In this document: piece by piece, positions 1-64,000 of the stretch
How positions within the stretch are numbered: the first letter of the stretch is position 1
How the letters are laid out: every line of letters begins with the position of its first letter
DNA from: Micrococcus porci
GTDB lineage: Bacteria > Actinomycetota > Actinomycetes > Actinomycetales > Micrococcaceae
DNA: 64,000 nucleotides
NCBI RefSeq assembly: GCF_020097155.1
Contig: NZ_CP083691.1
Location: 2,480,001-2,544,000, forward strand
Direction: 5' to 3'
Translations under genes and position numbers: made by a program
The notes under the pieces: model-generated
Told to the model about the DNA's origin: nothing
The model's database searches: none
Seen by the model: the letters and a program-made list of their open reading frames with translations, nothing else

Positions 1-210
1 CGAGGCCAGGAGCTCCGTGATGACGGGAGCTCCGGGCGACCCGGTGGTGAGGAGGTTGACCAGCGGGAGGATCGACGCCAGCGCCGCCATCTCCAGGAGG
101 GCCACGAGGATGGAGCCGAGCACCACGAAGCCCAGCCGGATGCGCATGGGCCGGTCGACGAGGTACTGCGTTCCCTCGGGGAGCCGGGACTTGAGGAGGC
201 GGGTCACCAC
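1..210 (-). CDS. ABC transporter, N-terminal fragment (runs off the window)
   Basis: Only the first ~70 codons are present; the gene continues beyond base 1. The reading frame begins at tandem GTG codons (210 or 207). After a short basic start it contains a hydrophobic stretch from about residue 24 (LGFVVLGSILVALLEMAAL) that resembles the first membrane helix of a fused membrane/ATPase exporter of the MsbA type, where LLEMAALASILPL-like sequence is common. No ATPase motif is in the visible part, so the transporter call is by resemblance of the N-terminus only. It could be another multi-pass membrane protein. Confidence 0.5.
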   Translation of the reverse strand, partial: MVTRLLKSRLPEGTQYLVDRPMRIRLGFVVLGSILVALLEMAALASILPLVNLLTTGSPGAPVITELLAS

Positions 211-244
211 AGTCCGTCACTCTACTGGCCGCAGCCAGTGCTCC

Positions 245-1240
245 TCAGAACTCCCCGTAGACGCGCGCGGTGTTCTCCGCCACCGCCGCAGCCAGCTCCG
301 CCACCTCCTCGCCCCGGGCCTCGGCCATCCCCCGGAGGGTCACGGGGATCAGGTACGGCGCGTTGGGCCGGCCCCGGTGGGGGTGCGGGGTGAGGAAGGG
401 CGCGTCGGTCTCCACCATGACCAGCTCCCGGGGCAGCAGGCGCAGGGCGTCGCGCAGGTCGTCGTTGGCCTTGAACGTCACGGGGCCGGCGAAGGAGGCG
501 TGCCAGCCGCGCTCGGCGCAGGTCCGGGCCAGGTCGGGCCCCCCGGAGAAGCAGTGGAAGACGACGTGGGGCGGCAGGCCCCCGTCGGCCTCCTCCTCGA
601 GGAGCACGCGGACGACGTCGTCGTGGGCGTCCCGGTCGTGGATCTGCAGTGCCTTGCCCAGCTCCCGGGCGAGCCGGATGTGCCGGCGGAAGGACTCCTC
701 CTGCGCCGCGTGGCCGGCCTCGTCCGTGGTGCGGAAGAAGTCCAGGCCGGTCTCCCCCACGGCCCGCACGCGCGGGTGCTCCGCCAGCTCGGCAATCACC
801 GCGAACGCCTCCTCGAACTCCCCGCGTGCGGTCAACCGCGCGGCGTCGTTGGGGTGCAGGGCCACGGCGCCCAGCAGGCGCGACTCGGCCTCGATCGCCT
901 CCACGGTGAACCGGGCCGACTCGACGTCGCAGGCCACCTGGACCGCCCCGACGACGCCCACCGCCTCCGCGGCGTCCATCGCCTGGTGCACGTCCACCCT
1001 CACCAGCCCGTCTCGGAAGTCCAGGTGCGTGTGGTTGTCCACCACGGGCACGGGGAGCGGCTCGGGCGCCGGCGGGTACTCCAGCCGACGCTTCCGGCCG
1101 GACTTCTCCTCGCGGGTGTCGCGGGCAGGGCCGTCGCCCAGGTCAGCGGGCGTGGCGGGCGGCCGGTAGGCGGAGGGGATTCCGGGCTCGGTGGAGGCGG
1201 ACTGGGTGGAGGCGGACTGGGCGGACGTCGTGGTGGCCAT
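245..1240 (-). CDS. tatD: TatD family metal-dependent hydrolase
   Basis: 331 aa. TatD proteins are TIM-barrel metal-dependent hydrolases, several with 3'-5' exonuclease activity. The first metal-binding motif DNHTHLD is at residues 68-74, followed by GETGLDFF and the C-terminal ETDAPFLTPHPHRG. The first ~65 residues are a Ser/Thr/Pro-rich extension absent from E. coli TatD (~260 aa), including a duplicated STQSA block. The ATG at 1240 is preceded on its strand by TAGGCT and six bases, with no Shine-Dalgarno site, so a leaderless mRNA is likely. TatD lies near rsmI and pmt in other actinobacteria too. Family assignment is firm; the exact substrate is not known. Confidence 0.9.
   Translation of the reverse strand: MATTTSAQSASTQSASTEPGIPSAYRPPATPADLGDGPARDTREEKSGRKRRLEYPPAPEPLPVPVVDNHTHLDFRDGLVRVDVHQAMDAAEAVGVVGAVQVACDVESARFTVEAIEAESRLLGAVALHPNDAARLTARGEFEEAFAVIAELAEHPRVRAVGETGLDFFRTTDEAGHAAQEESFRRHIRLARELGKALQIHDRDAHDDVVRVLLEEEADGGLPPHVVFHCFSGGPDLARTCAERGWHASFAGPVTFKANDDLRDALRLLPRELVMVETDAPFLTPHPHRGRPNAPYLIPVTLRGMAEARGEEVAELAAAVAENTARVYGEF
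1191..1220. repeat. 15-bp exact tandem duplication
   Basis: The unit gtggaggcggactgg occurs twice head to tail inside the 5' end of the TatD gene. It is a multiple of three, so it only lengthens the flexible N-terminal tail (repeated STQSA) without changing frame. Confidence 0.85.
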
Positions 1241-1246
1241 GCCTCG

Positions 1247-1252
1247 AGCCTA
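1247..1252 (-). promoter_or_regulatory. -10 box of tatD (leaderless)
   Basis: TAGGCT on the minus strand, six bases from the ATG at 1240. The expected transcription start coincides with the start codon. Confidence 0.6.
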
Positions 1253-1266
1253 GGCCCCGGACACGA

Positions 1267-1302
1267 CGGCGCCCCTCACCCGGGTGCGGGTGAGGGGCGC
1301 CG
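1267..1302 (-). terminator. Hairpin terminator after gabD
   Basis: Arms of about 15 bp (cggcgcccctcaccc and its complement) around a 6-nt loop, 11 bases beyond the gabD stop codon. No T-run follows. Confidence 0.75.
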
Positions 1303-1312
1303 GCCGGCCTGG

Positions 1313-2794
1313 TCAGCGGCCCGCGAACGGGTCCTCGATGCCGATGTACTGCACGGTCGTGTACTCGGCGATGCCCTCGGCGCCGCCCTCGCGGCCGAGG
1401 CCGGACTGCTTCACGCCGCCGAACGGCGCGGCCGGGTTGGAGACGACGCCCACGTTGTAGCCCACGATGCCGAAGTCGATCTGCTCGGTCACGCGGTGCA
1501 TGCGGGCGTTGTCCTCGGTGAACACGTAGGAGGCGAGGCCGTACTCCGTGTCGTTGGCCATCTGGATGGCCTCCTCCTCCGTGGAGAAGGTGACGATCGG
1601 GGCCACGGGGCCGAAGATCTCCTTCTTGAGGATCGGGTTGTCCTTGCCGACCTTCAGGGCGGTGGGGGCGTAGAAGTAGCCGTCGCCCTCGATCTTGTGG
1701 CCGCCGGTGAGGATCTCGCCGCCGGCGGCGACGGCCTCCTCGATGAGCGCGTGGATGTCGTCGCGCGCGCCCTCGTCCACGATCGGGCCCAGGGTGGACT
1801 CCGGGTCGGTGCCGCGCAGCGGCTTCAGGGCCTCCAGGCGCTCCACGAAGCGCCGGGTGAACTCCTCGGCCACGGACTCGTGGACCAGGAAGCGGTTGGC
1901 GGCGGTGCAGGCCTCACCCATGTTGCGCAGCTTGGCGGCGAAGGCGCCGTCCACGGCCTTGTCCATGTCCGCGTCCTCGAACACGATCAGCGGGGCGTTG
2001 CCGCCGAGCTCCATGGAGGAGCGCAGCACGTTCTTGGCGGCGTCCTGCATGAGGCGCACGCCCACCGGGGTGGAGCCGGTGAAGGAGACCTTCCGCAGGC
2101 GCGGGTCCTCGAGGATCGGGCCGGAGATCGCGGAGGCGGAGGAGCCGGACACCACGTTCAGCACACCCTTGGGCAGGCCGGCCTCCAGCATCACCTGCGC
2201 GAACAGCTGGGTGGTCAGCGGGGTCAGCTTGGCGGCCTTGAGCACCATGGTGCAGCCGGCGGCGACGGCGGGGCCGACCTTGCGGGTGGCCATGGCCAGC
2301 GGGAAGTTCCACGGGGTGATCAGGAGGGACGGGCCCACCGGCTTGTGGTGCACCTGCATGCGCAGCTTGCCGTCCGGCATGATCATGGTGCGGCCGTAGT
2401 GGCGGGTGGCCTCCTCGGAGAACCAGCGCAGGAAGCCGTTGCCGTAGACGACCTCGCCGCGGGCCTCGGCCAGGGGCTTGCCCATCTCGAGGGTCATCAG
2501 CAGCGCGAAGTCCTCGGCGCGCTCGTTGATCAGGTCGTAGGCGCGGCGGAGGATGTCCGCGCGCTCCTGGGCGGGGGTGCGCGCCCAGTCGGCCTGCGCG
2601 GCGACGGCGGCCTCGAACGCGGCCATGGCGTCGTCGGAGTTGGCGTCCTGGAGGGACGCGATGACCTTGCCGGTCGCCGGGTCCTTCACGTCGAAGGTCT
2701 TGCCGGAGGAGGCGTCACGCCACTCGCCGTCGATCAGCAGCCCGGTGGGCACGGACTCCAGGAGGGCCTTCTCACGCTCAGCGGTCACGGTCAT
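1313..2794 (-). CDS. gabD: NAD(P)-dependent succinate-semialdehyde dehydrogenase
   Basis: 493 aa, the usual length of the family. Oxidises succinate semialdehyde to succinate, linking GABA or 2-oxoglutarate shunt metabolism to the TCA cycle. Visible aldehyde dehydrogenase signatures are ITPWNFPLAM (cofactor fold), FTGSTPVG, the glutamate motif MELGGNAP and the catalytic cysteine in GEACTAANRF, then EIFGPVAPI and the C-terminal FGGVKQSGLGREGG. These fit the SSADH clade, but related aldehyde dehydrogenases cannot be excluded by eye. The ATG at 2794 has a good Shine-Dalgarno site (gaaagaggtg). A TAGGAT hexamer at 2895-2900 on the minus strand may be its -10 box, giving a leader of about 95 nt. 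Confidence 0.85.
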   Translation of the reverse strand: MTVTAEREKALLESVPTGLLIDGEWRDASSGKTFDVKDPATGKVIASLQDANSDDAMAAFEAAVAAQADWARTPAQERADILRRAYDLINERAEDFALLMTLEMGKPLAEARGEVVYGNGFLRWFSEEATRHYGRTMIMPDGKLRMQVHHKPVGPSLLITPWNFPLAMATRKVGPAVAAGCTMVLKAAKLTPLTTQLFAQVMLEAGLPKGVLNVVSGSSASAISGPILEDPRLRKVSFTGSTPVGVRLMQDAAKNVLRSSMELGGNAPLIVFEDADMDKAVDGAFAAKLRNMGEACTAANRFLVHESVAEEFTRRFVERLEALKPLRGTDPESTLGPIVDEGARDDIHALIEEAVAAGGEILTGGHKIEGDGYFYAPTALKVGKDNPILKKEIFGPVAPIVTFSTEEEAIQMANDTEYGLASYVFTEDNARMHRVTEQIDFGIVGYNVGVVSNPAAPFGGVKQSGLGREGGAEGIAEYTTVQYIGIEDPFAGR

Positions 2795-2965
2795 GGTGCA
2801 CCTCTTTCAGGTCGTCGGGTGAGGCGTTCACGCCACTCATAACAGCACGTGAGCGTGACGTATTCCGACACACGGCCGCGCCGGTCCTGGCCCAATCCTA
2901 GCGACGCGCGTCACCCCCGAGGAGTGCGCGACGTTACCGTCCACGGACCGGACACCGGGGCGGGT

Positions 2966-3838
2966 TCACCCCCGCCGCGCGTCGAGCACGGCCTGGTAGA
3001 GCTCACGACTGCGCAGCCCGTGGGCGGCGGCGACGGCGGCCACGGCCTCCTTCAGGCGGGTGCCGGAGTCGGTCAACGCGGCGACCTCGGCGAGGACGTC
3101 CGCCTCGTCCGCCCCCGCGCCGGCGTCGGGCGCGGCCGGGCCGACGACGATCGCGACCTCTCCGCGGATCCCCTCCCCCGCCTCGCGCTCGACCGCCCAG
3201 GCCACGAGCTCGTCGGCCGTGCCGCGCACGACCTCCTCGTGCAGCTTGGTCAGCTCGCGGGCGACGCAGACGGGCCGGGCCCCGCCGAGCACCTCGGCGA
3301 TGACCGCGAGCGCGGACGCGGTCCGCTGCGGGGACTCGAAGTAGACCACCGTGCGGGGGTCCGTGCGGATCTCCTCGAGGCGGCGGCGGCGCTCACCGTC
3401 CTTGCGGGGCAGGAAGCCGTCGAACGCGAAGCGGTCCGAAGGCAGCCCGGACAGCGCCAGCGCCGTCGTCACGGCGGACGCGCCGGGGGCGCAGGTGACG
3501 GGCAGCCCGGCGGCGACGGCGGCCTCCACGAGGCGGAAGCCGGGGTCGGAGACCGTGGGCATGCCGGCGTCGGAGACCATCACCACGGTCTCCCCCGCGC
3601 GGACGCGCTCGAGCAGGCCGGCGGCGGAGGCGGCTTCGTTGTGCTCGTGGTGGGCCATGAGGCGGCCGGCCGGCGTGATCCCGAGGCCCTGGCACAGCCG
3701 GCGGGTGTTCCGCGTGTCCTCCGCGGCGATCACGTCCGCGGTGGCCAGCAGCTCCCGCAGCCGCCCGGTGGCGTCCCCCAGGTTCCCCAGGGGCGTGGCG
3801 GCGAGGACGATGCGGCCGGAGGCGGCGGGCAGGCTCAT
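2966..3838 (-). CDS. rsmI: 16S rRNA (cytidine-1402 2'-O)-methyltransferase
   Basis: 290 aa. RsmI methylates the ribose of C1402 in the decoding centre of 16S rRNA. The tetrapyrrole-methylase fold is seen in the N-terminal LAATPLGNLGDAT, the AEDTRNTRRL segment, the SAM-binding VSDAGMPTVSDPG and APGASAVTTALALSG. The start is the ATG at 3838 because TAGGCT lies seven bases upstream and no ribosome-binding site is present. It is divergent from pmt, with only 33 bases between the two start codons, so the two promoters interleave. The same rsmI/PMT divergent pair occurs in Mycobacterium (Rv1003/Rv1002c). Confidence 0.93.
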   Translation of the reverse strand: MSLPAASGRIVLAATPLGNLGDATGRLRELLATADVIAAEDTRNTRRLCQGLGITPAGRLMAHHEHNEAASAAGLLERVRAGETVVMVSDAGMPTVSDPGFRLVEAAVAAGLPVTCAPGASAVTTALALSGLPSDRFAFDGFLPRKDGERRRRLEEIRTDPRTVVYFESPQRTASALAVIAEVLGGARPVCVARELTKLHEEVVRGTADELVAWAVEREAGEGIRGEVAIVVGPAAPDAGAGADEADVLAEVAALTDSGTRLKEAVAAVAAAHGLRSRELYQAVLDARRG

Positions 3839-3845
3839 GCCCGCG

Positions 3846-3864
3846 AGCCTAGCCCCCGTAGCAT
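3846..3864. promoter_or_regulatory. Back-to-back -10 boxes of rsmI and pmt
   Basis: TAGGCT for rsmI lies on the minus strand (3846-3851, gap 7 to ATG 3838). TAGCAT for pmt lies on the plus strand (3859-3864, gap 7 to GTG 3872). The core elements are eight bases apart, so polymerase could hardly occupy both at once. Confidence 0.6.
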
Positions 3865-3871
3865 GGCGTGC

Positions 3872-5518
3872 GTGCCCGCCTCCTCCCTGACCCGCCGTCC
3901 CGCGCACGCCCTCCCCGCGCCCGCCGACGACGCCGCCGCACACCCCTTCGGCGCGGCCGCCCTGCGCGCGCGGCTCGGCGTGCAGGCCGCGGTGCTCACC
4001 CGCTGGCACTGGATCGTGCCGCTGGCGGTCACGGTGCTGGCCGGCGTCATCCGGTTCACGAACCTGGCGTTCCCGGACAAGCTGATCTTCGACGAGACGT
4101 ACTACCCCAAGGACGCCTACTCGCTGATCCTCTCCGGCTACGAGCGCCGCTGGGCGCCGGACGTGGACGCCGCGTTCGCGCAGGGGACGGCGCAGCCGCT
4201 GGACGAGCCCGCCTACGTGGTGCACCCGCCGCTGGGGAAGTGGCTGATCGCGCTGGGCATGCTGGCGTTCGGCCCGGACAACGGGGTGGGCTGGCGGTTC
4301 AGCGCCGCCGTGGCGGGCACCCTCTCGGTGCTGCTGGTGACGCTGGTGGCGCAGCGCCTGTTCCGCTCCGTGTCCCTGGGCGCCCTGGCCGGGCTGCTGC
4401 TGGCGGTGGAGGGCCATCACATCGTGATGTCCCGGATCGGGCTGCTGGACATCTTCCTCAGCTTCTTCATGATCGCCGCGTTCGCGGCCCTGCTCGCGGA
4501 CCGGGACCACGGCCGCCGTCTGCTGGCCTCCCGCCTGGCGGAGCAGGTGGCCGCCCACGACGCCGGCACCCGCCGCGGCGACCCCCTCGCCTTCGGGCCC
4601 CGGCTGGGCTGGCGCCCCTGGCGCATCCTGGCCGGCGCCCTGCTCGGGGCGGGCTGCGCCGTGAAGCTCTCCGGGCTGGCCTTCATGGCGGTGTTCGGGA
4701 TCCTCACGGTGCTGTGGGACATGGAGGCCCGCCGGACGGCGGGGATCCGGCACTGGCTCCGGGCCGGCGTCGTGCGTGACGGGCTGCCGGCGTTCGCGGC
4801 GGTGGTGGGCGCGGGGCTGGCCGTGTGGCTGGCCTCCTGGACCGGCTGGTTCGCGAGCGAGGGCGGCTACTACCGCCGCTGGGCGCAGGACAACCCGCCG
4901 GAGGGCCCGCTGTCCGCGCTGCTGCCCGGCCCGCTGCGCTCGCTGATCCACTACCAGCTGGAGGCGTTCACCTTCCACGAGGGCCTCACCAGCCCCCACG
5001 ACTACGGGTCCAGCCCCTGGACGTGGCCCTTCATGGGCCGGCCGGTGAGCTACTTCTACGAGGGCGGCAAGCCCGGGGAGAACGGCTGCCCGAGCACGGC
5101 GGCGGACGCCTGCTCCTCCGCCATCACGGACATCGCCAACCCCTTCATCTGGTGGACGGGCCTGATCGCCGTCCTCGTGTGCCTGGCCGTGCTGGTCCGC
5201 CACCGGGACTGGCGCGCCGGCGCACTGCTGGGCGCCTACGTGGCCGGGCAGGTCGTGTGGTTCCGCTGGCCCGAGCGCACCATGTTCTTCTTCTACACGG
5301 TGGCCTACGAGCCCTTCCTGATCCTCATGATCGTGCTCGCCCTGTCGCTGCTGCTGCGCCGCGGGCACCGGCCCGGGCCACGCTGGGGGGCGGTGCTCGT
5401 GGCCGCCTACCTGCTGGTCGCCGTCGGCGTCTCCCTGTTCTTCCTGCCCGTGTGGATCGGTGAGCGGATCCCCTACCCGCAGTGGTCCTGGCGCATGTGG
5501 TTCTCCACCTGGATCTGA
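3872..5518 (+). CDS. pmt: Polyprenyl-phosphate-mannose--protein O-mannosyltransferase (PMT)
   Basis: 548 aa from GTG 3872. Transfers mannose from polyprenyl-phosphate-mannose to Ser/Thr of exported proteins on the outer face of the membrane. After a ~50-residue cytosolic tail come a first helix (IVPLAVTVLAGVIRF) and the GT39 acidic motif LIFDETYYPKDAYS, then many helices (for example LGALAGLLLAVEGHHIVMSR, then LLDIFLSFFMIAAFAALL). The C-terminal PMT membrane domain contains WPERTMFFFYTVAYEPF. I chose GTG 3872 because the -10 TAGCAT ends seven bases before it; the in-frame ATG at 3863 overlaps that box and would give 551 aa. Syntenic with mycobacterial Rv1002c. manA and manC elsewhere in the window make precursors of its donor. 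Confidence 0.92.
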   Translation: MPASSLTRRPAHALPAPADDAAAHPFGAAALRARLGVQAAVLTRWHWIVPLAVTVLAGVIRFTNLAFPDKLIFDETYYPKDAYSLILSGYERRWAPDVDAAFAQGTAQPLDEPAYVVHPPLGKWLIALGMLAFGPDNGVGWRFSAAVAGTLSVLLVTLVAQRLFRSVSLGALAGLLLAVEGHHIVMSRIGLLDIFLSFFMIAAFAALLADRDHGRRLLASRLAEQVAAHDAGTRRGDPLAFGPRLGWRPWRILAGALLGAGCAVKLSGLAFMAVFGILTVLWDMEARRTAGIRHWLRAGVVRDGLPAFAAVVGAGLAVWLASWTGWFASEGGYYRRWAQDNPPEGPLSALLPGPLRSLIHYQLEAFTFHEGLTSPHDYGSSPWTWPFMGRPVSYFYEGGKPGENGCPSTAADACSSAITDIANPFIWWTGLIAVLVCLAVLVRHRDWRAGALLGAYVAGQVVWFRWPERTMFFFYTVAYEPFLILMIVLALSLLLRRGHRPGPRWGAVLVAAYLLVAVGVSLFFLPVWIGERIPYPQWSWRMWFSTWI

Positions 5519-5550
5519 GCGACGGGGCGACCCGTGGCGCGAACTGTGAC

Positions 5551-5556
5551 TAGGCT
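5551..5556 (+). promoter_or_regulatory. -10 box of the acyl-CoA synthetase gene (leaderless)
   Basis: TAGGCT, six bases before GTG 5563, with no Shine-Dalgarno site between. Confidence 0.6.
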
Positions 5557-5562
5557 CGTCCC

Positions 5563-7401
5563 GTGCAGCACGCCAGCCCCATCTCCGAGTCCTCGACCGA
5601 CCTCTACGGCCTCCCCGCCGAGGACACGAACATCACGGACCTGATCCTGTCCTCCTGCGCGGAGGACCCTCGGGCCAGCGTGTACGCGGTGCGCAACGGC
5701 GCCGGCGCTTGGCTGGACGTGCGCTTCGACGCGTTCCTGGGGCAGGTGCGCGACGTCGCCAAGGGGCTGATCGCCCACGGCCTGCAGCCCGGCCAGCGCG
5801 TGGCCCTGTTCGCGCCCACCTGCTACGAGTGGGCGGTCCTGGACCAGGCCGTGTGGTTCGCCGGCGCCGTCTCCGTGCCGATCTACGAGACGTCCTCCGC
5901 CGCGCAGGTGGCGCACATCCTGGGCGACTCCCAGACGCACGCGGCCGCCGTGGGCGGCGACGAGCTGGCCGCGACCACCCGTGAGGCCGCCCGCCAGGCC
6001 GGCATCGACGTCACGGTCTTCCCCATGAGCGAGGCCGCGCTGCGCGTCCTCGCCCGGGACGGCGCCGCCGTCACCGACGAGCAGCTGGAGGCCGCCCGGA
6101 CCACCGCCACGCTCGACGACGCCGCCTCCGTGGTCTACACGTCCGGCACCACGGGCCGGCCCAAGGGCGCGATCATCACCCACCGCAACTTCGCGGCGGC
6201 GTCCATCAACGTGCTGAACTTCGCCGCCGGCGTGGTGGACTACCATCCCGGCACGAACTCCCGCACGCTCCTGTTCCTGCCGCTCGCGCACGTGCTGGCC
6301 CACGCCGTGCAGGTGATCTGCCTGTACGCGCGCATCCAGATGGCCCACTCCGGCTCCACGAAGACCCTGCAGGAGGACATGGCCTCCTTCCACCCGACCT
6401 GGCTGCTCGCCGTCCCCCGCGTCTTCGAGAAGCTGGAGGCCGGGATCGCCGCGAAGGCCGAGGACGGCGGCAGGGGCCCCGTCTACCACGCCGCCAAGCG
6501 GACCGCCATCGAGTACTCCGAGGCCCTCGAGGCGCAGACGCACGAGGGCGGCCCCGGCCCCTCCCGTGCCCTGCGTGCCCGCCACGCCGTGTTCGACACG
6601 CTCGTGTACGGGAACGTCCGCAAGGCCTTCGGCGGGGAGGTGCTCTCCTGCGTCTCCGGCGCGTCCGCGCTCTCCCCCGAGTTGGTGCACCTCTTCCGCG
6701 GCATGGGCATTCCGATCGTCGAGGGCTACGGGCTGACCGAGACCACCGCCCCGGCCACCGTGAACATCCCGGCCGCGTACAAGGTCGGCACCGTGGGCCT
6801 GCCCGTGGCCGGTGCGACCATCCGCATCGCCGACGACGGCGAGGTCCTCGTGAAGGGGCCGATCGTCTTCGCCGGCTACCTGCGGCAGCCGGAGGCCACC
6901 GCAGAGTCGATGGACGGCGATTTCTTCCGCACCGGCGACCTCGGCACCCTGGACGAGGACGGCTTCCTGCGCATCACGGGCCGCAAGAAGGAGGTCATCG
7001 TGACCGCCGGCGGCAAGAACGTGTACCCCACCCCGCTGGAGGAGATCATCCGCCAGCACCGGCTGGTGCAGCACGTCGTCGTCGTCGGGGACGACCGCCC
7101 GTACGTGGGCGCCCTGATCGTCCTGGACCCGGACGAGCTGAAGCGCTGGTCCCTGGACCGCGAGCGCACCCTCACCCTCGAGGAGGCGGTGGCGGACGAG
7201 GGCGTCCTGGCCGCGCTCCAGGAGGCCGTGGACCAGGCGAACGCCACCGTCTCCCGTGCGGAGTCCATCCGCCGCATCCGCGTGCTGGACCACGAGCTCA
7301 CCGAGGACTCCGGGCACGTCACCCAATCGCAGAAGCTGAAGCGCGCCCAGGTGCTGGCCGACTACGCCGACGAGATCGAGCAGCTCTACCGGGGCCGCTG
7401 A
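5563..7401 (+). CDS. AMP-dependent long-chain acyl-CoA synthetase
   Basis: 612 aa, the size of FadD15-type long-chain acyl-CoA ligases. It activates fatty acids to acyl-adenylate and then acyl-CoA. The P-loop-like motif YTSGTTGRPKGA lies near residue 195. It is followed by the adenylation signatures EGYGLTETTAP, FFRTGDLGTLDEDGFL and GRKKEVIVTAGGKNVYP, and a C-terminal lysine-bearing tail ending SQKLKRAQVLADY. The start is GTG 5563, placed by the TAGGCT box. It lies head-to-tail after pmt with a 44-bp gap but has its own promoter. The substrate chain length cannot be read from sequence. Confidence 0.88.
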   Translation: MQHASPISESSTDLYGLPAEDTNITDLILSSCAEDPRASVYAVRNGAGAWLDVRFDAFLGQVRDVAKGLIAHGLQPGQRVALFAPTCYEWAVLDQAVWFAGAVSVPIYETSSAAQVAHILGDSQTHAAAVGGDELAATTREAARQAGIDVTVFPMSEAALRVLARDGAAVTDEQLEAARTTATLDDAASVVYTSGTTGRPKGAIITHRNFAAASINVLNFAAGVVDYHPGTNSRTLLFLPLAHVLAHAVQVICLYARIQMAHSGSTKTLQEDMASFHPTWLLAVPRVFEKLEAGIAAKAEDGGRGPVYHAAKRTAIEYSEALEAQTHEGGPGPSRALRARHAVFDTLVYGNVRKAFGGEVLSCVSGASALSPELVHLFRGMGIPIVEGYGLTETTAPATVNIPAAYKVGTVGLPVAGATIRIADDGEVLVKGPIVFAGYLRQPEATAESMDGDFFRTGDLGTLDEDGFLRITGRKKEVIVTAGGKNVYPTPLEEIIRQHRLVQHVVVVGDDRPYVGALIVLDPDELKRWSLDRERTLTLEEAVADEGVLAALQEAVDQANATVSRAESIRRIRVLDHELTEDSGHVTQSQKLKRAQVLADYADEIEQLYRGR

Positions 7402-7439
7402 GCACGACGGCCGGGAATACCCGGTGGCCCCGCCGCGGT

Positions 7440-7460
7440 TGCGTCTGCGGATCCGACGCA
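7440..7460. promoter_or_regulatory. Inverted repeat upstream of the old yellow enzyme gene
   Basis: TGCGTC, nine bases, then GACGCA: an interrupted palindrome ending 22 bases before the GTG start. It could be an operator or an RNA hairpin in the leader. Function is inferred only from position. Confidence 0.35.
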
Positions 7461-7482
7461 CCCGAGGAGAAGAGGAGCCGCC

Positions 7483-8559
7483 GTGCCCGACCTGTTCGAC
7501 CCACTGCCCCTGGGCGGGCTCACCCTGCCCAACCGCGTGACCATGGCCCCGCTGACGCGCCAGCGCGCGGGCGAGGACGGCGTCCCCGGCGACCTCCACG
7601 TGGAGTACTACCGCCAGCGCGCCTCCGCGGGGCTGATCGTCTCCGAGGGCGTCTTCCCGACGGTGGACAGCCGCGCCTTCCCCGGCCAGCCCGGCCTGGA
7701 GGACGAGGCCCAGCAGGCCGGCTGGGCCCGCGTCGCCGACGCCGTGCACGAGGCCGGGGGCCGGATCTTCGTGCAGGTCATGCACGGCGGCCGCATGTGC
7801 CACCCGGACCTGCTGCGCGGCGCCGAGCCCGTGGCCCCCAGCGCGATCGCCCCCGGCGTGCCGGTCCGCGGCTTCTCCGGCAAGACGGACGGGCCCGTCC
7901 CCCGCGCCCTCGAGACGGAGGAGCTGCCGGGGATCGCGGCGGCGTTCGCCTCCGCCGCCCGCCGCGCGGTGGACGCCGGCGCGGACGGCGTGGAGGTCCA
8001 CGGGGCCAACGGCTACCTGCTCCACGAGTTCACGGCCGCCTCCAGCAACCACCGTACCGACGCCTACGGCGGCTCCCCCGAGAACCGGGCGCGCCTCACC
8101 GTCGAGGTGGTGCGCGCCGTCGCCGCGGAGATCGGCGCCGAGCGCACCGCCCTGCGCCTCTCCCCCGAGCACGACGTCCAGGGGGTCCTGGAGCAGGACC
8201 GGGCGGACGTGCTCGCCACCTACGGGGCGATCCTGGACGGCGTCGCCGACCTCGACCTGGCCTACCTTTCCCTCCTGCACCGGGACGTGGCCGGGGACCT
8301 CGTCGCCGCCCTGCGCGCCCGGTTCGGGGGGCCCGTGCTGCTCAACAGCGGCTTCTCCGAGGTCACGGGCGCCGCCGAGGCCCGGCGGATCGTGGAGGGG
8401 GGCCTGGCGGACGCCGCCGTGGTGGGGCGGGCGCTGATCGCCAACCCGGACCTGGTGCGCCGCTGGCGTGAGGACCGCGAGACGAACGCCCCGGACCCGT
8501 CCACCTTCTACGTGGGCGGCGCCCACGGCTACACGGACTACCCGTCCCTGGAGGGCTGA
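7483..8559 (+). CDS. NADH:flavin oxidoreductase, old yellow enzyme family (alkene reductase)
   Basis: 358 aa. An FMN-binding TIM barrel that reduces activated C=C bonds (enoates, maleimides, nitro compounds) with NAD(P)H. Visible features are the N-terminal NRVTMAPLTRQRA, the FVQVMHGGRM segment, the substrate-binding HGANGYLLHEF, the FMN-phosphate region around GGLADAAVVGRALIANPDLV, and GYTDYPSLEG at the C-terminus, all typical of the NemA/XenB group. The start GTG 7483 follows a strong Shine-Dalgarno stretch (gaggagaagaggag). An inverted repeat lies just upstream. Downstream is a strong bidirectional terminator. Confidence 0.88.
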   Translation: MPDLFDPLPLGGLTLPNRVTMAPLTRQRAGEDGVPGDLHVEYYRQRASAGLIVSEGVFPTVDSRAFPGQPGLEDEAQQAGWARVADAVHEAGGRIFVQVMHGGRMCHPDLLRGAEPVAPSAIAPGVPVRGFSGKTDGPVPRALETEELPGIAAAFASAARRAVDAGADGVEVHGANGYLLHEFTAASSNHRTDAYGGSPENRARLTVEVVRAVAAEIGAERTALRLSPEHDVQGVLEQDRADVLATYGAILDGVADLDLAYLSLLHRDVAGDLVAALRARFGGPVLLNSGFSEVTGAAEARRIVEGGLADAAVVGRALIANPDLVRRWREDRETNAPDPSTFYVGGAHGYTDYPSLEG

Positions 8560-8578
8560 CCCCCATCGGCCCCGGGAT

Positions 8579-8620
8579 GCACGAGGGCCCCGCCGGACGG
8601 ATCCGGCGGGGCCCTCGTGC
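8579..8620. terminator. Bidirectional hairpin terminator
   Basis: 18-bp perfect arms (gcacgagggccccgccgg and its complement) with a 6-nt loop. It sits between two convergent genes ending at 8559 and 8634. Confidence 0.85.
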
Positions 8621-8633
8621 GTCGGGGGCGTGC

Positions 8634-9788
8634 TCAGCGCACGCCGTGGGCGTCCTCGCGGGCCCAGCGCAGGCGGGTGGCCTCCAGCTGGGCGCGGCGG
8701 TCCTGGGACATCTCCCGGCGACGCCGGGTGGGGGCGCCCGCCACGAGGGCGGCGATGATCCCGATCAGGGCCAGCACGGCCACCGCGACGGCGGCGTCCA
8801 CCCAGAACTGGGCGGGGTACAGGCGGATCAGCGGGTCGGAGACGGAGAACGTCCACGTGCCCTCGGCGAAGAACAGCGAGTGGAACCCCGCGAAGAAGCC
8901 CTGCCAGCCGGTGGCGGCCATGGCGGCCAGCACCACGATGACGACCAGCAGCCCGAGGGCGCCGGCGAACAGCGCGCGACGCACCCCTCCGGGGCTCGTG
9001 CGGCGCAGGTAGAGCGCCAGCAGCAGGCAGGCCAGGCCCAGCAGCACCAGGACGGCGGTGGCGATCCACATGACCGTCTTGACGTCGGTCATGTGGGAGA
9101 CCGCCGCCTCGGAGAGCAGCGGCTTCCCCTGGAAGGTCAGCTCGGAGAGGTACCGGGGCCCCGCCAGGTTGTGCAGGTAGTCCAGGCCCGCCGACCCGTA
9201 GGTCATGCGGTCCGCGGTGCTGAACCCGTAGGGGTCCGCCGGGAACCCGGGCCGGTGGTACTCCAGCCAGAGGAACAGCGGGGTGGCCACCAGGCGCACC
9301 GCCCCCAGCAGGAGCACCAGCGGCGCGAGCACCGCCAGCAGCACCTGGGCCAGCCGCGGGCCGGCCTTGGGCAGCCGGGCCCGCTCCTCCGGGGTGCGGG
9401 TGTCGGCGGCCGCCGGGGCGGAGGCCGGGACGGTGGCGTCCGAGGGGTACCGGTCCGCGCCCCAGGGGGACGCGGGCGACGGCGCCGGAGCGGGCGCCGG
9501 GCGGGAGGCCGTGATGTCCTCCCCGGCGACGCCGTGGGCGGCGCCCGCCGCGCGGGAGCCGGCCCCGGAGCGGCCTGCCCCGGTGCCGGCCCCGGCGGCG
9601 GCGGCCGCGAGCTCGTCCCGGTCGAAGGCCAGGGTGCGCTGGGCCCCGTGTTCCTCCGTGGTGCGGGGCAGCGCCTGGGTGGGCTGGGCGTCGTCGTCCT
9701 CGACGAACGCGCCGTAGTCCAGGCCGGACTCGAAGTCCGAGGACCCGGAGCCGGCGCCGTCGGAGCGCCCGGGGGTGTGGGAAGCCAT
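8634..9788 (-). CDS. DUF1461 / TIGR01906 family integral membrane protein
   Basis: 384 aa. The first ~145 residues are a hydrophilic, Pro/Ala-rich cytosolic tail. Then comes a membrane domain with about five helices, starting near VLLAVLAPLVLLLGAVRLV. The extracytoplasmic segment with LTFQGKPLLSEAAVSHMTDVK and the FFAGFHSLFFAEGTWTF / DPLIRLYPAQFW blocks match what I recall of TIGR01906 proteins. Function is unknown in the family. The ATG at 9788 has a good Shine-Dalgarno site (ggagagga). The long N-terminal tail is larger than in most family members. Confidence 0.75.
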   Translation of the reverse strand: MASHTPGRSDGAGSGSSDFESGLDYGAFVEDDDAQPTQALPRTTEEHGAQRTLAFDRDELAAAAAGAGTGAGRSGAGSRAAGAAHGVAGEDITASRPAPAPAPSPASPWGADRYPSDATVPASAPAAADTRTPEERARLPKAGPRLAQVLLAVLAPLVLLLGAVRLVATPLFLWLEYHRPGFPADPYGFSTADRMTYGSAGLDYLHNLAGPRYLSELTFQGKPLLSEAAVSHMTDVKTVMWIATAVLVLLGLACLLLALYLRRTSPGGVRRALFAGALGLLVVIVVLAAMAATGWQGFFAGFHSLFFAEGTWTFSVSDPLIRLYPAQFWVDAAVAVAVLALIGIIAALVAGAPTRRRREMSQDRRAQLEATRLRWAREDAHGVR

Positions 9789-9828
9789 GATGTCCTCTCC
9801 TGCCGTGCGCCCCGGGGGGCGCGGCGAC

Positions 9829-11388
<1,560 letters not shown>

Positions 11389-11395
11389 GCGCCCC

Positions 11396-11401
11396 AGCCT
11401 A
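11396..11401 (-). promoter_or_regulatory. -10 box of ahcY (leaderless)
   Basis: TAGGCT on the minus strand, seven bases from ATG 11388. Confidence 0.6.
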
Positions 11402-11443
11402 CCGAGGCGCCCGACGCCGAAGCGGCCGGGTCGACCGCGGGCG

Positions 11444-11728
11444 TCACCCGGCGGTGCCCTCGACGGGGTCCGTCACGAGGCGGAGGGCGGGGTGCGTCGG
11501 CGCGGCAACGCCCGGCGCGGCGGGCGCCGCCGGGGCCAGGCGCAGCACCTCCCAGCCGCGGGGGGCCGTGGTGCGGGCCGCGTGGGCGGCGCAGAGGTCG
11601 TAGGCGTGGGGCTCGGCGCGCTGGGCGAGGGGCCCGATGACCACCTGGGACCCGGCGTAGTTGTACGTCAGGGTCGCCTCGGCGGGCTCCTGGCATCCGG
11701 TCTTGCTGCAGCGTCGCATGGCTCCCAC
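11444..11728 (-). CDS. DUF3499 family protein, probable zinc-binding
   Basis: 94 aa from GTG 11728 (91 aa from the in-frame ATG 11719). The N-terminus [19 protein letters not shown] and the later [11 protein letters not shown] supply a Cys-x4-Cys ... Cys-x2-His set that could hold one zinc ion. The family is actinobacterial and has no known function (Rv3258c in M. tuberculosis). GTG 11728 is favoured because TAGGGT lies eight bases upstream; ATG 11719 is the homology-typical alternative. Divergent from the Rv3259-like gene, an arrangement kept in mycobacteria. Confidence 0.85.
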
Positions 11729-11736
11729 GGCAGACA

Positions 11737-11760
11737 ACCCTACTCGGCCCGGCCTAGCAT
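11737..11760. promoter_or_regulatory. Back-to-back -10 boxes of DUF3499 and the Rv3259-like gene
   Basis: TAGGGT on the minus strand (11737-11742, gap 8 to GTG 11728) and TAGCAT on the plus strand (11755-11760, gap 7 to ATG 11768). The two start codons are 39 bases apart. Confidence 0.55.
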
Positions 11761-11767
11761 GGCCCGC

Positions 11768-12262
11768 ATGCCCGCCGACCCCCTCGCCCCGCTCCCCCCT
11801 CTGCCGCCGGCGCGCCGGGACGGGCGCGGGCCCCGGCCGGGCCTGCGCCGGGACGTGCGGGGGCGCGGCCTGCGCCACCCGCTGCCGTTCGGCGCGCGCG
11901 CCGGGCGCGGCCGCGCGGACGCCCTGATGGACGCCGTGGAGAAGGCCGTGGACCGGCTCGCCGGGCTGCAGGCTCCCGGCTTGCGGCGGGTCGCCGCGCG
12001 CCTGGAGCGCATCCCGGACCGCCTCGACGAGCGTCTCGCCCTGCAGCGGGCGCGGGCCGTCGCCGACGAGGAGGGGCTGTTCGGGCGGGCCGAGCGCGAC
12101 GGCGCCGACGGTGTCGTGATCACCCTGTTCGAGCGTCCCCTCACCGAGTCCGCTGACCCCGCCGACCTCGAGGAGGCGGTCTACGCCGTCGCCCTCAGCC
12201 GGTGCGCCGCGGCGCTCGGGGTGGATCCGCAGGTGCTGGACCCCTCATGGGGCCGGGCCTGA
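11768..12262 (+). CDS. Metallopeptidase-like family protein (Rv3259 type)
   Basis: 164 aa. It matches the actinobacterial family next to DUF3499 and whiB2 (Rv3259): an RGRGLRHPLPF-like N-terminus, a helical segment beginning ADALMDAVEKAVDRLAGL, an IPDR motif, then VVITLFERPLTESADP and a C-terminal VALSRCAAALGVDPQVLDP. Databases label this family metallopeptidase, but I see no HExxH zinc motif; the corresponding stretch reads LEEAVYAVALSRCAAAL, so peptidase activity should not be assumed. The ATG at 11768 follows TAGCAT by seven bases, pointing to a leaderless message. It converges on whiB2. Confidence 0.75.
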   Translation: MPADPLAPLPPLPPARRDGRGPRPGLRRDVRGRGLRHPLPFGARAGRGRADALMDAVEKAVDRLAGLQAPGLRRVAARLERIPDRLDERLALQRARAVADEEGLFGRAERDGADGVVITLFERPLTESADPADLEEAVYAVALSRCAAALGVDPQVLDPSWGRA

Positions 12263-12297
12263 GAGGTCCGTCCTCCGACAGGGGCGTCAGGGAGCGG

Positions 12298-12843
12298 TCA
12301 GCCGCGCTCGCGGCGCAGGCGGCGGCGTTCCCGCTCGGACAGGCCGCCCCAAATGCCGAAGCGCTCGTCGTTGGCCATGGCGTAGTCGAGGCACTCGCGG
12401 CGCACGTCGCACGCGGCGCAGACCTTCTTGGCGTCCCGCGTGGAGCCGCCCTTCTCCGGGAAGAACGCCTCGGGGTCGGTCTGGGCGCACAGGGCGTCCA
12501 CCTGCCAGGCGAGCTCGCCCTCCGCGGGCTCCATGACGACGCCGGGCACCGGCTGCCACGCGTCCGGGACGAGGGCGTCGTCCACAGCGGGGGCCTCGGC
12601 CGGGCGCGGCACCAGGGCGGTGACGGTCGCGGCGGGGGTGCCCGCGTCGTCGAGGTCGTGGGCGGCGAGGAACGCGGTGGCCTGGTCCTCGAGGGACTCG
12701 GCGGCCAGACCGGCCGTGGCGCGGCCGCCGGCGGTGGGGTCGGCGGGGTCCAGGAACCAGTCGGTGGGCACGCCACGGGAGCGCGAGGCGGCGGGGGCGC
12801 GCTCCGCCCGTGCGACGTCCTCGACTCGCTGCGTGTTCTGCAT
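12298..12843 (-). CDS. whiB2: WhiB2 (WhmD/WhiB-type) iron-sulfur transcription regulator
   Basis: 181 aa. WhiB proteins carry a redox-sensitive 4Fe-4S cluster on four cysteines and regulate transcription with the main sigma factor; the WhiB2/WhmD branch controls septation. The C-terminal domain (from about residue 105) has the four cysteines in DALCAQTDPEAFF and KKVCAACDVRRECLDYA, the GIWGG turn and a basic tail, RERRRLRRERG. Position next to DUF3499 and the Rv3259-like gene supports WhiB2. The first ~100 residues are an acidic, low-complexity extension that the short mycobacterial proteins largely lack. The start ATG 12843 has a Shine-Dalgarno site (gggagagg). A 16-bp AT-rich palindrome lies 43 bases upstream. 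Confidence 0.9.
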   Translation of the reverse strand: MQNTQRVEDVARAERAPAASRSRGVPTDWFLDPADPTAGGRATAGLAAESLEDQATAFLAAHDLDDAGTPAATVTALVPRPAEAPAVDDALVPDAWQPVPGVVMEPAEGELAWQVDALCAQTDPEAFFPEKGGSTRDAKKVCAACDVRRECLDYAMANDERFGIWGGLSERERRRLRRERG

Positions 12844-12885
12844 GACGGCCTCTCCCGTTTCGCTCGTCCGACTGCCGCGGTCAAC

Positions 12886-12901
12886 ATTACACGGATGTAA
12901 T
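12886..12901. promoter_or_regulatory. Palindromic putative operator in the whiB2 promoter region
   Basis: ATTACA-cgga-TGTAAT, a perfect 6+6 inverted repeat, conspicuous for its A/T content in this GC-rich sequence. It lies between divergent whiB2 and the TIGR03089 gene. A hexamer TAATGT within it on the minus strand could also serve as the whiB2 -10 box, so repression by promoter occlusion is plausible. The binding protein is unknown. Confidence 0.5.
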
Positions 12902-12950
12902 TCGCCCCAGCCATGCCGCGGGGACGTCACCGGATGGGCAGACTGGGGGC

Positions 12951-13640
12951 ATGGTCTCCCTCTCCGCGCCCCGCCCCGACGGTCCCCTCGTGACCCGCCT
13001 CGCCTCCTCGCCCCGGCCCGCCCTGGTGCAGGAGCCGGCCCCGGCGGGCGAGGCCGCGGGCGCGGCCCACGGCGCCGTGGACCAGCGCATCGAGCTCTCC
13101 GGATCGGTCACCGTGAACTGGGCGGCCAAGGCCGCGGGCCTCCTGCTGGACGAGGGGGTGGCCCCCGGGGACGCCGTGCTCCTGGACCTCCCCGACCACT
13201 GGCTCTCCCGCGCCCTCGCGCTCGGCGTGCTCTGCGCCGGGGCCCGTCCGGCGTTCGTCGCCGGCCCGGCGGACCGCGCTCAGGAGGCCCCCGACGACGC
13301 CGCCGCCGTGCTCACCGACCGCCCGGAGCACTGGGACGACCCCGTCCTGACCGTGGTGGCCGTCCGCCTGCCGCGCGGGATCGAGCCGGACTTCGGCGAC
13401 GACGACGCCGGCGACCCGTCCGTCGTGGACCTCGCCGCGGAGATCCGCGCCCAGCCGGACGCCTTGCCCGGCCGCGTCGACCACGTCACCGTGGACGCGG
13501 TCCCCGCCGACCCCGCGGACGCCGCCGGCCCGCTGACGGAGGGGGGCGTCGGCGTCGGGCGGGCACGCCTGGACGCCCCCGCGCTGCGGGCCAGCCTCGA
13601 GGCGTGGGACGCGGGCCGGGCGGCGCACGTCCCGGCCTGA
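12951..13640 (+). CDS. TIGR03089 family protein (truncated acyl-CoA-synthetase-like)
   Basis: 229 aa. The sequence SGSVTVNWAAKAAGLLLDEG followed by GDAVLLDLPDHWLSRALALGVLCAGARPAF resembles only the N-terminal part of AMP-dependent synthetases, without the adenylation P-loop or the C-terminal lid, as in the actinobacterial TIGR03089 family. Catalysis is therefore unlikely. The ATG at 12951 follows CAGACT by six bases, a weak -10 match suggesting a leaderless start. It lies divergent from whiB2 and convergent with gtrA. Confidence 0.75.
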   Translation: MVSLSAPRPDGPLVTRLASSPRPALVQEPAPAGEAAGAAHGAVDQRIELSGSVTVNWAAKAAGLLLDEGVAPGDAVLLDLPDHWLSRALALGVLCAGARPAFVAGPADRAQEAPDDAAAVLTDRPEHWDDPVLTVVAVRLPRGIEPDFGDDDAGDPSVVDLAAEIRAQPDALPGRVDHVTVDAVPADPADAAGPLTEGGVGVGRARLDAPALRASLEAWDAGRAAHVPA

Positions 13641-13648
13641 GCCGGGAT

Positions 13649-13670
13649 CACCGCCCGGGACCCGGCGGTG
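13649..13670. terminator. Short hairpin between convergent genes
   Basis: Seven-bp arms (caccgcc / ggcggtg) with an 8-nt loop between genes ending at 13640 and 13680. A weak terminator candidate. Confidence 0.45.
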
Positions 13671-13679
13671 CTGCAGCGC

Positions 13680-14258
13680 TCAGGCGGAGCCATCCTCCAC
13701 GTCGTGCCGGGGGTGGCGGTGCTGCAGGCCGGGCACATGCTCATCGTGCGCGTGGAGCACGGGCAGCTGGCCCGTGATCACGGCGATGTCGTTCTCGAAG
13801 CCGGGCTCCTCGTCCAGCTCCTCCTTGAACACCCAGAAGCGGTAGGCGAAGTAGCGGAACACCGTGCCGAAGAACAGGCCGATCACGTTGCCCGCGATGA
13901 ACAGGCCGTTCGGATCCGTGACGCCCATGCCGTACTGGGCGATCGCCACACAGCCCGCCTGGATGCCCAGGCCCACCGCGTTCATCACCAGGAACATCAC
14001 CAGCTCGCGCACCACGTTGTTCTGGCGCTTGTCCCGGAACGTCCAGTACCGGTTGGCCACCCAGCTGAAGATCGTCGCCACGACGCCGGCACAGATCTTG
14101 GCCTTGACGTTGGAGCCCTCGAGGGGGCCGTGCATCAGCCACCAGAACACCGCGGAGTCGACCACGAACGCCGCGGCGCCGACGGTGCCGAACTTGGCGA
14201 CCTCGCGCCACAGCATGCTGACGAGGCCGGTGAACCGGTGCCAGAGATCGGTCGGCAT
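13680..14258 (-). CDS. GtrA family membrane protein
   Basis: 192 aa. GtrA-like proteins have four membrane helices and are thought to help flip or present lipid-linked sugars during cell-surface glycan synthesis. The four hydrophobic segments are visible around VGAAAFVVDSAVFWWLM, AGVVATIFSWVANRYWTF, VMFLVMNAVGLGIQAG and FIAGNVIGLFFGTVFRYFAY; the NRYWTFRD and FRYFAYRFWVF blocks are family hallmarks. A ~40-residue charged, His-rich tail follows. The ATG at 14258 has the Shine-Dalgarno-like gaggtg. A TACAGT hexamer (14320-14325, minus strand) is a probable -10 box. It is divergent from purK, as in mycobacteria (Rv3277/Rv3276c). Confidence 0.88.
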   Translation of the reverse strand: MPTDLWHRFTGLVSMLWREVAKFGTVGAAAFVVDSAVFWWLMHGPLEGSNVKAKICAGVVATIFSWVANRYWTFRDKRQNNVVRELVMFLVMNAVGLGIQAGCVAIAQYGMGVTDPNGLFIAGNVIGLFFGTVFRYFAYRFWVFKEELDEEPGFENDIAVITGQLPVLHAHDEHVPGLQHRHPRHDVEDGSA

Positions 14259-14319
14259 GGGCGGGAGCACCTCGGATCGGGGGACGGGGAAGGAGGGGTG
14301 GCCCTCACGGGCTGGGAAC

Positions 14320-14325
14320 ACTGTA
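14320..14325 (-). promoter_or_regulatory. Probable -10 box of gtrA
   Basis: TACAGT on the minus strand, giving a leader of about 55 nt that contains the gaggtg ribosome-binding site. Confidence 0.4.
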
Positions 14326-14401
14326 GTCCGACCCCCGTGCCGGGGCGGACGCCGCGGCCGACGTCCAAGGGCACAGTGAGGGAGCTCCCAGCCTGGGCCA
14401 C

Positions 14402-14407
14402 TAGCCT
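14402..14407 (+). promoter_or_regulatory. -10 box of the purK operon (leaderless)
   Basis: TAGCCT, six bases before GTG 14414. Confidence 0.55.
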
Positions 14408-14413
14408 GGACGG

Positions 14414-15613
14414 GTGACTTCCCTTCGACTCGGTGTGATCGGCGGCGGCCAGCTGGCCCGGATGATGGCGGGCCCGGCCGCGGAGCTGGGCGTGCCCTTC
14501 CGCGTGCTCGCGGAGGCCCCGGACGCCTCGGCGGCCCAGGTGGCCCCCCACATGGTGGGCGACCACGCCTCCCTGGAGGACCTGCGCGCGTTCGCGGCCA
14601 CGGTGGACGTGGTGACCTTCGACCACGAGCACGTCCCCACGGAGCACCTGCGCACCCTCGAGGCCGCGGGCGTGGCGGTGCGGCCCGGCCCGGACGCCCT
14701 GCAGTACGCGCAGGACAAGCTGCTCATGCGCGGCCTGGTGGAGCGCCTCGGCCTGCCCAACCCGGCGTGGGCGCCGGTGTCCTCCTTGGAGGAGGTGATC
14801 GCGTTCGGCGACGAGCACGGCTGGCCCATGATCCTCAAGACGGCCCGCGGCGGCTACGACGGCAAGGGCGTCCTCAAGGTGGACTCCGCCGACGACGCGC
14901 GGTCCGGTGCCGCCGACGGCACGCTCGGCACGTGGCTGGGCGCGGGCATCGCGCCGCTGCTGGCGGAAGCCATGGTGCCGTTCGCCCGCGAGCTCTCCGC
15001 CCAGGTCGCCCGCCGCCCCTCCGGCGAGGTCGCGGCGTACCCCGTGGTGGCCTCCCTGCAGACGCAGGGGGTGTGCGACGTCGTCACCGCCCCTGCCCCG
15101 GACCTCGCCCCCGCGGTGGCCGAGGCCGCGTCCGGCGCGGCCGTGCGGATCGCCGAGGAGCTGGACGTGACGGGCATGCTCGCCGTGGAGCTCTTCGAGA
15201 CCCCCGGCACCGACGCCGGGTTCCAGGTCAACGAGCTCGCCATGCGCCCGCACAACTCCGGCCACTGGTCGATGGACGGGGCCGTGACCGGCCAGTTCGA
15301 GCAGCACGTCCGCGCCGTCCTCGACATGCCGCTGGGCGGCACCGCCCCGCGCGGGGACGGCACCGTGATGAAGAACGTCCTCGGCGGCGCCCACGAGGAC
15401 CTGCACTCCGGCTTCTCCGAGGCCCTGGCCGCGCACCCCGAGGCCAAGGTCCATGTGTACGGCAAGGGCGTGCGCCCCGGCCGCAAGGTGGGCCACGTCA
15501 ACGTGGTGGCCGAGCACGGCCTCTCCCTCGCGGACGCCGAGCGCATCGCCGAGTCCACGGCCGCCGTCCTGCGCGACGCCACCGCCCCCTCCGCACCGAC
15601 CCCGAAGGCCTGA
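14414..15613 (+). CDS. purK: N5-carboxyaminoimidazole ribonucleotide synthase
   Basis: 399 aa. Uses ATP and bicarbonate to carboxylate aminoimidazole ribonucleotide in purine synthesis; PurE takes its product. The N-terminal [20 protein letters not shown], the [12 protein letters not shown] segment, the ATP-grasp residues in [15 protein letters not shown] and the [16 protein letters not shown] metal/substrate region are clear. GTG 14414 is chosen from the TAGCCT box six bases upstream. purE follows after two bases, so the genes are cotranscribed and probably translationally coupled. Confidence 0.96.
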
Positions 15614-15615
15614 GC

Positions 15616-16194
15616 ATGACCGCCGAGCAGACCACCCAGCCGACCTCCGACGCCCCCTGCACCCGCCCCCTCCAGGAGGAGGCGCCCGTCGTCTCCGTGG
15701 TGATGGGCTCGGACTCCGACTGGCCCGTGATGGGCCAGGCCGTGGAGGCGCTGCGGGAGCTGGGCGTGCCGGTGGAAGTCGGCGTCGTGTCCGCGCACCG
15801 CATGCCGCACGAGATGGTGGACTTCGGTGCGCGCGCCCACGAGCGCGGGATCCGCGTGATCGTCGCCGGCGCCGGCGGCGCCGCGCATCTGCCGGGCATG
15901 CTCGCCGCGGTGACGCCGCTGCCGGTGATCGGCGTGCCGGTGAAGCTCAGGTCCCTCGACGGGCTCGACTCCCTGCTGTCCATCGTGCAGATGCCCGCGG
16001 GAGTGCCGGTCGCCACGGTCTCCGTGGACGGCGCCCGCAACGCCGGCCTGCTCGCGGCCCGCATCCTGGCGGCCGGCACGGACGACGGGGCCGCCCACCT
16101 CCGCGCGGCCCTCCAGGACGTCGCGGCCGGCCTGAACGCGCAGGCCCGGGCGAAGGGAGCCCGCCTCCACGAGCGCGCCGCCGACGGGGCCTGA
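15616..16194 (+). CDS. purE: N5-carboxyaminoimidazole ribonucleotide mutase
   Basis: 192 aa. Moves the carboxyl group of N5-CAIR to carbon 4, yielding CAIR. The class I PurE motifs [23 protein letters not shown] and [12 protein letters not shown] are present, along with the C-terminal [15 protein letters not shown]. About 25 residues precede the usual start. The stop of purK and the ATG are arranged as TGAGCATG, the same 8-base junction found between purE and the next gene. Confidence 0.97.
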
Positions 16195-16196
16195 GC

Positions 16197-17864
16197 ATGC
16201 CCGCCTCCGCCGCGTCGAGCCCCGTCCTCACCCGGGACCCCGTCCGCGACCCGCGTCAGGCCACCGGGCCCGAGCGGCGGCGTCGCGCGGGGATCCTCCT
16301 CCTGCTGACCCTGCTGGTGCCCGGCGGGGCCCAGGCGGTGGCGGGCAGCCGGCGGTGGGGCCGGATCGCGCTGCGGGTGACGCTCGCGGTGTGGGCCGCG
16401 GTGCTGCTGGCCCTCGTCCTCGCGCTGACCGCCCGGGCGGCACTGGTCTCCGTGCTGGCGAACCCCGTGGTGCTGGTGCTGCTGGGCGTGGTGCTCGTCA
16501 CCCTGGCGATCGGCTGGGGCCTGCTCTGGGTGGACACCTTCCGCCTGATCCGCGTGCACCTGCTCGGCCCACGCGCCCGGGCCGCCACGGCGGCGGCCAC
16601 GGTGGTGGCCCTCGTGGTCACCTCGGGCGGCCTGGGCTACACCGCGTGGATGACGCAGTCCGGCCGCGGGGCGCTCGGCTCGATCTTCGGGAGCGGCCCG
16701 GCCATCGAGGCTGCGGACGGCCGGTACAACATCCTCGTCATGGGCGGCGACGCCGGCGAGGACCGCGTGGGCCTGCGTCCGGACTCCATGCACGTCGCGT
16801 CCGTCGACGCCGAGACCGGGGCCGTCACCCTGTTCTCCCTGCCCCGCAACCTGCAGAACGCCCCCTTCACCCCCGACTCCCCCCTGTGGCAGGCCTACCC
16901 GAACGGCTTCGACTGCGGGGACGACTGCATCCTCAACGCCCTGTACATGGACGTCGAGGAGAAGCACAAGGACCTCTACCCGGATGCCGAGCACCCCGGC
17001 GCGGAGGCCATGATGGACGCCGCCGGCGGCGTGCTCGGCCTGGAGATCACCGGCTACGCGATGATGGACATGGCCGGCTTCGCGCAGCTGGTGGACGCCA
17101 TGGGCGGGGTGGACGTCGTCTCCGGCGGCTACGTCACGCACCGCGGTGCGCGCCCGGACGGCACGTGGGGGGACATCTGGTGGGAGCCGGGCACCCACCA
17201 CTTCGGCGGCGACGACGCGCTGGCGTTCGCCCGCTCGCGCAAGTTCGCCACGGACTACGCCCGCATCCGCCGCCAGCAGTGCATGCAGGCGGCCATGCTC
17301 CAGCAGTTCACCCCGGCCACGGTGCTGACCCGGTTCGAGGGCATCGTCTCCGCGGGCACGCAGATCGTCACCACGAACGTGCCGCAGAGCCAGCTGGGAA
17401 CCTTCGTCGACCTCGCGGACCGCTCGCGGGGCTACCGGATGGCCCGCCTGACCATCGGCGCCCCCGACTTCGGCACCGCCAACGACCGCTTCACCACCCG
17501 CCCGGACTACGACCTGGTGCACCGGCGCGTGGCCGAGCTGCTGGACGAGGAGCCGACGAAGGCCGGTTCGGCATCCACGGCCGCCCCGGCGGCCTCCCCG
17601 GGCGCGACGCCCCTCCTGGCCCTCACCGCCGCGATCCCGGCCCCGCTCCTGGTGGCCGAGGCGTCGCCGGCCGCCACGGGCACCGGCGGGACCACGCGGC
17701 CCGGCGTCGACCCGGACGACCCCTCCACCTGGCCCTCCGCGCCCACGGGGCCGAACGGGGAGCCGTACTCCGCGATGGAGCTGATGCGGATCCAGGACGC
17801 GGGCGATGAGGCCCAGCTCGTCCGGATCGCCTCCACCAACGACCTCTGCGCCCCGGGCGGGTGA
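16197..17864 (+). CDS. LytR-CpsA-Psr (LCP) family glycopolymer transferase
   Basis: 555 aa. LCP enzymes attach undecaprenyl-linked glycopolymers (teichuronic acid, arabinogalactan or similar) to peptidoglycan outside the membrane. There are about four hydrophobic segments in residues 28-155, more than the single anchor of most LCP proteins. The LCP domain follows with NILVMGGDAGEDRVGLRPDSM, FSLPRNL (key arginine) and ALAFARSRKFATDYARIRRQQ. A Pro/Ala/Thr-rich tail follows. It is the third gene of the purK-purE operon, two bases after purE. M. luteus is known for teichuronic acid, so that is the likely cargo, but this is inference. Confidence 0.88.
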   Translation: MPASAASSPVLTRDPVRDPRQATGPERRRRAGILLLLTLLVPGGAQAVAGSRRWGRIALRVTLAVWAAVLLALVLALTARAALVSVLANPVVLVLLGVVLVTLAIGWGLLWVDTFRLIRVHLLGPRARAATAAATVVALVVTSGGLGYTAWMTQSGRGALGSIFGSGPAIEAADGRYNILVMGGDAGEDRVGLRPDSMHVASVDAETGAVTLFSLPRNLQNAPFTPDSPLWQAYPNGFDCGDDCILNALYMDVEEKHKDLYPDAEHPGAEAMMDAAGGVLGLEITGYAMMDMAGFAQLVDAMGGVDVVSGGYVTHRGARPDGTWGDIWWEPGTHHFGGDDALAFARSRKFATDYARIRRQQCMQAAMLQQFTPATVLTRFEGIVSAGTQIVTTNVPQSQLGTFVDLADRSRGYRMARLTIGAPDFGTANDRFTTRPDYDLVHRRVAELLDEEPTKAGSASTAAPAASPGATPLLALTAAIPAPLLVAEASPAATGTGGTTRPGVDPDDPSTWPSAPTGPNGEPYSAMELMRIQDAGDEAQLVRIASTNDLCAPGG

Positions 17865-17875
17865 CGCCGTTGCCC

Positions 17876-17881
17876 TAGGCT
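17876..17881 (+). promoter_or_regulatory. -10 box of manA (leaderless)
   Basis: TAGGCT, six bases before ATG 17888; it lies only 11 bases past the upstream stop codon. Confidence 0.6.
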
Positions 17882-17887
17882 GGGCGC

Positions 17888-19132
17888 ATGCACCTGCTCG
17901 AGGCCGTCGTCCGTGACTACGCGTGGGGATCCCCCACCCTGCTGGCCGAGCTGGAGGGGCGTGAGCCCTCCGGCGCCCCCGAGGCGGAGAAGTGGCTGGG
18001 CGCCCACCCGGGCGCGCCGTGCACGGTGTCCGGCCCCGAGGGTCGGTGCGGCCTGGACGAGCTCATCGCCGCCGACCCCGCCCCCATGCTCGGGGAAGCC
18101 GCCCGCTTCGGACGCCTGCCGTACCTGATGAAGCTGCTCGCCGCCGGCCGGCCGCTCTCCATCCAGGCGCACCCGACCCGTGAGCGGGCCCGTGCGGGCT
18201 TCGCCGCGGAGGAGGCGGCGGGCGTGCCCGTCGACGCCCCGCACCGCAACTACAAGGACGACAACCACAAGCCCGAGATGATCGTGGCCCTCACCCCGTT
18301 CTCCGCGCTCTGCGGCTTCCGCCGACCGGAGGACGCGGCGGCCACGTTCGAGCGGATGGCCGACGCCCTCGCGGAGTGGGCCGACGGCGACGCCACCGAC
18401 GTGGGCATCGCCGCCCGCCGGATCGCGGCCCACCTGGCCGCCGAGGACGTCGAGGCGGCCTTCGCGGACATCCTCGACCCGGACGCCGTGTGGTCCGCGG
18501 GCGGCGTCGACCGGCTGATCGAGGCCGTGCGCGCCCAGCCGGACCTCGTGGCCCACGACCCCGCGCTCGCCACCGCCCTCGAGGTCGCCGAGCAGTGCCC
18601 GGGTGACCCCGGCGTCCTCGTCACGCTGCTGCTGAACCGTGTGGACCTGGTCCCCGGCCAGGCCGTGCACCTGCCCGCCGGCAACGTCCACGCCTACCTG
18701 CACGGCCTGGGCGTGGAGGTCATGGCCGCCTCGGACAACGTGCTGCGCGGCGGCCTGACCCCCAAGCACGTGGACGTGCCGGAGCTGCGCCGCGTGGTCG
18801 CGTTCGCCCCCCTGCCGGTGCCCTACACGGACCCGGTGGAGGACGGCGCGGGCGTGGTGCGCTACCGGCCGCCGTTCGAGGAGTTCGAGCTCACCCGGCT
18901 GGCGGCGGACGCCGGGGGGCCCTCGGCGGAGGCCCGTGTGGCCGGGCCCGCGATCGCCGTCGCCGTGGACGGACCGGCCGTGCTGGCGTGCGGGGCGGAC
19001 GCCGTGCGCCTGGAGGCCGGCGCGGCCGTGTTCCTGCCCGCGGAGGAGACCGCCGCCGCACCCCTGACGCTCTCCCCCGCCACGGACGACGCCCCGGCCC
19101 GCGTGTTCGTCGCCGCGCTGCCCACCGCCTGA
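17888..19132 (+). CDS. manA: Mannose-6-phosphate isomerase, class I
   Basis: 414 aa. Zinc enzyme interconverting fructose-6-phosphate and mannose-6-phosphate, the entry to GDP-mannose. The start VVRDYAWGSPTLLAELEG, the LSIQAHP zinc ligands, YKDDNHKPEMIVALTPF (zinc glutamate) and HLPAGNVHAYLHGLGVEVM are class I signatures. Leaderless start inferred from TAGGCT. manC is at 53.2-54.4 kb; the phosphomannomutase step is not in the window. Confidence 0.95.
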   Translation: MHLLEAVVRDYAWGSPTLLAELEGREPSGAPEAEKWLGAHPGAPCTVSGPEGRCGLDELIAADPAPMLGEAARFGRLPYLMKLLAAGRPLSIQAHPTRERARAGFAAEEAAGVPVDAPHRNYKDDNHKPEMIVALTPFSALCGFRRPEDAAATFERMADALAEWADGDATDVGIAARRIAAHLAAEDVEAAFADILDPDAVWSAGGVDRLIEAVRAQPDLVAHDPALATALEVAEQCPGDPGVLVTLLLNRVDLVPGQAVHLPAGNVHAYLHGLGVEVMAASDNVLRGGLTPKHVDVPELRRVVAFAPLPVPYTDPVEDGAGVVRYRPPFEEFELTRLAADAGGPSAEARVAGPAIAVAVDGPAVLACGADAVRLEAGAAVFLPAEETAAAPLTLSPATDDAPARVFVAALPTA

Positions 19133-19150
19133 GCGACCCGGCACCGCGGA

Positions 19151-19190
19151 CGACGACGGCCCCCGCCGGATCCGGCGGGGGCCGTCGTCG
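19151..19190. terminator. Perfect 40-bp palindrome, bidirectional terminator
   Basis: The left arm cgacgacggcccccgccgga is exactly the reverse complement of the right arm with no spacer. It lies between convergent manA (stop 19132) and glpX (stop 19208). Confidence 0.85.
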
Positions 19191-19207
19191 CGCTCAGCGG
19201 TGGTGCG

Positions 19208-20224
19208 TCAGCCGCGGTTCTTCAGCCACTGCGACCACTTGTCCACGTGGTGCTCGGCGTCCACGGTGCGGACCGTGCCGGACTTGGAGCGCATCACGAT
19301 GGACTGGGTGTGCACCCGGCCGCCGGCGAAGCGGACGCCGCGCAGCAGGTCGCCGTCGGTGATGCCGGTGGCGGCGAAGTAGCAGTGGTCGGAGGTGACC
19401 AGCTCGTCGGTGGTGAGGACCGCGTCGAGGTCCAGGCCGGCGTCGAGGGCCTTCTGCTTCTCGGCGTCGTCGGTGGGGGCCAGGCGGCCCTGGATCACGC
19501 CGCCGGTGGCCTTGATGGCGCACGCGGTGACGATGCCCTCCGGGGTGCCGCCGATGCCCATCATCATGTCCACGCCGGTGTCCGGGCGGGCGGCGGCGAT
19601 GGCGCCGGCCACGTCGCCGTCGAGGATGAACTTCACGCGCGCGCCGGCCGCGCGGATCTCCTTGACCAGGCCCTCGTGGCGGGGGCGGTCCAGCACGCAC
19701 ACGGTGACCTGGGAGACGGGCTTGTCCAGGGCCTTGGCCACGAGGTTCACGTTCTGCTTGACCGGCAGGCGCATGTCCACGAAGTCCGCGGCCTCCGGGC
19801 CCACGACGAGCTTGTCCATGTAGAACACGGCGGAGGGGTCGAACATGGTGCCGCGCTCGGCCACGGCGAACACGGACAGGGCGTTGTTGTAGCCCATGGC
19901 GGTCAGGCGGGTGCCGTCGATCGGGTCCACGGCCACGTCCACGGAGGCGCCCTTGCCGTCGCCCACGCGCTCGCCGTTGAACAGCATGGGGGCCTCGTCC
20001 TTCTCGCCCTCGCCGATCACCACGGTGCCGTCCATGGCCACGGTGTCCATGAACGCGCGCATCGCGTCCACCGCCGCGCCGTCCGCGCGGTTCTTGTCTC
20101 CGCCGCCGACCCAGGGGCTGGCCGCGATGGCCGCGGCCTCGGTCACGCGGACCAGCTCCATGGCGAGGTTGCGATCCGGGACGTGGTTCTCGTAGCCGGT
20201 GTTCTCCGAGGACGCGCTGGTCAT
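19208..20224 (-). CDS. glpX: Fructose-1,6-bisphosphatase, class II
   Basis: 338 aa. Dephosphorylates fructose-1,6-bisphosphate in gluconeogenesis; the GlpX type is the main FBPase of actinobacteria. The metal and phosphate motifs [23 protein letters not shown] and [22 protein letters not shown] are visible. The ATG at 20224 follows a ggagagcagg Shine-Dalgarno stretch. It is divergent from the DUF4245 gene, and fumC is close by; the glpX/DUF4245/fumC neighbourhood is shared with mycobacteria (Rv1098c-Rv1100). Confidence 0.96.
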
Positions 20225-20347
20225 CCTGCTCTCCGATCCGTAGCTCGCGTGCGCGGCCCGCGGGCCCGCGCCGGGGGCGACTCTGCCCCGTCTGCTTCAT
20301 CCTAGGCCGCACCCGCCCGGCCGTCCCCCGATGCACGCCCGCGGTGG

Positions 20348-20353
20348 CACAAT
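20348..20353 (+). promoter_or_regulatory. -10 box of the DUF4245 operon
   Basis: CACAAT, seven bases before ATG 20361. A partial match to TANNNT, supported mainly by its spacing. Confidence 0.4.
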
Positions 20354-20360
20354 GCCAGGG

Positions 20361-20945
20361 ATGAGCTCCCCCGACCCCGCCGCGCCCCCCGCCCCCCGCC
20401 CTGTCCTGACGCCCAAGCAGGCGCAGCGGGCGCGTGCCCCGTGGATCGCGATGGTGCTCTCCACGCTGGCGGTGCTGGGGATCGTCCTCGTGGCCCTCAT
20501 GGTCAACCAGCCGCCGCCCGCCCCCGCGCAGGCGGACCGCGTGGACGTGGCGGCCGCCGCGTCCACCGTCCCCCACGACGACGGCGCCCTGCCCGCCCTG
20601 GCGCCCGACGTGCCCGAGCCCTGGGACTCGACCTACGCCCGCGTGGAGCGGCTGCAGGGCGTGGACACCTGGGACGTGGGCTGGGCCGTGAACGACGCCG
20701 TGTTCGCGGGGCTCAAACAGACCTCCCGTGCCGACCCCACCTGGCTGGCCCTGCGCGTGGGCTCCGCCCCCGCCGTGGGCACGGTGGACGTGGACGGGAT
20801 CACGTGGGACCACTACGCCCCGCAGGACTCGAAGGACCAGCACCTCGTGGCCGAGGTGCGAGGGAGCACCCTGGTCCTCACCACATCCGGGGACCAGGCC
20901 GTACTCGAGGACCTGGCCCGCGCCGTCGCGAAGGAGATCCGATGA
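20361..20945 (+). CDS. DUF4245 family membrane-anchored protein
   Basis: 194 aa. A short cytosolic N-terminus (TPKQAQRARAPW) is followed by one membrane helix (IAMVLSTLAVLGIVLVALMV) and an extracytoplasmic domain. This domain contains DTWDVGWAVNDAVFAGLKQ and ends VLTTSGDQAVLEDLARAVA, typical of DUF4245 next to glpX. Function is unknown. I chose ATG 20361 rather than the upstream in-frame 20331 because the -10-like CACAAT sits between them. Its TGA overlaps the ATG of the carbonic anhydrase gene by four bases (ATGA), so the two are coupled. Confidence 0.82.
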   Translation: MSSPDPAAPPAPRPVLTPKQAQRARAPWIAMVLSTLAVLGIVLVALMVNQPPPAPAQADRVDVAAAASTVPHDDGALPALAPDVPEPWDSTYARVERLQGVDTWDVGWAVNDAVFAGLKQTSRADPTWLALRVGSAPAVGTVDVDGITWDHYAPQDSKDQHLVAEVRGSTLVLTTSGDQAVLEDLARAVAKEIR

Positions 20946-21583
20946 CCACCGCCGCCGAGACCACTCCCGCCCGCCCCACCCCCGCCGAGGCGTGGAGGAC
21001 CCTCCAGGAGGGCAACCGCCGCTTCGTGGCCGGGACCCCGGGCCACCCCAACCAGGACTCGGAGCGCCGCCACGGGCTCACCGAGGGCCAGGCGCCCATC
21101 GCCGTGATCTTCGGGTGCGCCGACTCCCGCCTGGCCGCCGAGATCATCTTCGACGTGGGCCTCGGCGACGTCTTCGTGGTCCGCACCGCCGGGCACGTAG
21201 TCGACGACGCCGTGCTCGGCTCCCTCGAGTACGCGGTGGACTCCCTCGACGTGCCGCTGATCATCGTGCTCGGGCACGACTCCTGCGGCGCCGTCACGGC
21301 CACCGTCGAGTCCTACATCAGCGGCACCATGCCCGCCGGCTTCGTCCGCTCGCTCGTGGAGCGCATCACCCCGTCCGTGCTGGCCGGGCGCCGCCGCGGC
21401 CTCGAGGAGGTCGACGACTTCGTGGCCGAGCACGTGGACCAGACCTGCGACCGCCTCCTGGAGACCTCCCAGTCCGTGCGCGCCGCGGTCGAGGCCGGAC
21501 GGACCGCCGTCGTGGGCCTGACCTACTCGCTGGCGGAGGGCACCGCCTCCCCCGGCCGTGTGCACGGCCGCATCGAGGCCTGA
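20942..21583 (+). CDS. Beta-class carbonic anhydrase
   Basis: 213 aa. Interconverts CO2 and bicarbonate with a zinc ion held by two Cys and one His. The motifs FGCADSRLAAEIIF (first Cys and the Asp-Arg pair) and LGHDSCGAVTAT (His and second Cys) are intact, as are VRTAGHVVDDAVLGSLEYAV and the C-terminal VVGLTYSLAEG. It is translationally coupled to the DUF4245 gene. Bicarbonate is a substrate of PurK and of anaplerotic enzymes, which may be the demand it serves. Confidence 0.93.
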   Translation: MTTAAETTPARPTPAEAWRTLQEGNRRFVAGTPGHPNQDSERRHGLTEGQAPIAVIFGCADSRLAAEIIFDVGLGDVFVVRTAGHVVDDAVLGSLEYAVDSLDVPLIIVLGHDSCGAVTATVESYISGTMPAGFVRSLVERITPSVLAGRRRGLEEVDDFVAEHVDQTCDRLLETSQSVRAAVEAGRTAVVGLTYSLAEGTASPGRVHGRIEA

Positions 21584-21647
21584 GCGCCCACGATGGACGC
21601 CTGAGGACGCGCGCCCCGCACCCGGGACGCGCGTCCGGGCCGGTGCT

Positions 21648-21653
21648 TAGACT
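21648..21653 (+). promoter_or_regulatory. -10 box of fumC (leaderless)
   Basis: TAGACT, six bases before ATG 21660. Confidence 0.6.
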
Positions 21654-21659
21654 GGCGGC

Positions 21660-23084
21660 ATGACCGCACAGAACACTGAGCAGCAGTTCCGCATCGAGCA
21701 CGACACCATGGGCGAGGTGAAGGTGCCGGTGGACGCCCTCTACCGCGCCCAGACCCAGCGCGCCGTGGAGAACTTCCCGATCTCGGGCAAGACCCTCGAG
21801 CCGGCCCACATCCACGCCCTGGCTCAGATCAAGAAGGCCGCCGCCAAGGCCAACGCCGAGCTCGGCGTCATCTCCCAGGAGCGTGCGGACGCGATCGTCG
21901 CCGCCGCGGACGAGGTCATCTCCGGCAAGCACGACGGCGAGTACCCGATCGACGTGTTCCAGACCGGCTCCGGCACCTCCTCCAACATGAACACCAACGA
22001 GGTCCTCGCCACCCTGGCGACCCGCCGTCTCAAGGACGCGGGCTCCTCCGAGGAGGTCCACCCGAACGACCACGTGAACGCGTCCCAGTCCTCCAACGAC
22101 GTGTTCCCGACCTCCGTGCACGTGGCCGTCACCGGCGCCCTCGTGAACGACCTGAAGCCGGCGCTGGAGCACCTGGCCGAGTCCCTCGAGCGCAAGGCCG
22201 AGGAGTTCCAGGGCATCGTGAAGTCCGGCCGCACCCACCTGATGGACGCCACCCCGGTGACCCTGGGCCAGGAGTTCGGCGGCTACGCCGCGCAGGTGCG
22301 CTACGGCATCGAGCGCATCGAGGCCTCCCTGCCGCGCGTCGCCGAGGTCCCGCTCGGCGGCACCGCCGTGGGCACCGGCATCAACACCCCCCAGGGCTTC
22401 TCCGCCCGTGTGATCGAGCTGCTCGCCGAGGAGACCGGCCTGCCGATCACCGAGGCCCGCAACCACTTCGAGGCGCAGGCCAACCGCGACGGCCTCGTGG
22501 AGGCCTCCGGCCAGCTCCGGAACATCGCCTACTCGTTCATCAAGATCAACAACGACCTGCGCTGGATGGGCTCCGGCCCCAACACCGGCCTCGGCGAGAT
22601 CGCCCTCCCGGACCTGCAGCCGGGCTCCTCGATCATGCCCGGCAAGGTCAACCCGGTGATCTGCGAGGCCGCGATCATGGTCGCCGCCCAGGTGATCGGC
22701 AACGACACCACGATCTCCCTGTCCTCCACCAACGGCGCGTTCGAGCTGAACGTGGGCATCCCGGTGATGGCCGCCAACCTGCTGGAGTCCATCCGCCTGC
22801 TCGCCAACACCTCCCGCGTGATGGCCGACAAGATGATCGACGGCATCGAGGCCAACGAGGAGCGCTGCACCTTCCTGGCCGGGGCCTCCCCGTCCATCGT
22901 GACCCCGCTGAACAAGGTGATCGGCTACGAGGCCGCCGCCGCGATCGCCAAGCACGCCGTCAAGAACAAGATGACCGTGCGCGAGGCCGTGGTGGACCTC
23001 GGCTACGTGGAGCGCGGCGAGGTCACCGAGGAGCAGCTGGACAAGGCCCTCGACACCATGTCGATGACCCACCCCGGCGAGTGA
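21660..23084 (+). CDS. fumC: Fumarate hydratase, class II
   Basis: 474 aa. Iron-independent TCA-cycle enzyme converting fumarate to malate. Signatures visible: [53 protein letters not shown] and the family-wide [11 protein letters not shown]. It works downstream of the succinate dehydrogenase encoded at 54.6-58.1 kb. Codon choice is strongly C-ending (many gcc, ctc, atc), as expected for a highly expressed gene. Leaderless start inferred from TAGACT. Confidence 0.97.
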
Positions 23085-23124
23085 CCAGGAGTGACGTCCC
23101 GCTGATGTGACTCCCGTCGCGTCC

Positions 23125-23157
23125 CAGGGCCCCCATCCGTAGAGGATGGGGGCCCTG
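23125..23157 (+). terminator. Hairpin terminator after fumC
   Basis: 14-bp arms (cagggcccccatcc and its complement) with a 5-nt loop, 40 bases after the stop codon. Confidence 0.8.
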
Positions 23158-23241
23158 CTGCTGTGCGGTCACCCCGCGGGAAAGGACGCCCTCCTGTGCA
23201 CCGCATCCGCCGCAGCGGTCCTCAGGGGAAGGCGCTGTCGG

Positions 23242-23745
23242 CTATGCCAGGAGCAGCACCCCCAGAGCCCCCGCCACCATCGCCGGCCCGAAGGGCAGGG
23301 CCGTATGGCGGTCCGCGCGTCGAGCCAGGACGAGCACCACGGCGACCACCCCGCCCAGGAGCACCGCCAGCACGGCGGCGGCCAGCACTGCGGCCAGCCC
23401 TGCGACGCCGCAGTACAGGCCCAGACCCGCGGCCAGCTTGACATCGCCGAGCCCCAGGCCGCCGCGCGTTAGCACGTGCAGGGCCAGCATCGCCAGGGCG
23501 TAGCCCAGCCCGCCCAGCAGGCACGAGGCCACCACGGACCACAGGCCGCCGAGCACCGCCCCGCCCCCCATGGCCACCACACCGCCCAGGGCCAGCCGTC
23601 CCGTCCACCGGTTCGGCAGCCGGTGCTCCCTCAGGTCCGTCCGCGCCAGGACCACGGAGCAGAGCAGGAACCACACCAGCCCCGCCGCCCACAGCATCGC
23701 GGTCAGCCGCTCCCCCGCCTCCCAGGCCCCCGTCCACCACGTCAT
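23242..23745 (-). CDS. A24 family prepilin peptidase (TadV/CpaA-like)
   Basis: 167 aa. Membrane aspartyl protease that would cut leader peptides of pilins. Both catalytic-aspartate motifs are present: LARTDLREHRLPN and GLGLGDVKLAAG (GxGD type). About six hydrophobic segments fill the rest. The N-terminal methyltransferase domain of classical PilD is absent, so it is of the short type. No pilin or tad/com gene is nearby. The start ATG 23745 follows TAGGGT by six bases. Confidence 0.88.
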   Translation of the reverse strand: MTWWTGAWEAGERLTAMLWAAGLVWFLLCSVVLARTDLREHRLPNRWTGRLALGGVVAMGGGAVLGGLWSVVASCLLGGLGYALAMLALHVLTRGGLGLGDVKLAAGLGLYCGVAGLAAVLAAAVLAVLLGGVVAVVLVLARRADRHTALPFGPAMVAGALGVLLLA

Positions 23746-23751
23746 GGCCCC

Positions 23752-23757
23752 ACCCTA
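23752..23757 (-). promoter_or_regulatory. -10 box of the prepilin peptidase gene (leaderless)
   Basis: TAGGGT on the minus strand, six bases from ATG 23745. Confidence 0.5.
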
Positions 23758-23831
23758 GGCGGCCCCGCACCCGCTCTCGCCGGCCGTCCACAGCCGGGTC
23801 TGACCAGGCTCTGCCGTGACACAGATGACAG

Positions 23832-23860
23832 TTGCAACCTGAAGCACCCGGGAGTAGAGT
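23832..23860 (+). promoter_or_regulatory. Promoter of the small RNA
   Basis: -35 TTGCAA (23832-23837), exactly 17 bases, -10 TAGAGT (23855-23860). The best consensus-type promoter in the window. No start codon sits at the expected start point near 23866. Confidence 0.75.
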
Positions 23861-23865
23861 CCTCG

Positions 23866-24022
23866 AAGTCGGATCCCCTCCGGGGGACGCCGATCCTGAG
23901 ACCCATGGCCTCGATCCCGTTTCAAGGGGCCATGCGGACGCGGGCTTCCTCGGTCCCCCATCCCCCCTCCGCGGGGCCGAGCACCCCCGCCGGGGGCCGC
24001 TGCGTGCAGCGGCCCCCCTTTT
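23866..24022 (+). ncRNA. Structured small RNA with C-rich loops, possibly the actinobacterial 6C RNA
   Basis: About 157 nt between a clear promoter and a clear intrinsic terminator in an otherwise gene-free gap between the prepilin peptidase and phoH. Stem I spans 23868-23894 (GUCGG/CCGAU outside, UCCCC/GGGGA inside). Stem II spans 23904-23934 (CAUGGCC/GGCCAUG). Stem III spans 23949-23981 (CUCGG and CCCC paired with GGGG and CCGAG), with a loop carrying a run of six C's. The six-C loop and the position of conserved-looking blocks recall the 6C sRNA of Streptomyces and mycobacteria (B11), whose C-rich loops pair with G-rich ribosome-binding sites. The existence of an sRNA is well supported; the 6C name is a judgement from memory of its description. 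Confidence 0.72.
23992..24022 (+). terminator. Intrinsic terminator of the small RNA
   Basis: A stem of about 12 bp (gggggccgctgc and its complement) followed by TTTT at 24019-24022. The only GC hairpin I found in the window with a proper T-run. It also separates the sRNA from convergent phoH. Confidence 0.85.
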
Positions 24023-24052
24023 CATGCCCGCCACTGCCCCGGGCGGCTCCTC

Positions 24053-25492
24053 TCAGTCCTCGCCCTCCTCCAGCAGCTCCGTCACCAGGGCGGCGATCGG
24101 CGAGCGCTCGGACCGCGTCAGCGTGACGTGGCCGAACAGCGGGTGCCCCTTGAGGGTCTCCACCACGGCCGCGATGCCGTCGTGCCGGCCCACGCGCAGG
24201 TTGTCCCGCTGGGCGACGTCGTGGGTGAGGACCACCTTGGAATCCCGGCCCATCCGGGAGAGCACCGTGAGCAGGACGTTCCGCTCGAGGGACTGCGCCT
24301 CGTCCACGATCACCCAGGAGTCGTGCAGGGACCGCCCGCGGATGTGCGTCAGCGGCAGCACCTCGAGCATCCCGCGGTCGACGACCTCGTCGATCACCGA
24401 CGGCGACACGATCGCGCTGAGGGTGTCGAACACCGCCTGCGCCCACGGGCCCATCTTCTCCCCCTCGGTGCCCGGCAGGTAGCCCAGGTCCTGGCCGCCC
24501 ACGGCGTACAGGGGACGGAACACCACCACCCTGCGGTGCTCCCGGCGCTCCATCACCGCCTCCAGGCCGGCGCACAGGGCCAGCGCCGACTTGCCCGTGC
24601 CGGCCCGTCCGCCCAGGGAGACGATGCCCACGCTCGGGTCCGTGAGCAGGTCGATGGCCAGCCGCTGGGCCGCCGAGCGGCCGTGCAGCCCGAACACGTC
24701 CGCGTCCCCCCGCACGAGGGTCGCGACGCCGCCCTCCCGCACCCGCGCCAGCCCGGCCGCCCGCGGCGAGGTGAGCGAGAGCCCCGTGTTCACGGGCAGG
24801 TCCACGGCCGTGGGGGCGGGCTCGCCCGGGACGGCGTCCACCCCGGAGCCGGCCACCTCGTCCAGGGGGATCCCGTGCAGGCCCATCCGGCCGTCGTCGT
24901 ACAGCGAGTCCAGGCGGTCCTCGTCCACACGGAGGGACACGGCCCCGCGCCAGCCGGAGTCCCGCACCAGCTCGTGCCGGTACTCGTCCGCGGCGAGCCC
25001 CATGGCGGCGGCCTTCACGCGCATCGGCAGGTCCTTGGACACGAGGGTCACGTCCCGGCCCTCGTCCGCGAGCGCCTTGGCCACCGCGAGGATCCGCGAG
25101 TCGTTGTCCGTGCCGCGGATGCCGAAGGGCAGCACGTCCGTGGAGACGTGGTTGAGCTCCACCCGCAGCGTGCCGCCCTGCGCGGTGAAGGGCACCGCGT
25201 CCTCCAGCGAGCCGTGGCGCACCCGCAGGTCCTCCAGGAGCCGCAGGGCGTGGCGGGCGGCGTGGCCGAGGTCGGGGTCCTGGCGCTTGCCCTCCAGCTC
25301 CGAGACGACGACGAGCGGCAGCACCACCTCGTGCTCCGCGAAGCGCACGAGGGCCCGCGGGTCGGAGAGGAGGACGGAGGTGTCCACCACGTAGGAGCGC
25401 CGCCCGTCCGACGCCGCCCCCTCCCGCACCTCCGCGCCCGTCTCGCCGGTCCCCCTGCCGTGCCGTCCGGTGCCGTCCGCCTGCAGCGTCAT
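24053..25492 (-). CDS. phoH2: PhoH2-type protein: PIN domain fused to PhoH ATPase
   Basis: 479 aa. PhoH2 proteins couple a PIN ribonuclease domain to a RecA-like PhoH ATPase and act as RNA helicase/RNases in mycobacteria. The PIN domain begins at about residue 33 ([15 protein letters not shown]) and continues through [13 protein letters not shown] and the acidic [10 protein letters not shown]. The PhoH domain has the Walker [33 protein letters not shown] and the Walker B-like [13 protein letters not shown]. The start ATG 25492 has a gaggagg ribosome-binding site. Corresponds to Rv1095. Confidence 0.92.
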
Positions 25493-25634
25493 CGCTGGCC
25501 TCCTCGCCGTCGTGTCGGACGGATCCGCGCCCGTCCGGGGCCCACGGTAGGAGCGCCCGGTGCACCATAGGACGCGGGCCGCGTGAACGTCCGGTGAAGG
25601 TCTCGTGGCCCGGTGCGCGGGCCTGCGCCGCGGC

Positions 25635-25640
25635 TAGGCT
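25635..25640 (+). promoter_or_regulatory. -10 box of the rhomboid gene
   Basis: TAGGCT; the predicted start near 25647 gives a ~40-nt leader containing gagagga before GTG 25688, so this TAGGCT drives a leadered message. Confidence 0.5.
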
Positions 25641-25687
25641 GGCCGGACCGACCGTGCCGGCCACGCCCCCGATGAGAGGACACGCCC

Positions 25688-26332
25688 GTGCCCCTGCCCG
25701 ACCGCCGCCCCGCCGACGACGCCGTCCCCGCACCCCGCCCGTCCCTGACGCAGGCGGCGGCCCAGGGCCTGGTGCGCACCGTGGCCCCCACGGCCGTGCT
25801 CGTGGCGGCCATGTGGGTGATGTTCCTCGTCTCGATCGTCGGCGGCTCGACGCTGATCGGCGGGCTGGGGCTGATCCCCCGCCGCGCGGCCGGCCTCGAC
25901 GGAATCCTCTTCTCGCCTCTGCTGCACGGCGGCTGGCGGCACCTGGTCGGCAACACCACCGCGCTGCTCGTGCTCGGGCCGGTCGCGGCGGCCGTGTCCC
26001 GCCGGCCCCTGGCGCTGCTCGCGGCGGCCTGGCTGGGCTCCGGCGCGCTGACCTGGGTGATCGGGACGCCCGGCGTGCACGTGGGCGCCTCGGGGATCGT
26101 CTACGCGCTGATCGCCTTCCTGCTGGTCTACGGCGTCGTCGCCCGCCGGGTGCTCGCGGTGGTGGTCGCCGTGGCGGTGGCCGCCGCGCACCTGGGCTCG
26201 TCCCTGCTCGGCCTGCTGCCCCAGCCGGGGGTGTCCTGGACCGGGCACCTGGCCGGCGCCGTCGTCGGGGTGGGCCTGGCCCTGCTGTGGGGGCGCGCGG
26301 ACCGGCCCGCCCGCGCCCCGCTGGGCCCCTGA
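25688..26332 (+). CDS. Rhomboid family intramembrane serine protease
   Basis: 214 aa. Cleaves membrane proteins within the bilayer using a Ser-His dyad. The catalytic serine is in VHVGASGIVYALIAF and the histidine in SWTGHLAGAVVGVG. The preceding LLHGGWRHLVGNTTALLVLG is the usual L1-loop/TM2 signature with its conserved His and Asn. About six helices. The GTG at 25688 follows gatgagagga at good spacing. Confidence 0.9.
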   Translation: MPLPDRRPADDAVPAPRPSLTQAAAQGLVRTVAPTAVLVAAMWVMFLVSIVGGSTLIGGLGLIPRRAAGLDGILFSPLLHGGWRHLVGNTTALLVLGPVAAAVSRRPLALLAAAWLGSGALTWVIGTPGVHVGASGIVYALIAFLLVYGVVARRVLAVVVAVAVAAAHLGSSLLGLLPQPGVSWTGHLAGAVVGVGLALLWGRADRPARAPLGP

Positions 26333-26369
26333 GGTCCTCGGCCGGGTCCCGGCCGACGGGCGGGCCGGC

Positions 26370-27143
26370 TCAGGAGCCGAAGCGGCGCTGACGGCGGCCG
26401 TAGTCGCGCAGGGCGCGGAGGAAGTCCGTGCGCCGGAACGCCGGCCACATGGCCTCGCAGAAGTAGAACTCGGAGTACGCGGACTGCCACGTCATGAAAC
26501 CGGAGAGGCGCTGCTCCCCGGAGGTGCGGATCACCAGGTCCGGGTCGGGCTGACCGCGCGTGTAGAGGCGGTCGGAGATCGCGTCCACGGTCAGCTCGGC
26601 GGCCACGTCGGCGGCCGAGCGCCCCTCGGCCGCGGCCTCCTCCAGCAGCTCGCGGACGGCGTCGACGATCTCCAGGCGACCGCCGTAGCCCACCGCCACG
26701 TTCACGTGCACCCCGGTGTTGTCCCGGGTCCGCTCGGCGACGTCCCGGAGCTGCTGCGCCATCCGCGGCGGCAGCAGGTCGACGGCGCCCACCGGCTGCA
26801 CGCGCACGGGGGCGCGGTCCTCCCGCGGCTCGGCCAGGCGCTGGGTGGTGGTCGTGATGATCTCCAGCAGCGGTGTCAGCTCCGCCGCGGGGCGGGCCAG
26901 GTTCTCGGTGGAGAGCATGTACAGGGTGACCACGGGGACCCCGACCTCGTCGCACCAGCCGATGAAGTCGATGATCCGGTCCGCGCCGGCCTGGTGGCCC
27001 TCCTGGGTGGTGGCCCCGAAGGCCCGCGCCCAGCGCCGGTTGCCGTCCACCAGCACCCCCACGTGGTGCGGCAGACGCTCCGGGTCGAGCTCGCCGGCGA
27101 GACGTCGCTCGTAGAGGCGGTAGAAGACCTCGGGTCGGCGCAC
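26370..27143 (-). CDS. cis-Prenyltransferase (isoprenyl diphosphate synthase, UppS family)
   Basis: 257 aa. Condenses isopentenyl diphosphate with an allylic diphosphate in cis. Family motifs are VGVLVDGNRRWARA (catalytic Asp), LYMLSTENLARP, NVAVGYGGRLEIVDAV, DLVIRTSGEQRLSGFMTWQSAYSEFYF and a basic tail GRRQRRFGS. DGNRRW in place of DGNGRW and STENL in place of STENW are features I associate with the Rv1086 short-chain (Z-farnesyl) type. The product length may therefore be short, with another UppS elsewhere. The GTG at 27143 has gcgaggtga as ribosome-binding site; TATCCT on the minus strand further up may be the -10 box. Confidence 0.87.
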   Translation of the reverse strand: MRRPEVFYRLYERRLAGELDPERLPHHVGVLVDGNRRWARAFGATTQEGHQAGADRIIDFIGWCDEVGVPVVTLYMLSTENLARPAAELTPLLEIITTTTQRLAEPREDRAPVRVQPVGAVDLLPPRMAQQLRDVAERTRDNTGVHVNVAVGYGGRLEIVDAVRELLEEAAAEGRSAADVAAELTVDAISDRLYTRGQPDPDLVIRTSGEQRLSGFMTWQSAYSEFYFCEAMWPAFRRTDFLRALRDYGRRQRRFGS

Positions 27144-27238
27144 GGGTCACCTCGCTGTTCCGCTGGGGGCCGGGGGATCCAGGATACGCGCAGGCCACAC
27201 GGGACGGGAGGCGCGGGACGGTGTGGGAGCATGGGGGG

Positions 27239-27955
27239 ATGGTCACCCGTGCCCCCTCCGTTGAGAACCGCACCGGCCGGCCGCTGAAGTGGCGGATCGA
27301 GCGGATCCGGGACCCCGAGCACCCGCTCTACAAGCCCCGCCTGCGGGGCTGGGTCCACGCCGTCATGGCCCCGCTCGTGCTGGTCGCCGGGATCGTGCTC
27401 ATCGTCCTGGCCCCGGGGGCCACGCTGACGTGGGCGTGCGTGGTCTACGTGGTCACCGGGCTGCTGCTCTTCGGCGTCTCCGCCACCTACCACCTGGTCC
27501 AGTGGAACGAGACCGTCTCCCGCGTGCTCAAGCGGCTGGACCACACGAACATCATGCTGGTGATCGCCGGCACCTACACGCCCCTGTCCCTGGCGATGCT
27601 GCCCGCGGACAAGGCGTGGACCCTGGTGACCGCGGTGTGGGTGGGGGCCGCCCTGGGCGTGGCGTTCCGCCTCCTGTGGACGGACGCGCCCCGCTGGCTC
27701 TACACGCCCGTCTACGTGGCGCTCGGCCTGGCCGCCGTCGTCTACCTCGGGGACTTCTTCGCGGCGAGCGTTCCCGCTGCGGTGCTGATCTGTGCCGGCG
27801 GCGCCGCGTACATCGTCGGCGCCGTCTTCTACGCACTCAAGGCGCCGACGATCCACCGCGAATGGTTCGGCTTCCACGAGCTCTTCCACGTGTTCACCGT
27901 GGGCGGCTTCGTGTGCCACTACATCGCCGTGATGATGGCCGTCCTGGCGGCCTGA
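27239..27955 (+). CDS. Hemolysin III / TrhA family membrane protein
   Basis: 238 aa from ATG 27239. Seven-helix PAQR-superfamily protein. It contains the conserved GVSATYHLVQWN, the LDHTNIMLVIAGTYTP block and the C-terminal FHELFHVFTVGGFVCHYIA, whose histidines, with the earlier one, form the putative metal site. Function in bacteria is poorly defined. ATG 27239 is chosen since GAGCAT ends six bases upstream; an in-frame GTG at 27221 would add six residues. Matches Rv1085c, next to the prenyltransferase as in mycobacteria. Confidence 0.88.
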   Translation: MVTRAPSVENRTGRPLKWRIERIRDPEHPLYKPRLRGWVHAVMAPLVLVAGIVLIVLAPGATLTWACVVYVVTGLLLFGVSATYHLVQWNETVSRVLKRLDHTNIMLVIAGTYTPLSLAMLPADKAWTLVTAVWVGAALGVAFRLLWTDAPRWLYTPVYVALGLAAVVYLGDFFAASVPAAVLICAGGAAYIVGAVFYALKAPTIHREWFGFHELFHVFTVGGFVCHYIAVMMAVLAA

Positions 27956-27959
27956 GCCG

Positions 27960-27981
27960 GGCCCCGCGCTCCAGCGGGGCC
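27960..27981. terminator. Bidirectional hairpin
   Basis: Arms ggccccgc / gcggggcc with a 6-nt loop between convergent stops at 27955 and 27989. Confidence 0.7.
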
Positions 27982-27988
27982 GTGACCG

Positions 27989-28405
27989 TCAGCGGGGCTC
28001 GCGGCCGGTGTCCGGGGACTCCGGCTCCGGCGTGGGGTCCTGCAGGTAGCCGGGGTACCTCCGACGCAGGCGCTCGATGCGGTCGTGGGCGTCGCCGTCA
28101 AGCCGCTCTCCGCCCTCCCGGACCTCCTCCGGCAGGTGCTGTTGGTGCCGGTCCACGAGCATGGCCTCGGCCTCCGGGGAGCGCTGCTGCACCCGGCGCA
28201 CGGAGCGCACCATCAGTCGGAACACGATGATCGCCATCACCACCATGAGGGCGGTGAACAGGAACCCCTCGATGCCCGGGGAGATGTCCTGCTTGTCCAG
28301 CCCCGGCTTGAGCGTGGGCTCGGGCACGGCGGGCATCGGCGCGCTCGGCGAGACGGAGGCCGCCAGGGACACGGCGGACAGGGCGAGGGGGGCCAGGGAC
28401 ATCAC
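27989..28405 (-). CDS. Small membrane protein downstream of mca (Rv1083-like)
   Basis: 138 aa from GTG 28405 (ATG 28402 is the next codon). A hydrophobic, Ala/Pro-rich start that may be a signal sequence is followed by a membrane helix (GFLFTALMVVMAIIVFRLMV). A basic/acidic cytosolic tail with RVQQRSPEAEAMLVDR and a Glu/Pro-rich end completes it. Position beside mca matches the small conserved protein Rv1083. Function unknown. TAGAGT ends eight bases before the GTG, suggesting an independent leaderless message rather than read-through from mca. Confidence 0.7.
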   Translation of the reverse strand: MMSLAPLALSAVSLAASVSPSAPMPAVPEPTLKPGLDKQDISPGIEGFLFTALMVVMAIIVFRLMVRSVRRVQQRSPEAEAMLVDRHQQHLPEEVREGGERLDGDAHDRIERLRRRYPGYLQDPTPEPESPDTGREPR

Positions 28406-28455
28406 GACGCCCCACTCTACCGGGCGGGACCGCGCGGGGGCCCGCCCGCCGAGGG

Positions 28456-29442
28456 TCAGCGCACGCCGGCGAAGAGGTCCGTCTCCGGCGGCACGGTCCG
28501 CACACGGGACTCGATGAGGGCGTAGTCCTCCCACGGCCACGTGGAGCGCTGCAGCTCGTTCGGCGCGGCGAAGAACATCCCCTCCGGGTCCACCTGGGTG
28601 GCGTGGGCGCGGAGGGCGGCGTCGCGCTCGTCCAGGAAGTCCTGCACGGGGATCTGGGTGGTGACCTCGTGCACCGGCGGCACGAACGGGGGCAGGTGCT
28701 CCGGGTCCGGAACCTCCTCCCCCTCCTCGCGGCGACGCAGCACCTCCCGCATGGCCTCCATGCGGGCGTGCATCTCCAGGCGGTCGGTGAACGGGGACTC
28801 CTCGCCCGCCGCCAGGAACCCCTCGTGCAGCGCCTGGTACTTGGCCGGGTGGAACGCGCGGTCATAGTAGAGCTTGAGGGGCTCCCAGGCGGGGCCGGTG
28901 CCGGGGTAGGCGTCGGCGTCGCCGGCCCGCTCCCACGCCACGCGCGTGACCTCGTGGGCGCGGATGTGGTCCGGGTGCGGGTAGCCGCCGGCCTCGTCGT
29001 AGGACAGGATCACGTGCGGGCGGAAGCGACGCACCACCGCGACGAGCGGGGCCGCCGCCGTCTCCAGCGGCACCTCCGCGAAGCAATGATCCGGCAGCGC
29101 CGGCAGGGGGTCGCCCTCCGGCAGGCCCGAGTCCAGGAAGCCGAGCCAGCGGTGACGGACGCCCAGGGCACGGGCCGCCGCGGCCATCTCCGCGTGGCGC
29201 ACCCCGGCGATGTCCCGCTCGGCGCGCACCGGATGCGCGTAGGAGGGGTTCAGCACGGAGCCCGCCTCGCCGCCCGTGCAGGTCACCACGAGCACCTCGG
29301 CGCCGGCCGCCGCGTAGGCGGCCATCGTGGCTGCGCCCTTGGAGGACTCGTCGTCCGGGTGCGCGTGCACCGCCAGCAGGCGCAGCCCCGTGGAGTCGGG
29401 CACCGACGCAGTGGTGGGGGCGGGGATGGACGGCTCGGACAC
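28456..29442 (-). CDS. mca: Mycothiol S-conjugate amidase
   Basis: 328 aa. Zinc amidase that cleaves mycothiol adducts of toxins into a mercapturic acid and GlcN-inositol. The zinc site is in LAVHAHPDDESSKGAATM and GGYPHPDHIRAHE. The C-terminal block TTQIPVQDFLDERDAALRAHATQVDPEG is characteristic of Mca rather than MshB. It shows that the organism makes mycothiol. The GTG at 29442 has gaagga upstream. Neighbours (DUF4307, greA) match Rv1080c-Rv1083. Confidence 0.93.
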   Translation of the reverse strand: MSEPSIPAPTTASVPDSTGLRLLAVHAHPDDESSKGAATMAAYAAAGAEVLVVTCTGGEAGSVLNPSYAHPVRAERDIAGVRHAEMAAAARALGVRHRWLGFLDSGLPEGDPLPALPDHCFAEVPLETAAAPLVAVVRRFRPHVILSYDEAGGYPHPDHIRAHEVTRVAWERAGDADAYPGTGPAWEPLKLYYDRAFHPAKYQALHEGFLAAGEESPFTDRLEMHARMEAMREVLRRREEGEEVPDPEHLPPFVPPVHEVTTQIPVQDFLDERDAALRAHATQVDPEGMFFAAPNELQRSTWPWEDYALIESRVRTVPPETDLFAGVR

Positions 29443-29503
29443 GGGCGCTGTTCCTTCGGTTCGGACGGGCTGCCGGGGACCGGCGGGCGGCGCGCGGGGC
29501 GGC

Positions 29504-29509
29504 TAGGCT
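29504..29509 (+). promoter_or_regulatory. -10 box of the DUF4307 gene (leaderless)
   Basis: TAGGCT, seven bases before ATG 29517. Confidence 0.6.
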
Positions 29510-29516
29510 GGAGGGG

Positions 29517-29954
29517 ATGTCCTCGACCCCCGCCCCTGCCGCGTCCGCGCCGGAGACCACCCTAGCCACCCGCTATGGGGTGGGCCAGCGCCGCGACCGC
29601 CGGCGCCTGTGGACCGTGCTCGGTGCCGTCGCCCTCGTGCTCGCGGTGGCCACCGCGGTGGCCGTGGCCCTCGGGAACTCCGTGGGGAGGGTCGAGGCCG
29701 AGGACGTCGGCTACCGGATCGACGATGCCGCCCACGCCGCCGTGACCTTCCAGGTGACGCTGCCCCGCGGGGTGGAGGCCGCGGCCTGCGACCTGAAGGT
29801 CATGGACGCCCGGTACGCGCCCGTCGGCTTCCACACGGTGCGCGTCAGCGCCGGGCCCGACCATCCCGCCGGGGAGACCGTGACCTACACGGCCGACGTG
29901 CGCACCGTGGGACGCGGGGTCACCGGCGTCGTCGAAGGCTGCCGCCCCGCCTGA
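29517..29954 (+). CDS. DUF4307 family membrane protein
   Basis: 145 aa. A short cytosolic segment with LATRYGVGQRRDRRRLW, one membrane helix (VLGAVALVLAVATAVAVAL) and an external domain with two cysteines (AAACDLKV and EGCRPA) that may form a disulfide. This is the actinobacterial DUF4307 layout (Rv1081c), always near greA and mca. Function unknown. The gagggg before the ATG could be taken for a ribosome-binding site, but it is too close; the TAGGCT spacing favours a leaderless start. Confidence 0.82.
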   Translation: MSSTPAPAASAPETTLATRYGVGQRRDRRRLWTVLGAVALVLAVATAVAVALGNSVGRVEAEDVGYRIDDAAHAAVTFQVTLPRGVEAAACDLKVMDARYAPVGFHTVRVSAGPDHPAGETVTYTADVRTVGRGVTGVVEGCRPA

Positions 29955-29990
29955 CCCGCGGGCCGCTGTCCCGATGACGCCGCCCGATCC

Positions 29991-30019
29991 TTGGGCGGAC
30001 ACGCCCCGCCGGGTACGAT
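29991..30019 (+). promoter_or_regulatory. Promoter of greA
   Basis: -35 TTGGGC (29991-29996), 17 bases, -10 TACGAT (30014-30019). The start near 30026 gives a leader of about 120 nt. Confidence 0.55.
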
Positions 30020-30147
30020 GGACCCGATCTTCCGCCCCGCCGCACCGGGCAGGGCACGCCCCCGCGAGAGGACGTGCGCACCCACGGCGGGGCGCTTCGC
30101 ATTCCCGAGCGGCCCGCGGCCGCCACGACACCGAGAGGAACGGCACC

Positions 30148-30642
30148 ATGGCCACCACCCCGTCCGACGCCCCCTGGCTCACGCAGGAGGCCTTCGACCG
30201 CCTCAGCAAGGAGCTCGCCCACATCTCCGGCCCCGGCCGTCAGGAGATCATCGAGCGCATCGAGGCCGCCCGCGAGGAGGGCGACCTCAAGGAGAACGGC
30301 GGCTACCACGCCGCCCGCGAGGAGCAGTCCAAGAACGAGGGCCGCATCGCCGAGCTGAAGCACCTGCTGGAGACCGCCCGCGTGGGCGAGACCCAGGCCG
30401 CCGACGGCGTCGTCACCCCGGGCACCGTGGTGACCGCCGTCGTCGCCGGCGACGAGATGACCTTCCTGTTCGGCAACCGCGAGATCGCGGCCGACGGCGA
30501 GGACCTCGAGGTCTACTCGGAGCGCTCCCCCATGGGCGAGGCCATCAACGGCGCCAAGCAGGGCGACAAGGTCACCTACACCGCCCCCAACGGCAAGGAC
30601 ATCGCCGTGGAGATCACCGACGTCAAGCCCTACCAGGCCTGA
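30148..30642 (+). CDS. greA: Transcription elongation factor GreA
   Basis: 164 aa. Rescues backtracked RNA polymerase by stimulating transcript cleavage. The N-terminal coiled coil carries the acidic tip in EAAREEGDLKENGGYHAARE, followed by the FKBP-like domain with TVVTAVVAGDEMTFLFGN and SPMGEAINGAKQGDKV. The ATG at 30148 follows gagagga at good distance. The unusually long leader (~120 nt) holds no gene I can support. Confidence 0.97.
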   Translation: MATTPSDAPWLTQEAFDRLSKELAHISGPGRQEIIERIEAAREEGDLKENGGYHAAREEQSKNEGRIAELKHLLETARVGETQAADGVVTPGTVVTAVVAGDEMTFLFGNREIAADGEDLEVYSERSPMGEAINGAKQGDKVTYTAPNGKDIAVEITDVKPYQA

Positions 30643-30674
30643 CCCGCCCGCGGCGCCACCCGCCGCAGGCCGCC

Positions 30675-30710
30675 ACGACGGCCGCGCCCCGGCCGGGGCG
30701 CGGCCGTCGT
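30675..30710 (+). terminator. Hairpin terminator after greA
   Basis: 16-bp arms (acgacggccgcgcccc and complement) around ggcc, followed by TTG. Its end abuts the next gene's -10 box. Confidence 0.8.
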
Positions 30711-30719
30711 TGCGTCCAC

Positions 30720-30725
30720 TACGCT
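30720..30725 (+). promoter_or_regulatory. -10 box of the GPP34 gene (leaderless)
   Basis: TACGCT, six bases before ATG 30732. Confidence 0.5.
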
Positions 30726-30731
30726 GACGCC

Positions 30732-31355
30732 ATGCTCACCTCCGAGAAGCTGCACCTGCTCCTGACCCGGGAGGACGGCCGCTCGCTGTCCCCCTCGCAC
30801 CACGGCGTCGCCCTGGCCGCCGCGGTCCTGGCGGACCTGCGGGATGCCGGGATCGTCTCCCTCGAGGATGCCCCCGTCTCCCGTGCGCGCGTGCTCGTCA
30901 CCGGTGCCGGGAGCACGGACCACCCGGTCCTGGATGCGCTGCTGCCGGAGCTGGACGGCCTGCGCGGCAAGAAGGTCGCCGCCGTGGTGGGCAAGGGCCG
31001 TCCGAAGGCCCGCAAGCCCGTCGTCGCGCACCTCGTGGAGACCGGGGAGCTCGTGGAGCACAAGGCGCTCCTGAACACCCGCCACACGCCCGTCGGCCCC
31101 GGCCGGCCCGCGCTGGTGGCCGGCCTCACCTCCGCGCTCGACGGCGACTCCCCCTCCGACGAGGACCGCCTGCTGCTCGGCGTCCTGCACCAGCTCAACG
31201 TCCTGCGCCGCGTCCTGCCTGAAGCCGGCGCCGAGGGCGAGTCCCGCCGCGAGCAGTCCCGCCGGCTCGAGCGGCTGACCCACGACGACCTGCTGGTGCA
31301 GGCCGTGGGCCGCACCGTCTCCACCGCGGCCGCCGCGGCCGCCGCGGCCGGCTGA
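30732..31355 (+). CDS. GPP34 / GOLPH3 family phosphoprotein
   Basis: 207 aa. Related to eukaryotic GOLPH3/Vps74, a phosphoinositide-binding Golgi protein; the role of bacterial members is unknown. The N-terminal LTSEKLHLLLTREDGRSL and the AAAVLADLRDAGIVSL helix are typical of the family. So are the basic stretch LRGKKVAAVVGKGRPKARK and the LLGVLHQLNVLRRVL helix. The last ten residues are alanines and a glycine encoded by a 9-bp repeat (near 31325-31351), which can vary in length without frameshift. No membrane helix. Confidence 0.82.
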   Translation: MLTSEKLHLLLTREDGRSLSPSHHGVALAAAVLADLRDAGIVSLEDAPVSRARVLVTGAGSTDHPVLDALLPELDGLRGKKVAAVVGKGRPKARKPVVAHLVETGELVEHKALLNTRHTPVGPGRPALVAGLTSALDGDSPSDEDRLLLGVLHQLNVLRRVLPEAGAEGESRREQSRRLERLTHDDLLVQAVGRTVSTAAAAAAAAG

Positions 31356-31390
31356 GCACGGCCGGCCGCGCGGACACCCCCGCACGGATG

Positions 31391-31420
31391 ACGGGCCCCG
31401 GGCAGACGCCCGGGGCCCGT
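31391..31420. terminator. Bidirectional hairpin terminator
   Basis: Arms acgggccccggg / cccggggcccgt between convergent stops at 31355 and 31439. Confidence 0.8.
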
Positions 31421-31438
31421 GCGGTGTCCGGCGCCGGC

Positions 31439-32743
31439 TCAGGTGAGGCGCAGCGGGCTGTACCCGGACTCGCGCAGCGCGGTGAGCACCGCCTCGCAGT
31501 GGTCCCAGCCCTTGGTCTCCATGTCCAGGGTGATGTGCACGGAGCCCATGGACAGCTCCGGGCCCACCCGCGTGTGGTCCACCCGCACGACGTTCGCCTC
31601 CGTCTCCGCGATCACGCGGGAGATGGTCGCCAGCTCGCCGGGGCGGTCCCGCAACGGGATCCGCACGGTCATGTACCGCCCCGCCGCCGACAGGCCGGAC
31701 TGGATGGACTTGAGCATGAGCATCGGGTCGATGTTCCCGCCGGAGAGCACCACGGCGGTGGTCCCCAGGTCGAAGCCCAGGTCCCGCGCGCGCCCGGACA
31801 GCAGGGCGGCCACGCCGACGGCCCCGGCCGGCTCCACCACGAGCTTGGAGCGCTCCACGAGGTGGACCATCGCGCCGGCGATCTCGTCGTCCGTGACGGT
31901 GACGACGGCGTCCACCAGGCCGGAGACGATGTCGAACGGCAAGGCGCCGGGACGGCCCACGGCGATGCCGTCGGCGATGGTGGAGACGGACTCCAGCACC
32001 TGCACCCGGCCCTCCCGCAGGGACACCGGGTACGCGGCGGCCGTGGCGGCCTGCACGCCCACCACACGGACCGTCCGGCCCTCCCGCCGGGCCCGCTCCT
32101 TCACCGCGATGGCCAGGCCCGCGATCAGCCCTCCGCCGCCGATCCCCACGAGGACGGTGTCCACCCGGGGCAGGTCGTCCATGATCTCGAGGCCCACGGT
32201 GCCCTGCCCGGCGACGATCGCCGGGTCGTCGAACGGCGGGATGAAGACGGCGCCGGTCGCCGCGGCGTAGCGCTGCGCCTCGGCGAGCGCCTCGTCCACG
32301 GTGGACCCGTACAGCTGGACCTCGGCGCCGTGGTCCTGGGTTGCCTGCAGCTTGGGCAGGGCCACCCCGCGGGGCATGACGATCCGCGCGTGGATCCCCA
32401 GTTTGGCCGCCGCGAGGGCGACGCCCTGGGCGTGGTTGCCCGCCGAGGCCGCGACGACGCCGGCCGCCCGCTCCTCCGCGCTGAGCCGGGCCATGCGGAC
32501 GTAGGCGCCGCGCACCTTGAAGGAGCCGGCGCGCTGGAGGTTCTCGCACTTGAGGTGGACGGGCGTGCCGAGCTGGTCCGTGAGGGCGCGGGAGAGCATC
32601 ACCGGGGTGTGCTCGGCGACGTCCTCGAGGACGCCGCGGGCGGCCTCCACGTCCTCCAGGCGCACGGGCAGCCGGTCGCCGGTGGGCTCCTGCGCGTCGG
32701 CCGGGCGCAACCACGGGGCGGGGGCGGCGCCGCCCGCGGTCAC
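31439..32743 (-). CDS. ilvA: Threonine ammonia-lyase (threonine deaminase)
   Basis: 434 aa. PLP enzyme making 2-oxobutyrate from threonine, the first step to isoleucine. The catalytic lysine is in RAGSFKVRGAYVR, with SAGNHAQGVALAAAKLG, the phosphate-binding GIGGGGLIAGLA and LSGGNIDP. The ~70-residue C-terminus (TVRIPLRDRPGELATISRVI...) is a single ACT domain, as in shorter regulated or catabolic types rather than the two-ACT E. coli IlvA (514 aa). The GTG at 32743 overlaps the stop of the upstream gene as GTGA, so it is translationally coupled; ggag lies just upstream. Confidence 0.92.
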   Translation of the reverse strand: MTAGGAAPAPWLRPADAQEPTGDRLPVRLEDVEAARGVLEDVAEHTPVMLSRALTDQLGTPVHLKCENLQRAGSFKVRGAYVRMARLSAEERAAGVVAASAGNHAQGVALAAAKLGIHARIVMPRGVALPKLQATQDHGAEVQLYGSTVDEALAEAQRYAAATGAVFIPPFDDPAIVAGQGTVGLEIMDDLPRVDTVLVGIGGGGLIAGLAIAVKERARREGRTVRVVGVQAATAAAYPVSLREGRVQVLESVSTIADGIAVGRPGALPFDIVSGLVDAVVTVTDDEIAGAMVHLVERSKLVVEPAGAVGVAALLSGRARDLGFDLGTTAVVLSGGNIDPMLMLKSIQSGLSAAGRYMTVRIPLRDRPGELATISRVIAETEANVVRVDHTRVGPELSMGSVHITLDMETKGWDHCEAVLTALRESGYSPLRLT

Positions 32744-33987
32744 GGCTTGAGCTCCGTGCGGGTGGAGCCGGTGCGTCCGTCCTCCACATCCCCGTCCGGG
32801 CCTGAGTCGTCGTCGAAGGAGGTCGGGTCGAGCTTCGGATCCAGCTTGGCGTCGCGACGGGCCGCGGCGATCACCTCGTCCGAGGGGCGGAAGACCTTCT
32901 CCCCCGGGAGGATCTCCTCCCCGGGGCCCTTGGCGCGCAGGGCCTGGACGAACGCGTTGGCGAAGGCCAGCAGCGGGACGGCGAACACGGCGCCGACGAG
33001 GCCCAGGGCGACGCCGCCCGCGGCGACGCCGAGGAACACGGCCAGCGGGTGCAGGGACACCGCCCGGCCCATGATCAGCGGCTGCAGCAGGTTGGACTCG
33101 ATCTGCTGCACCAGGATCACGACGCCGAGCATCAGCAGGGCGTTGACGAGCCCGTTGGCGGTGAGGGCCAGGACGCACGCGAGCGCGCCCGAGGCGATCG
33201 CGCCGATGGTGGGCACGAAGGAGAAGAGGAAGACGATCACCGCGACCGGCAGGGCCAGCGGCACGCCCAGGAGCCACGCGCCGAGGCCGATGCCCACGGC
33301 GTCGATGAACGCGACCACGATCTGCACGCGCACGAACGAGCCGAGGGCGTTCCAGCCGGTGCGCCCGGCGACGTCCACCCGGCTGCGGCTGGTGTGCGGC
33401 ACGAACGCCAGCAGGAAGCGCCAGATCCGCTCGCCGTCGAAGAGGAAGAAGATCAGGGTGAACAGGGCGATGAACAGGCCGGTGAGCACGTTCGCGGCGG
33501 TGGACCCGAACGCCAGGGCGCCGTCGACGAGCACCCCGGAGTTGTCCTTCACCGTGCTCCAGACGTTGTCCAGCGCGGCGGCGTCGAAGCTCACGGGCAC
33601 GCCCATGCCCTGCACCCAGGTCACCAGGTGCTCCACGGACGCGCCCAGCTGGTCGGAGAGGTCGGAGAAGCCCTGGACGAGCTCCAGCCCGGCCACCCAG
33701 GCCAGGAGCACGACGGCGGCGAGCAGGAGCACGATGGACAGCACCGCGGCGAGCACCCCGGGGATGCGCGCCCGGCGCAGCGCCCGGTAGATCGGGGCCA
33801 GCAGGACCGCCAGCAGGGCGGCCACCAGCACGGGGATGATCACGAGGCTGGCGAACCCGGCGAAGTGCCAGACGACCCAGAGCATGGCCGCGACGGCGAT
33901 CACCCGCCACGACCAGCCGGCCGCCACGGTCAGCCCGTAGGGGATGTCCTTCTCGAGCTTGGCGTCGGTCGAGAGCGTGGAGCTCAT
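32740..33987 (-). CDS. AI-2E family transporter (permease)
   Basis: 415 aa. About eight hydrophobic segments in the pattern of the AI-2E/TqsA/PerM family. They include VIAVAAMLWVVWHFAGF, the LFIALFTLIFFLFDGERIW block and FSFVPTIGAIASG, then EQ-like QQIESNLLQPLIMGRAVSLHPLAV near the end. An acidic soluble tail follows. The family name is historical; transported substrates are mostly unknown. The ATG at 33987 overlaps the galM stop as ATGA, and its own stop overlaps ilvA. Confidence 0.88.
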   Translation of the reverse strand: MSSTLSTDAKLEKDIPYGLTVAAGWSWRVIAVAAMLWVVWHFAGFASLVIIPVLVAALLAVLLAPIYRALRRARIPGVLAAVLSIVLLLAAVVLLAWVAGLELVQGFSDLSDQLGASVEHLVTWVQGMGVPVSFDAAALDNVWSTVKDNSGVLVDGALAFGSTAANVLTGLFIALFTLIFFLFDGERIWRFLLAFVPHTSRSRVDVAGRTGWNALGSFVRVQIVVAFIDAVGIGLGAWLLGVPLALPVAVIVFLFSFVPTIGAIASGALACVLALTANGLVNALLMLGVVILVQQIESNLLQPLIMGRAVSLHPLAVFLGVAAGGVALGLVGAVFAVPLLAFANAFVQALRAKGPGEEILPGEKVFRPSDEVIAAARRDAKLDPKLDPTSFDDDSGPDGDVEDGRTGSTRTELKP

Positions 33988-34976
33988 GCGGCGTCCTCCT
34001 TGGGTGCGGCCGCGGGCGCGGCGGGGGCGAGGTCGGGGACGAGGCCCCAACGGGCGGTCAGGGTGGCGCCGGGCGCCAGGCGGTGGAGGCCGGTCCCGGA
34101 GTTCAGGGCGTCGGCGGGAGCGGTGAGAGGCTCGACGGCGACGGCGACGTCCCGGCCCGGCAGCCGGTCCGTGACGAACACGTGGGTGACCGTGAACGCG
34201 GGATCGGACCACAGGGTCACGGAGCGTCCGTCCGGAGCCAGGAGCCGGGCACGGTGCAGCCCGTCTGCGTCGGCCTCCAGGCCGGTCAGCCCCACATCGA
34301 GCCCCTGCGCGCCCACCGGGCGGCCGGAGCGGAAGTCCTGCGGGCCGCCGTCCACGGGCAGGGTCTCCACGGGGATCAAGTCCTCGCCCGTGCGGATCCA
34401 CTCCCGGGCCGGCACCTGGAGGGTCAGTTCCGCGCTGGGGACGTCCCCGATCCGCAGGAACGGGTGGGCGCCGAACGCCACCGGCGCCTCGGCGTCGGCG
34501 TGGTTCTCCAGCGACATGGTGACGGTGAGGGCGCCGGCGTCGTCCAGGGCGTAGGCGACGCGGTGGGTGAGGCGGAAGGGCCAGCCGTGCTGCGGGTGGA
34601 TCTCCCCGCGCAGGGTCACGGCGTCCTCGGCCACGGACTCGGCCGTGAAGTGGGTGTTGCGCAGCAGCCCGTGGCTCGCGTGACCGCGGGAGGGCTCCGT
34701 GACGTCCAGCTGCTGGGCCGCGCCGTCCAGCTCCCAGCGCCCGCCGGCCACGCGGTTGGGCCACGGGCTCATCTGGATGCCGTTGCCGGCCGGGGGGACC
34801 ATGTCCGGGCCGTACGGCTCGGTGAGGTCCACCCCGTCCAGGCGGTAGGTGCGCAGCGCCCCGGCGAGGGCCGCGACGACGGCCTCCGCCCCGCCGCGGG
34901 CGATCCGGTACTGGGCGCCGGAGGCCCGGGGCGCGCCGAAGACGGCGTCGGCGTCGGGCGCGGGCGGGACGGTCAT
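33984..34976 (-). CDS. Aldose 1-epimerase family protein
   Basis: 330 aa. Interconverts alpha and beta anomers of aldoses. Key features are NGIQMSPWPNRVAGGRWEL (start of the substrate pocket), the HASHGLLRNTHF histidine, VAFGAHPFLRIGD (second histidine region) and a C-terminal catalytic-type glutamate in VAVAVEPLTAPADALNSG. First gene of a coupled operon with AI-2E and ilvA, whose functions are unrelated on paper. The ATG at 34976 follows gaggag. Confidence 0.87.
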   Translation of the reverse strand: MTVPPAPDADAVFGAPRASGAQYRIARGGAEAVVAALAGALRTYRLDGVDLTEPYGPDMVPPAGNGIQMSPWPNRVAGGRWELDGAAQQLDVTEPSRGHASHGLLRNTHFTAESVAEDAVTLRGEIHPQHGWPFRLTHRVAYALDDAGALTVTMSLENHADAEAPVAFGAHPFLRIGDVPSAELTLQVPAREWIRTGEDLIPVETLPVDGGPQDFRSGRPVGAQGLDVGLTGLEADADGLHRARLLAPDGRSVTLWSDPAFTVTHVFVTDRLPGRDVAVAVEPLTAPADALNSGTGLHRLAPGATLTARWGLVPDLAPAAPAAAPKEDAA

Positions 34977-35053
34977 GGCGGGCTCCTCGGGTGCAGGGCG
35001 GGCGGACGGCTGGGACCAATCTACGCGGGACGGGCGTCCCGGAGGCGGCAGAG

Positions 35054-35090
35054 GACGACGCCCCCGTCCGGTGGGGACGGGGGCGTCGTC
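35054..35090 (-). terminator. Hairpin terminator after the BI-1 gene
   Basis: Arms gacgacgcccccgtcc and complement with a 4-5 nt loop, 18 bases beyond the stop at 35108. Confidence 0.8.
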
Positions 35091-35107
35091 GGCGGGACGG
35101 GGCCGGA

Positions 35108-35974
35108 TCAGTCGTCCGAGCGGAGGATCGAGAGGATGCGCAGGATCTCCACATACAGCCAGATCAGGGTCACGGTCAGGCCGAAGGCGACGGTCCAGGA
35201 GTACTTCTGCGGGACGCCGTTCTTCACGCCCTGGGCGCCCATCTCGAAGTCCATGGTCAGCGAGTAGGCGGCCAGCAGCACGGCCACGGCGCCGACGATG
35301 AGGCCCATGGCGCCGAGGCGCAGGTTGGCGATGCCGGTGAAGGTCAGCACCAGGTTCAGCAGCATGAACAGCATGTAGCCGATCATGGCGGCCATCACGA
35401 TCTTGGTCATGCGCGGGGTGGGACGGAACTTCCCGGAGGTGTAGAGGGCCAGCATCACGGCGAACACGGACACGGTGCCGAGCACGGCCTGCAGCACGAT
35501 GCCGCCGTAGGCGGCCTCGAAGGAGGCGGAGATGCCGCCGAGGAACAGGCCCTCGGCCAGGGCGTAGCCCATGATCAGGACGGGCGAGGGCTCGCGCTTG
35601 AACGAGTTCACCAGGCCCAGGACCAGGCCGACGATCGCGCCGATGAGCATGAGCGCCGGCATGGTCCAGCCGATCGCGCCGCCGATCACCACGAGGGTGA
35701 GCATGAGGGCGGTCTTGCCGACGATGTCGTTGTAGGTCATCCGGCCGGTCTCGGCGGCGCCGGCGGCCGGGGCGCGGAAGGCCTGCTCCATGTTCTGCTG
35801 GAAGGCGGCCTGCTGCGCCGCCTGCTGGGCGCCGTACGCCTGAGACTGGCCGTAGGGGCTCTGCTGCTGGCCGGAGGGCGCCTGGGGGGCGGCGTTCTGG
35901 TACCAGCCGGGCTGCTGCTGGCCCGCGTGCATCTGCTGCTGGAAGTTGTTCGAGTTCATCACCGGGTTGGCCAC
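35108..35974 (-). CDS. Bax inhibitor-1 / YccA family membrane protein
   Basis: 288 aa. Seven-helix proteins proposed to act as pH-sensitive calcium channels. The first ~75 residues are Gln/Ala/Gly/Tyr-rich and hydrophilic. Helices follow, beginning TALMLTLVVIGGAIGW, with the RMTKIVMAAMIGYMLFMLLNLVL segment and the C-terminal YSWTVAFGLTVTLIWLYVEILRIL. The GTG at 35974 is chosen for its gaaggag site. AGTCTA at 36052-36057 (TAGACT on the minus strand) may be the -10 box. Confidence 0.87.
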   Translation of the reverse strand: MANPVMNSNNFQQQMHAGQQQPGWYQNAAPQAPSGQQQSPYGQSQAYGAQQAAQQAAFQQNMEQAFRAPAAGAAETGRMTYNDIVGKTALMLTLVVIGGAIGWTMPALMLIGAIVGLVLGLVNSFKREPSPVLIMGYALAEGLFLGGISASFEAAYGGIVLQAVLGTVSVFAVMLALYTSGKFRPTPRMTKIVMAAMIGYMLFMLLNLVLTFTGIANLRLGAMGLIVGAVAVLLAAYSLTMDFEMGAQGVKNGVPQKYSWTVAFGLTVTLIWLYVEILRILSILRSDD

Positions 35975-36079
35975 GGCTCGCTCCTTCGGGTCGGGACGGC
36001 CCGAACACACCGCGTGAATGCGCTGCACACGTGCTCCGGGGGTTCCACCTCAGTCTACCGAGGGGACCCGATTCCGCAC

Positions 36080-36112
36080 CGCCCCCGCTCCGCCGCAGGC
36101 GGAACGGGGGCG
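36080..36112 (-). terminator. Hairpin downstream of the tRNA
   Basis: Arms cgcccccg-c-tccgcc / ggcgga-a-cgggggcg with one mismatch and a short loop, 63 bases past the tRNA 3' end. Confidence 0.6.
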
Positions 36113-36174
36113 TTGCGTTCACGCAGGGCGAAGTTCCCGGGCTGGACCTGGGCGTCCTGCGGAGCCGGACGTCG

Positions 36175-36251
36175 TGGTGCCCCCGGCGGGACTCGAACCC
36201 GCACCACGCCGATTTTAAGTCGGATGCCTCTGCCGGTTGGGCCACGGGGGC
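36175..36251 (-). tRNA. tRNA-Leu (anticodon UAA), atypical short variable region
   Basis: Cloverleaf on the minus strand with a 7-bp acceptor stem GCCCCCG/CGGGGGC, discriminator A and an encoded CCA (36175-36177). The T arm is GCGGG-UUCGAGU-CCCGC. The anticodon loop is CUUAAAA, so positions 34-36 read UAA (Leu, codon UUA). The D stem is only 3 bp (GCC/GGC) and the top pair of the anticodon stem is a mismatch. The variable region is only five bases, whereas leucine tRNAs normally have a long variable arm, so charging with leucine is uncertain. Confidence 0.85.
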
Positions 36252-36258
36252 GCGACGA

Positions 36259-36281
36259 CCCCGCCCGGATCCCGGGCGGGG
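36259..36281 (-). terminator. Hairpin terminator after ndh
   Basis: Arms ccccgcccgg / ccgggcgggg, 28 bases past the ndh stop codon and just upstream of the tRNA. Confidence 0.75.
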
Positions 36282-36309
36282 CCGTGTGCGCGTCAGACGC
36301 GCGGGAGGG

Positions 36310-37722
36310 TCACTTCGCTGCGAGCTCGCCGGCGCGCTTCTTCTCCAGGGTGGAGGGCACCGGCTCGGCGCCGGCGGCCACGCGGAACGCGTTGAAGGGG
36401 GTCTCCTGGCCGTCCACGGAGGTGGAGTCGCGGCCGAAGAGGGTCTCGGCGATCCAGCCGGAGACGATCCGGAAGCGGCGCTCCAGGGTCGGCATCGCGT
36501 AGGCGTGGTAGCCGCGGTGGGCCAGGAAGGCGGGCACGCCGAAGAGCTTGACGCCCATCGGGTTGCCGACGCCCTTGAGGAAGCCGAGGCCGGCGACGGC
36601 GCCCAGGGACTTGTGCACGTACTCCTGCACCTCGCCCTCGCCGTGCCGCACGGCCATGTAGTTCTTGGCCAGCTGCGCGGCCTGCCGGCCGGCGTGCTGG
36701 GCGTTGGGGACGCAGAAGCCACCGGGGCCGGCGCCGGTGAGGTCCGGCACGGCCGCGACGTCGCCGCAGGCCCACGCGCCCTCGAGCACGCCCTCGCCGT
36801 CCTTGATCTGGAGGGTGGGGGTGACCTCGATGCGCCCGCGGTCCTCCACCGGGAAGTCGGTCTGCTTGGCAACACCGTTGGCGGCGACACCGGCAGTCCA
36901 CACGAGGGTGTCGGCACGGAAGGAGTCGGCCTCCGACTTGTCGGCCATGTTGACCAGCTTCATGACGCCGCCGGTGGCGTCGCCCAGCGAGGTGTTCAGC
37001 AGCACCTCGATGCCGCGGCCCTTGAGGTGCGCCACGACGGCCTGCGCCTGGTCCTCGGACACCTCGGGCATGATGCGGCCCATGGCCTCGACGAGCACGA
37101 TGCGGACCTCGGTCTGGGAGAGATTCTCGTTGCGGGAGACCGCGGTGCGGATGAGGTTCTCCATCTCCGCGATGGCCTCGATGCCGGCGAAGCCGCCGCC
37201 GACGACCACGAAGGTCAAGGCGGCGCGGCGCTGCTCGGCGTCGGTCATGAGGGCGGCGGCGTCCAGGCGCTCCAGGATCTGGTTGCGCAGCGCCACGGCC
37301 TCCTCCACGGTCTTGAGGCCGATGCCCTGCTCGGCCAGGCCCGGGATGGGGAACACGCGGGTGTTCGCACCGGCGGTCATCACGATGTCCTGGTAGGGCA
37401 CCTCGAACTCGGCCCCGTCCTCGCCGCGGACCACGGCGACCTTGCGGGCGTGCTCGACCTTGGTCACGGCGCCGCGGACGACCTCGGTGTCCTTGAGGTG
37501 GGTCTGAAGATCCACGATCACGTGGCGCCCCTCGATGTGGCCGCCCACGACCTCCGGCAGGAAGGGCTGGTAGGTCATGTACGGGCGGGGGTCCACGACG
37601 GTCACGACGCCGCCACGGTCCTTCACCTTGGACTGGAGGGTCTGGGCGATGTGGAAACCGGCGTAGCCGCCGCCGACGACGAGCAGGCGCGGCTTCGGGG
37701 ACAGATCAGGGGTGATAGACAT
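36310..37722 (-). CDS. ndh: Type II NADH:quinone oxidoreductase
   Basis: 470 aa. Single-subunit, non-proton-pumping FAD enzyme at the inner face of the membrane passing electrons from NADH to menaquinone. The FAD fold starts at LLVVGGGYAGFHIAQTL; VTVVDPRPYMTYQPFLPEVVGG is the usual second block. The NADH fold is TFVVVGGGFAGIEAIAEM, and the C-terminal FAD contact is WACGDVAAVPDLTG followed by the quinone-site QHAGRQAAQLAKNY. The ATG at 37722 follows TAGGAT by six bases, so leaderless. Confidence 0.95.
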   Translation of the reverse strand: MSITPDLSPKPRLLVVGGGYAGFHIAQTLQSKVKDRGGVVTVVDPRPYMTYQPFLPEVVGGHIEGRHVIVDLQTHLKDTEVVRGAVTKVEHARKVAVVRGEDGAEFEVPYQDIVMTAGANTRVFPIPGLAEQGIGLKTVEEAVALRNQILERLDAAALMTDAEQRRAALTFVVVGGGFAGIEAIAEMENLIRTAVSRNENLSQTEVRIVLVEAMGRIMPEVSEDQAQAVVAHLKGRGIEVLLNTSLGDATGGVMKLVNMADKSEADSFRADTLVWTAGVAANGVAKQTDFPVEDRGRIEVTPTLQIKDGEGVLEGAWACGDVAAVPDLTGAGPGGFCVPNAQHAGRQAAQLAKNYMAVRHGEGEVQEYVHKSLGAVAGLGFLKGVGNPMGVKLFGVPAFLAHRGYHAYAMPTLERRFRIVSGWIAETLFGRDSTSVDGQETPFNAFRVAAGAEPVPSTLEKKRAGELAAK

Positions 37723-37728
37723 GAGGTC

Positions 37729-37734
37729 ATCCTA
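37729..37734 (-). promoter_or_regulatory. -10 box of ndh (leaderless)
   Basis: TAGGAT on the minus strand, six bases from ATG 37722. Confidence 0.6.
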
Positions 37735-37772
37735 ATCCCGGCCCCGCGGCCGCTCCCACGCCCGGGGGACGC

Positions 37773-39416
37773 TCAACCCCGCAGGGACAGGGCGATCCCA
37801 TCGAGGATGTCGTGCTCGCTGGTCACGGCCTCCGTCACGCCGCTCGCCGCGGCGACCCGCGCGAGCACCGTGGACCAGATCAGCGAGCCCGCTCCGATCA
37901 CGTCCACCCGGCCCGGATGCATGAACCCGCGCGCGGCGCGCTCCTCCCGATCCGCCGTCAGCAGGGCCTCCGCGGCGGCGCGCAGCCGCTCCACCGGGAG
38001 CACGGCGCCGTGGATCGCGGCGGGGTCGTACTCGGCCAGCCCGAGGGCCTCGGCCGTCACGGTGGTCACCGTGCCCGCCACGCCCACCGCGGCCCCCACA
38101 CGCTCCAGCGGCAGGCGCGCGGCGACGTCGTCCATCACCTGCTCCACGGCGGCACGGGCGGCGGCCACCCCGTCCGCGGCGGCCGACCCGGCCAGTCCGA
38201 AGCGCTCGGTGAAGCGCACGCAGCCCATGTCCATGCTCACCGCGTCCACGACCTCGCCGGCCGGGGTGCCGACGACGAACTCCGTGGACCCGCCGCCGAG
38301 GTCCACCACGAGCACGAGGGCGTCGTCGTCCAGGGCGGAGACGTCCACGGCGGAGACCGCTCCGGCGAAGGACAGCCGGGCCTCCTCCTCCCCCGAGATC
38401 ACCTCGGGCTCCACACCGAGGCGCTCCGACACGCCCTGCACGAACGCCTCCCGGTTGGAGACGTCGCGGCTGGCGGAGGTGGCGACGAACCGCACCCGCC
38501 CCGCGTGGTGGCGCTTCACCAGGTGGGCGTACTCGTCCACCGCGGCGAAGGTGCGCTCCAGCGCGGCCTCCGAGAACGCGCCGGTGGCGTCCACCCCCTC
38601 GCCCAGGCGCACCACGCGCATCTCGCGGACGACGTCCTCCAGGGGCGCGCCCGCGGGCAGGCCGGCGGGCTCTGCGGCGTCCTCCGCACCGGCCGGGCGG
38701 GCGATGAGCAGGCGGATGGAGTTCGTGCCGCAGTCAACGCCGGCCACCGTCACCCGCTCCAGGCGCTCGACACGCTCGAGGTGCTTGACGTGGCGGGACA
38801 GGTCCCGTGTCGGCACGGGAGCCGCCTCGTCCCAGGCGCCCGCGCACGCGCACACCCCGGGAGTCCACCACTCGGCGACGGCGGCGATCGCCTCGTCACC
38901 CAGCGGGTCCACCCCCGGTCCGGCCGCGAGCGCGTGGCCCACGAGCGCGTGGAGGCACTTCACGCGGTCGGGCAGCCCACCCGCGGAGACGTGCGCGATC
39001 TCCGGCACCTCGCCCGTGCCGGACGCCACGCGGATCCGCTCGCGCTCGGCCAGGTACGCCTCGTGGGCGGCGCGGTGCGCGGCGGCGAGCTCCGGGTCCG
39101 CGGCCAGCCGGTCGTTCATCTCCGCCATGAGACCGCCCGCCTCCAGGCGGGAGACGGCGGCGGTGAGCACCGGATGCGTCAGGTAGAACGTCGTCGGGAA
39201 CGGGATGCCGTTGGACAGGCGCGGCGCCGTGGTGGCCACCAGCGGGTTGCCGCAGACGCAGCGGGCGCCGACCTCCACGACGTCGCGCACCGGGCGTCCC
39301 AGCTGCCGGGAGAGCGTGTCCAGGTCCTGCTCGGTGACGGCGCGGGGGTCCTGGGGCGCGGGGGTCTCGGTCAAGGCGTCCTCCTGGGATGCGGGGCGGG
39401 AAGCGGGCGTGGTCAT
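37773..39416 (-). CDS. ppx: Fusion of DUF501 domain and Ppx/GppA phosphatase
   Basis: 547 aa in one uninterrupted frame. Residues ~30-200 are DUF501: VTEQDLDTLSRQLGRPVRDVVEVGARCVCG, the FPTTFYLTHP segment and HVSAGGLPDRVKCLHALVGHALA. From ~220 the sequence is an exopolyphosphatase/pppGpp phosphatase: VAGVDCGTNSIRLLIA, RFVATSASRDVSNREAF, VISGEEEARLSF, VLVVDLGGGSTEFVVG and VGVAGTVTTVTAEALG, complete to the C-terminus. In mycobacteria these are two adjacent genes (Rv1025, Rv1026). ATG 39416 overlaps the ftsB stop as ATGA; TTG 39374, preceded by aggaggacgcc, is an alternative start. An internal GTG at 38747 with ggag nine bases upstream could still yield a free Ppx. Confidence 0.87.
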   Translation of the reverse strand: MTTPASRPASQEDALTETPAPQDPRAVTEQDLDTLSRQLGRPVRDVVEVGARCVCGNPLVATTAPRLSNGIPFPTTFYLTHPVLTAAVSRLEAGGLMAEMNDRLAADPELAAAHRAAHEAYLAERERIRVASGTGEVPEIAHVSAGGLPDRVKCLHALVGHALAAGPGVDPLGDEAIAAVAEWWTPGVCACAGAWDEAAPVPTRDLSRHVKHLERVERLERVTVAGVDCGTNSIRLLIARPAGAEDAAEPAGLPAGAPLEDVVREMRVVRLGEGVDATGAFSEAALERTFAAVDEYAHLVKRHHAGRVRFVATSASRDVSNREAFVQGVSERLGVEPEVISGEEEARLSFAGAVSAVDVSALDDDALVLVVDLGGGSTEFVVGTPAGEVVDAVSMDMGCVRFTERFGLAGSAAADGVAAARAAVEQVMDDVAARLPLERVGAAVGVAGTVTTVTAEALGLAEYDPAAIHGAVLPVERLRAAAEALLTADREERAARGFMHPGRVDVIGAGSLIWSTVLARVAAASGVTEAVTSEHDILDGIALSLRG

Positions 39417-40135
39417 TCGGTGGCGGCGCGGACGGCGGAGTCCCACAGGCCCTCCACCCACGGGAGCCGGTCGTTGACCTTCTCCTGGGGGACGGAGTCG
39501 GCCGGGACGGCGCCGGACTCGTCGGGCAGGCCGGTGACGGTGTAGAGGGTCTCCCCCGGCATGACGAGCTCCAGGCGCTGGCGCGCCTGCTGGGCCACGT
39601 AGCCGGGGTCGTCCCAGCGCCGGATCTGCTCCTCGTACTCCGCCTTCCGGCGCTGCTGCTCGGCGATGTCCTGCTGGGCCGCGGAGATCTCGAGCTGCTG
39701 GTTGAGCATGAGGCGCGCCGTGGGCGCCACCAGCACGGCGGCGATGATCAGCACGGCCAGCACCACGAGGGAGCGGCCCGTGAGCTGGCGCGCGGGCACC
39801 GGCTCGGGCAGGGGCACGCGACGACGGGCCGCGGCGTGCTCCCGGACGGTGGCGCGGCGGCGCTCCTCCCGCAGACGGGCGACGCGCTGGGCGGCCGCGC
39901 GCTCGGCATCGGGCCGTGGGGAGGGCCGGGTGGCCTCGTGCCGACGACGCTGCGCCGCCTCCTGCAGGTCGATGACCTGCGGGCCCGGGGGGGCCGGGGG
40001 CGCCGGCGCCTCCGGTGCGGCCGGCGCCACGGGGGCCGGTTCGACGACGACCGGCTCGACGACGGCGGGGGTCGCCCTCTCGGGAGCGGTGTCCGGCACG
40101 GCCACACGGGGCACACGGGGGCGGCGGGCGCTCAT
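39413..40135 (-). CDS. ftsB: FtsB/DivIC-type septum formation initiator protein
   Basis: 240 aa. Bitopic divisome protein linking FtsL and FtsQ. A ~115-residue Pro/Ala/Arg-rich cytosolic tail precedes one membrane helix (LVVLAVLIIAAVLVAPTARL). A coiled coil follows (LEISAAQQDIAEQQRRKAEYEEQIRRW), then the conserved DPGYVAQQARQRLELVMPGE block. Position between eno and DUF501/ppx matches Rv1024. The ATG at 40135 follows gaaggaga. It is coupled to the downstream fusion gene. Confidence 0.9.
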   Translation of the reverse strand: MSARRPRVPRVAVPDTAPERATPAVVEPVVVEPAPVAPAAPEAPAPPAPPGPQVIDLQEAAQRRRHEATRPSPRPDAERAAAQRVARLREERRRATVREHAAARRRVPLPEPVPARQLTGRSLVVLAVLIIAAVLVAPTARLMLNQQLEISAAQQDIAEQQRRKAEYEEQIRRWDDPGYVAQQARQRLELVMPGETLYTVTGLPDESGAVPADSVPQEKVNDRLPWVEGLWDSAVRAATE

Positions 40136-40170
40136 GCCGGTCTCCTTCGGGACGTGGGCGGGACCCCCAC

Positions 40171-40176
40171 AGCCTA
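40171..40176 (-). promoter_or_regulatory. Probable -10 box of ftsB
   Basis: TAGGCT on the minus strand; gives a ~30-nt leader carrying the gaaggaga ribosome-binding site. Confidence 0.5.
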
Positions 40177-40218
40177 CTGCCCTCCCCTGGCAGGACCCTG
40201 GCCGGCCGGAGACGGCGG

Positions 40219-40251
40219 CGGGCCCGCCCGGAACGTGTCCGGACGGGCCCG
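40219..40251 (-). terminator. Hairpin terminator after eno
   Basis: Outer arms cgggcccg / cgggcccg and inner ccgga / tccgg around a 5-nt loop, 28 bases beyond the eno stop. Confidence 0.7.
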
Positions 40252-40278
40252 TCGGGGCGGCGCGGGGTGCCGTCGGGC

Positions 40279-42403
<2,125 letters not shown>

Positions 42404-42409
42404 GGGCGC

Positions 42410-42436
42410 GGCCCCCCTCCGCGGCGGAGGGGGGCC
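42410..42436 (-). terminator. Hairpin terminator after add
   Basis: Arms ggcccccctccgc and complement almost without loop, between the add stop (42459) and the mazG start (42403). Confidence 0.7.
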
Positions 42437-42458
42437 GGCGCGGTGCGGCGGGCGGGGA

Positions 42459-43682
42459 TCAGGCGTCCGCCTCGTCGTCGGTGTCCGCCTCGAGCTCCTC
42501 CAGGGCGACGGTGCCGCCGGCCCCGGAGATGACCTCGCCCCAGCCGGACACGAGGATCTCGGCCAGGTCCTCGCGCTCGTCGACCGCGAGGAACGCCGCC
42601 TCGGCGGCGTTGAGCTGCAGGTCGAGGAGCTCGGAGAGGGAGTAGCCGAAGGTCTCGGCCAGCAGGTAGAGCTCGTCCGTCAGGGAGACGTTCGAGACCA
42701 GGCGGTTGTCCGTGTTCACGGTGACGCGGAACCCGAGCTGGACCAGCAGGTCGATCGGGTGGCCGGCGATGCCCGCCGCGGCGTCCACGGCGCCGGTCTG
42801 CAGGTTCGAGGAGGGGCAGATCTCCAGGGCGATCTGGCGGTCCCGCACCCACGCGGCGGTCTCGCCCAGGTCCACGATGCCGGTGTCCGCGTCCACGGGG
42901 ACGCCGTCCTCGTCGAGGCCGCCGAACTCCACCTGGATGTCGTCCGCGATGCGCACGCCGTGGCCCAGGCGCAGGGCGCGGCCCGAGACGAGCGCGTCCT
43001 GGATGGAGGACAGGCCCTCGGCCTCGCCGGCGTGCACGGTGACGGGCAGGTGCTGCTGGGCCAGCCAGGTGAAGGTGTCCGCGAAGCGGGAGGGCGGGAA
43101 GCCGATCTCGGCGCCCGCGATGTCGAAGCCGACGACGCCGCGGTCCCGGTGGCGCACGGCCAGCTCGGCGATCTCCTGGGCGCGGTCCGCGTGGCGCATG
43201 GCCGTCACGAGCTGGCCCACGCGGATCACGTGGCCGGCCTCGTCGGCGGCGTCCACGGCCTCGTCGAGGCCCTCCTGGACGGCCTCCACGGCCTCGTCCA
43301 GGGTCAGCCCGCTGGCCAGGTGCTGCTCGGGGGCCCAGCGGATCTCGCCGTAGACGACGCCGTCCGCGACGAGGTCCTCGACGAACTCGCGGGCCACGCG
43401 GCGCAGCTGCTCGTGCGTCTGCATGACGGAGGTGGTCAAGGCGAACGTCTCGAGGTACTTCTCCAGGGACTCGCCGTTGGCGTGCTCGGCGAACCAGTCG
43501 GCCAGGCCGTCCACGGTGTCCGCGGGGACCTCGACGCCGGCCTCGCGGGCCAGCTCGAGCACGGTGGCCACGCGCAGGCCGCCGTCCAGGTGGTCGTGGA
43601 GGGAGACCTTCGGCAGGGCGCCGAGGTCGATCGTCAGGGGCGAGGGGGCGGCGTCCGCCGGGGTCTGCGAGGAGATCGTCAC
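42459..43682 (-). CDS. add: Adenosine deaminase
   Basis: 407 aa. Zinc enzyme converting adenosine to inosine. Zinc ligands in VSLHDHLDGGLR, the LPVTVHAGEAEG histidine and catalytic glutamate, LGHGVRIADD, and the catalytic aspartate in VTVNTDNRLVSN are present. SNLQTGA replaces the common SNVQTKA. A ~25-residue insert (EFGGLDEDGVPVDADT) follows the LGHGVR region. The Asp/Glu-rich tail is a local feature. The start GTG 43682 lies eight bases from TAGAGT, implying its own promoter at the end of the dedA gene. Confidence 0.95.
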   Translation of the reverse strand: MTISSQTPADAAPSPLTIDLGALPKVSLHDHLDGGLRVATVLELAREAGVEVPADTVDGLADWFAEHANGESLEKYLETFALTTSVMQTHEQLRRVAREFVEDLVADGVVYGEIRWAPEQHLASGLTLDEAVEAVQEGLDEAVDAADEAGHVIRVGQLVTAMRHADRAQEIAELAVRHRDRGVVGFDIAGAEIGFPPSRFADTFTWLAQQHLPVTVHAGEAEGLSSIQDALVSGRALRLGHGVRIADDIQVEFGGLDEDGVPVDADTGIVDLGETAAWVRDRQIALEICPSSNLQTGAVDAAAGIAGHPIDLLVQLGFRVTVNTDNRLVSNVSLTDELYLLAETFGYSLSELLDLQLNAAEAAFLAVDEREDLAEILVSGWGEVISGAGGTVALEELEADTDDEADA

Positions 43683-43690
43683 GTGGCCGG

Positions 43691-43696
43691 ACTCTA
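43691..43696 (-). promoter_or_regulatory. -10 box of add (leaderless)
   Basis: TAGAGT on the minus strand, eight bases from GTG 43682. It overlaps the last codons of dedA. Confidence 0.45.
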
Positions 43697-44341
43697 CCGC
43701 AGGGCCGCCTGCTCGTCCGCGCCCAGCCGGTGCCCGTCCCGCGCCAGGCGGCGGCGCAGCAGCGCCTTCACGGCGCGGTCCAGCAGGAGCCCCACGAGGG
43801 CCGCGCCGAGGACGGCGACGGCCATGCGGAGCACCGTGCTGTCCAGCCACCCCACGGTCAGGCGCGCGATCGCGATCGAGTACACGGACCACAGGGCCGT
43901 GGAGACCAGGTCCAGCCCGACGAACCGCCACGGCGAGTAGTGCATGGCCCCCGCCGCGAGGTTCACGGCCACACGGCCCCCGGGGATGAACCGCGCGGTG
44001 AACAGCAGCAGCGCCCCGTGGGAGTCGAGGTTCCGGCGCGCCATCACGATGGTCCGGCGCACCCTCCCGTGGCGCATCCACCGGAAGCGGGTCACCCCGA
44101 CGCCGCGGCCCGCCCCGTACGCCGCGACGTCGCCGAGGAACGCCCCGACGAATCCGGCCGCCCAGAGCGCCGCGAGGGGGAAGGGCCGGCCGTCCTCGAC
44201 GATCGAGGCCAGCGCCACGAGGACCGACTCGGACGGGAAGACGGGCACGAGCCCGTCCAGCAGGCACAGCAGCGCGGCCAGCGGCAGCGCCCACGGGTGG
44301 GACGCCCCCGCCAGGATCGCCTGCTCCAGCGCCTGCACCAC
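43694..44341 (-). CDS. DedA family (VTT domain) membrane protein
   Basis: 215 aa. DedA proteins are thought to recycle undecaprenyl phosphate or other lipids across the membrane. The VTT-domain blocks FVGAFLGDVAAYGAGRGVG and LLLFTARFIPGGRVAVNLAAGAMHYSPWRF (with the essential arginines) are intact. The acidic FPSESVLVALAS segment in the first reentrant region is also present. It starts at GTG 44341 (or the adjacent GTG 44338), only five bases after deoA. Its place inside a nucleoside salvage cluster is not functionally obvious. Confidence 0.9.
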   Translation of the reverse strand: MVQALEQAILAGASHPWALPLAALLCLLDGLVPVFPSESVLVALASIVEDGRPFPLAALWAAGFVGAFLGDVAAYGAGRGVGVTRFRWMRHGRVRRTIVMARRNLDSHGALLLFTARFIPGGRVAVNLAAGAMHYSPWRFVGLDLVSTALWSVYSIAIARLTVGWLDSTVLRMAVAVLGAALVGLLLDRAVKALLRRRLARDGHRLGADEQAALR

Positions 44342-44346
44342 GGCGG

Positions 44347-45699
44347 TCAGCCGATCCGGTCCAGGATCACCGAGCGGGAGCGCAGCGCGGCGGCCTCGGC
44401 CTCGTCTGCGGCGGTGACGGCCCAGCCGCCGGCGAGGGCCGCGCGGGCGCGGTCGAACCGCTCCGGTGTGTCCGTGTGCAGGGTCATGAGCGGCTGCCCG
44501 GCCCGCACGGCGTCACCGGGGCGCGCGTGCAGCTCGACGCCGGCGCCGGCCTGCACGGGCTCGCCCTGGCGCTCGCGGCCGGCGCCCAGGCGCCACGCGG
44601 CCAGCCCGACGGCCATGGCGTCCAGCTCGGTGAGCACGCCGTCCGCGTCCGCGGTGACGGTCTCCTGGTGGCGGGCCGCCGGCAGCTCGGCGTGCGAGTC
44701 GCCGCCCTGCGCCTGGATCATGCGGTGCCACACGTCCATGGCCTTGCCGTTGGCCAGGTTCTCCGCCGGGTCCACGTCCGTGACGCCCGCGCCGGCGAGC
44801 ATCGCACGGGCCAGCTCCACGGTGAGCTCCACGACGTCGGCGGGCCCGCCCCCGGCGAGCACCTCCACGGACTCGCGGACCTCGAGGGCGTTGCCGGCGG
44901 TGAGGCCCAGCGGCACGGACATGTCGGTGAGCAGCGCGGAGGTGTCCACGCCGGCGTCGCGGCCCAGGTCCACCATGGTGCGGGCCAGCTCGCGGGCGGA
45001 GGCCTCGTCCTTCATGAACGCGCCGGATCCGCACTTGACGTCCAGCACGAGGGCGCCGGTGCCCTCGGCGATCTTCTTGGACATGATCGAGGAGGCGATC
45101 AGCGGGATGGCCTCCACGGTGCCCGTGACGTCCCGGAGCGCGTAGAGCTTCTTGTCCGCCGGGGCCAGGCCCGCGCCGGCCGCGCAGACCACGGCGCCCA
45201 CCTCGCCGAGCTGGCGCATCATCTGGTCGTTCGTGAGGTCTGCGCGCCAGCCCGGGATGGACTCCAGCTTGTCCAGGGTGCCGCCCGTGTGGCCGAGGCC
45301 CCGGCCGGAGAGCTGGGGCACCGCCACGCCGTAGGACGCCACGAGGGGCGCCAGGGGCAGGGTGATCTTGTCCCCCACGCCGCCGGTGGAGTGCTTGTCC
45401 GCGGTGGCCAGGCGGCGCCCGTCGGGGGCGGAGAGGCCGGAGAAGTCCATGCGCTCGCCCGAGGCGATCATCGCGGCCGTCCAGCGGGCGATCTCCTCCC
45501 GGTCCATGCCGTTGAGGAGGATGGCCATGGCCAGGGCGGACATCTGCTCGGGGGCGACGACGCCGCGCGTGTACGCGTCCACCACCCAGTCGATGCGCTC
45601 GGGGTCCAGCCGGTGGCCGTCCCGCTTGAGGCGGATGACCTCGATGGCGTCGAAGGCCTCGGGAGCGGCGGGCTGGGCGGGCATGGAGGTGGTGGTCAT
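44347..45699 (-). CDS. deoA: Thymidine phosphorylase
   Basis: 450 aa. Splits thymidine and deoxyuridine with phosphate into base and deoxyribose-1-phosphate. The family signature TADKHSTGGVGDKI is near residue 87. LSGRGLGHTGGTLDKLESIPG, SSIMSKKIAEGTGALVLDVKCGSGAF and the C-terminal domain with GVELHARPGDAV follow. The ATG at 45699 follows ggaagggg. A TAGGCT box and a hairpin lie in the upstream gap, suggesting an internal operon promoter. Confidence 0.96.
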   Translation of the reverse strand: MTTTSMPAQPAAPEAFDAIEVIRLKRDGHRLDPERIDWVVDAYTRGVVAPEQMSALAMAILLNGMDREEIARWTAAMIASGERMDFSGLSAPDGRRLATADKHSTGGVGDKITLPLAPLVASYGVAVPQLSGRGLGHTGGTLDKLESIPGWRADLTNDQMMRQLGEVGAVVCAAGAGLAPADKKLYALRDVTGTVEAIPLIASSIMSKKIAEGTGALVLDVKCGSGAFMKDEASARELARTMVDLGRDAGVDTSALLTDMSVPLGLTAGNALEVRESVEVLAGGGPADVVELTVELARAMLAGAGVTDVDPAENLANGKAMDVWHRMIQAQGGDSHAELPAARHQETVTADADGVLTELDAMAVGLAAWRLGAGRERQGEPVQAGAGVELHARPGDAVRAGQPLMTLHTDTPERFDRARAALAGGWAVTAADEAEAAALRSRSVILDRIG

Positions 45700-45724
45700 G
45701 GCGGCGGGGCCCCTTCCGGCGTCG

Positions 45725-45752
45725 TCGGCTCCGGCGGCGCGCACCGCCGGAG
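45725..45752. promoter_or_regulatory. Inverted repeat at the 5' end of the deoA message
   Basis: ggctccggcgg, six bases, then ccgccggagcc. If transcription starts at the TAGGCT box just beside it, the hairpin forms the first ~25 nt of the deoA leader. Confidence 0.45.
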
Positions 45753-45755
45753 CCC

Positions 45756-45761
45756 CCAGCC
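45756..45761 (-). promoter_or_regulatory. Probable internal -10 box of deoA
   Basis: TAGGCT on the minus strand in the 141-bp gap between cdd and deoA. Confidence 0.45.
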
Positions 45762-45775
45762 TAGCCAGAGACGCC

Positions 45776-45804
45776 GCGAGCCGCCCGGGAGGATCCCGGA
45801 CGGC
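45776..45804 (-). terminator. Hairpin after cdd
   Basis: Arms gagccg-c-ccggga / tcccgg-a-cggctc around a 3-4 nt loop, 37 bases beyond the cdd stop; followed by the deoA promoter. Confidence 0.55.
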
Positions 45805-45840
45805 TCGTGGACGGGGGCGCGGGTCGGGGGCGCCGGAGGC

Positions 45841-46272
45841 TCAGGCCTCCAGGGCGTCGGGGCCGAACGCCTCGGGCAGGAGCGCCTCGACGGTGGTGAC
45901 GCCGGCCGCCGTGAGCACGGCCAGCCCCGGCGCGCGGAACTCCCAGAGCAGCTGCCGGCAGCGCCCGCACGGGGTGATGAGCCGGCCGTCACCGCCCACG
46001 CACAGGAAGGCCCGCAGCCGGCCCCCGCCCGTCATGTGCAGCTGCCCCACGAGCGCGCACTCGGCGCACAGGGCCACGCCGTAGGCGGCGTTCTCCACGT
46101 TGCAGCCGCTCACCAGGCGGCCGTCCTCGGTGAGCGCCGCGGCCCCCACCCGGAACCCCGAGTAGGGGGCGTACGCACGCTCCATCGCGTCGGCCGCGGC
46201 CGCGCGCAGCCGGTCCCAGTCGGCCTCGGCCACGGGGGCGGCGCAGGCGGGCGGCGTCGTCGTGCCGGTCAT
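45841..46272 (-). CDS. cdd: Cytidine deaminase
   Basis: 143 aa. Zinc enzyme deaminating cytidine and deoxycytidine to (deoxy)uridine. Motifs YSGFRVGAAALTEDGRLVSGCNVENAAYG, CAECALVGQL and the zinc-binding TPCGRCRQLLWEF are complete (homotetrameric short type). The ATG at 46272 is four bases from the upstream permease stop, inside the importer operon, so uptake and deamination are probably coexpressed. Confidence 0.95.
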   Translation of the reverse strand: MTGTTTPPACAAPVAEADWDRLRAAAADAMERAYAPYSGFRVGAAALTEDGRLVSGCNVENAAYGVALCAECALVGQLHMTGGGRLRAFLCVGGDGRLITPCGRCRQLLWEFRAPGLAVLTAAGVTTVEALLPEAFGPDALEA

Positions 46273-46276
46273 GGGG

Positions 46277-47584
46277 TCACTCCTTCACGTACGGCTCGCC
46301 CGCGGCGGCCGGGCCGCGGGAGCGTCCCACCAGGCCGGCCACGGCGAACACCGTCACCAGGTACGGGAGCATGGCCATGAACGGGCTGGGCACCGGGGTG
46401 CCCAGGATCGCGAACACGAACTGCATGTTGGTCGCGAAGCCGAACAGCAGCGCCGCGAAGAACGCGCCGATCGGGTTCCACCGGCCGAAGATCACCGCGG
46501 CGAGGGCGATGAAGCCCTGGCCCGCCGTCATCTCCTTGGAGAACGAGGACGCGGAGACCAGCGTGAAGAACGCGCCGCCCATGCCCGCCACCGCGCCGCC
46601 GAGCAGCACGTTGACGTAGCGGGTGCGGTTCACGTCGATGCCCACGGTGTCCGCGGCCTTCGGATGCTCGCCCACGGCGCGCACGCGCAGGCCCCAGCGG
46701 GTGCGGAACAGGCCGAACCACAGCAGGGCCACGATCGCGTACATCAGGTAGCCCAGGATCGTCTGGTCGAAGAGGATCGGCCCGATGACCGGGATGTCCG
46801 CGAGCAGGGGGATGCGCAGGTCCGGGAAGCGCGGCGGCGCGTTCAGGTCCGAGTCCGCGGTGAGCACGGTGGAGAACAGGAAGTTCGTCAGGCCGGCCAC
46901 CAGCACGTTCAGCACGACGCCGACGATGACCTGGTTCACCAGGTACCTGATGGAGAACACCGCCAGCAGCCAGGACACCAGCACGCCGGCCACGATCGCC
47001 GCACCGAGGCCGGCCCACGGGGAGCCGGTGAGGGAGCCGACGACGGCCGCCATGAACGCGCCGGCCAGGAGCTGGCCCTCGATCGCGATGTTCACCACGC
47101 CGGAGCGCTCGGACAGGATGCCGGCCATGGAGCCGAAGATCAGCGGCACGGCCAGGGTGAAGGAGCCGGCGATCAGGCCGGTGAGGAACACCTCGTTGTT
47201 GGTCGCGGCGCCCACCACCCACACCAGGAACGCGGCCGTGAAGGCCAGGGCGAACAGGCCCGCGGCCCAGCCGGGCAGACGTCGCCCGCGCAGGGTCAGG
47301 ACCCATGCCGCCGCAGTGATCGCGGCCATGACGGCGGTGAGCGCCCAGCCGGTCACGGCCGGGTCGGCCAAGAGGTCCGGCAGCCGGACCGCGTCGGAGG
47401 CCTCGGAGATGCGGAACACCGCCGTGGAGTCCGAGGCGCCCAGCGCGAAGACCACTAGGGAGACGAGCGTGAACACGCTCAGCAGGACGGGGGTGCTCCA
47501 GTGGCGGACCACCACGCCGGAGGACGCGGCGCCGGCCCGCTCGGACGGGGTCGCGCTCTCGCGCGCGGGTGCTGCGGTGCTCAC
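46277..47584 (-). CDS. Nucleoside ABC transporter permease, second subunit
   Basis: 435 aa. About ten membrane segments. The block SERSGVVNIAIEGQLLAGAFMAAVVG is the signature of the BMP-associated nucleoside permeases (NupC/YufQ type). RVRAVGEHPKAADTVGIDVNRTRY is the conserved cytosolic loop that contacts the ATPase. The start GTG 47584 overlaps the stop of the first permease as GTGA. Cotranscribed with the ATPase and cdd. Confidence 0.92.
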   Translation of the reverse strand: MSTAAPARESATPSERAGAASSGVVVRHWSTPVLLSVFTLVSLVVFALGASDSTAVFRISEASDAVRLPDLLADPAVTGWALTAVMAAITAAAWVLTLRGRRLPGWAAGLFALAFTAAFLVWVVGAATNNEVFLTGLIAGSFTLAVPLIFGSMAGILSERSGVVNIAIEGQLLAGAFMAAVVGSLTGSPWAGLGAAIVAGVLVSWLLAVFSIRYLVNQVIVGVVLNVLVAGLTNFLFSTVLTADSDLNAPPRFPDLRIPLLADIPVIGPILFDQTILGYLMYAIVALLWFGLFRTRWGLRVRAVGEHPKAADTVGIDVNRTRYVNVLLGGAVAGMGGAFFTLVSASSFSKEMTAGQGFIALAAVIFGRWNPIGAFFAALLFGFATNMQFVFAILGTPVPSPFMAMLPYLVTVFAVAGLVGRSRGPAAAGEPYVKE

Positions 47585-48959
47585 AGGTCCTGTCCCTTCT
47601 CACGGTGCGGGCCGGTCCCGGCGACGGGATCCGCGGGGTCGGCCGCGACGGCGGTCGCGGCGGCGTCCTGGGTCTGGGCGGACGGCACGGAGGCCAGGCC
47701 GGCCGCGCCGGGGACCGCGGCGCCGGCCACGGCCGGCTGGGTGACGACGTCGGCGGTGCGGCGTGCCCGCGCCGCGCCCGGGGCGGGCAGGCGGAACAGG
47801 CCGCGCACGAGCGGCGGGGCCGCGATGAACAGCACGATCATCGACTGGACCACGAGCACGATGTCGATCGGCACACCGGTCTCTGTCTGCATGGTCACCC
47901 CGCCGGCGCGCAGGGCGCCGAAGAGCAGGCCCGCGAACAGCACGCCCACCGGGTTGGAGCGGCCCAGGAGGGCCACGGTGATCGCGTCGAAGCCGTAGGA
48001 GCCGGCCACCGAGGTGTTCAGCGCGTTCTCCGTGCCGGAGACGTGCGTCATGCCGGCCAGGCCCGCCAGGCCGCCCGAGATGGCCATCGCGGCCACGTAG
48101 GTGCCCTTGACGGACATGCCCGCGGTGCGGGCGGCTGCCGGGTTGGCGCCCACCGCGCGCAGGCGGAATCCCAGCGTCGAGCGGGACATGAGCCACCAGG
48201 TGAACGCCGTGACGAGCAGGGCGAGCACGAAGCCCCAGTGGAGGCGGTACCCGTCGCCGAGCAGCTTCGGGAACATGCCGCTCTCCGGGAGGAACTCGGA
48301 GACCGGGTTGGTGGTGCCGGCCCGGCGCAGCACCGGCGTGTTCAGCAGGTACGCCAGGACGTTGACGGCCACGTAGTTGAGCATGATCGTGAGGATCACC
48401 TCGTGCGCGCCGGTCCAGGCCTTGAGCACGCCCACCACGGCGCCCCAGAGGACGCCGCCCACGACGCCGGCCAGCAGGACGACGAGCAGGTGCAGGCCGA
48501 ACGGCAGGGGAAGGTGCACGGCCGTCCAGGTGGCGACCATGGCGCCGAAGATGAACTGGCCCTGGCCGCCGATGTTGAACAGGCCGGCCCGGAAGGCCAC
48601 GGCCACGCCGAGGGAGATGATGATCAGCGGGGTGGCCACCGTCAGCGTCTCCGTCAGCGGGCGGACCATGTCCGTGAACGTGTCGGCCTCGTAGTTGAAG
48701 ACCGCGCCGCGGAACAGCGCGGCGTACGCCCCGGAGACCGCCTTCCAGGCCGCGGTCAGCGCGTCCTGCGGGCGGGCGAACAGGTAGCCCGCGGCGTCCT
48801 GGACGTCCTCGTCCGTGACGACGATCAGCACGGCCGAGATGACGAGGGAGAGCAGGACGGCCAGCACGGTGACCGCCCCGTTGGAGGAGGCCAGGCGCCG
48901 TAGAGCGGAGCCGTCCTCCTGCGTGCGCGCCCCGGCGGGGCGCGAAGCCACGGCGGTGC

Positions 48960-48963
<4 letters not shown>
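47581..48963 (-). CDS. Nucleoside ABC transporter permease, first subunit
   Basis: 460 aa. Paired permease of the same importer (NupB/YufP type). AFRAGLFNIGGQGQFIFGAMVATW is the counterpart of the SGVVNIAIEGQ block in its partner. GFRLRAVGANPAAARTAGMSVKGTY is the ATPase-contact loop. The C-terminal ~60 residues are Ala/Pro-rich and cytosolic. The ATG at 48963 overlaps the ATPase stop as ATGA. Confidence 0.92.
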
Positions 48964-50489
<1,526 letters not shown>

Positions 50490-50527
50490 GGTGGCCTTCC
50501 TGGTCTCGGGGACGGCGGACGCGGGAC

Positions 50528-50572
50528 GGGGCCGACGGCGACGGACCGTGGCGGTCCGCCGACGTCGGCCCC
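50528..50572 (-). terminator. Large hairpin between bmp and the ATPase gene
   Basis: Outer arms ggggccgacg / cgtcggcccc with a second nested hairpin (cggacc/ggtccg). Its position after a binding-protein gene suggests a partial terminator or an mRNA-stabilising structure. A small second hairpin lies at about 50586-50600. Confidence 0.6.
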
Positions 50573-50605
50573 GGGGAGTCCGGATCCCCCGCGGAGGGGG
50601 TGGGG

Positions 50606-51751
50606 TCAGGACTTCGGGGAGTACTCGGAGTCGACCTTCACCTTGCCGGAGATGATGTCCTCCTGCAGGGTCTGGACCTCGTCCTTGAGCTCCTGCGGGA
50701 CCTTGGAGTCGAAGTCGTGGAACGGTGCCAGCTCGACGCCCTTGTTCTCCAGGGTGCCCACGTAGGGATCCGCGGAGAACTCGCCCTTGAGGTCCTGGCC
50801 GATCACGTCGGAGACGGACTGGCCCATGTTCTTCACCACGGAGGTGAGGATCAGGGCGCCGTCCTTGGTGGACTCGTAGCCGTCGGAGTCCGGCCACACC
50901 ACGGCGACGGACTTGCCGCCGGCGTTGGCCTCCTTCACGGCGTCCAGGGTGCCCAGGCCCACGGGGCCGGCGACGGGCATGACGATGTCCGCGCCCTGGT
51001 TGATGAAGTTGGCGGTGTTGGTCTTGCCGTTGGCCTGGTTGTCGAAGTCGCCGGTGAAGGAGCCGGTCTTGGCCTCGCGGTCCCAGCCGAGGACCTTGAC
51101 GTCCTTGCCCTTGACCTCGTTGTAGTGCTCGACGCCGGCCGCGAAGCCGTCCATGAAGACGGTGACGGTGGGGATCTCCATGCCGCCGTAGGTGGCGACG
51201 GTGCCGGTCTTCGTCATGCCGGCGGAGACGTAGCCGGCCAGGAACGCGGCCTGGGCGGTGTCGTAGGTCAGCTTCTTCACGTTGTCGGAGAAGCCGTCCG
51301 CGGTGACGTCGACGCCGAGGAAGTGGATGTCCGGGTTCTTCTGCGCGATCGGCTTGATCGTGTCGCCCAGCATGTAGCCGACGCCGATGATCGAGTCGCA
51401 CTGGGCGTTGACCTGGGCGTTCACGTTGGGGGTGAACTCGGAGGCGTCCTTGGACTCGGCCTTGTTGGTCTCGATGCCGTAGGCCTCCTCGGCGGCCTTC
51501 AGGCCCTCGTAGGAGGACTGGTTGAAGGAGCGGTCGTCGAAGCCGCCGGCGTCGGAGACGATGCAGGACTTGTAGTCCTTGTTGTCGGAGCCGGCGGCCG
51601 CGTCCGCGGAGACCGCGGCGCCGGAGCCGGAGGCCGAGCCGGAGTTCTCGGCGGGCGGGGCGCCGCAGCCGGCCAGGAGCAGGCCGGAGCTGAGCAGGGC
51701 GGCGGGGACGGCGAGGCGGCGACGGCCGGCCAGGGGGGAGACGATGCCCAT
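50606..51751 (-). CDS. BMP family ABC transporter substrate-binding lipoprotein
   Basis: 381 aa. Extracytoplasmic receptor of the importer, related to PnrA/TmpC (purine nucleoside binding). Signal peptide with twin basic residues, hydrophobic core and the lipobox LLLAGC (Cys ~29), then a Ser/Ala/Gly-rich linker. The BMP fold shows SDAGGFDDRSFNQSSYEGLK, which carries ligand-binding Asp and Phe. Also visible are GVGYMLGD, FLGVDVTADGF, AAFLAGYVSAGM and VLGWDREAKTGSFTGDF. The ATG at 51751 follows agagga; TAAACT at 51853-51858 is the probable -10 box. Confidence 0.93.
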   Translation of the reverse strand: MGIVSPLAGRRRLAVPAALLSSGLLLAGCGAPPAENSGSASGSGAAVSADAAAGSDNKDYKSCIVSDAGGFDDRSFNQSSYEGLKAAEEAYGIETNKAESKDASEFTPNVNAQVNAQCDSIIGVGYMLGDTIKPIAQKNPDIHFLGVDVTADGFSDNVKKLTYDTAQAAFLAGYVSAGMTKTGTVATYGGMEIPTVTVFMDGFAAGVEHYNEVKGKDVKVLGWDREAKTGSFTGDFDNQANGKTNTANFINQGADIVMPVAGPVGLGTLDAVKEANAGGKSVAVVWPDSDGYESTKDGALILTSVVKNMGQSVSDVIGQDLKGEFSADPYVGTLENKGVELAPFHDFDSKVPQELKDEVQTLQEDIISGKVKVDSEYSPKS

Positions 51752-51852
51752 GGGGTCCTCTTTCGGAAGGCGCGGAGCGAGACGAAGCCCCCGGAGGGGC
51801 GGCGGGAGCGAGGCGGCGTCCTCGTCGAGGTCCCGCGCGCCCGTCGCGCAGG

Positions 51853-51858
51853 AGTTTA
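51853..51858 (-). promoter_or_regulatory. Probable -10 box of the nucleoside importer operon
   Basis: TAAACT on the minus strand, unusually A-rich for this genome; leader of ~95 nt to ATG 51751. Confidence 0.45.
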
Positions 51859-51917
51859 CCCGTTGTTCTCCTCTGTCGCCCCCGTCACCCAGACGCCCCG
51901 GACGGTACCCGGCCGCG

Positions 51918-53174
51918 TCAGCGGGCGGGCCCGGCGAGCACGTCGAGGGCCGCCGCGGCGAAGACGCGCATGCCCACGCCGATCGCCCGCTCGTCGGGGG
52001 CGTAGTCCCCGCGGTGCAGGTCGTAGGTGGGCCCGCCGGGGGTACGCGTGCCCAGGCGCAGCATCGCCCCGGGCACCTTCTGGGTCATCCACGCGAAGTC
52101 CTCGCCGCCCATGGACTGGGGGGTGAGCGCGATCGCGTGGGCGCCCAGCTCCCGACGCGCGGCGTCCTCGATGAGCGCCGTCTCGGCCTCCGCGTTGTCC
52201 ACCGGGGGCACGCCGCGGATGTGCTCGAGCTGGACCTGGACGCCGTAGGGGGAGGCGACCTGGGTGACGACCTCGTCCAGCAGGGCGCCGGCCTCCTCCC
52301 AGACGCCCGCGTCGAGGCACCGCATGGTGCCGGCCAGGTACCCGGTGTTGTCGATGGCGTTCGGCGCGGAGCCGGCCGCGATCTGCCCCCAGACCACGGA
52401 GACGGCCGAGCGGACGTCGATGCGCCGGGACAGCACCGCGGGGACGTTCACCGCGATCTGCGAGAGGGCGAACACCATGTCCTCGGTGAGGTGCGGGCGG
52501 GAGGTGTGCCCGCCGCGGCCGGTGAGGGTGATCCTGATCGTGTCCGCGGCCGAGGTGATGGCGCCGATGCGCGTGCCGATCGTGCCGACGTCGAAGTGGG
52601 GGTCGCAGTGGGCCGCGAGCACGCGCGGCACACCCTCCAACACGCCCTGGCGGATCACCGCGAGCGATCCGCCGGGCAGGCGCTCCTCGGCCGGCTGGAA
52701 GATCACGCGCACCCGGCCGCGCGCCCGCTCGCCCACGGCGCGCAGCTCCGCGGTGGGCGCCGCGCCGCGGAGGATCCGCCCCAGGGTCAGGGCGGTGCCG
52801 AGCATGACGGCCGTGTGCATGTCATGCCCGCACGCGTGCGCCACGCCGTCGTTGACGGAGACGTAGGGGAGGCCCGTCTCCTCCTCGACGGGCAGCGCGT
52901 CGATGTCCGCGCGCAGCCCCAGGACGACCGGCCCCTCCCCCAGGTCCACGTAGGCGCCGGTGCCCTCGAGGCGGACGGGGTTGAGGCCGTATTCCGCAAG
53001 GGTCTCCACGATCAGGTCCGTCGTGCGGTACTCCTCGTAGGAGAGCTCGGGGTGCCGGTGCACATCCCGCCGGAACGCGGTGACGTGCTCCTCCAGCTGC
53101 TGCACGACGGGCGCGACGGAGGGCGGGGCGAGGCGCGGCGCCGTCCCCGTGACGACGGACTCGGAGGTGGTCAT
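51918..53174 (-). CDS. M20 family amidohydrolase
   Basis: 418 aa. Zinc-type amidohydrolase of the AbgB/IAA-amino-acid hydrolase group, which cleaves N-acyl amino acids. Seen are FRRDVHRHPELSYEEYRT, LRADIDALPVEEETGLPY, HACGHDMHTAVMLG (metal ligands), FQPAEERLPGGS, the dimerisation-domain TGRGGHTSRP, and MGGEDFAWM. Corresponds to mycobacterial AmiA/AmiB relatives, which also lie near cdd-deoA-add and sdh. Start ATG 53174 with TAGGGT eight bases upstream. Confidence 0.9.
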   Translation of the reverse strand: MTTSESVVTGTAPRLAPPSVAPVVQQLEEHVTAFRRDVHRHPELSYEEYRTTDLIVETLAEYGLNPVRLEGTGAYVDLGEGPVVLGLRADIDALPVEEETGLPYVSVNDGVAHACGHDMHTAVMLGTALTLGRILRGAAPTAELRAVGERARGRVRVIFQPAEERLPGGSLAVIRQGVLEGVPRVLAAHCDPHFDVGTIGTRIGAITSAADTIRITLTGRGGHTSRPHLTEDMVFALSQIAVNVPAVLSRRIDVRSAVSVVWGQIAAGSAPNAIDNTGYLAGTMRCLDAGVWEEAGALLDEVVTQVASPYGVQVQLEHIRGVPPVDNAEAETALIEDAARRELGAHAIALTPQSMGGEDFAWMTQKVPGAMLRLGTRTPGGPTYDLHRGDYAPDERAIGVGMRVFAAAALDVLAGPAR

Positions 53175-53182
53175 GGCCCCGC

Positions 53183-53188
53183 ACCCTA
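53183..53188 (-). promoter_or_regulatory. -10 box of the amidohydrolase gene
   Basis: TAGGGT on the minus strand, eight bases from ATG 53174. Confidence 0.45.
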
Positions 53189-53224
53189 CCCCGCGGGGAG
53201 ACCCCCCGCCCCGCCCCGGGCGAC

Positions 53225-54376
53225 TCAGAGGACGTCGTCGGCGCCCTGCGCCTTGAGCGACTCCACGGTCCTCTTCACGTCCTGCGCATGCTCGGTGGTG
53301 GTCACCAGCAGCGCGTCCCCGGTGTCCACCACGACGACGTCCTCGACGCCGATCAGCGCGATCACGCGGGAGGTGTCGGTGACCACCACGCCCGTCGCCG
53401 AGTCGGAGTACACCCGCGGGGTGTCGCCGATGACGGTGACACCGGAGCCGTCCTTGACGGGGTTCAGGCGGGCGATGGCGGCGAAGTCGCCGACGTCGTC
53501 CCAGGTGAAGGCGCCGGGGATGACGGCCACGTCGCCGGCCGTGGCGGCGGGCTCGGCCACCGCGTAGTCGATGGCGGTCTTCTTCAGGCCCGGCCACACC
53601 CGCGCCATGACCGCGTCGCGCTCCGGCGTCTCCCAGGCGCGGGCGATCTCCGTCAGGCCCGCGTGGAGCTCGGGCTCGTTGGCCTCGAGGTGCTGGAGCA
53701 TCAGCGCGACCGGCGCCACGAACATGCCGGCGTTCCAGAGGTACCGACCGGAGGCCACGTACCGCTCGGCCACGCGCTGGTCCGGCTTCTCCACGAACGC
53801 GGCCACGTCGTGGGCGTCCGGCGCGCCGGCCACGGAGAGGCGCCGGCCGGTGCGGATGTACCCGAAGCCCGTGGCGGCGTGGGTCGGGGTGATGCCGATC
53901 GTGACGATCCGCCCCGTGGCGGCCGTCTCCACGGCCTGGCGCACGGCGTCCTGGAACACGTCCACGGGGCCGATCACCTGGTCCGCGGCGAAGGAGCCCA
54001 TGATGGTGTCCGAGTCGCGCAGCCAGAGGATCGCGGCGGCCAGCCCGATGGCGGCGGCCGAGTCCTTGGGCTCCGGCTCGAGGACGAGGTCCGCGGCGCC
54101 GACGTCCGGCAGCTGCCGGCAGACCGCGTCCTCGTGCGCCCGGCCGGTGACCACCATGATGCCGCCCGCGAGCGGGGCCAGCCGGTCCCAGGTGGCGCGG
54201 ATCAGGGTCTGGCCCGAGCCGGTGAGGTCGTGCAGGAACTTGGGGGCGGCGGCCCGGGAGAGTGGCCACAGCCGGGTGCCCACGCCGCCGGCGGGGATCA
54301 CGGCGTGGAAGCGCTCGAGGGCGGACGCGCTGGGCTGGCTGGGCGCGCTCTGCGCCGCGGTCGGGTCGATGCTCAC
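53225..54376 (-). CDS. manC: Mannose-1-phosphate guanylyltransferase
   Basis: 383 aa. Makes GDP-mannose from GTP and mannose-1-phosphate. The nucleotidyltransferase signature HAVIPAGGVGTRLWPLSR is near residue 20; FVEKPDQRVAERYV and LWNAGMFVAPVALML are typical, and no C-terminal isomerase domain is present. A longer frame exists upstream, but I start at GTG 54376 because TACCCT precedes it by six bases and the family motif then begins at the normal distance. With manA it supplies mannosyl donors for PMT and mannolipids. Confidence 0.92.
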   Translation of the reverse strand: MSIDPTAAQSAPSQPSASALERFHAVIPAGGVGTRLWPLSRAAAPKFLHDLTGSGQTLIRATWDRLAPLAGGIMVVTGRAHEDAVCRQLPDVGAADLVLEPEPKDSAAAIGLAAAILWLRDSDTIMGSFAADQVIGPVDVFQDAVRQAVETAATGRIVTIGITPTHAATGFGYIRTGRRLSVAGAPDAHDVAAFVEKPDQRVAERYVASGRYLWNAGMFVAPVALMLQHLEANEPELHAGLTEIARAWETPERDAVMARVWPGLKKTAIDYAVAEPAATAGDVAVIPGAFTWDDVGDFAAIARLNPVKDGSGVTVIGDTPRVYSDSATGVVVTDTSRVIALIGVEDVVVVDTGDALLVTTTEHAQDVKRTVESLKAQGADDVL

Positions 54377-54382
54377 AGGGCC

Positions 54383-54388
54383 AGGGTA
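54383..54388 (-). promoter_or_regulatory. -10 box of manC (leaderless)
   Basis: TACCCT on the minus strand, six bases from GTG 54376. Confidence 0.5.
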
Positions 54389-54489
54389 GGGAACACGCCG
54401 GACGCGGCACGAATCCGGACCCCCACCGCCCCCGCCCACGGCCGGTGACACACACCGCCCCGCCCGTGCTCCACAGGCGGCCGAGGGTC

Positions 54490-54495
54490 TACTCT
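54490..54495 (+). promoter_or_regulatory. -10 box of the sdhCDAB operon
   Basis: TACTCT; the predicted start is at about 54501-54502. The leader to GTG 54582 is ~80 nt and contains ggaggt at 54569-54574. A GTG at 54501 in the sdhC frame sits just where a leaderless start would. Confidence 0.5.
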
Positions 54496-54581
54496 GTGCT
54501 GTGGAATCCACTCGCATCCGTGCCCGTCCGCGCCATCCGGCGTCCCCCTCGGGGCGGAGCATTCCCCTGGAGGTATCAACC

Positions 54582-54986
54582 GTGTCTAGCGCCACTGCGC
54601 AGGCCCCGGCCAAGAACGGCCGCGGAACCCTGTATCGGGGCCACGGCGGCATGTGGTCCTGGGTGGGCCACCGCGTCACCGGCGTCGTCATCTTCTTCTA
54701 CCTGCTCGTCCACGTGCTGGACACCGCCATGGTGCGGGTCTCCCCGGAGGCCTACGACGCCGTGATCCGCTCGTACAAGACCTGGTACTTCGCCCTGGGC
54801 GAGACCGCGCTGGTCGCCGCGATCCTCTTCCACGCCCTGAACGGCCTGCGCATCATCCTGGTCGACTTCTGGAAGGGCGGCACCAAGCACCACAAGACCC
54901 TCCTGTGGGTCGTGCTGGCCGTCTGGGCCGTCCTGTTCCTGGGCTTCGCCGTCCGTCACCTCTCCATCGCCTTCGGAGGCCACTGA
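54582..54986 (+). CDS. sdhC: Succinate dehydrogenase cytochrome b556 subunit
   Basis: 134 aa. Membrane anchor that binds heme b and menaquinone. After a short basic start come GGMWSWVGHRVTGVVIFFYLLVHVLDTA (conserved His/Arg and heme-ligand histidine), ALVAAILFHALNGLRIILVDF and a third helix, VVLAVWAVLFLGFAV. I chose GTG 54582 for its strong ggaggt site and standard N-terminus; GTG 54501 would add 27 basic residues. First gene of sdhCDAB. Confidence 0.93.
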   Translation: MSSATAQAPAKNGRGTLYRGHGGMWSWVGHRVTGVVIFFYLLVHVLDTAMVRVSPEAYDAVIRSYKTWYFALGETALVAAILFHALNGLRIILVDFWKGGTKHHKTLLWVVLAVWAVLFLGFAVRHLSIAFGGH

Positions 54987-54988
54987 CC

Positions 54989-55468
54989 ATGAGCACCACC
55001 GCTGAGACCCCCCTCGCGGCTCCGCGCACGGGCCGCCTCGACTCCAAGTACGTCCGCGGCGAGTCCGGCAAGGGCAACTTCGAGATGCTCGCGTGGCTCT
55101 TCATGCGCGTGTCCGGCGTGTTCCTCGTCGTCCTCGTGTTCGCGCACATCTTCGCCAACCTCATGGTCGGCGACGGCATCAGCGGCCTGGACTTCGGCTT
55201 CGTGGCCGGCAAGTGGGCCAACCCGCTGTGGCAGCTCTGGGACCTCGCCCTGCTGTGGCTGGCCATGCTGCACGGCGCCAACGGCGTCCGCACCATCATC
55301 AACGACTACGCGGAGCGCGACGGCGTCCGCTTCTGGCTCTCGATGATCCTCTACGTGGCCACCGCCGTGATCATCGTCCTCGGCTCCCTGGTGATCTTCA
55401 CCTTCGACCCGTGCATGGTGGACGCCTCCGGCGCCCTCCTCGAGGGCTCCCCGGCCATCTGCCGCTGA
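54989..55468 (+). CDS. sdhD: Succinate dehydrogenase membrane anchor subunit
   Basis: 159 aa. Second membrane anchor: three helices at FMRVSGVFLVVLVFAHIFANL (heme-ligand-type histidine), LALLWLAMLHGANGVRTIIND and ILYVATAVIIVLGSLVIFTF. The ATG at 54989 lies two bases after the sdhC stop, with ggagg just upstream. Confidence 0.92.
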   Translation: MSTTAETPLAAPRTGRLDSKYVRGESGKGNFEMLAWLFMRVSGVFLVVLVFAHIFANLMVGDGISGLDFGFVAGKWANPLWQLWDLALLWLAMLHGANGVRTIINDYAERDGVRFWLSMILYVATAVIIVLGSLVIFTFDPCMVDASGALLEGSPAICR

Positions 55469-55558
55469 CCCACGTCGGCACCGAGCACACCCGGAGCCGG
55501 ACGCCGCCGCCCCCCGGCGGCGCGCGTCGGGCCCTGACACTGAGAGAGAGACACCTGA

Positions 55559-57346
55559 ATGCAGGTTCACAAGTACGACGTGGTGATCGTCGGCGCCGGC
55601 GGCGCGGGCATGCGCGCCGCCATCGAGTCGGGCCAGCGCGCCCGCACCGCGGTCCTCACCAAGATCTACCCGACCCGCTCCCACACCGGCGCGGCCCAGG
55701 GCGGCATGTGCGCCGCCCTCGCCAACGTCGAGGAGGACAACTGGGAGTGGCACACCTTCGACACCGTGAAGGGCGGCGACTACCTGGTGGACCAGGACGC
55801 CGCCGAGATCATGGCCAAGGAGGCCATCGACGCGGTCCTCGACCTCGAGAAGATGGGCCTGCCGTTCAACCGCACGCCCGAGGGCAAGATCGACCAGCGC
55901 CGCTTCGGCGGCCACACCCGTGACCACGGCAAGGCCCCCGTGCGCCGCGCGTGCTACGCCGCGGACCGCACCGGCCACATGATCCTCCAGACCCTCTACC
56001 AGAACTGCGTCAAGCACGACGTCGAGTTCTACAACGAGTTCTACGTGCTGGACCTGCTGCTGGTGGACGAGGACGCCACCCGCGAGGACGGGACCCCCTA
56101 CACGCAGAAGCGCGTGGCCGGCGTCGTCTCCTACGAGCTCGCCACCGGCGAGATCCACGTGTTCCAGGCCAAGGCCGTCATCTTCGCCACCGGCGGCGCG
56201 GGCAAGGTCTACAAGACCACCTCCAACGCCCACACCCTCACCGGCGACGGCATGGCGATCGCCTACCGCGCCGGCCTCCCGCTGGAGGACATGGAGTTCG
56301 TGCAGTTCCACCCGACCGGCCTGGCCGGCCTGGGCATCCTGCTCTCCGAGGCGGCCCGCGGCGAGGGCGGCATCCTCCGCAACGCCGAGGGCGAGCGCTT
56401 CATGGAGCGCTACGCGCCCACCATCAAGGACCTGGCCCCGCGCGACATCGTGGCCCGCTCCATGGCCGAGGAGGTCCGCCAGGGCCGCGGCGCCGGTCCG
56501 AACAAGGACTACGTGCTGCTCGACCTGACGCACCTGGAGCCCTCGCACATCGACGAGAAGCTCCCGGACATCACCGAGTTCGCCCGCACCTACCTGGGCG
56601 TCGAGCCCTACACGGAGCCGGTGCCGGTGTTCCCGACGTGCCACTACTTCATGGGCGGCATGCCGACCAACGTCAAGGCCGAGGTCCTCCAGGACAACGA
56701 CACCGTCGTCCCGGGCCTCTACGCCGCCGGCGAGGTCGCCTGCGTGTCCGTGCACGGCTCCAACCGCCTGGGCACCAACTCGCTGCTGGACATCAACGTG
56801 TTCGGCCGCCGCGCCGGCATCCACGCCGCCGAGTACGCCGCGCAGGCGGACTGGGTGGAGCTGCCCGAGGGCGGCGAGCTGCCGACCGTCCAGCACATCG
56901 AGAACCTGCGCTCCGCCACCGGCTCCGAGCGCGTCGCGGACATCCGCGCCGAGCTGCAGGAGTCCATGGACGCCGACATGCAGGTGTTCCGCGACGAGGA
57001 CTCGATCCGCCGCGCGCTGGCGAAGATCGAGGAGCTGCGCCACCGCTACGAGAACGTGTCCGTGCAGGACAAGGGCCACCGCTTCAACCTCGACCTGCTC
57101 GAGGGCATGGAGCTCGGCTACCTCCTGGACATCGCCGAGGCGATGACCCTGGCGGCCCTGGGCCGCAAGGAGTCCCGCGGCGGCCACTACCGCGAGGACT
57201 ACCCGAACCGCGACGACGCCAACTTCATGGCCCACACCATGATCTACCGCGACGAGACCGCGGAGATGGAGGGCGTGAAGGGCATCCGCTTCGAGACGAA
57301 GCCCGTCGTCGTCACCCGTTACCAGCCGATGGAGCGTAAGTACTGA
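55559..57346 (+). CDS. sdhA: Succinate dehydrogenase flavoprotein subunit
   Basis: 595 aa. Oxidises succinate to fumarate through covalently bound FAD. The FAD-binding start is YDVVIVGAGGAGMRAAIESG; the flavin-linking histidine is in TRSHTGAAQGGMCAAL. The substrate region includes EFVQFHPTGLAG, the catalytic arginine region RGEGGILRNAEGERFM and CVSVHGSNRLGTNSLLDINVFGRRAG. A 90-base gap follows sdhD, and the leader before the ATG has only agagagag as a weak ribosome-binding site. Confidence 0.97.
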   Translation: MQVHKYDVVIVGAGGAGMRAAIESGQRARTAVLTKIYPTRSHTGAAQGGMCAALANVEEDNWEWHTFDTVKGGDYLVDQDAAEIMAKEAIDAVLDLEKMGLPFNRTPEGKIDQRRFGGHTRDHGKAPVRRACYAADRTGHMILQTLYQNCVKHDVEFYNEFYVLDLLLVDEDATREDGTPYTQKRVAGVVSYELATGEIHVFQAKAVIFATGGAGKVYKTTSNAHTLTGDGMAIAYRAGLPLEDMEFVQFHPTGLAGLGILLSEAARGEGGILRNAEGERFMERYAPTIKDLAPRDIVARSMAEEVRQGRGAGPNKDYVLLDLTHLEPSHIDEKLPDITEFARTYLGVEPYTEPVPVFPTCHYFMGGMPTNVKAEVLQDNDTVVPGLYAAGEVACVSVHGSNRLGTNSLLDINVFGRRAGIHAAEYAAQADWVELPEGGELPTVQHIENLRSATGSERVADIRAELQESMDADMQVFRDEDSIRRALAKIEELRHRYENVSVQDKGHRFNLDLLEGMELGYLLDIAEAMTLAALGRKESRGGHYREDYPNRDDANFMAHTMIYRDETAEMEGVKGIRFETKPVVVTRYQPMERKY

Positions 57347-58140
57347 TGAGCCACGCAGCAACCGAGACCCAGGCCCCCGCGGCCCCGGCGCAGCAGACCC
57401 AGGGCCAGGACGGCGGCATGGGCGAGATCGAGTCCTTCGACATCACCCTCCGTGTGCGCCGGTTCCTCCCGGAGTCCTCCGAGGAGTCCTACTGGGACGA
57501 GTGGCGCCTCACCATGTTCGGCACCGACCGCGTGCTGGACGCCCTGCACAAGGTCAAGTGGGACCACGACGGCACCCTGTCGTTCCGCCGCTCCTGCGCC
57601 CACGGCGTGTGCGGCTCCGATGCCATGCGCATCAACGGCCGCAACCGCCTGGCCTGCAAGACCCTGCTGAAGGACCTGGACCTGTCCCAGCCCATCACGG
57701 TCGAGCCGATCAAGGGCCTGCCGGTGGAGAAGGACCTCATCGTGGACATGGAGCCCTTCTTCCAGTCCTACCGCGAGGTCATGCCGTTCCTGGTGGCCAA
57801 GGGCCACGAGCCCTCCAAGGAGCGCTACCAGTCCCAGGCCGACCGCGCCATCTACGACGACACCACCAAGTGCATCCTCTGCGCCGCGTGCACCTCGTCG
57901 TGCCCGGTCTTCTGGACGGACGGCCAGTACTTCGGCCCGGCCGCCATCGTCAACGCGCACCGCTTCATCTTCGACTCGCGCGACGACGCCGGCGACATGC
58001 GCCTGGAGATCCTGAACGACAAGGAGGGCGTGTGGCGCTGCCGCACCACCTTCAACTGCACCGAGGCGTGCCCCCGCGGCATCCAGGTGACCAAGGCGAT
58101 CGCCGAGGTCAAGCAGGCCATCCTGGCCCGCTCCTTCTGA
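57346..58140 (+). CDS. sdhB: Succinate dehydrogenase iron-sulfur subunit
   Basis: 264 aa. Carries three Fe-S clusters passing electrons from FAD to quinone. The 2Fe-2S ligands are in RRSCAHGVCGSDAMRINGRNRLACKTL. The 4Fe-4S and 3Fe-4S sites are in KCILCAACTSSCPVFW and TTFNCTEACPRGIQVTKAI. A ~25-residue Ala/Gln-rich start precedes IESFDITLRVRRFLPE. The ATG shares one base with the sdhA stop (TGATG). Confidence 0.97.
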   Translation: MSHAATETQAPAAPAQQTQGQDGGMGEIESFDITLRVRRFLPESSEESYWDEWRLTMFGTDRVLDALHKVKWDHDGTLSFRRSCAHGVCGSDAMRINGRNRLACKTLLKDLDLSQPITVEPIKGLPVEKDLIVDMEPFFQSYREVMPFLVAKGHEPSKERYQSQADRAIYDDTTKCILCAACTSSCPVFWTDGQYFGPAAIVNAHRFIFDSRDDAGDMRLEILNDKEGVWRCRTTFNCTEACPRGIQVTKAIAEVKQAILARSF

Positions 58141-58151
58141 GCCTCTGACGC

Positions 58152-58195
58152 ACGACGGCGGCCCGTCTCCCTCCGGGGAGGCGGGCCGCCGTCGT
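58152..58195 (+). terminator. Hairpin terminator after sdhB
   Basis: 14-bp outer arms (acgacggcggcccg and complement) and an inner ctcc/ggag pairing. It also serves the convergent gene ending at 58223. Confidence 0.8.
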
Positions 58196-58222
58196 CGTGC
58201 GGGCCGCCGGGCGCGGCACGGC

Positions 58223-58747
58223 TCAGCCGAGGAAGGCCTCGCGGACGGCCTTGGAATGCGCCGTGACCAGCCAGACCGCGCAGAACACCGCCATGGCGCC
58301 GACGGCGACCAGCACCGCCATCCCGGACGCGCCGCGGGCGGCCATGCGACCGCCGTCCACGGCCCAGAACACGGCGCTGAGCAGCCCGACGCCGGCCAGC
58401 GCGGTGCCCAGCCAGCGGGTGGCGCCCCACAGCCGCTGGGCACCCCAGACGAGCAGGGCGGCGGTCAGCAGCACGCCCACGGCGCCGAGGACGGCCCCGC
58501 CGGGCGGCGTGAGGAAGTCCTGGACCTGCTGCGCGCTCACCTCGTACTGGCCCCACGTGCGGGACTGCAGGACCTCGCGCGCGTAGCCCGGGTCCGACTG
58601 CAGCCCGAGGACGCCCGCCACGGCGGCGGCGCTCACGAGCCCCGTCCCGGCCGTCATGGCCTGGTAACGGCGGATCGGCCCACGCACGGCGGGGTCGTCC
58701 AGGCCGGAGGGACGGGCGGAGGCGGGGGCGACGTCGTCGGAGCGCAT
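58223..58747 (-). CDS. Integral membrane protein of unknown function
   Basis: 174 aa. Four predicted helices (near AGTGLVSAAAVAGVLGL, AVLGAVGVLLTAALLVW, LGTALAGVGLLSAVFW and MAVLVAVGAMAVFCAVWLV) after a 28-residue hydrophilic start. No motif recognised. Codon use is like its neighbours, so it looks native. Start ATG 58747; GATGAT precedes it by six bases, perhaps a leaderless start. Confidence 0.65.
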   Translation of the reverse strand: MRSDDVAPASARPSGLDDPAVRGPIRRYQAMTAGTGLVSAAAVAGVLGLQSDPGYAREVLQSRTWGQYEVSAQQVQDFLTPPGGAVLGAVGVLLTAALLVWGAQRLWGATRWLGTALAGVGLLSAVFWAVDGGRMAARGASGMAVLVAVGAMAVFCAVWLVTAHSKAVREAFLG

Positions 58748-58800
58748 GGACCCATCATCGCGCACGCCTCCCCCGGCCCGAGGACGCCGAGGATGACGCC

Positions 58801-58835
58801 GGCCCCCTCCCCCGTGCGAGGCGGGTGAGGGGGCC
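58801..58835 (-). terminator. Hairpin terminator after the gene ending at 58867
   Basis: Arms ggccccctc(ccc) / (ggg)tgagggggcc with a 9-nt loop. Confidence 0.65.
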
Positions 58836-58866
58836 GGGCGGGACGGGAGGGCGTCCGGGGTGCCGG

Positions 58867-59520
58867 TCAGGCGGCGGGCAGGCGGCCCTGCTTGGTGTAG
58901 GCGGCCACGTCCTTGTTGAACGCGTTGACCAGCCACAGCACGTTGACGGCGATGAACAGCACCGACAGCACCAGCGAGGCGATCATGACGCCGGCCGGGA
59001 AGCTGCCGAGGCTGAACAGGCCGAACACGGCGGACAGGGTGCCGAGGATCGCGAGGACGATGCCCAGGACACGGGCCCAGTTCTTCCCGGCGCGCAGGCC
59101 GAAGTACACCAGGGCGTACAGGCCCAGGGCGATCAGGAGCCCGACGACGGCGCCGATGCCGGCCATCGCGCTGAACATGCCGGCGTTCTGCATGGCCTGG
59201 TCGATCTGCTCGGCCGACATGCCCTGCGCCCGCAGCTGGTCACGGACCAGGGCGTCCTGGTCCACGAACAGGCCCGGGAGGGCGGAGAGCACGTAGACCA
59301 CGGCCGAGGCCAGGGTGAGCTTCAGGAGCGTGCGGAACTTGGCCGGCTCGGCGAGCGGGGCGCCGTACTGCAGACCCGGGGCGCCGTACGCCTGGGTGCC
59401 GAAGCGGGAGCCCTCGCCGGGCTGGCCGTACTGCGGGGCGGCCTGGCCGGGCTGGCCGTACTGGGGCGCCGGCTGGCCGCCCTGGGGGTTCTGCGGGTAG
59501 GGGGTGTTCTGGTCGGTCAT
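58867..59520 (-). CDS. Membrane protein with Pro/Gln/Gly/Tyr-rich N-terminus, unknown function
   Basis: 217 aa. The first ~55 residues repeat a PQYGQPGQ-type pattern. They are followed by about four helices (LTLASAVVYVLSALPGLFV, GIGAVVGLLIALGLYALVYF, VLGIVLAILGTLSAVFGLF, then ASLVLSVLFIAVNVLWLV). An acidic external loop, FVDQDALVRDQLRAQG, lies between the first two. The design resembles many actinobacterial envelope proteins and the BI-1 protein in this window. Start ATG 59520 with ggaggga. Confidence 0.7.
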   Translation of the reverse strand: MTDQNTPYPQNPQGGQPAPQYGQPGQAAPQYGQPGEGSRFGTQAYGAPGLQYGAPLAEPAKFRTLLKLTLASAVVYVLSALPGLFVDQDALVRDQLRAQGMSAEQIDQAMQNAGMFSAMAGIGAVVGLLIALGLYALVYFGLRAGKNWARVLGIVLAILGTLSAVFGLFSLGSFPAGVMIASLVLSVLFIAVNVLWLVNAFNKDVAAYTKQGRLPAA

Positions 59521-59575
59521 GCTGAGTTCCCTCCGTGTGCGTGCGATGTGGGTGCGGGCGATGTGCGGTCCGTGC

Positions 59576-60865
59576 TCATTCGTGGCGCAGCGCCTCGATG
59601 GGATCCTTCCGGGCAGCACGCGCCGCGGGCAAGGTCCCGGCGACGAACGCGATCGCCACGATGAGCAGGACGATGAGCAGGAGCGCCAGGGGGTCCACCG
59701 CGTAGAGCACCAGGCCCGCGACGTCCTCGAGCGGCCCGCCGGTGGTGAGCCAGGCGTTCACGCCGACGCCCACCGCGACGCCCAGGCCGACGCCGAGCAG
59801 CGAGCCGAGCAGGCCGATCACGACGGCCTCCAGGGTGAACAGCCCGAAGATGCGGCCGGACGTCATGCCCAGGGCCTTCATCAGGCCGATCTCCCGGGTG
59901 CGCTCCTGGACGGCCATGAGCAGCGTGTTGATGATGCCGAAGCTGGCCGCCAGCAGGGCGATGAGCGCGAAGCCGTTGAGCACCCAGGTCACGGCGCTGA
60001 TGATGCCGCGGATGCTGCCGAGCTGGTCCTCGAGGGTCTGGGCCTGGTACCCCTGCTCGCTCAGGGCGGCCTTCACGGCCGCCTCGTTGCCGGGCATCCC
60101 CTCCACGATCGCCGTCGCCTGGAAGTAGGTGTTCCGCTGCTCCTCCGGCAGGCCCTCGGTCTGGATGTCGTGCAGGCCCTGCTCCAGGGCCGCGGAGGGC
60201 ACGGGGTTCGCGCCGACGCCGGAGGGCAGGCGCTCGGTCACGCCGACCACCTCGGCCTGCACGGTGCGCTCCTGCTGCAGCGGGGTCTTCGTGGTCAGGG
60301 TGACCTCCTGGCCGAGCACGTCCTCCGGGGCGGTGCCGCCCAGGGACTCGACCCACTCCGTCGGCACCGTCAGCTCCATGGCCCCGCCATCCGCGGCGGG
60401 CTCGCGGCCGGCCTTCACGGAGAGCTTGCCGATCTCGTAGGTGCCGCCCATCATGGGCACGCTCCAGCGGCGGCCGTCGGCGCCGCGCAGGTCCTGCACC
60501 TCCACGATCCGCACGGTCTCCACGCCCGTGACGTGCTCCGTGGCCCCGATGCGGTCCAGGTCCTCCTGGGTGAGCAGCGGCATGCCGTACATCTCGCCCG
60601 CGGCGGCGGAGTCCTCGTACTCGGTGGGCGCGCCGCCGGTCATGCCGGCCATCTGGTTCCCCGCGGGCTTGGAGACGGTCAGCTCGTCGGGTGCGCCGAA
60701 GCCGGCCACCATGTTGTCCACGTACTTGTTGATGCCGGCACCCAGGCCGGAGGTCAGGGTGAGGGTGAACGCTCCGATCATGATGGCGATCACCGTCAGG
60801 AACGTGCGCAGCTTGGCACGGGCGGTGTTGCCGAGGGCCGTGCGGATCAGGTCGGGGGCCTTCAT
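59576..60865 (-). CDS. ABC transporter permease, MacB/FtsX type
   Basis: 429 aa. One N-terminal helix (LTVIAIMIGAFTLTLTSGLGAGI), a ~230-residue extracytoplasmic (MacB_PCD-like) domain and three C-terminal helices of the FtsX family. The last part has the signature LLMAVQERTREIGLMKALGMTSG. The end, AGTLPAARAARKDPIEALRHE, is the classic MacB/LolC C-terminus. The ATG overlaps the ATPase stop as ATGA. Likely drives mechanotransmission or export of a peptide or lipoprotein; substrate unknown. Confidence 0.9.
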   Translation of the reverse strand: MKAPDLIRTALGNTARAKLRTFLTVIAIMIGAFTLTLTSGLGAGINKYVDNMVAGFGAPDELTVSKPAGNQMAGMTGGAPTEYEDSAAAGEMYGMPLLTQEDLDRIGATEHVTGVETVRIVEVQDLRGADGRRWSVPMMGGTYEIGKLSVKAGREPAADGGAMELTVPTEWVESLGGTAPEDVLGQEVTLTTKTPLQQERTVQAEVVGVTERLPSGVGANPVPSAALEQGLHDIQTEGLPEEQRNTYFQATAIVEGMPGNEAAVKAALSEQGYQAQTLEDQLGSIRGIISAVTWVLNGFALIALLAASFGIINTLLMAVQERTREIGLMKALGMTSGRIFGLFTLEAVVIGLLGSLLGVGLGVAVGVGVNAWLTTGGPLEDVAGLVLYAVDPLALLLIVLLIVAIAFVAGTLPAARAARKDPIEALRHE

Positions 60866-61632
60866 GCCCGGGCCCCCGTCCCGGCGGCGACGGCGCGCCC
60901 GGCGCCCTCGGCGGCCACGATCACGCCGTCCTGCATCACCAGGCGGCGGTCGCACTGGGCGGCGAGGTCGTCGTCGTGGGTGACGACGACGAGGGTGATC
61001 CCCTCGTCCCGGTGCAGGCCGAAGAGGATCTCCTCCACGGAGCGGGAGGTCGCCGAGTCCAGGTTGCCGGTGGGCTCGTCCGCGAACAGCACCGTGGGCC
61101 GGTTGATGAGGGCCCGGGCGATGCACACGCGCTGCTTCTGGCCGCCGGAGAGGTCGTTGGCGCGGTTCTTCGCCTTGTCCGCGATCTCCAGGCGCTCCAG
61201 CACCTCGCGCCCGCGGGCCTCGCGCTCGTGGCGGGGCACGCCGGCGATCTTCAGGGGCAGCACCACGTTCTCCAGCACGGTCTGGTCCGCGTTGAGGAAG
61301 AACTGCTGGAACACGAAGCCGAACCGCTCGTTGCGCAGGTGCGCCACCTCGGCGGCCTTGAGCTGGGACACCGGACGGCCGTCCATCGCCACGACGCCGG
61401 ACGTGGGCACATCGAGCAGGGCGAGCAGGTGCATGAGCGTGGACTTCCCGGAGCCGGACTTGCCGACGACGGCCACGGACTCGCCGCGGTGGATCTGCAG
61501 CGTGACGCCCTTGAGGGCGTCGAACCGCGAGGCCCCCCGGCCGTAGACCTTCACGAGGTTCTCCGTCTCGAGGACGGGCTCCTCTCCCCGGGACGCCTGC
61601 GTCTCCGGCGGATGGGTGTGGACGGTGGACAT
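60862..61632 (-). CDS. ABC transporter ATP-binding protein, MacB/LolD type
   Basis: 256 aa. Single nucleotide-binding domain: Walker A VVGKSGSGKSTLMHLLALLD, FVFQQFFLNADQTVLENV, signature LSGGQKQRVCIARAL and Walker B TVLFADEPTGNLDS, the last being typical of the LolD/MacB group. Partner of the downstream permease. ATG 61632 with a gaggga-like site a few bases upstream. Confidence 0.93.
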   Translation of the reverse strand: MSTVHTHPPETQASRGEEPVLETENLVKVYGRGASRFDALKGVTLQIHRGESVAVVGKSGSGKSTLMHLLALLDVPTSGVVAMDGRPVSQLKAAEVAHLRNERFGFVFQQFFLNADQTVLENVVLPLKIAGVPRHEREARGREVLERLEIADKAKNRANDLSGGQKQRVCIARALINRPTVLFADEPTGNLDSATSRSVEEILFGLHRDEGITLVVVTHDDDLAAQCDRRLVMQDGVIVAAEGAGRAVAAGTGARA

Positions 61633-61735
61633 GGGGGTGCCTCCCTCGCGTCGGCCGCGCCCGTCGCGCGGCAGCCGCGTCCATCTTCACACGGCCCCGG
61701 CACAGGCGCGTCAGACCCAGGTCGGACCCTGCGGG

Positions 61736-61772
61736 CCGCCCCGCTCCCCCGCAGGGCGGAGTCGGCCCGCGG
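61736..61772 (-). terminator. Possible hairpin after trpS
   Basis: ccgccccgc ... gcggggcgg inverted repeat with a long interior that can form a smaller hairpin, just past the trpS stop at 61780. Confidence 0.45.
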
Positions 61773-61779
61773 GGCGGGC

Positions 61780-62862
61780 TCAGCGCAGCGGGCGAAGGAA
61801 GCCGACCCTCGCGTAGACGTCCTCGAGCACGGGGGTGGCGACCTCGCGGGCCTTCGCCGCGCCGGCGGCGAGGATGCGGTCCAGCTCGGCCGGGTCGTCC
61901 AGCAGGCCCAGGGCGCGCTCGCGCACGGGCGCCAGGCGCTCCACGACGGCGTCCGCCACCGCCACCTTCAGGTGGCCGTACATCTTGCCCTCGAACTCGG
62001 CCTCGAGCTCCGGGATCGGACGGTCGCTCACCGCGGAGAGGATGGTCAGCAGGTTGGAGACGCCGGGCTTGGCCTCGCGGTCGAAGCGCACCTCGGTGCC
62101 GTCGTCGGTGACCGCGGACTTGATCTTCTTGGCGGTCTTCTTCGGCTCTTCGAGGATGTTGATGAGCCCGTTCGGGGACGCCGCGGACTTGGACATCTTC
62201 GACGTGGGATCCTGCAGGTCGTAGATGCGCGCGCCGGTCTCCGGGTAGAAGCCGGTGGGCACCACGAACGTCTCGCCGTAGCGATGGTTGAAGCGCTGGG
62301 CGAGGTCGCGGGTGAGCTCCACGTGCTGGCGCTGGTCGTCGCCCACGGGCACGCCGTGCGGCTGGTAGAGCAGGATGTCCGCGGCCATGAGCATGGGGTA
62401 CGCGAGCAGGCCGACGCCGGCCGCGTCCGCGCCCTGCTTGGCGGACTTGTCCTTGAACTGGGTCATGCGCATGGCCTCGCCCATGCCCGTCATGCAGGTC
62501 AGCACCCAGGCCAGCTGCGCATGCTCGGGGACCTGGGACTGGACGAACAGCGTGGAGCGCTCGGGGTCGATGCCGCCGGCGATGAACTGCGCGGCGGCCA
62601 CCCGGGTGCGCTCCGCGAGCGCGGCCGGGTCCTGCGGCACGGTGATGGCGTGCAGGTCGGGGATGAAGAAGAACGCCTCGAAGTCGGCCTGGGTGCGCTC
62701 CCAATTCACGAGGGCGCCGAGGTAGTTGCCCAGGTGGAGGGAGTCCGCCGAGGGCTGCATGCCGGAGAGCACGCGGTGCCGGGCGGACGCGCCGGCCAGG
62801 TGGGCGGTGGCGGCGGCGTCCTGGGCCAGGACGTCCTGGACGGAGTTCTTCTTCATGGTCAT
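61780..62862 (-). CDS. trpS: Tryptophanyl-tRNA synthetase
   Basis: 360 aa from ATG 62862 (358 from ATG 62856). Class Ic synthetase charging tRNA-Trp. The HIGH-type motif is in [15 protein letters not shown] and the KMSKS motif in [14 protein letters not shown]. Also seen are [30 protein letters not shown] and [19 protein letters not shown] 62862 has gagg at the better distance. No T-box or attenuator leader is visible in the 26 bases before it, which follow directly on xthA. Confidence 0.96.
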
Positions 62863-62888
62863 CTCAGCCTCGGGTCTCTCCTGCACGG

Positions 62889-63812
62889 TCAGAACTGGTA
62901 GTCGACCACGAGCGGGGCGTGGTCGGAGAAGCGGGTCCCCCAGCTGGGGGCACGGTCGACCACGGCGGAGGTCGCCCTGGCGGCGAGCTCCGGCGTGGCC
63001 ATCTGATAGTCGATGCGCCAGCCGGCGTCGTTGTCGAACGCCTGCCCGCGCATGGACCACCACGTGTAGGGGCCGGGGACGTCCCCGGCGAGGGTGCGGT
63101 GCACGTCCACGTAGCCGAGCTCGCCGAAGAACCGGTCGAAGTAGGCGCGCTCCTCCGGAAGGAAGCCGGCCTTCTTGACGTTGCCCCGCCAGTTCTTGAT
63201 GTCCCGCTCGGTGTGGCCCACGTTGAGGTCGCCGGTGACCAGCACGTGGCGGCCGTCCGCCGCGAGCTCGGGCAGGCGGCGGACCATCTCGTCCAGGAGG
63301 CGGTACTTGTCCACCTGCTTGGGGGTGTCCACCCCGCCGGTGTGCACGTACGCGGACACCACGGTCAGCAGGGAGCCGTCCGGCAGGCGGACGTCGGCCT
63401 CGATCCACCGGCCCGCGTCCGCCGCGTGGTCCTCAGCACCGCCGATGCCGGTGCGGACGTCCTCGAACGGGAACCGGGACGCCACGGCGACGCCGGCACG
63501 GCCCTTCGAGGCGGCCTCCACGTCCGCCACGTGCACCTCGTCCCAGGCGTCGCCCACGACGTCGCGGACCAGGGCGTGGGCGATCTCCTGCGGGGCGCGG
63601 ACCTCCTGGAGGGTGAGCACGTCCACGCCGCGGCCGGCGAACCAGCCGCCCATGCCCTTGCGGTGGGAGGCGCGGATGCCGTTCACGTTCACCGTGGCCA
63701 CGCGCAGGGCGCCCTCGGGCTTCGGGGCGCCGGCGTTGGCGTGCACCACCGGCTCGCCCGCGGCGGGCCCGGGGTGCTTCCCGGTGACCGGGTCCTTCTG
63801 GGGGACGGTCAT
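62889..63812 (-). CDS. xthA: Exodeoxyribonuclease III (AP endonuclease family)
   Basis: 307 aa. Mg-dependent 3'-5' exonuclease and AP endonuclease for base excision repair. Motifs: [26 protein letters not shown] (metal glutamate), VSAYVHTGG, the catalytic [16 protein letters not shown], and [11 protein letters not shown] (catalytic His) at the end. About 35 extra N-terminal residues precede the usual start. The ATG shares one base with the stop of the upstream gene (TGATG), and trpS follows 26 bases later, so the three form an operon. Confidence 0.94.
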
Positions 63813-64000
63813 CAGGAGACCACCGTCCCGGACACGGGGCCCTCGGCGTCGCGGGCGGACTCCTTGATCATGTCCCGGGCGTTCTGCGCGGTGATGGTGA
63901 TGGTCTCCAGGGCGCGGTCCACCATCTCGCGGTCCAGCGGGCCCTCCGCGTCCAGCTGCTGGGTGATCACGCGGGCCTGGACCTGGCAGATCTTGAAGGA
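63812..64000 (-). CDS. C-terminal end of an unrecognised protein (runs off the window)
   Basis: The last 62 codons and stop of a gene that begins beyond base 64000. The visible part is mostly helical and charged (VQARVITQQLDAEG, DREMVDRALETITITAQNAR) and ends GPVSGTVVS. The frame is supported by G/C third positions and by the TGATG junction with xthA. I do not recognise the family. Confidence 0.7.
   Translation of the reverse strand, partial: SFKICQVQARVITQQLDAEGPLDREMVDRALETITITAQNARDMIKESARDAEGPVSGTVVS

Follow-up and report, generated by a model that had tools for sequence, protein, structure and literature searches.

A conserved candidate small RNA with a C-rich loop beside phoH in Micrococcus

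Locus and predicted anatomy of the RNA

The gap between a prepilin peptidase gene and a PIN-PhoH gene of Micrococcus porci (positions 23746-24052 of the 64,000-nucleotide stretch analysed, here called the window) contains, at 23866-24022, what looks from its sequence like a real, conserved and structured small-RNA gene. The RNA is single-copy and strongly conserved in Micrococcus (group g1), and homologues much changed in sequence were found in two further genera of the family, g4, which we presume could be Citricoccus, and g2. Our favoured reading, to which we give a probability of roughly 0.55, is a small regulatory RNA of the Micrococcus branch that would be transcribed on its own, has no match in Rfam 15 and would pair with mRNAs through its loop in a 6C-like manner. 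The features of the locus are as follows.

23242..23745, minus strand: prepilin peptidase, divergent neighbour (PF01478)
23832..23837, plus strand: -35-like element TTGCAA (pattern scan of the window; TTGCnn was picked in 10 of the 11 Micrococcus homologues)
23855..23860, plus strand: -10-like element TAGAGT after a 17-nt spacer (pattern scan of the window, homologue leaders)
23866..24022, plus strand: predicted small RNA of about 157 nt, its start placed from the -10-like element
23868..23894, plus strand: P1, 5′ hairpin (fold; the sequence varies among species, the hairpin is predicted in Micrococcus and g4)
23902..23937, plus strand: P2 hairpin, stem CCAUGGCC...GGCCAUG and a loop with AUCCCGUUUC (fold, covariation)
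23940..23990, plus strand: P3, two-part stem bearing the C-rich loop, both stem parts covarying (fold, covariation)
23958..23972, plus strand: P3 loop CCAUCCCCCCUCCGC (C5-7-UCC kept in 19/19 aligned homologues)
23992..24022, plus strand: intrinsic terminator, 11-bp stem followed by CTTTT (terminator scan, fold)
24053..25492, minus strand: PIN-PhoH protein, convergent neighbour (PF02562, PF13638)

The original prediction had placed a promoter, three stem-loops and a terminator within 23832-24022. All of these were borne out, and by its layout the region reads as an RNA gene of its own, some 157 nt long; the fold, the terminator, the covariation and the conserved neighbourhood support the predicted gene. 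RNA polymerase would start near 23866 and stop at the hairpin 23992-24017.

The promoter had been called the best in the window. This held among sites of the form TTGnnn-(16-18)-TAnnnT, three of which were present and among which TTGCAA-17-TAGAGT ranked first, matching the consensus at 8 of 12 letters, but it failed in a stricter scan (9 of 12), which omitted this site and listed one other, at 4446; the ranking thus depends on the criterion. TTGCnn-17/18-TAnnnT was present in 9 of the 11 Micrococcus homologues, and in g4 the promoter-like pairs were TAGnnA-17-TATGCT (7/8) and TTGTCA-17-TATGCT (1/8), each of these being the top-scoring choice within 110 nt, taken without a control, doubtful for two homologues (L005 and L010) and misplaced for the one from g2 (L049). 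The g2 homologue has a visible -10-like hexamer, TAGACT, close to P2, which would leave no room for P1.

At the other end, 11 terminator-like matches were counted in the window. The hairpin 23992-24017, with 11 pairs and CTTTTC after it, exceeded all the others in length and, as predicted, was the only one with TTTT. Terminator-like matches numbered 3, 6, 2 and 0 in the separate stretches of the window, against shuffle means of 2.0, 2.0, 2.5 and 0.7, respectively.

Conservation in Micrococcus and related groups

A DNA search found the element in all 11 Micrococcus genomes. A second DNA match in the genome of the window (L012) lay inside coding frames and was attributed to chance. A covariance model built from 10 of the 11 Micrococcus genomes (R1) was searched across 245 genomes of the family and also matched eight g4 genomes (E 1e-6 to 1e-11). 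Seven weak R1 matches in six genomes outside g1 and g4 (L032-L038; E 0.006-0.09) were taken as chance, being terminator hairpins or gene ends by eye. The g2 homologue was seen on reading the gaps beyond phoH in 21 loci (L048-L068, one from a known g4 genome), and R1 scored it at 32.1 bits.

A second covariance model (R2), built from homologues of g1, g4 and g2, gave 20 clear matches in the 245 family genomes (11 in g1, eight in g4 and one in g2), and a 21st match (E 0.049) was considered a chance one. There was no convincing match in the other 225 family genomes. In a search of 297 genomes of the order, the genome of the window was the sole match at E<=0.01, with no convincing match in the other 296. 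Both the family-wide and the order-wide search used stricter filters, at which weak matches are lost.

Structure and covariation

The 157 nt at 23866-24022 were predicted to fold at -87.5 kcal/mol, compared with -73.1 +/- 3.8 kcal/mol for shuffled sequences (z -3.8; 0/200 as good). The leaders folded better than their own shuffle mean in 20/20 homologues, a count in which the g2 row, with its misplaced start, is to be ignored, leaving 19 rows. A hairpin in the position of P1 was predicted in every Micrococcus and g4 leader. By these predictions the RNA would fold into P1, P2, P3 and the terminator, with the conserved loop AUCCCCCCUCC presented on a firm stem.

Compensatory base changes in the stems of relatives, which the original prediction had proposed to look for, were found. 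In the alignment of 19 homologues (A6), 97.6% of cells pair and both sides had changed in 11 of the 35 pairs, against 5.1 +/- 1.0 in shuffles, none of 500 of which reached that number; structures slid along the alignment gave 1-4 such pairs. A6 was fitted to the g1 structure and so favours it, and a plain MAFFT alignment (A4) showed both sides changed in 5 of 32 pairs. Independently of A6, P2, P3 and the terminator appeared in the same order in 18/18 sequences folded singly. One homologue (L009) was left out of the alignments A3, A4 and A6; its core is the same as that of L008 by eye.

The same changes bear on whether the region might encode a small protein. An AUG in P2 opens a frame of at least 40 codons in the 16 homologues translated, and the first 10 residues look alike, a likeness that follows from the conservation of the P2 DNA. 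Beyond about 7-10 codons, however, the reading frame shifts from one species to another, and the sequence changes follow base pairing. A coding function was rejected on these grounds and is regarded as very improbable.

The C-rich loop and the unchanged stems

Six C's occupy 23962-23967, within the P3 loop (23958-23972), as predicted. The run is ordinary by itself, the window holding 17 runs of C6 and 16 of G6 or longer, but its conservation is beyond chance. The motif C5-7-UCC was preceded by AU in 18 of the 19 aligned homologues and by AA in one. Between the g1 and g4 consensus sequences the P3 loop was identical at 14/15 positions and the inner stem of P3 at only 11/18, indicating that the stem is held for its shape and the loop for its letters. 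The loop contains CCUCC beside the C run; CCUCC is the anti-Shine-Dalgarno sequence of 16S rRNA.

The P2 stem (23902-23937) and the terminator stem (23992-24017) were unchanged between the same two groups (20/20 and 22/22 positions). Judged from these consensus sequences, such identity exceeds what pairing alone should need, and the loop may consequently not be the sole active part.

Unchanged stems are also what a protein site would show, and the RNA might instead bind a protein such as RNA polymerase and be the missing 6S- or Ms1-type RNA of Micrococcus. One study reports that Micrococcus luteus has yielded no 6S or Ms1 RNA and expects a type still to be discovered there; the length of the predicted RNA is near that of a 6S RNA of about 160 nt, which the same study places among the shortest (PMC11077062). 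No Rfam 6S match was present in the window, however, where a tRNA was the sole match at gathering score, and few parts of the RNA are as conserved as the C-rich loop. 6S RNA has the shape of one long duplex with a central bubble, whereas four separate hairpins were predicted here. We consider a 6S or Ms1 type quite unlikely.

Relation to 6C RNA

In its broad design the RNA resembles 6C RNA (RF01066; B11 in mycobacteria). Both are actinobacterial small RNAs, or would be, with tandem stable hairpins and a run of C's in a loop, and for both a pairing with G-rich ribosome-binding sites is proposed. 6C has been described as two stem-loops, each typically with six C's (PMC4046766). Two six-C loops were absent from the Micrococcus RNA, in which C6 stands in P3 only and the P2 loop has CCC; g4 likewise has one C-rich loop. 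The g2 homologue shares C-runs in two loops with 6C: its P2 loop (CCUCCCCCAAUAGCG) and its P3 loop carry five C's each. Further differences lie in the loop sequence (CCCCCCUCC here, against mostly CCCCCAA or CCCCCGA in the 6C loops of the family), in a separate terminator hairpin without a C-rich loop and in the location beside phoH.

The original prediction had named the 6C family and proposed a search with its Rfam model. RF01066 gave no match in the window at its gathering score (47 bits), none in 23700-24200 even at E<=10, and none in the genome of the window (0/1). Across the family it matched, at E<=0.1, 33 of the 245 genomes; 13 of these, all in groups g6 and g11, scored above the cut-off. 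Weak matches in two genomes that have the RNA lay elsewhere than the RNA (G010, E 0.044; G068, E 0.043).

A 6C covariance model made from 12 Micrococcaceae 6C loci (R3) matched 22 of the 245 family genomes at E<=1e-4, with scores of 43-85 bits. With filters off, its score on the window was 10.8 bits, centred on the terminator hairpin, and on the g2 homologue 8.7 and 7.9 bits; conversely, R2 did not exceed 15.1 bits at the sites of 6C in 13 loci. Of the weaker R3 matches listed in Micrococcus and g4, ten (nine in g1, one in g4) were read; eight of them resemble ordinary terminators, the other two fall within coding-like frames, and none of the ten has two C-rich loops. Taken together, RF01066, R3 and the reading of the weak matches recognised no 6C in Micrococcus. 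By the tests made, with neither 6C model matching and with one C-rich loop only in Micrococcus, the RNA is not 6C, and the family name did not stand.

It could still be a 6C descendant, strongly diverged and relocated, left with a single C-rich loop in Micrococcus after the loss of the other and furnished with a separate terminator hairpin. The shared design points that way, as do the five C's in both loops of the g2 homologue, whose P2 loop resembles 6C loops UCCCCCAA of family members, and the occurrence of 6C itself at different places in different genera. None of the 22 genomes matched by R3 at E<=1e-4 is among the 20 that have the RNA, as descent would allow; this proves little, since chance would give an overlap of about 1.8 genomes and the pattern follows phylogeny. 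Against descent stand the scores of all three models, RF01066 finding nothing at E<=10, R3 remaining at 10.8 bits or less on the window and the g2 homologue, and R2 staying at 15.1 bits or less at the 6C places. We regard descent from 6C as improbable.

Some features of the 6C loci themselves were recorded. Neither phoH nor the prepilin peptidase gene was within the stretch examined in 20/20 Micrococcaceae 6C loci. The 6C locus varies by genus: by eye, one (L076, g11) lies beside genes resembling those for ribosomal proteins L1 and L10, and another (L071, g6) between LysR- and MarR-like genes. Loops were read in 18 of the twenty loci (L069 and L079 were left out), and in most of the 18, within L070-L088, the two hairpins matched by RF01066 are preceded on the 5′ side by a third one whose loop is C-rich (e.g. 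AUCCCCCCAAAU).

Other small RNAs are comparable by description rather than by sequence (PMC3765725). Streptomyces scr5583 and scr1434 are also actinobacterial and have a C-rich terminal loop. Staphylococcal small RNAs with C-rich loops, e.g. RNAIII, target mRNAs through the loop; their lineage is unrelated, and the analogy would be one of action only.

Relation to the neighbouring genes

The RNA core lies within 260 nt of the phoH end in 18 of the 20 genomes with the RNA, and the prepilin peptidase gene within 320 nt in 11/11 Micrococcus genomes. Such proximity would suit a local action, as an antisense or terminator element of either gene. The association is loosened, however, in several genomes. 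One genome (G001) has phoH about 1 kb from the RNA, and another genome (G010) keeps the RNA without phoH at the locus; there the RNA adjoins a rhomboid-like frame, and the sole PhoH match in the genome is a distant one. In g4 and g2 the prepilin peptidase gene is 860-1030 nt away in 8/9 genomes and was not found in the locus in 1/9. Other Micrococcaceae genera have phoH without the RNA. In addition, the T-run follows its hairpin on the plus strand, while both neighbours read on the minus strand. A local role is held to be quite unlikely.

At the G010 locus (L011) the RNA outlives its phoH neighbour, in an assembly of 240 contigs that is 91% complete. At another locus (L002, genome G003), the phoH beside the RNA matches as several pieces in different frames, which would mean a broken gene or assembly errors.

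Possible mode of action

Under the favoured reading, a small regulatory RNA acting through its loop, CCUCC beside the C run would pair with a limited set of mRNAs at their G-rich ribosome-binding sites and reduce translation, in the manner of the C-rich loops of 6C/B11 RNA. The original prediction had likewise proposed pairing with such sites. This is plausible by analogy. In a study of Mycobacterium abscessus, complementary ribosome-binding sites were enriched among the genes raised in the absence of B11, and a single C-rich loop of B11, no matter which, was enough to repress a reporter (PMC10470900); in M. marinum, a second report states that loop 3 of B11 matters (PMC12395582).

Target tests, by contrast, gave the proposal no support. 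A prediction with the six-C loop against the starts in the window, as originally suggested, showed no excess: before the starts of 38 crude gene models covering 65% of the window, complements of the loop were no commoner than for permuted loops. Complements of at least 5 nt preceded 10 genes, against a permuted mean of 10.8 (129 of 200 permutations gave as many), and complements of at least 6 nt preceded 2 genes, against 3.5 (172/200).

In the whole genome GGAGGGG occurred 53 times at 4-9 nt before an ATG, compared with 15 for the reversed pattern; 30 of the 53 sites were inspected, and only about five look like true starts. Among these five are an FtsW/RodA gene and a siderophore-interacting protein gene, both with 10-nt complements. 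FtsW/RodA was rejected as a conserved target, the 10-nt complement not being kept in the other 10 Micrococcus genomes; over the 11 FtsW/RodA leaders, pairing of the loop was no better than that of shuffled loops (118/300 as good). The full 11-nt complement with a start codon was found at two places in the 11 genomes, each in a different genome.

A more specific proposal is put forward tentatively, as one that we think possible but would not expect to hold. In the Micrococcus branch, the RNA may represent a new small-RNA family, formed or reshaped at the phoH locus, that takes the place of 6C, genera having either 6C or this RNA and never both. With its loop copying the CCUCC anti-Shine-Dalgarno sequence beside a C run, it would rival the ribosome at certain chosen GGAGG sites.

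Being single-copy and strongly conserved and having a defined loop, the RNA offers a direct way into small-RNA regulation in Micrococcus. If it acts like 6C without being 6C, then either the solution of a C-rich loop arose repeatedly, or 6C can relocate and change beyond recognition within a family. Our literature search found no paper joining Micrococcus and 6C RNA, and among the matches listed there was no trans-acting small RNA of Micrococcus and nothing on this locus.

One database record was noted in passing. Among the matches listed, a phoH protein 70% identical to that of the window comes from a public record (L110) that bears the title Vibrio cholerae strain 35D. It fits the Arthrobacter records around it in the list, and the record is probably contaminated or mislabelled.
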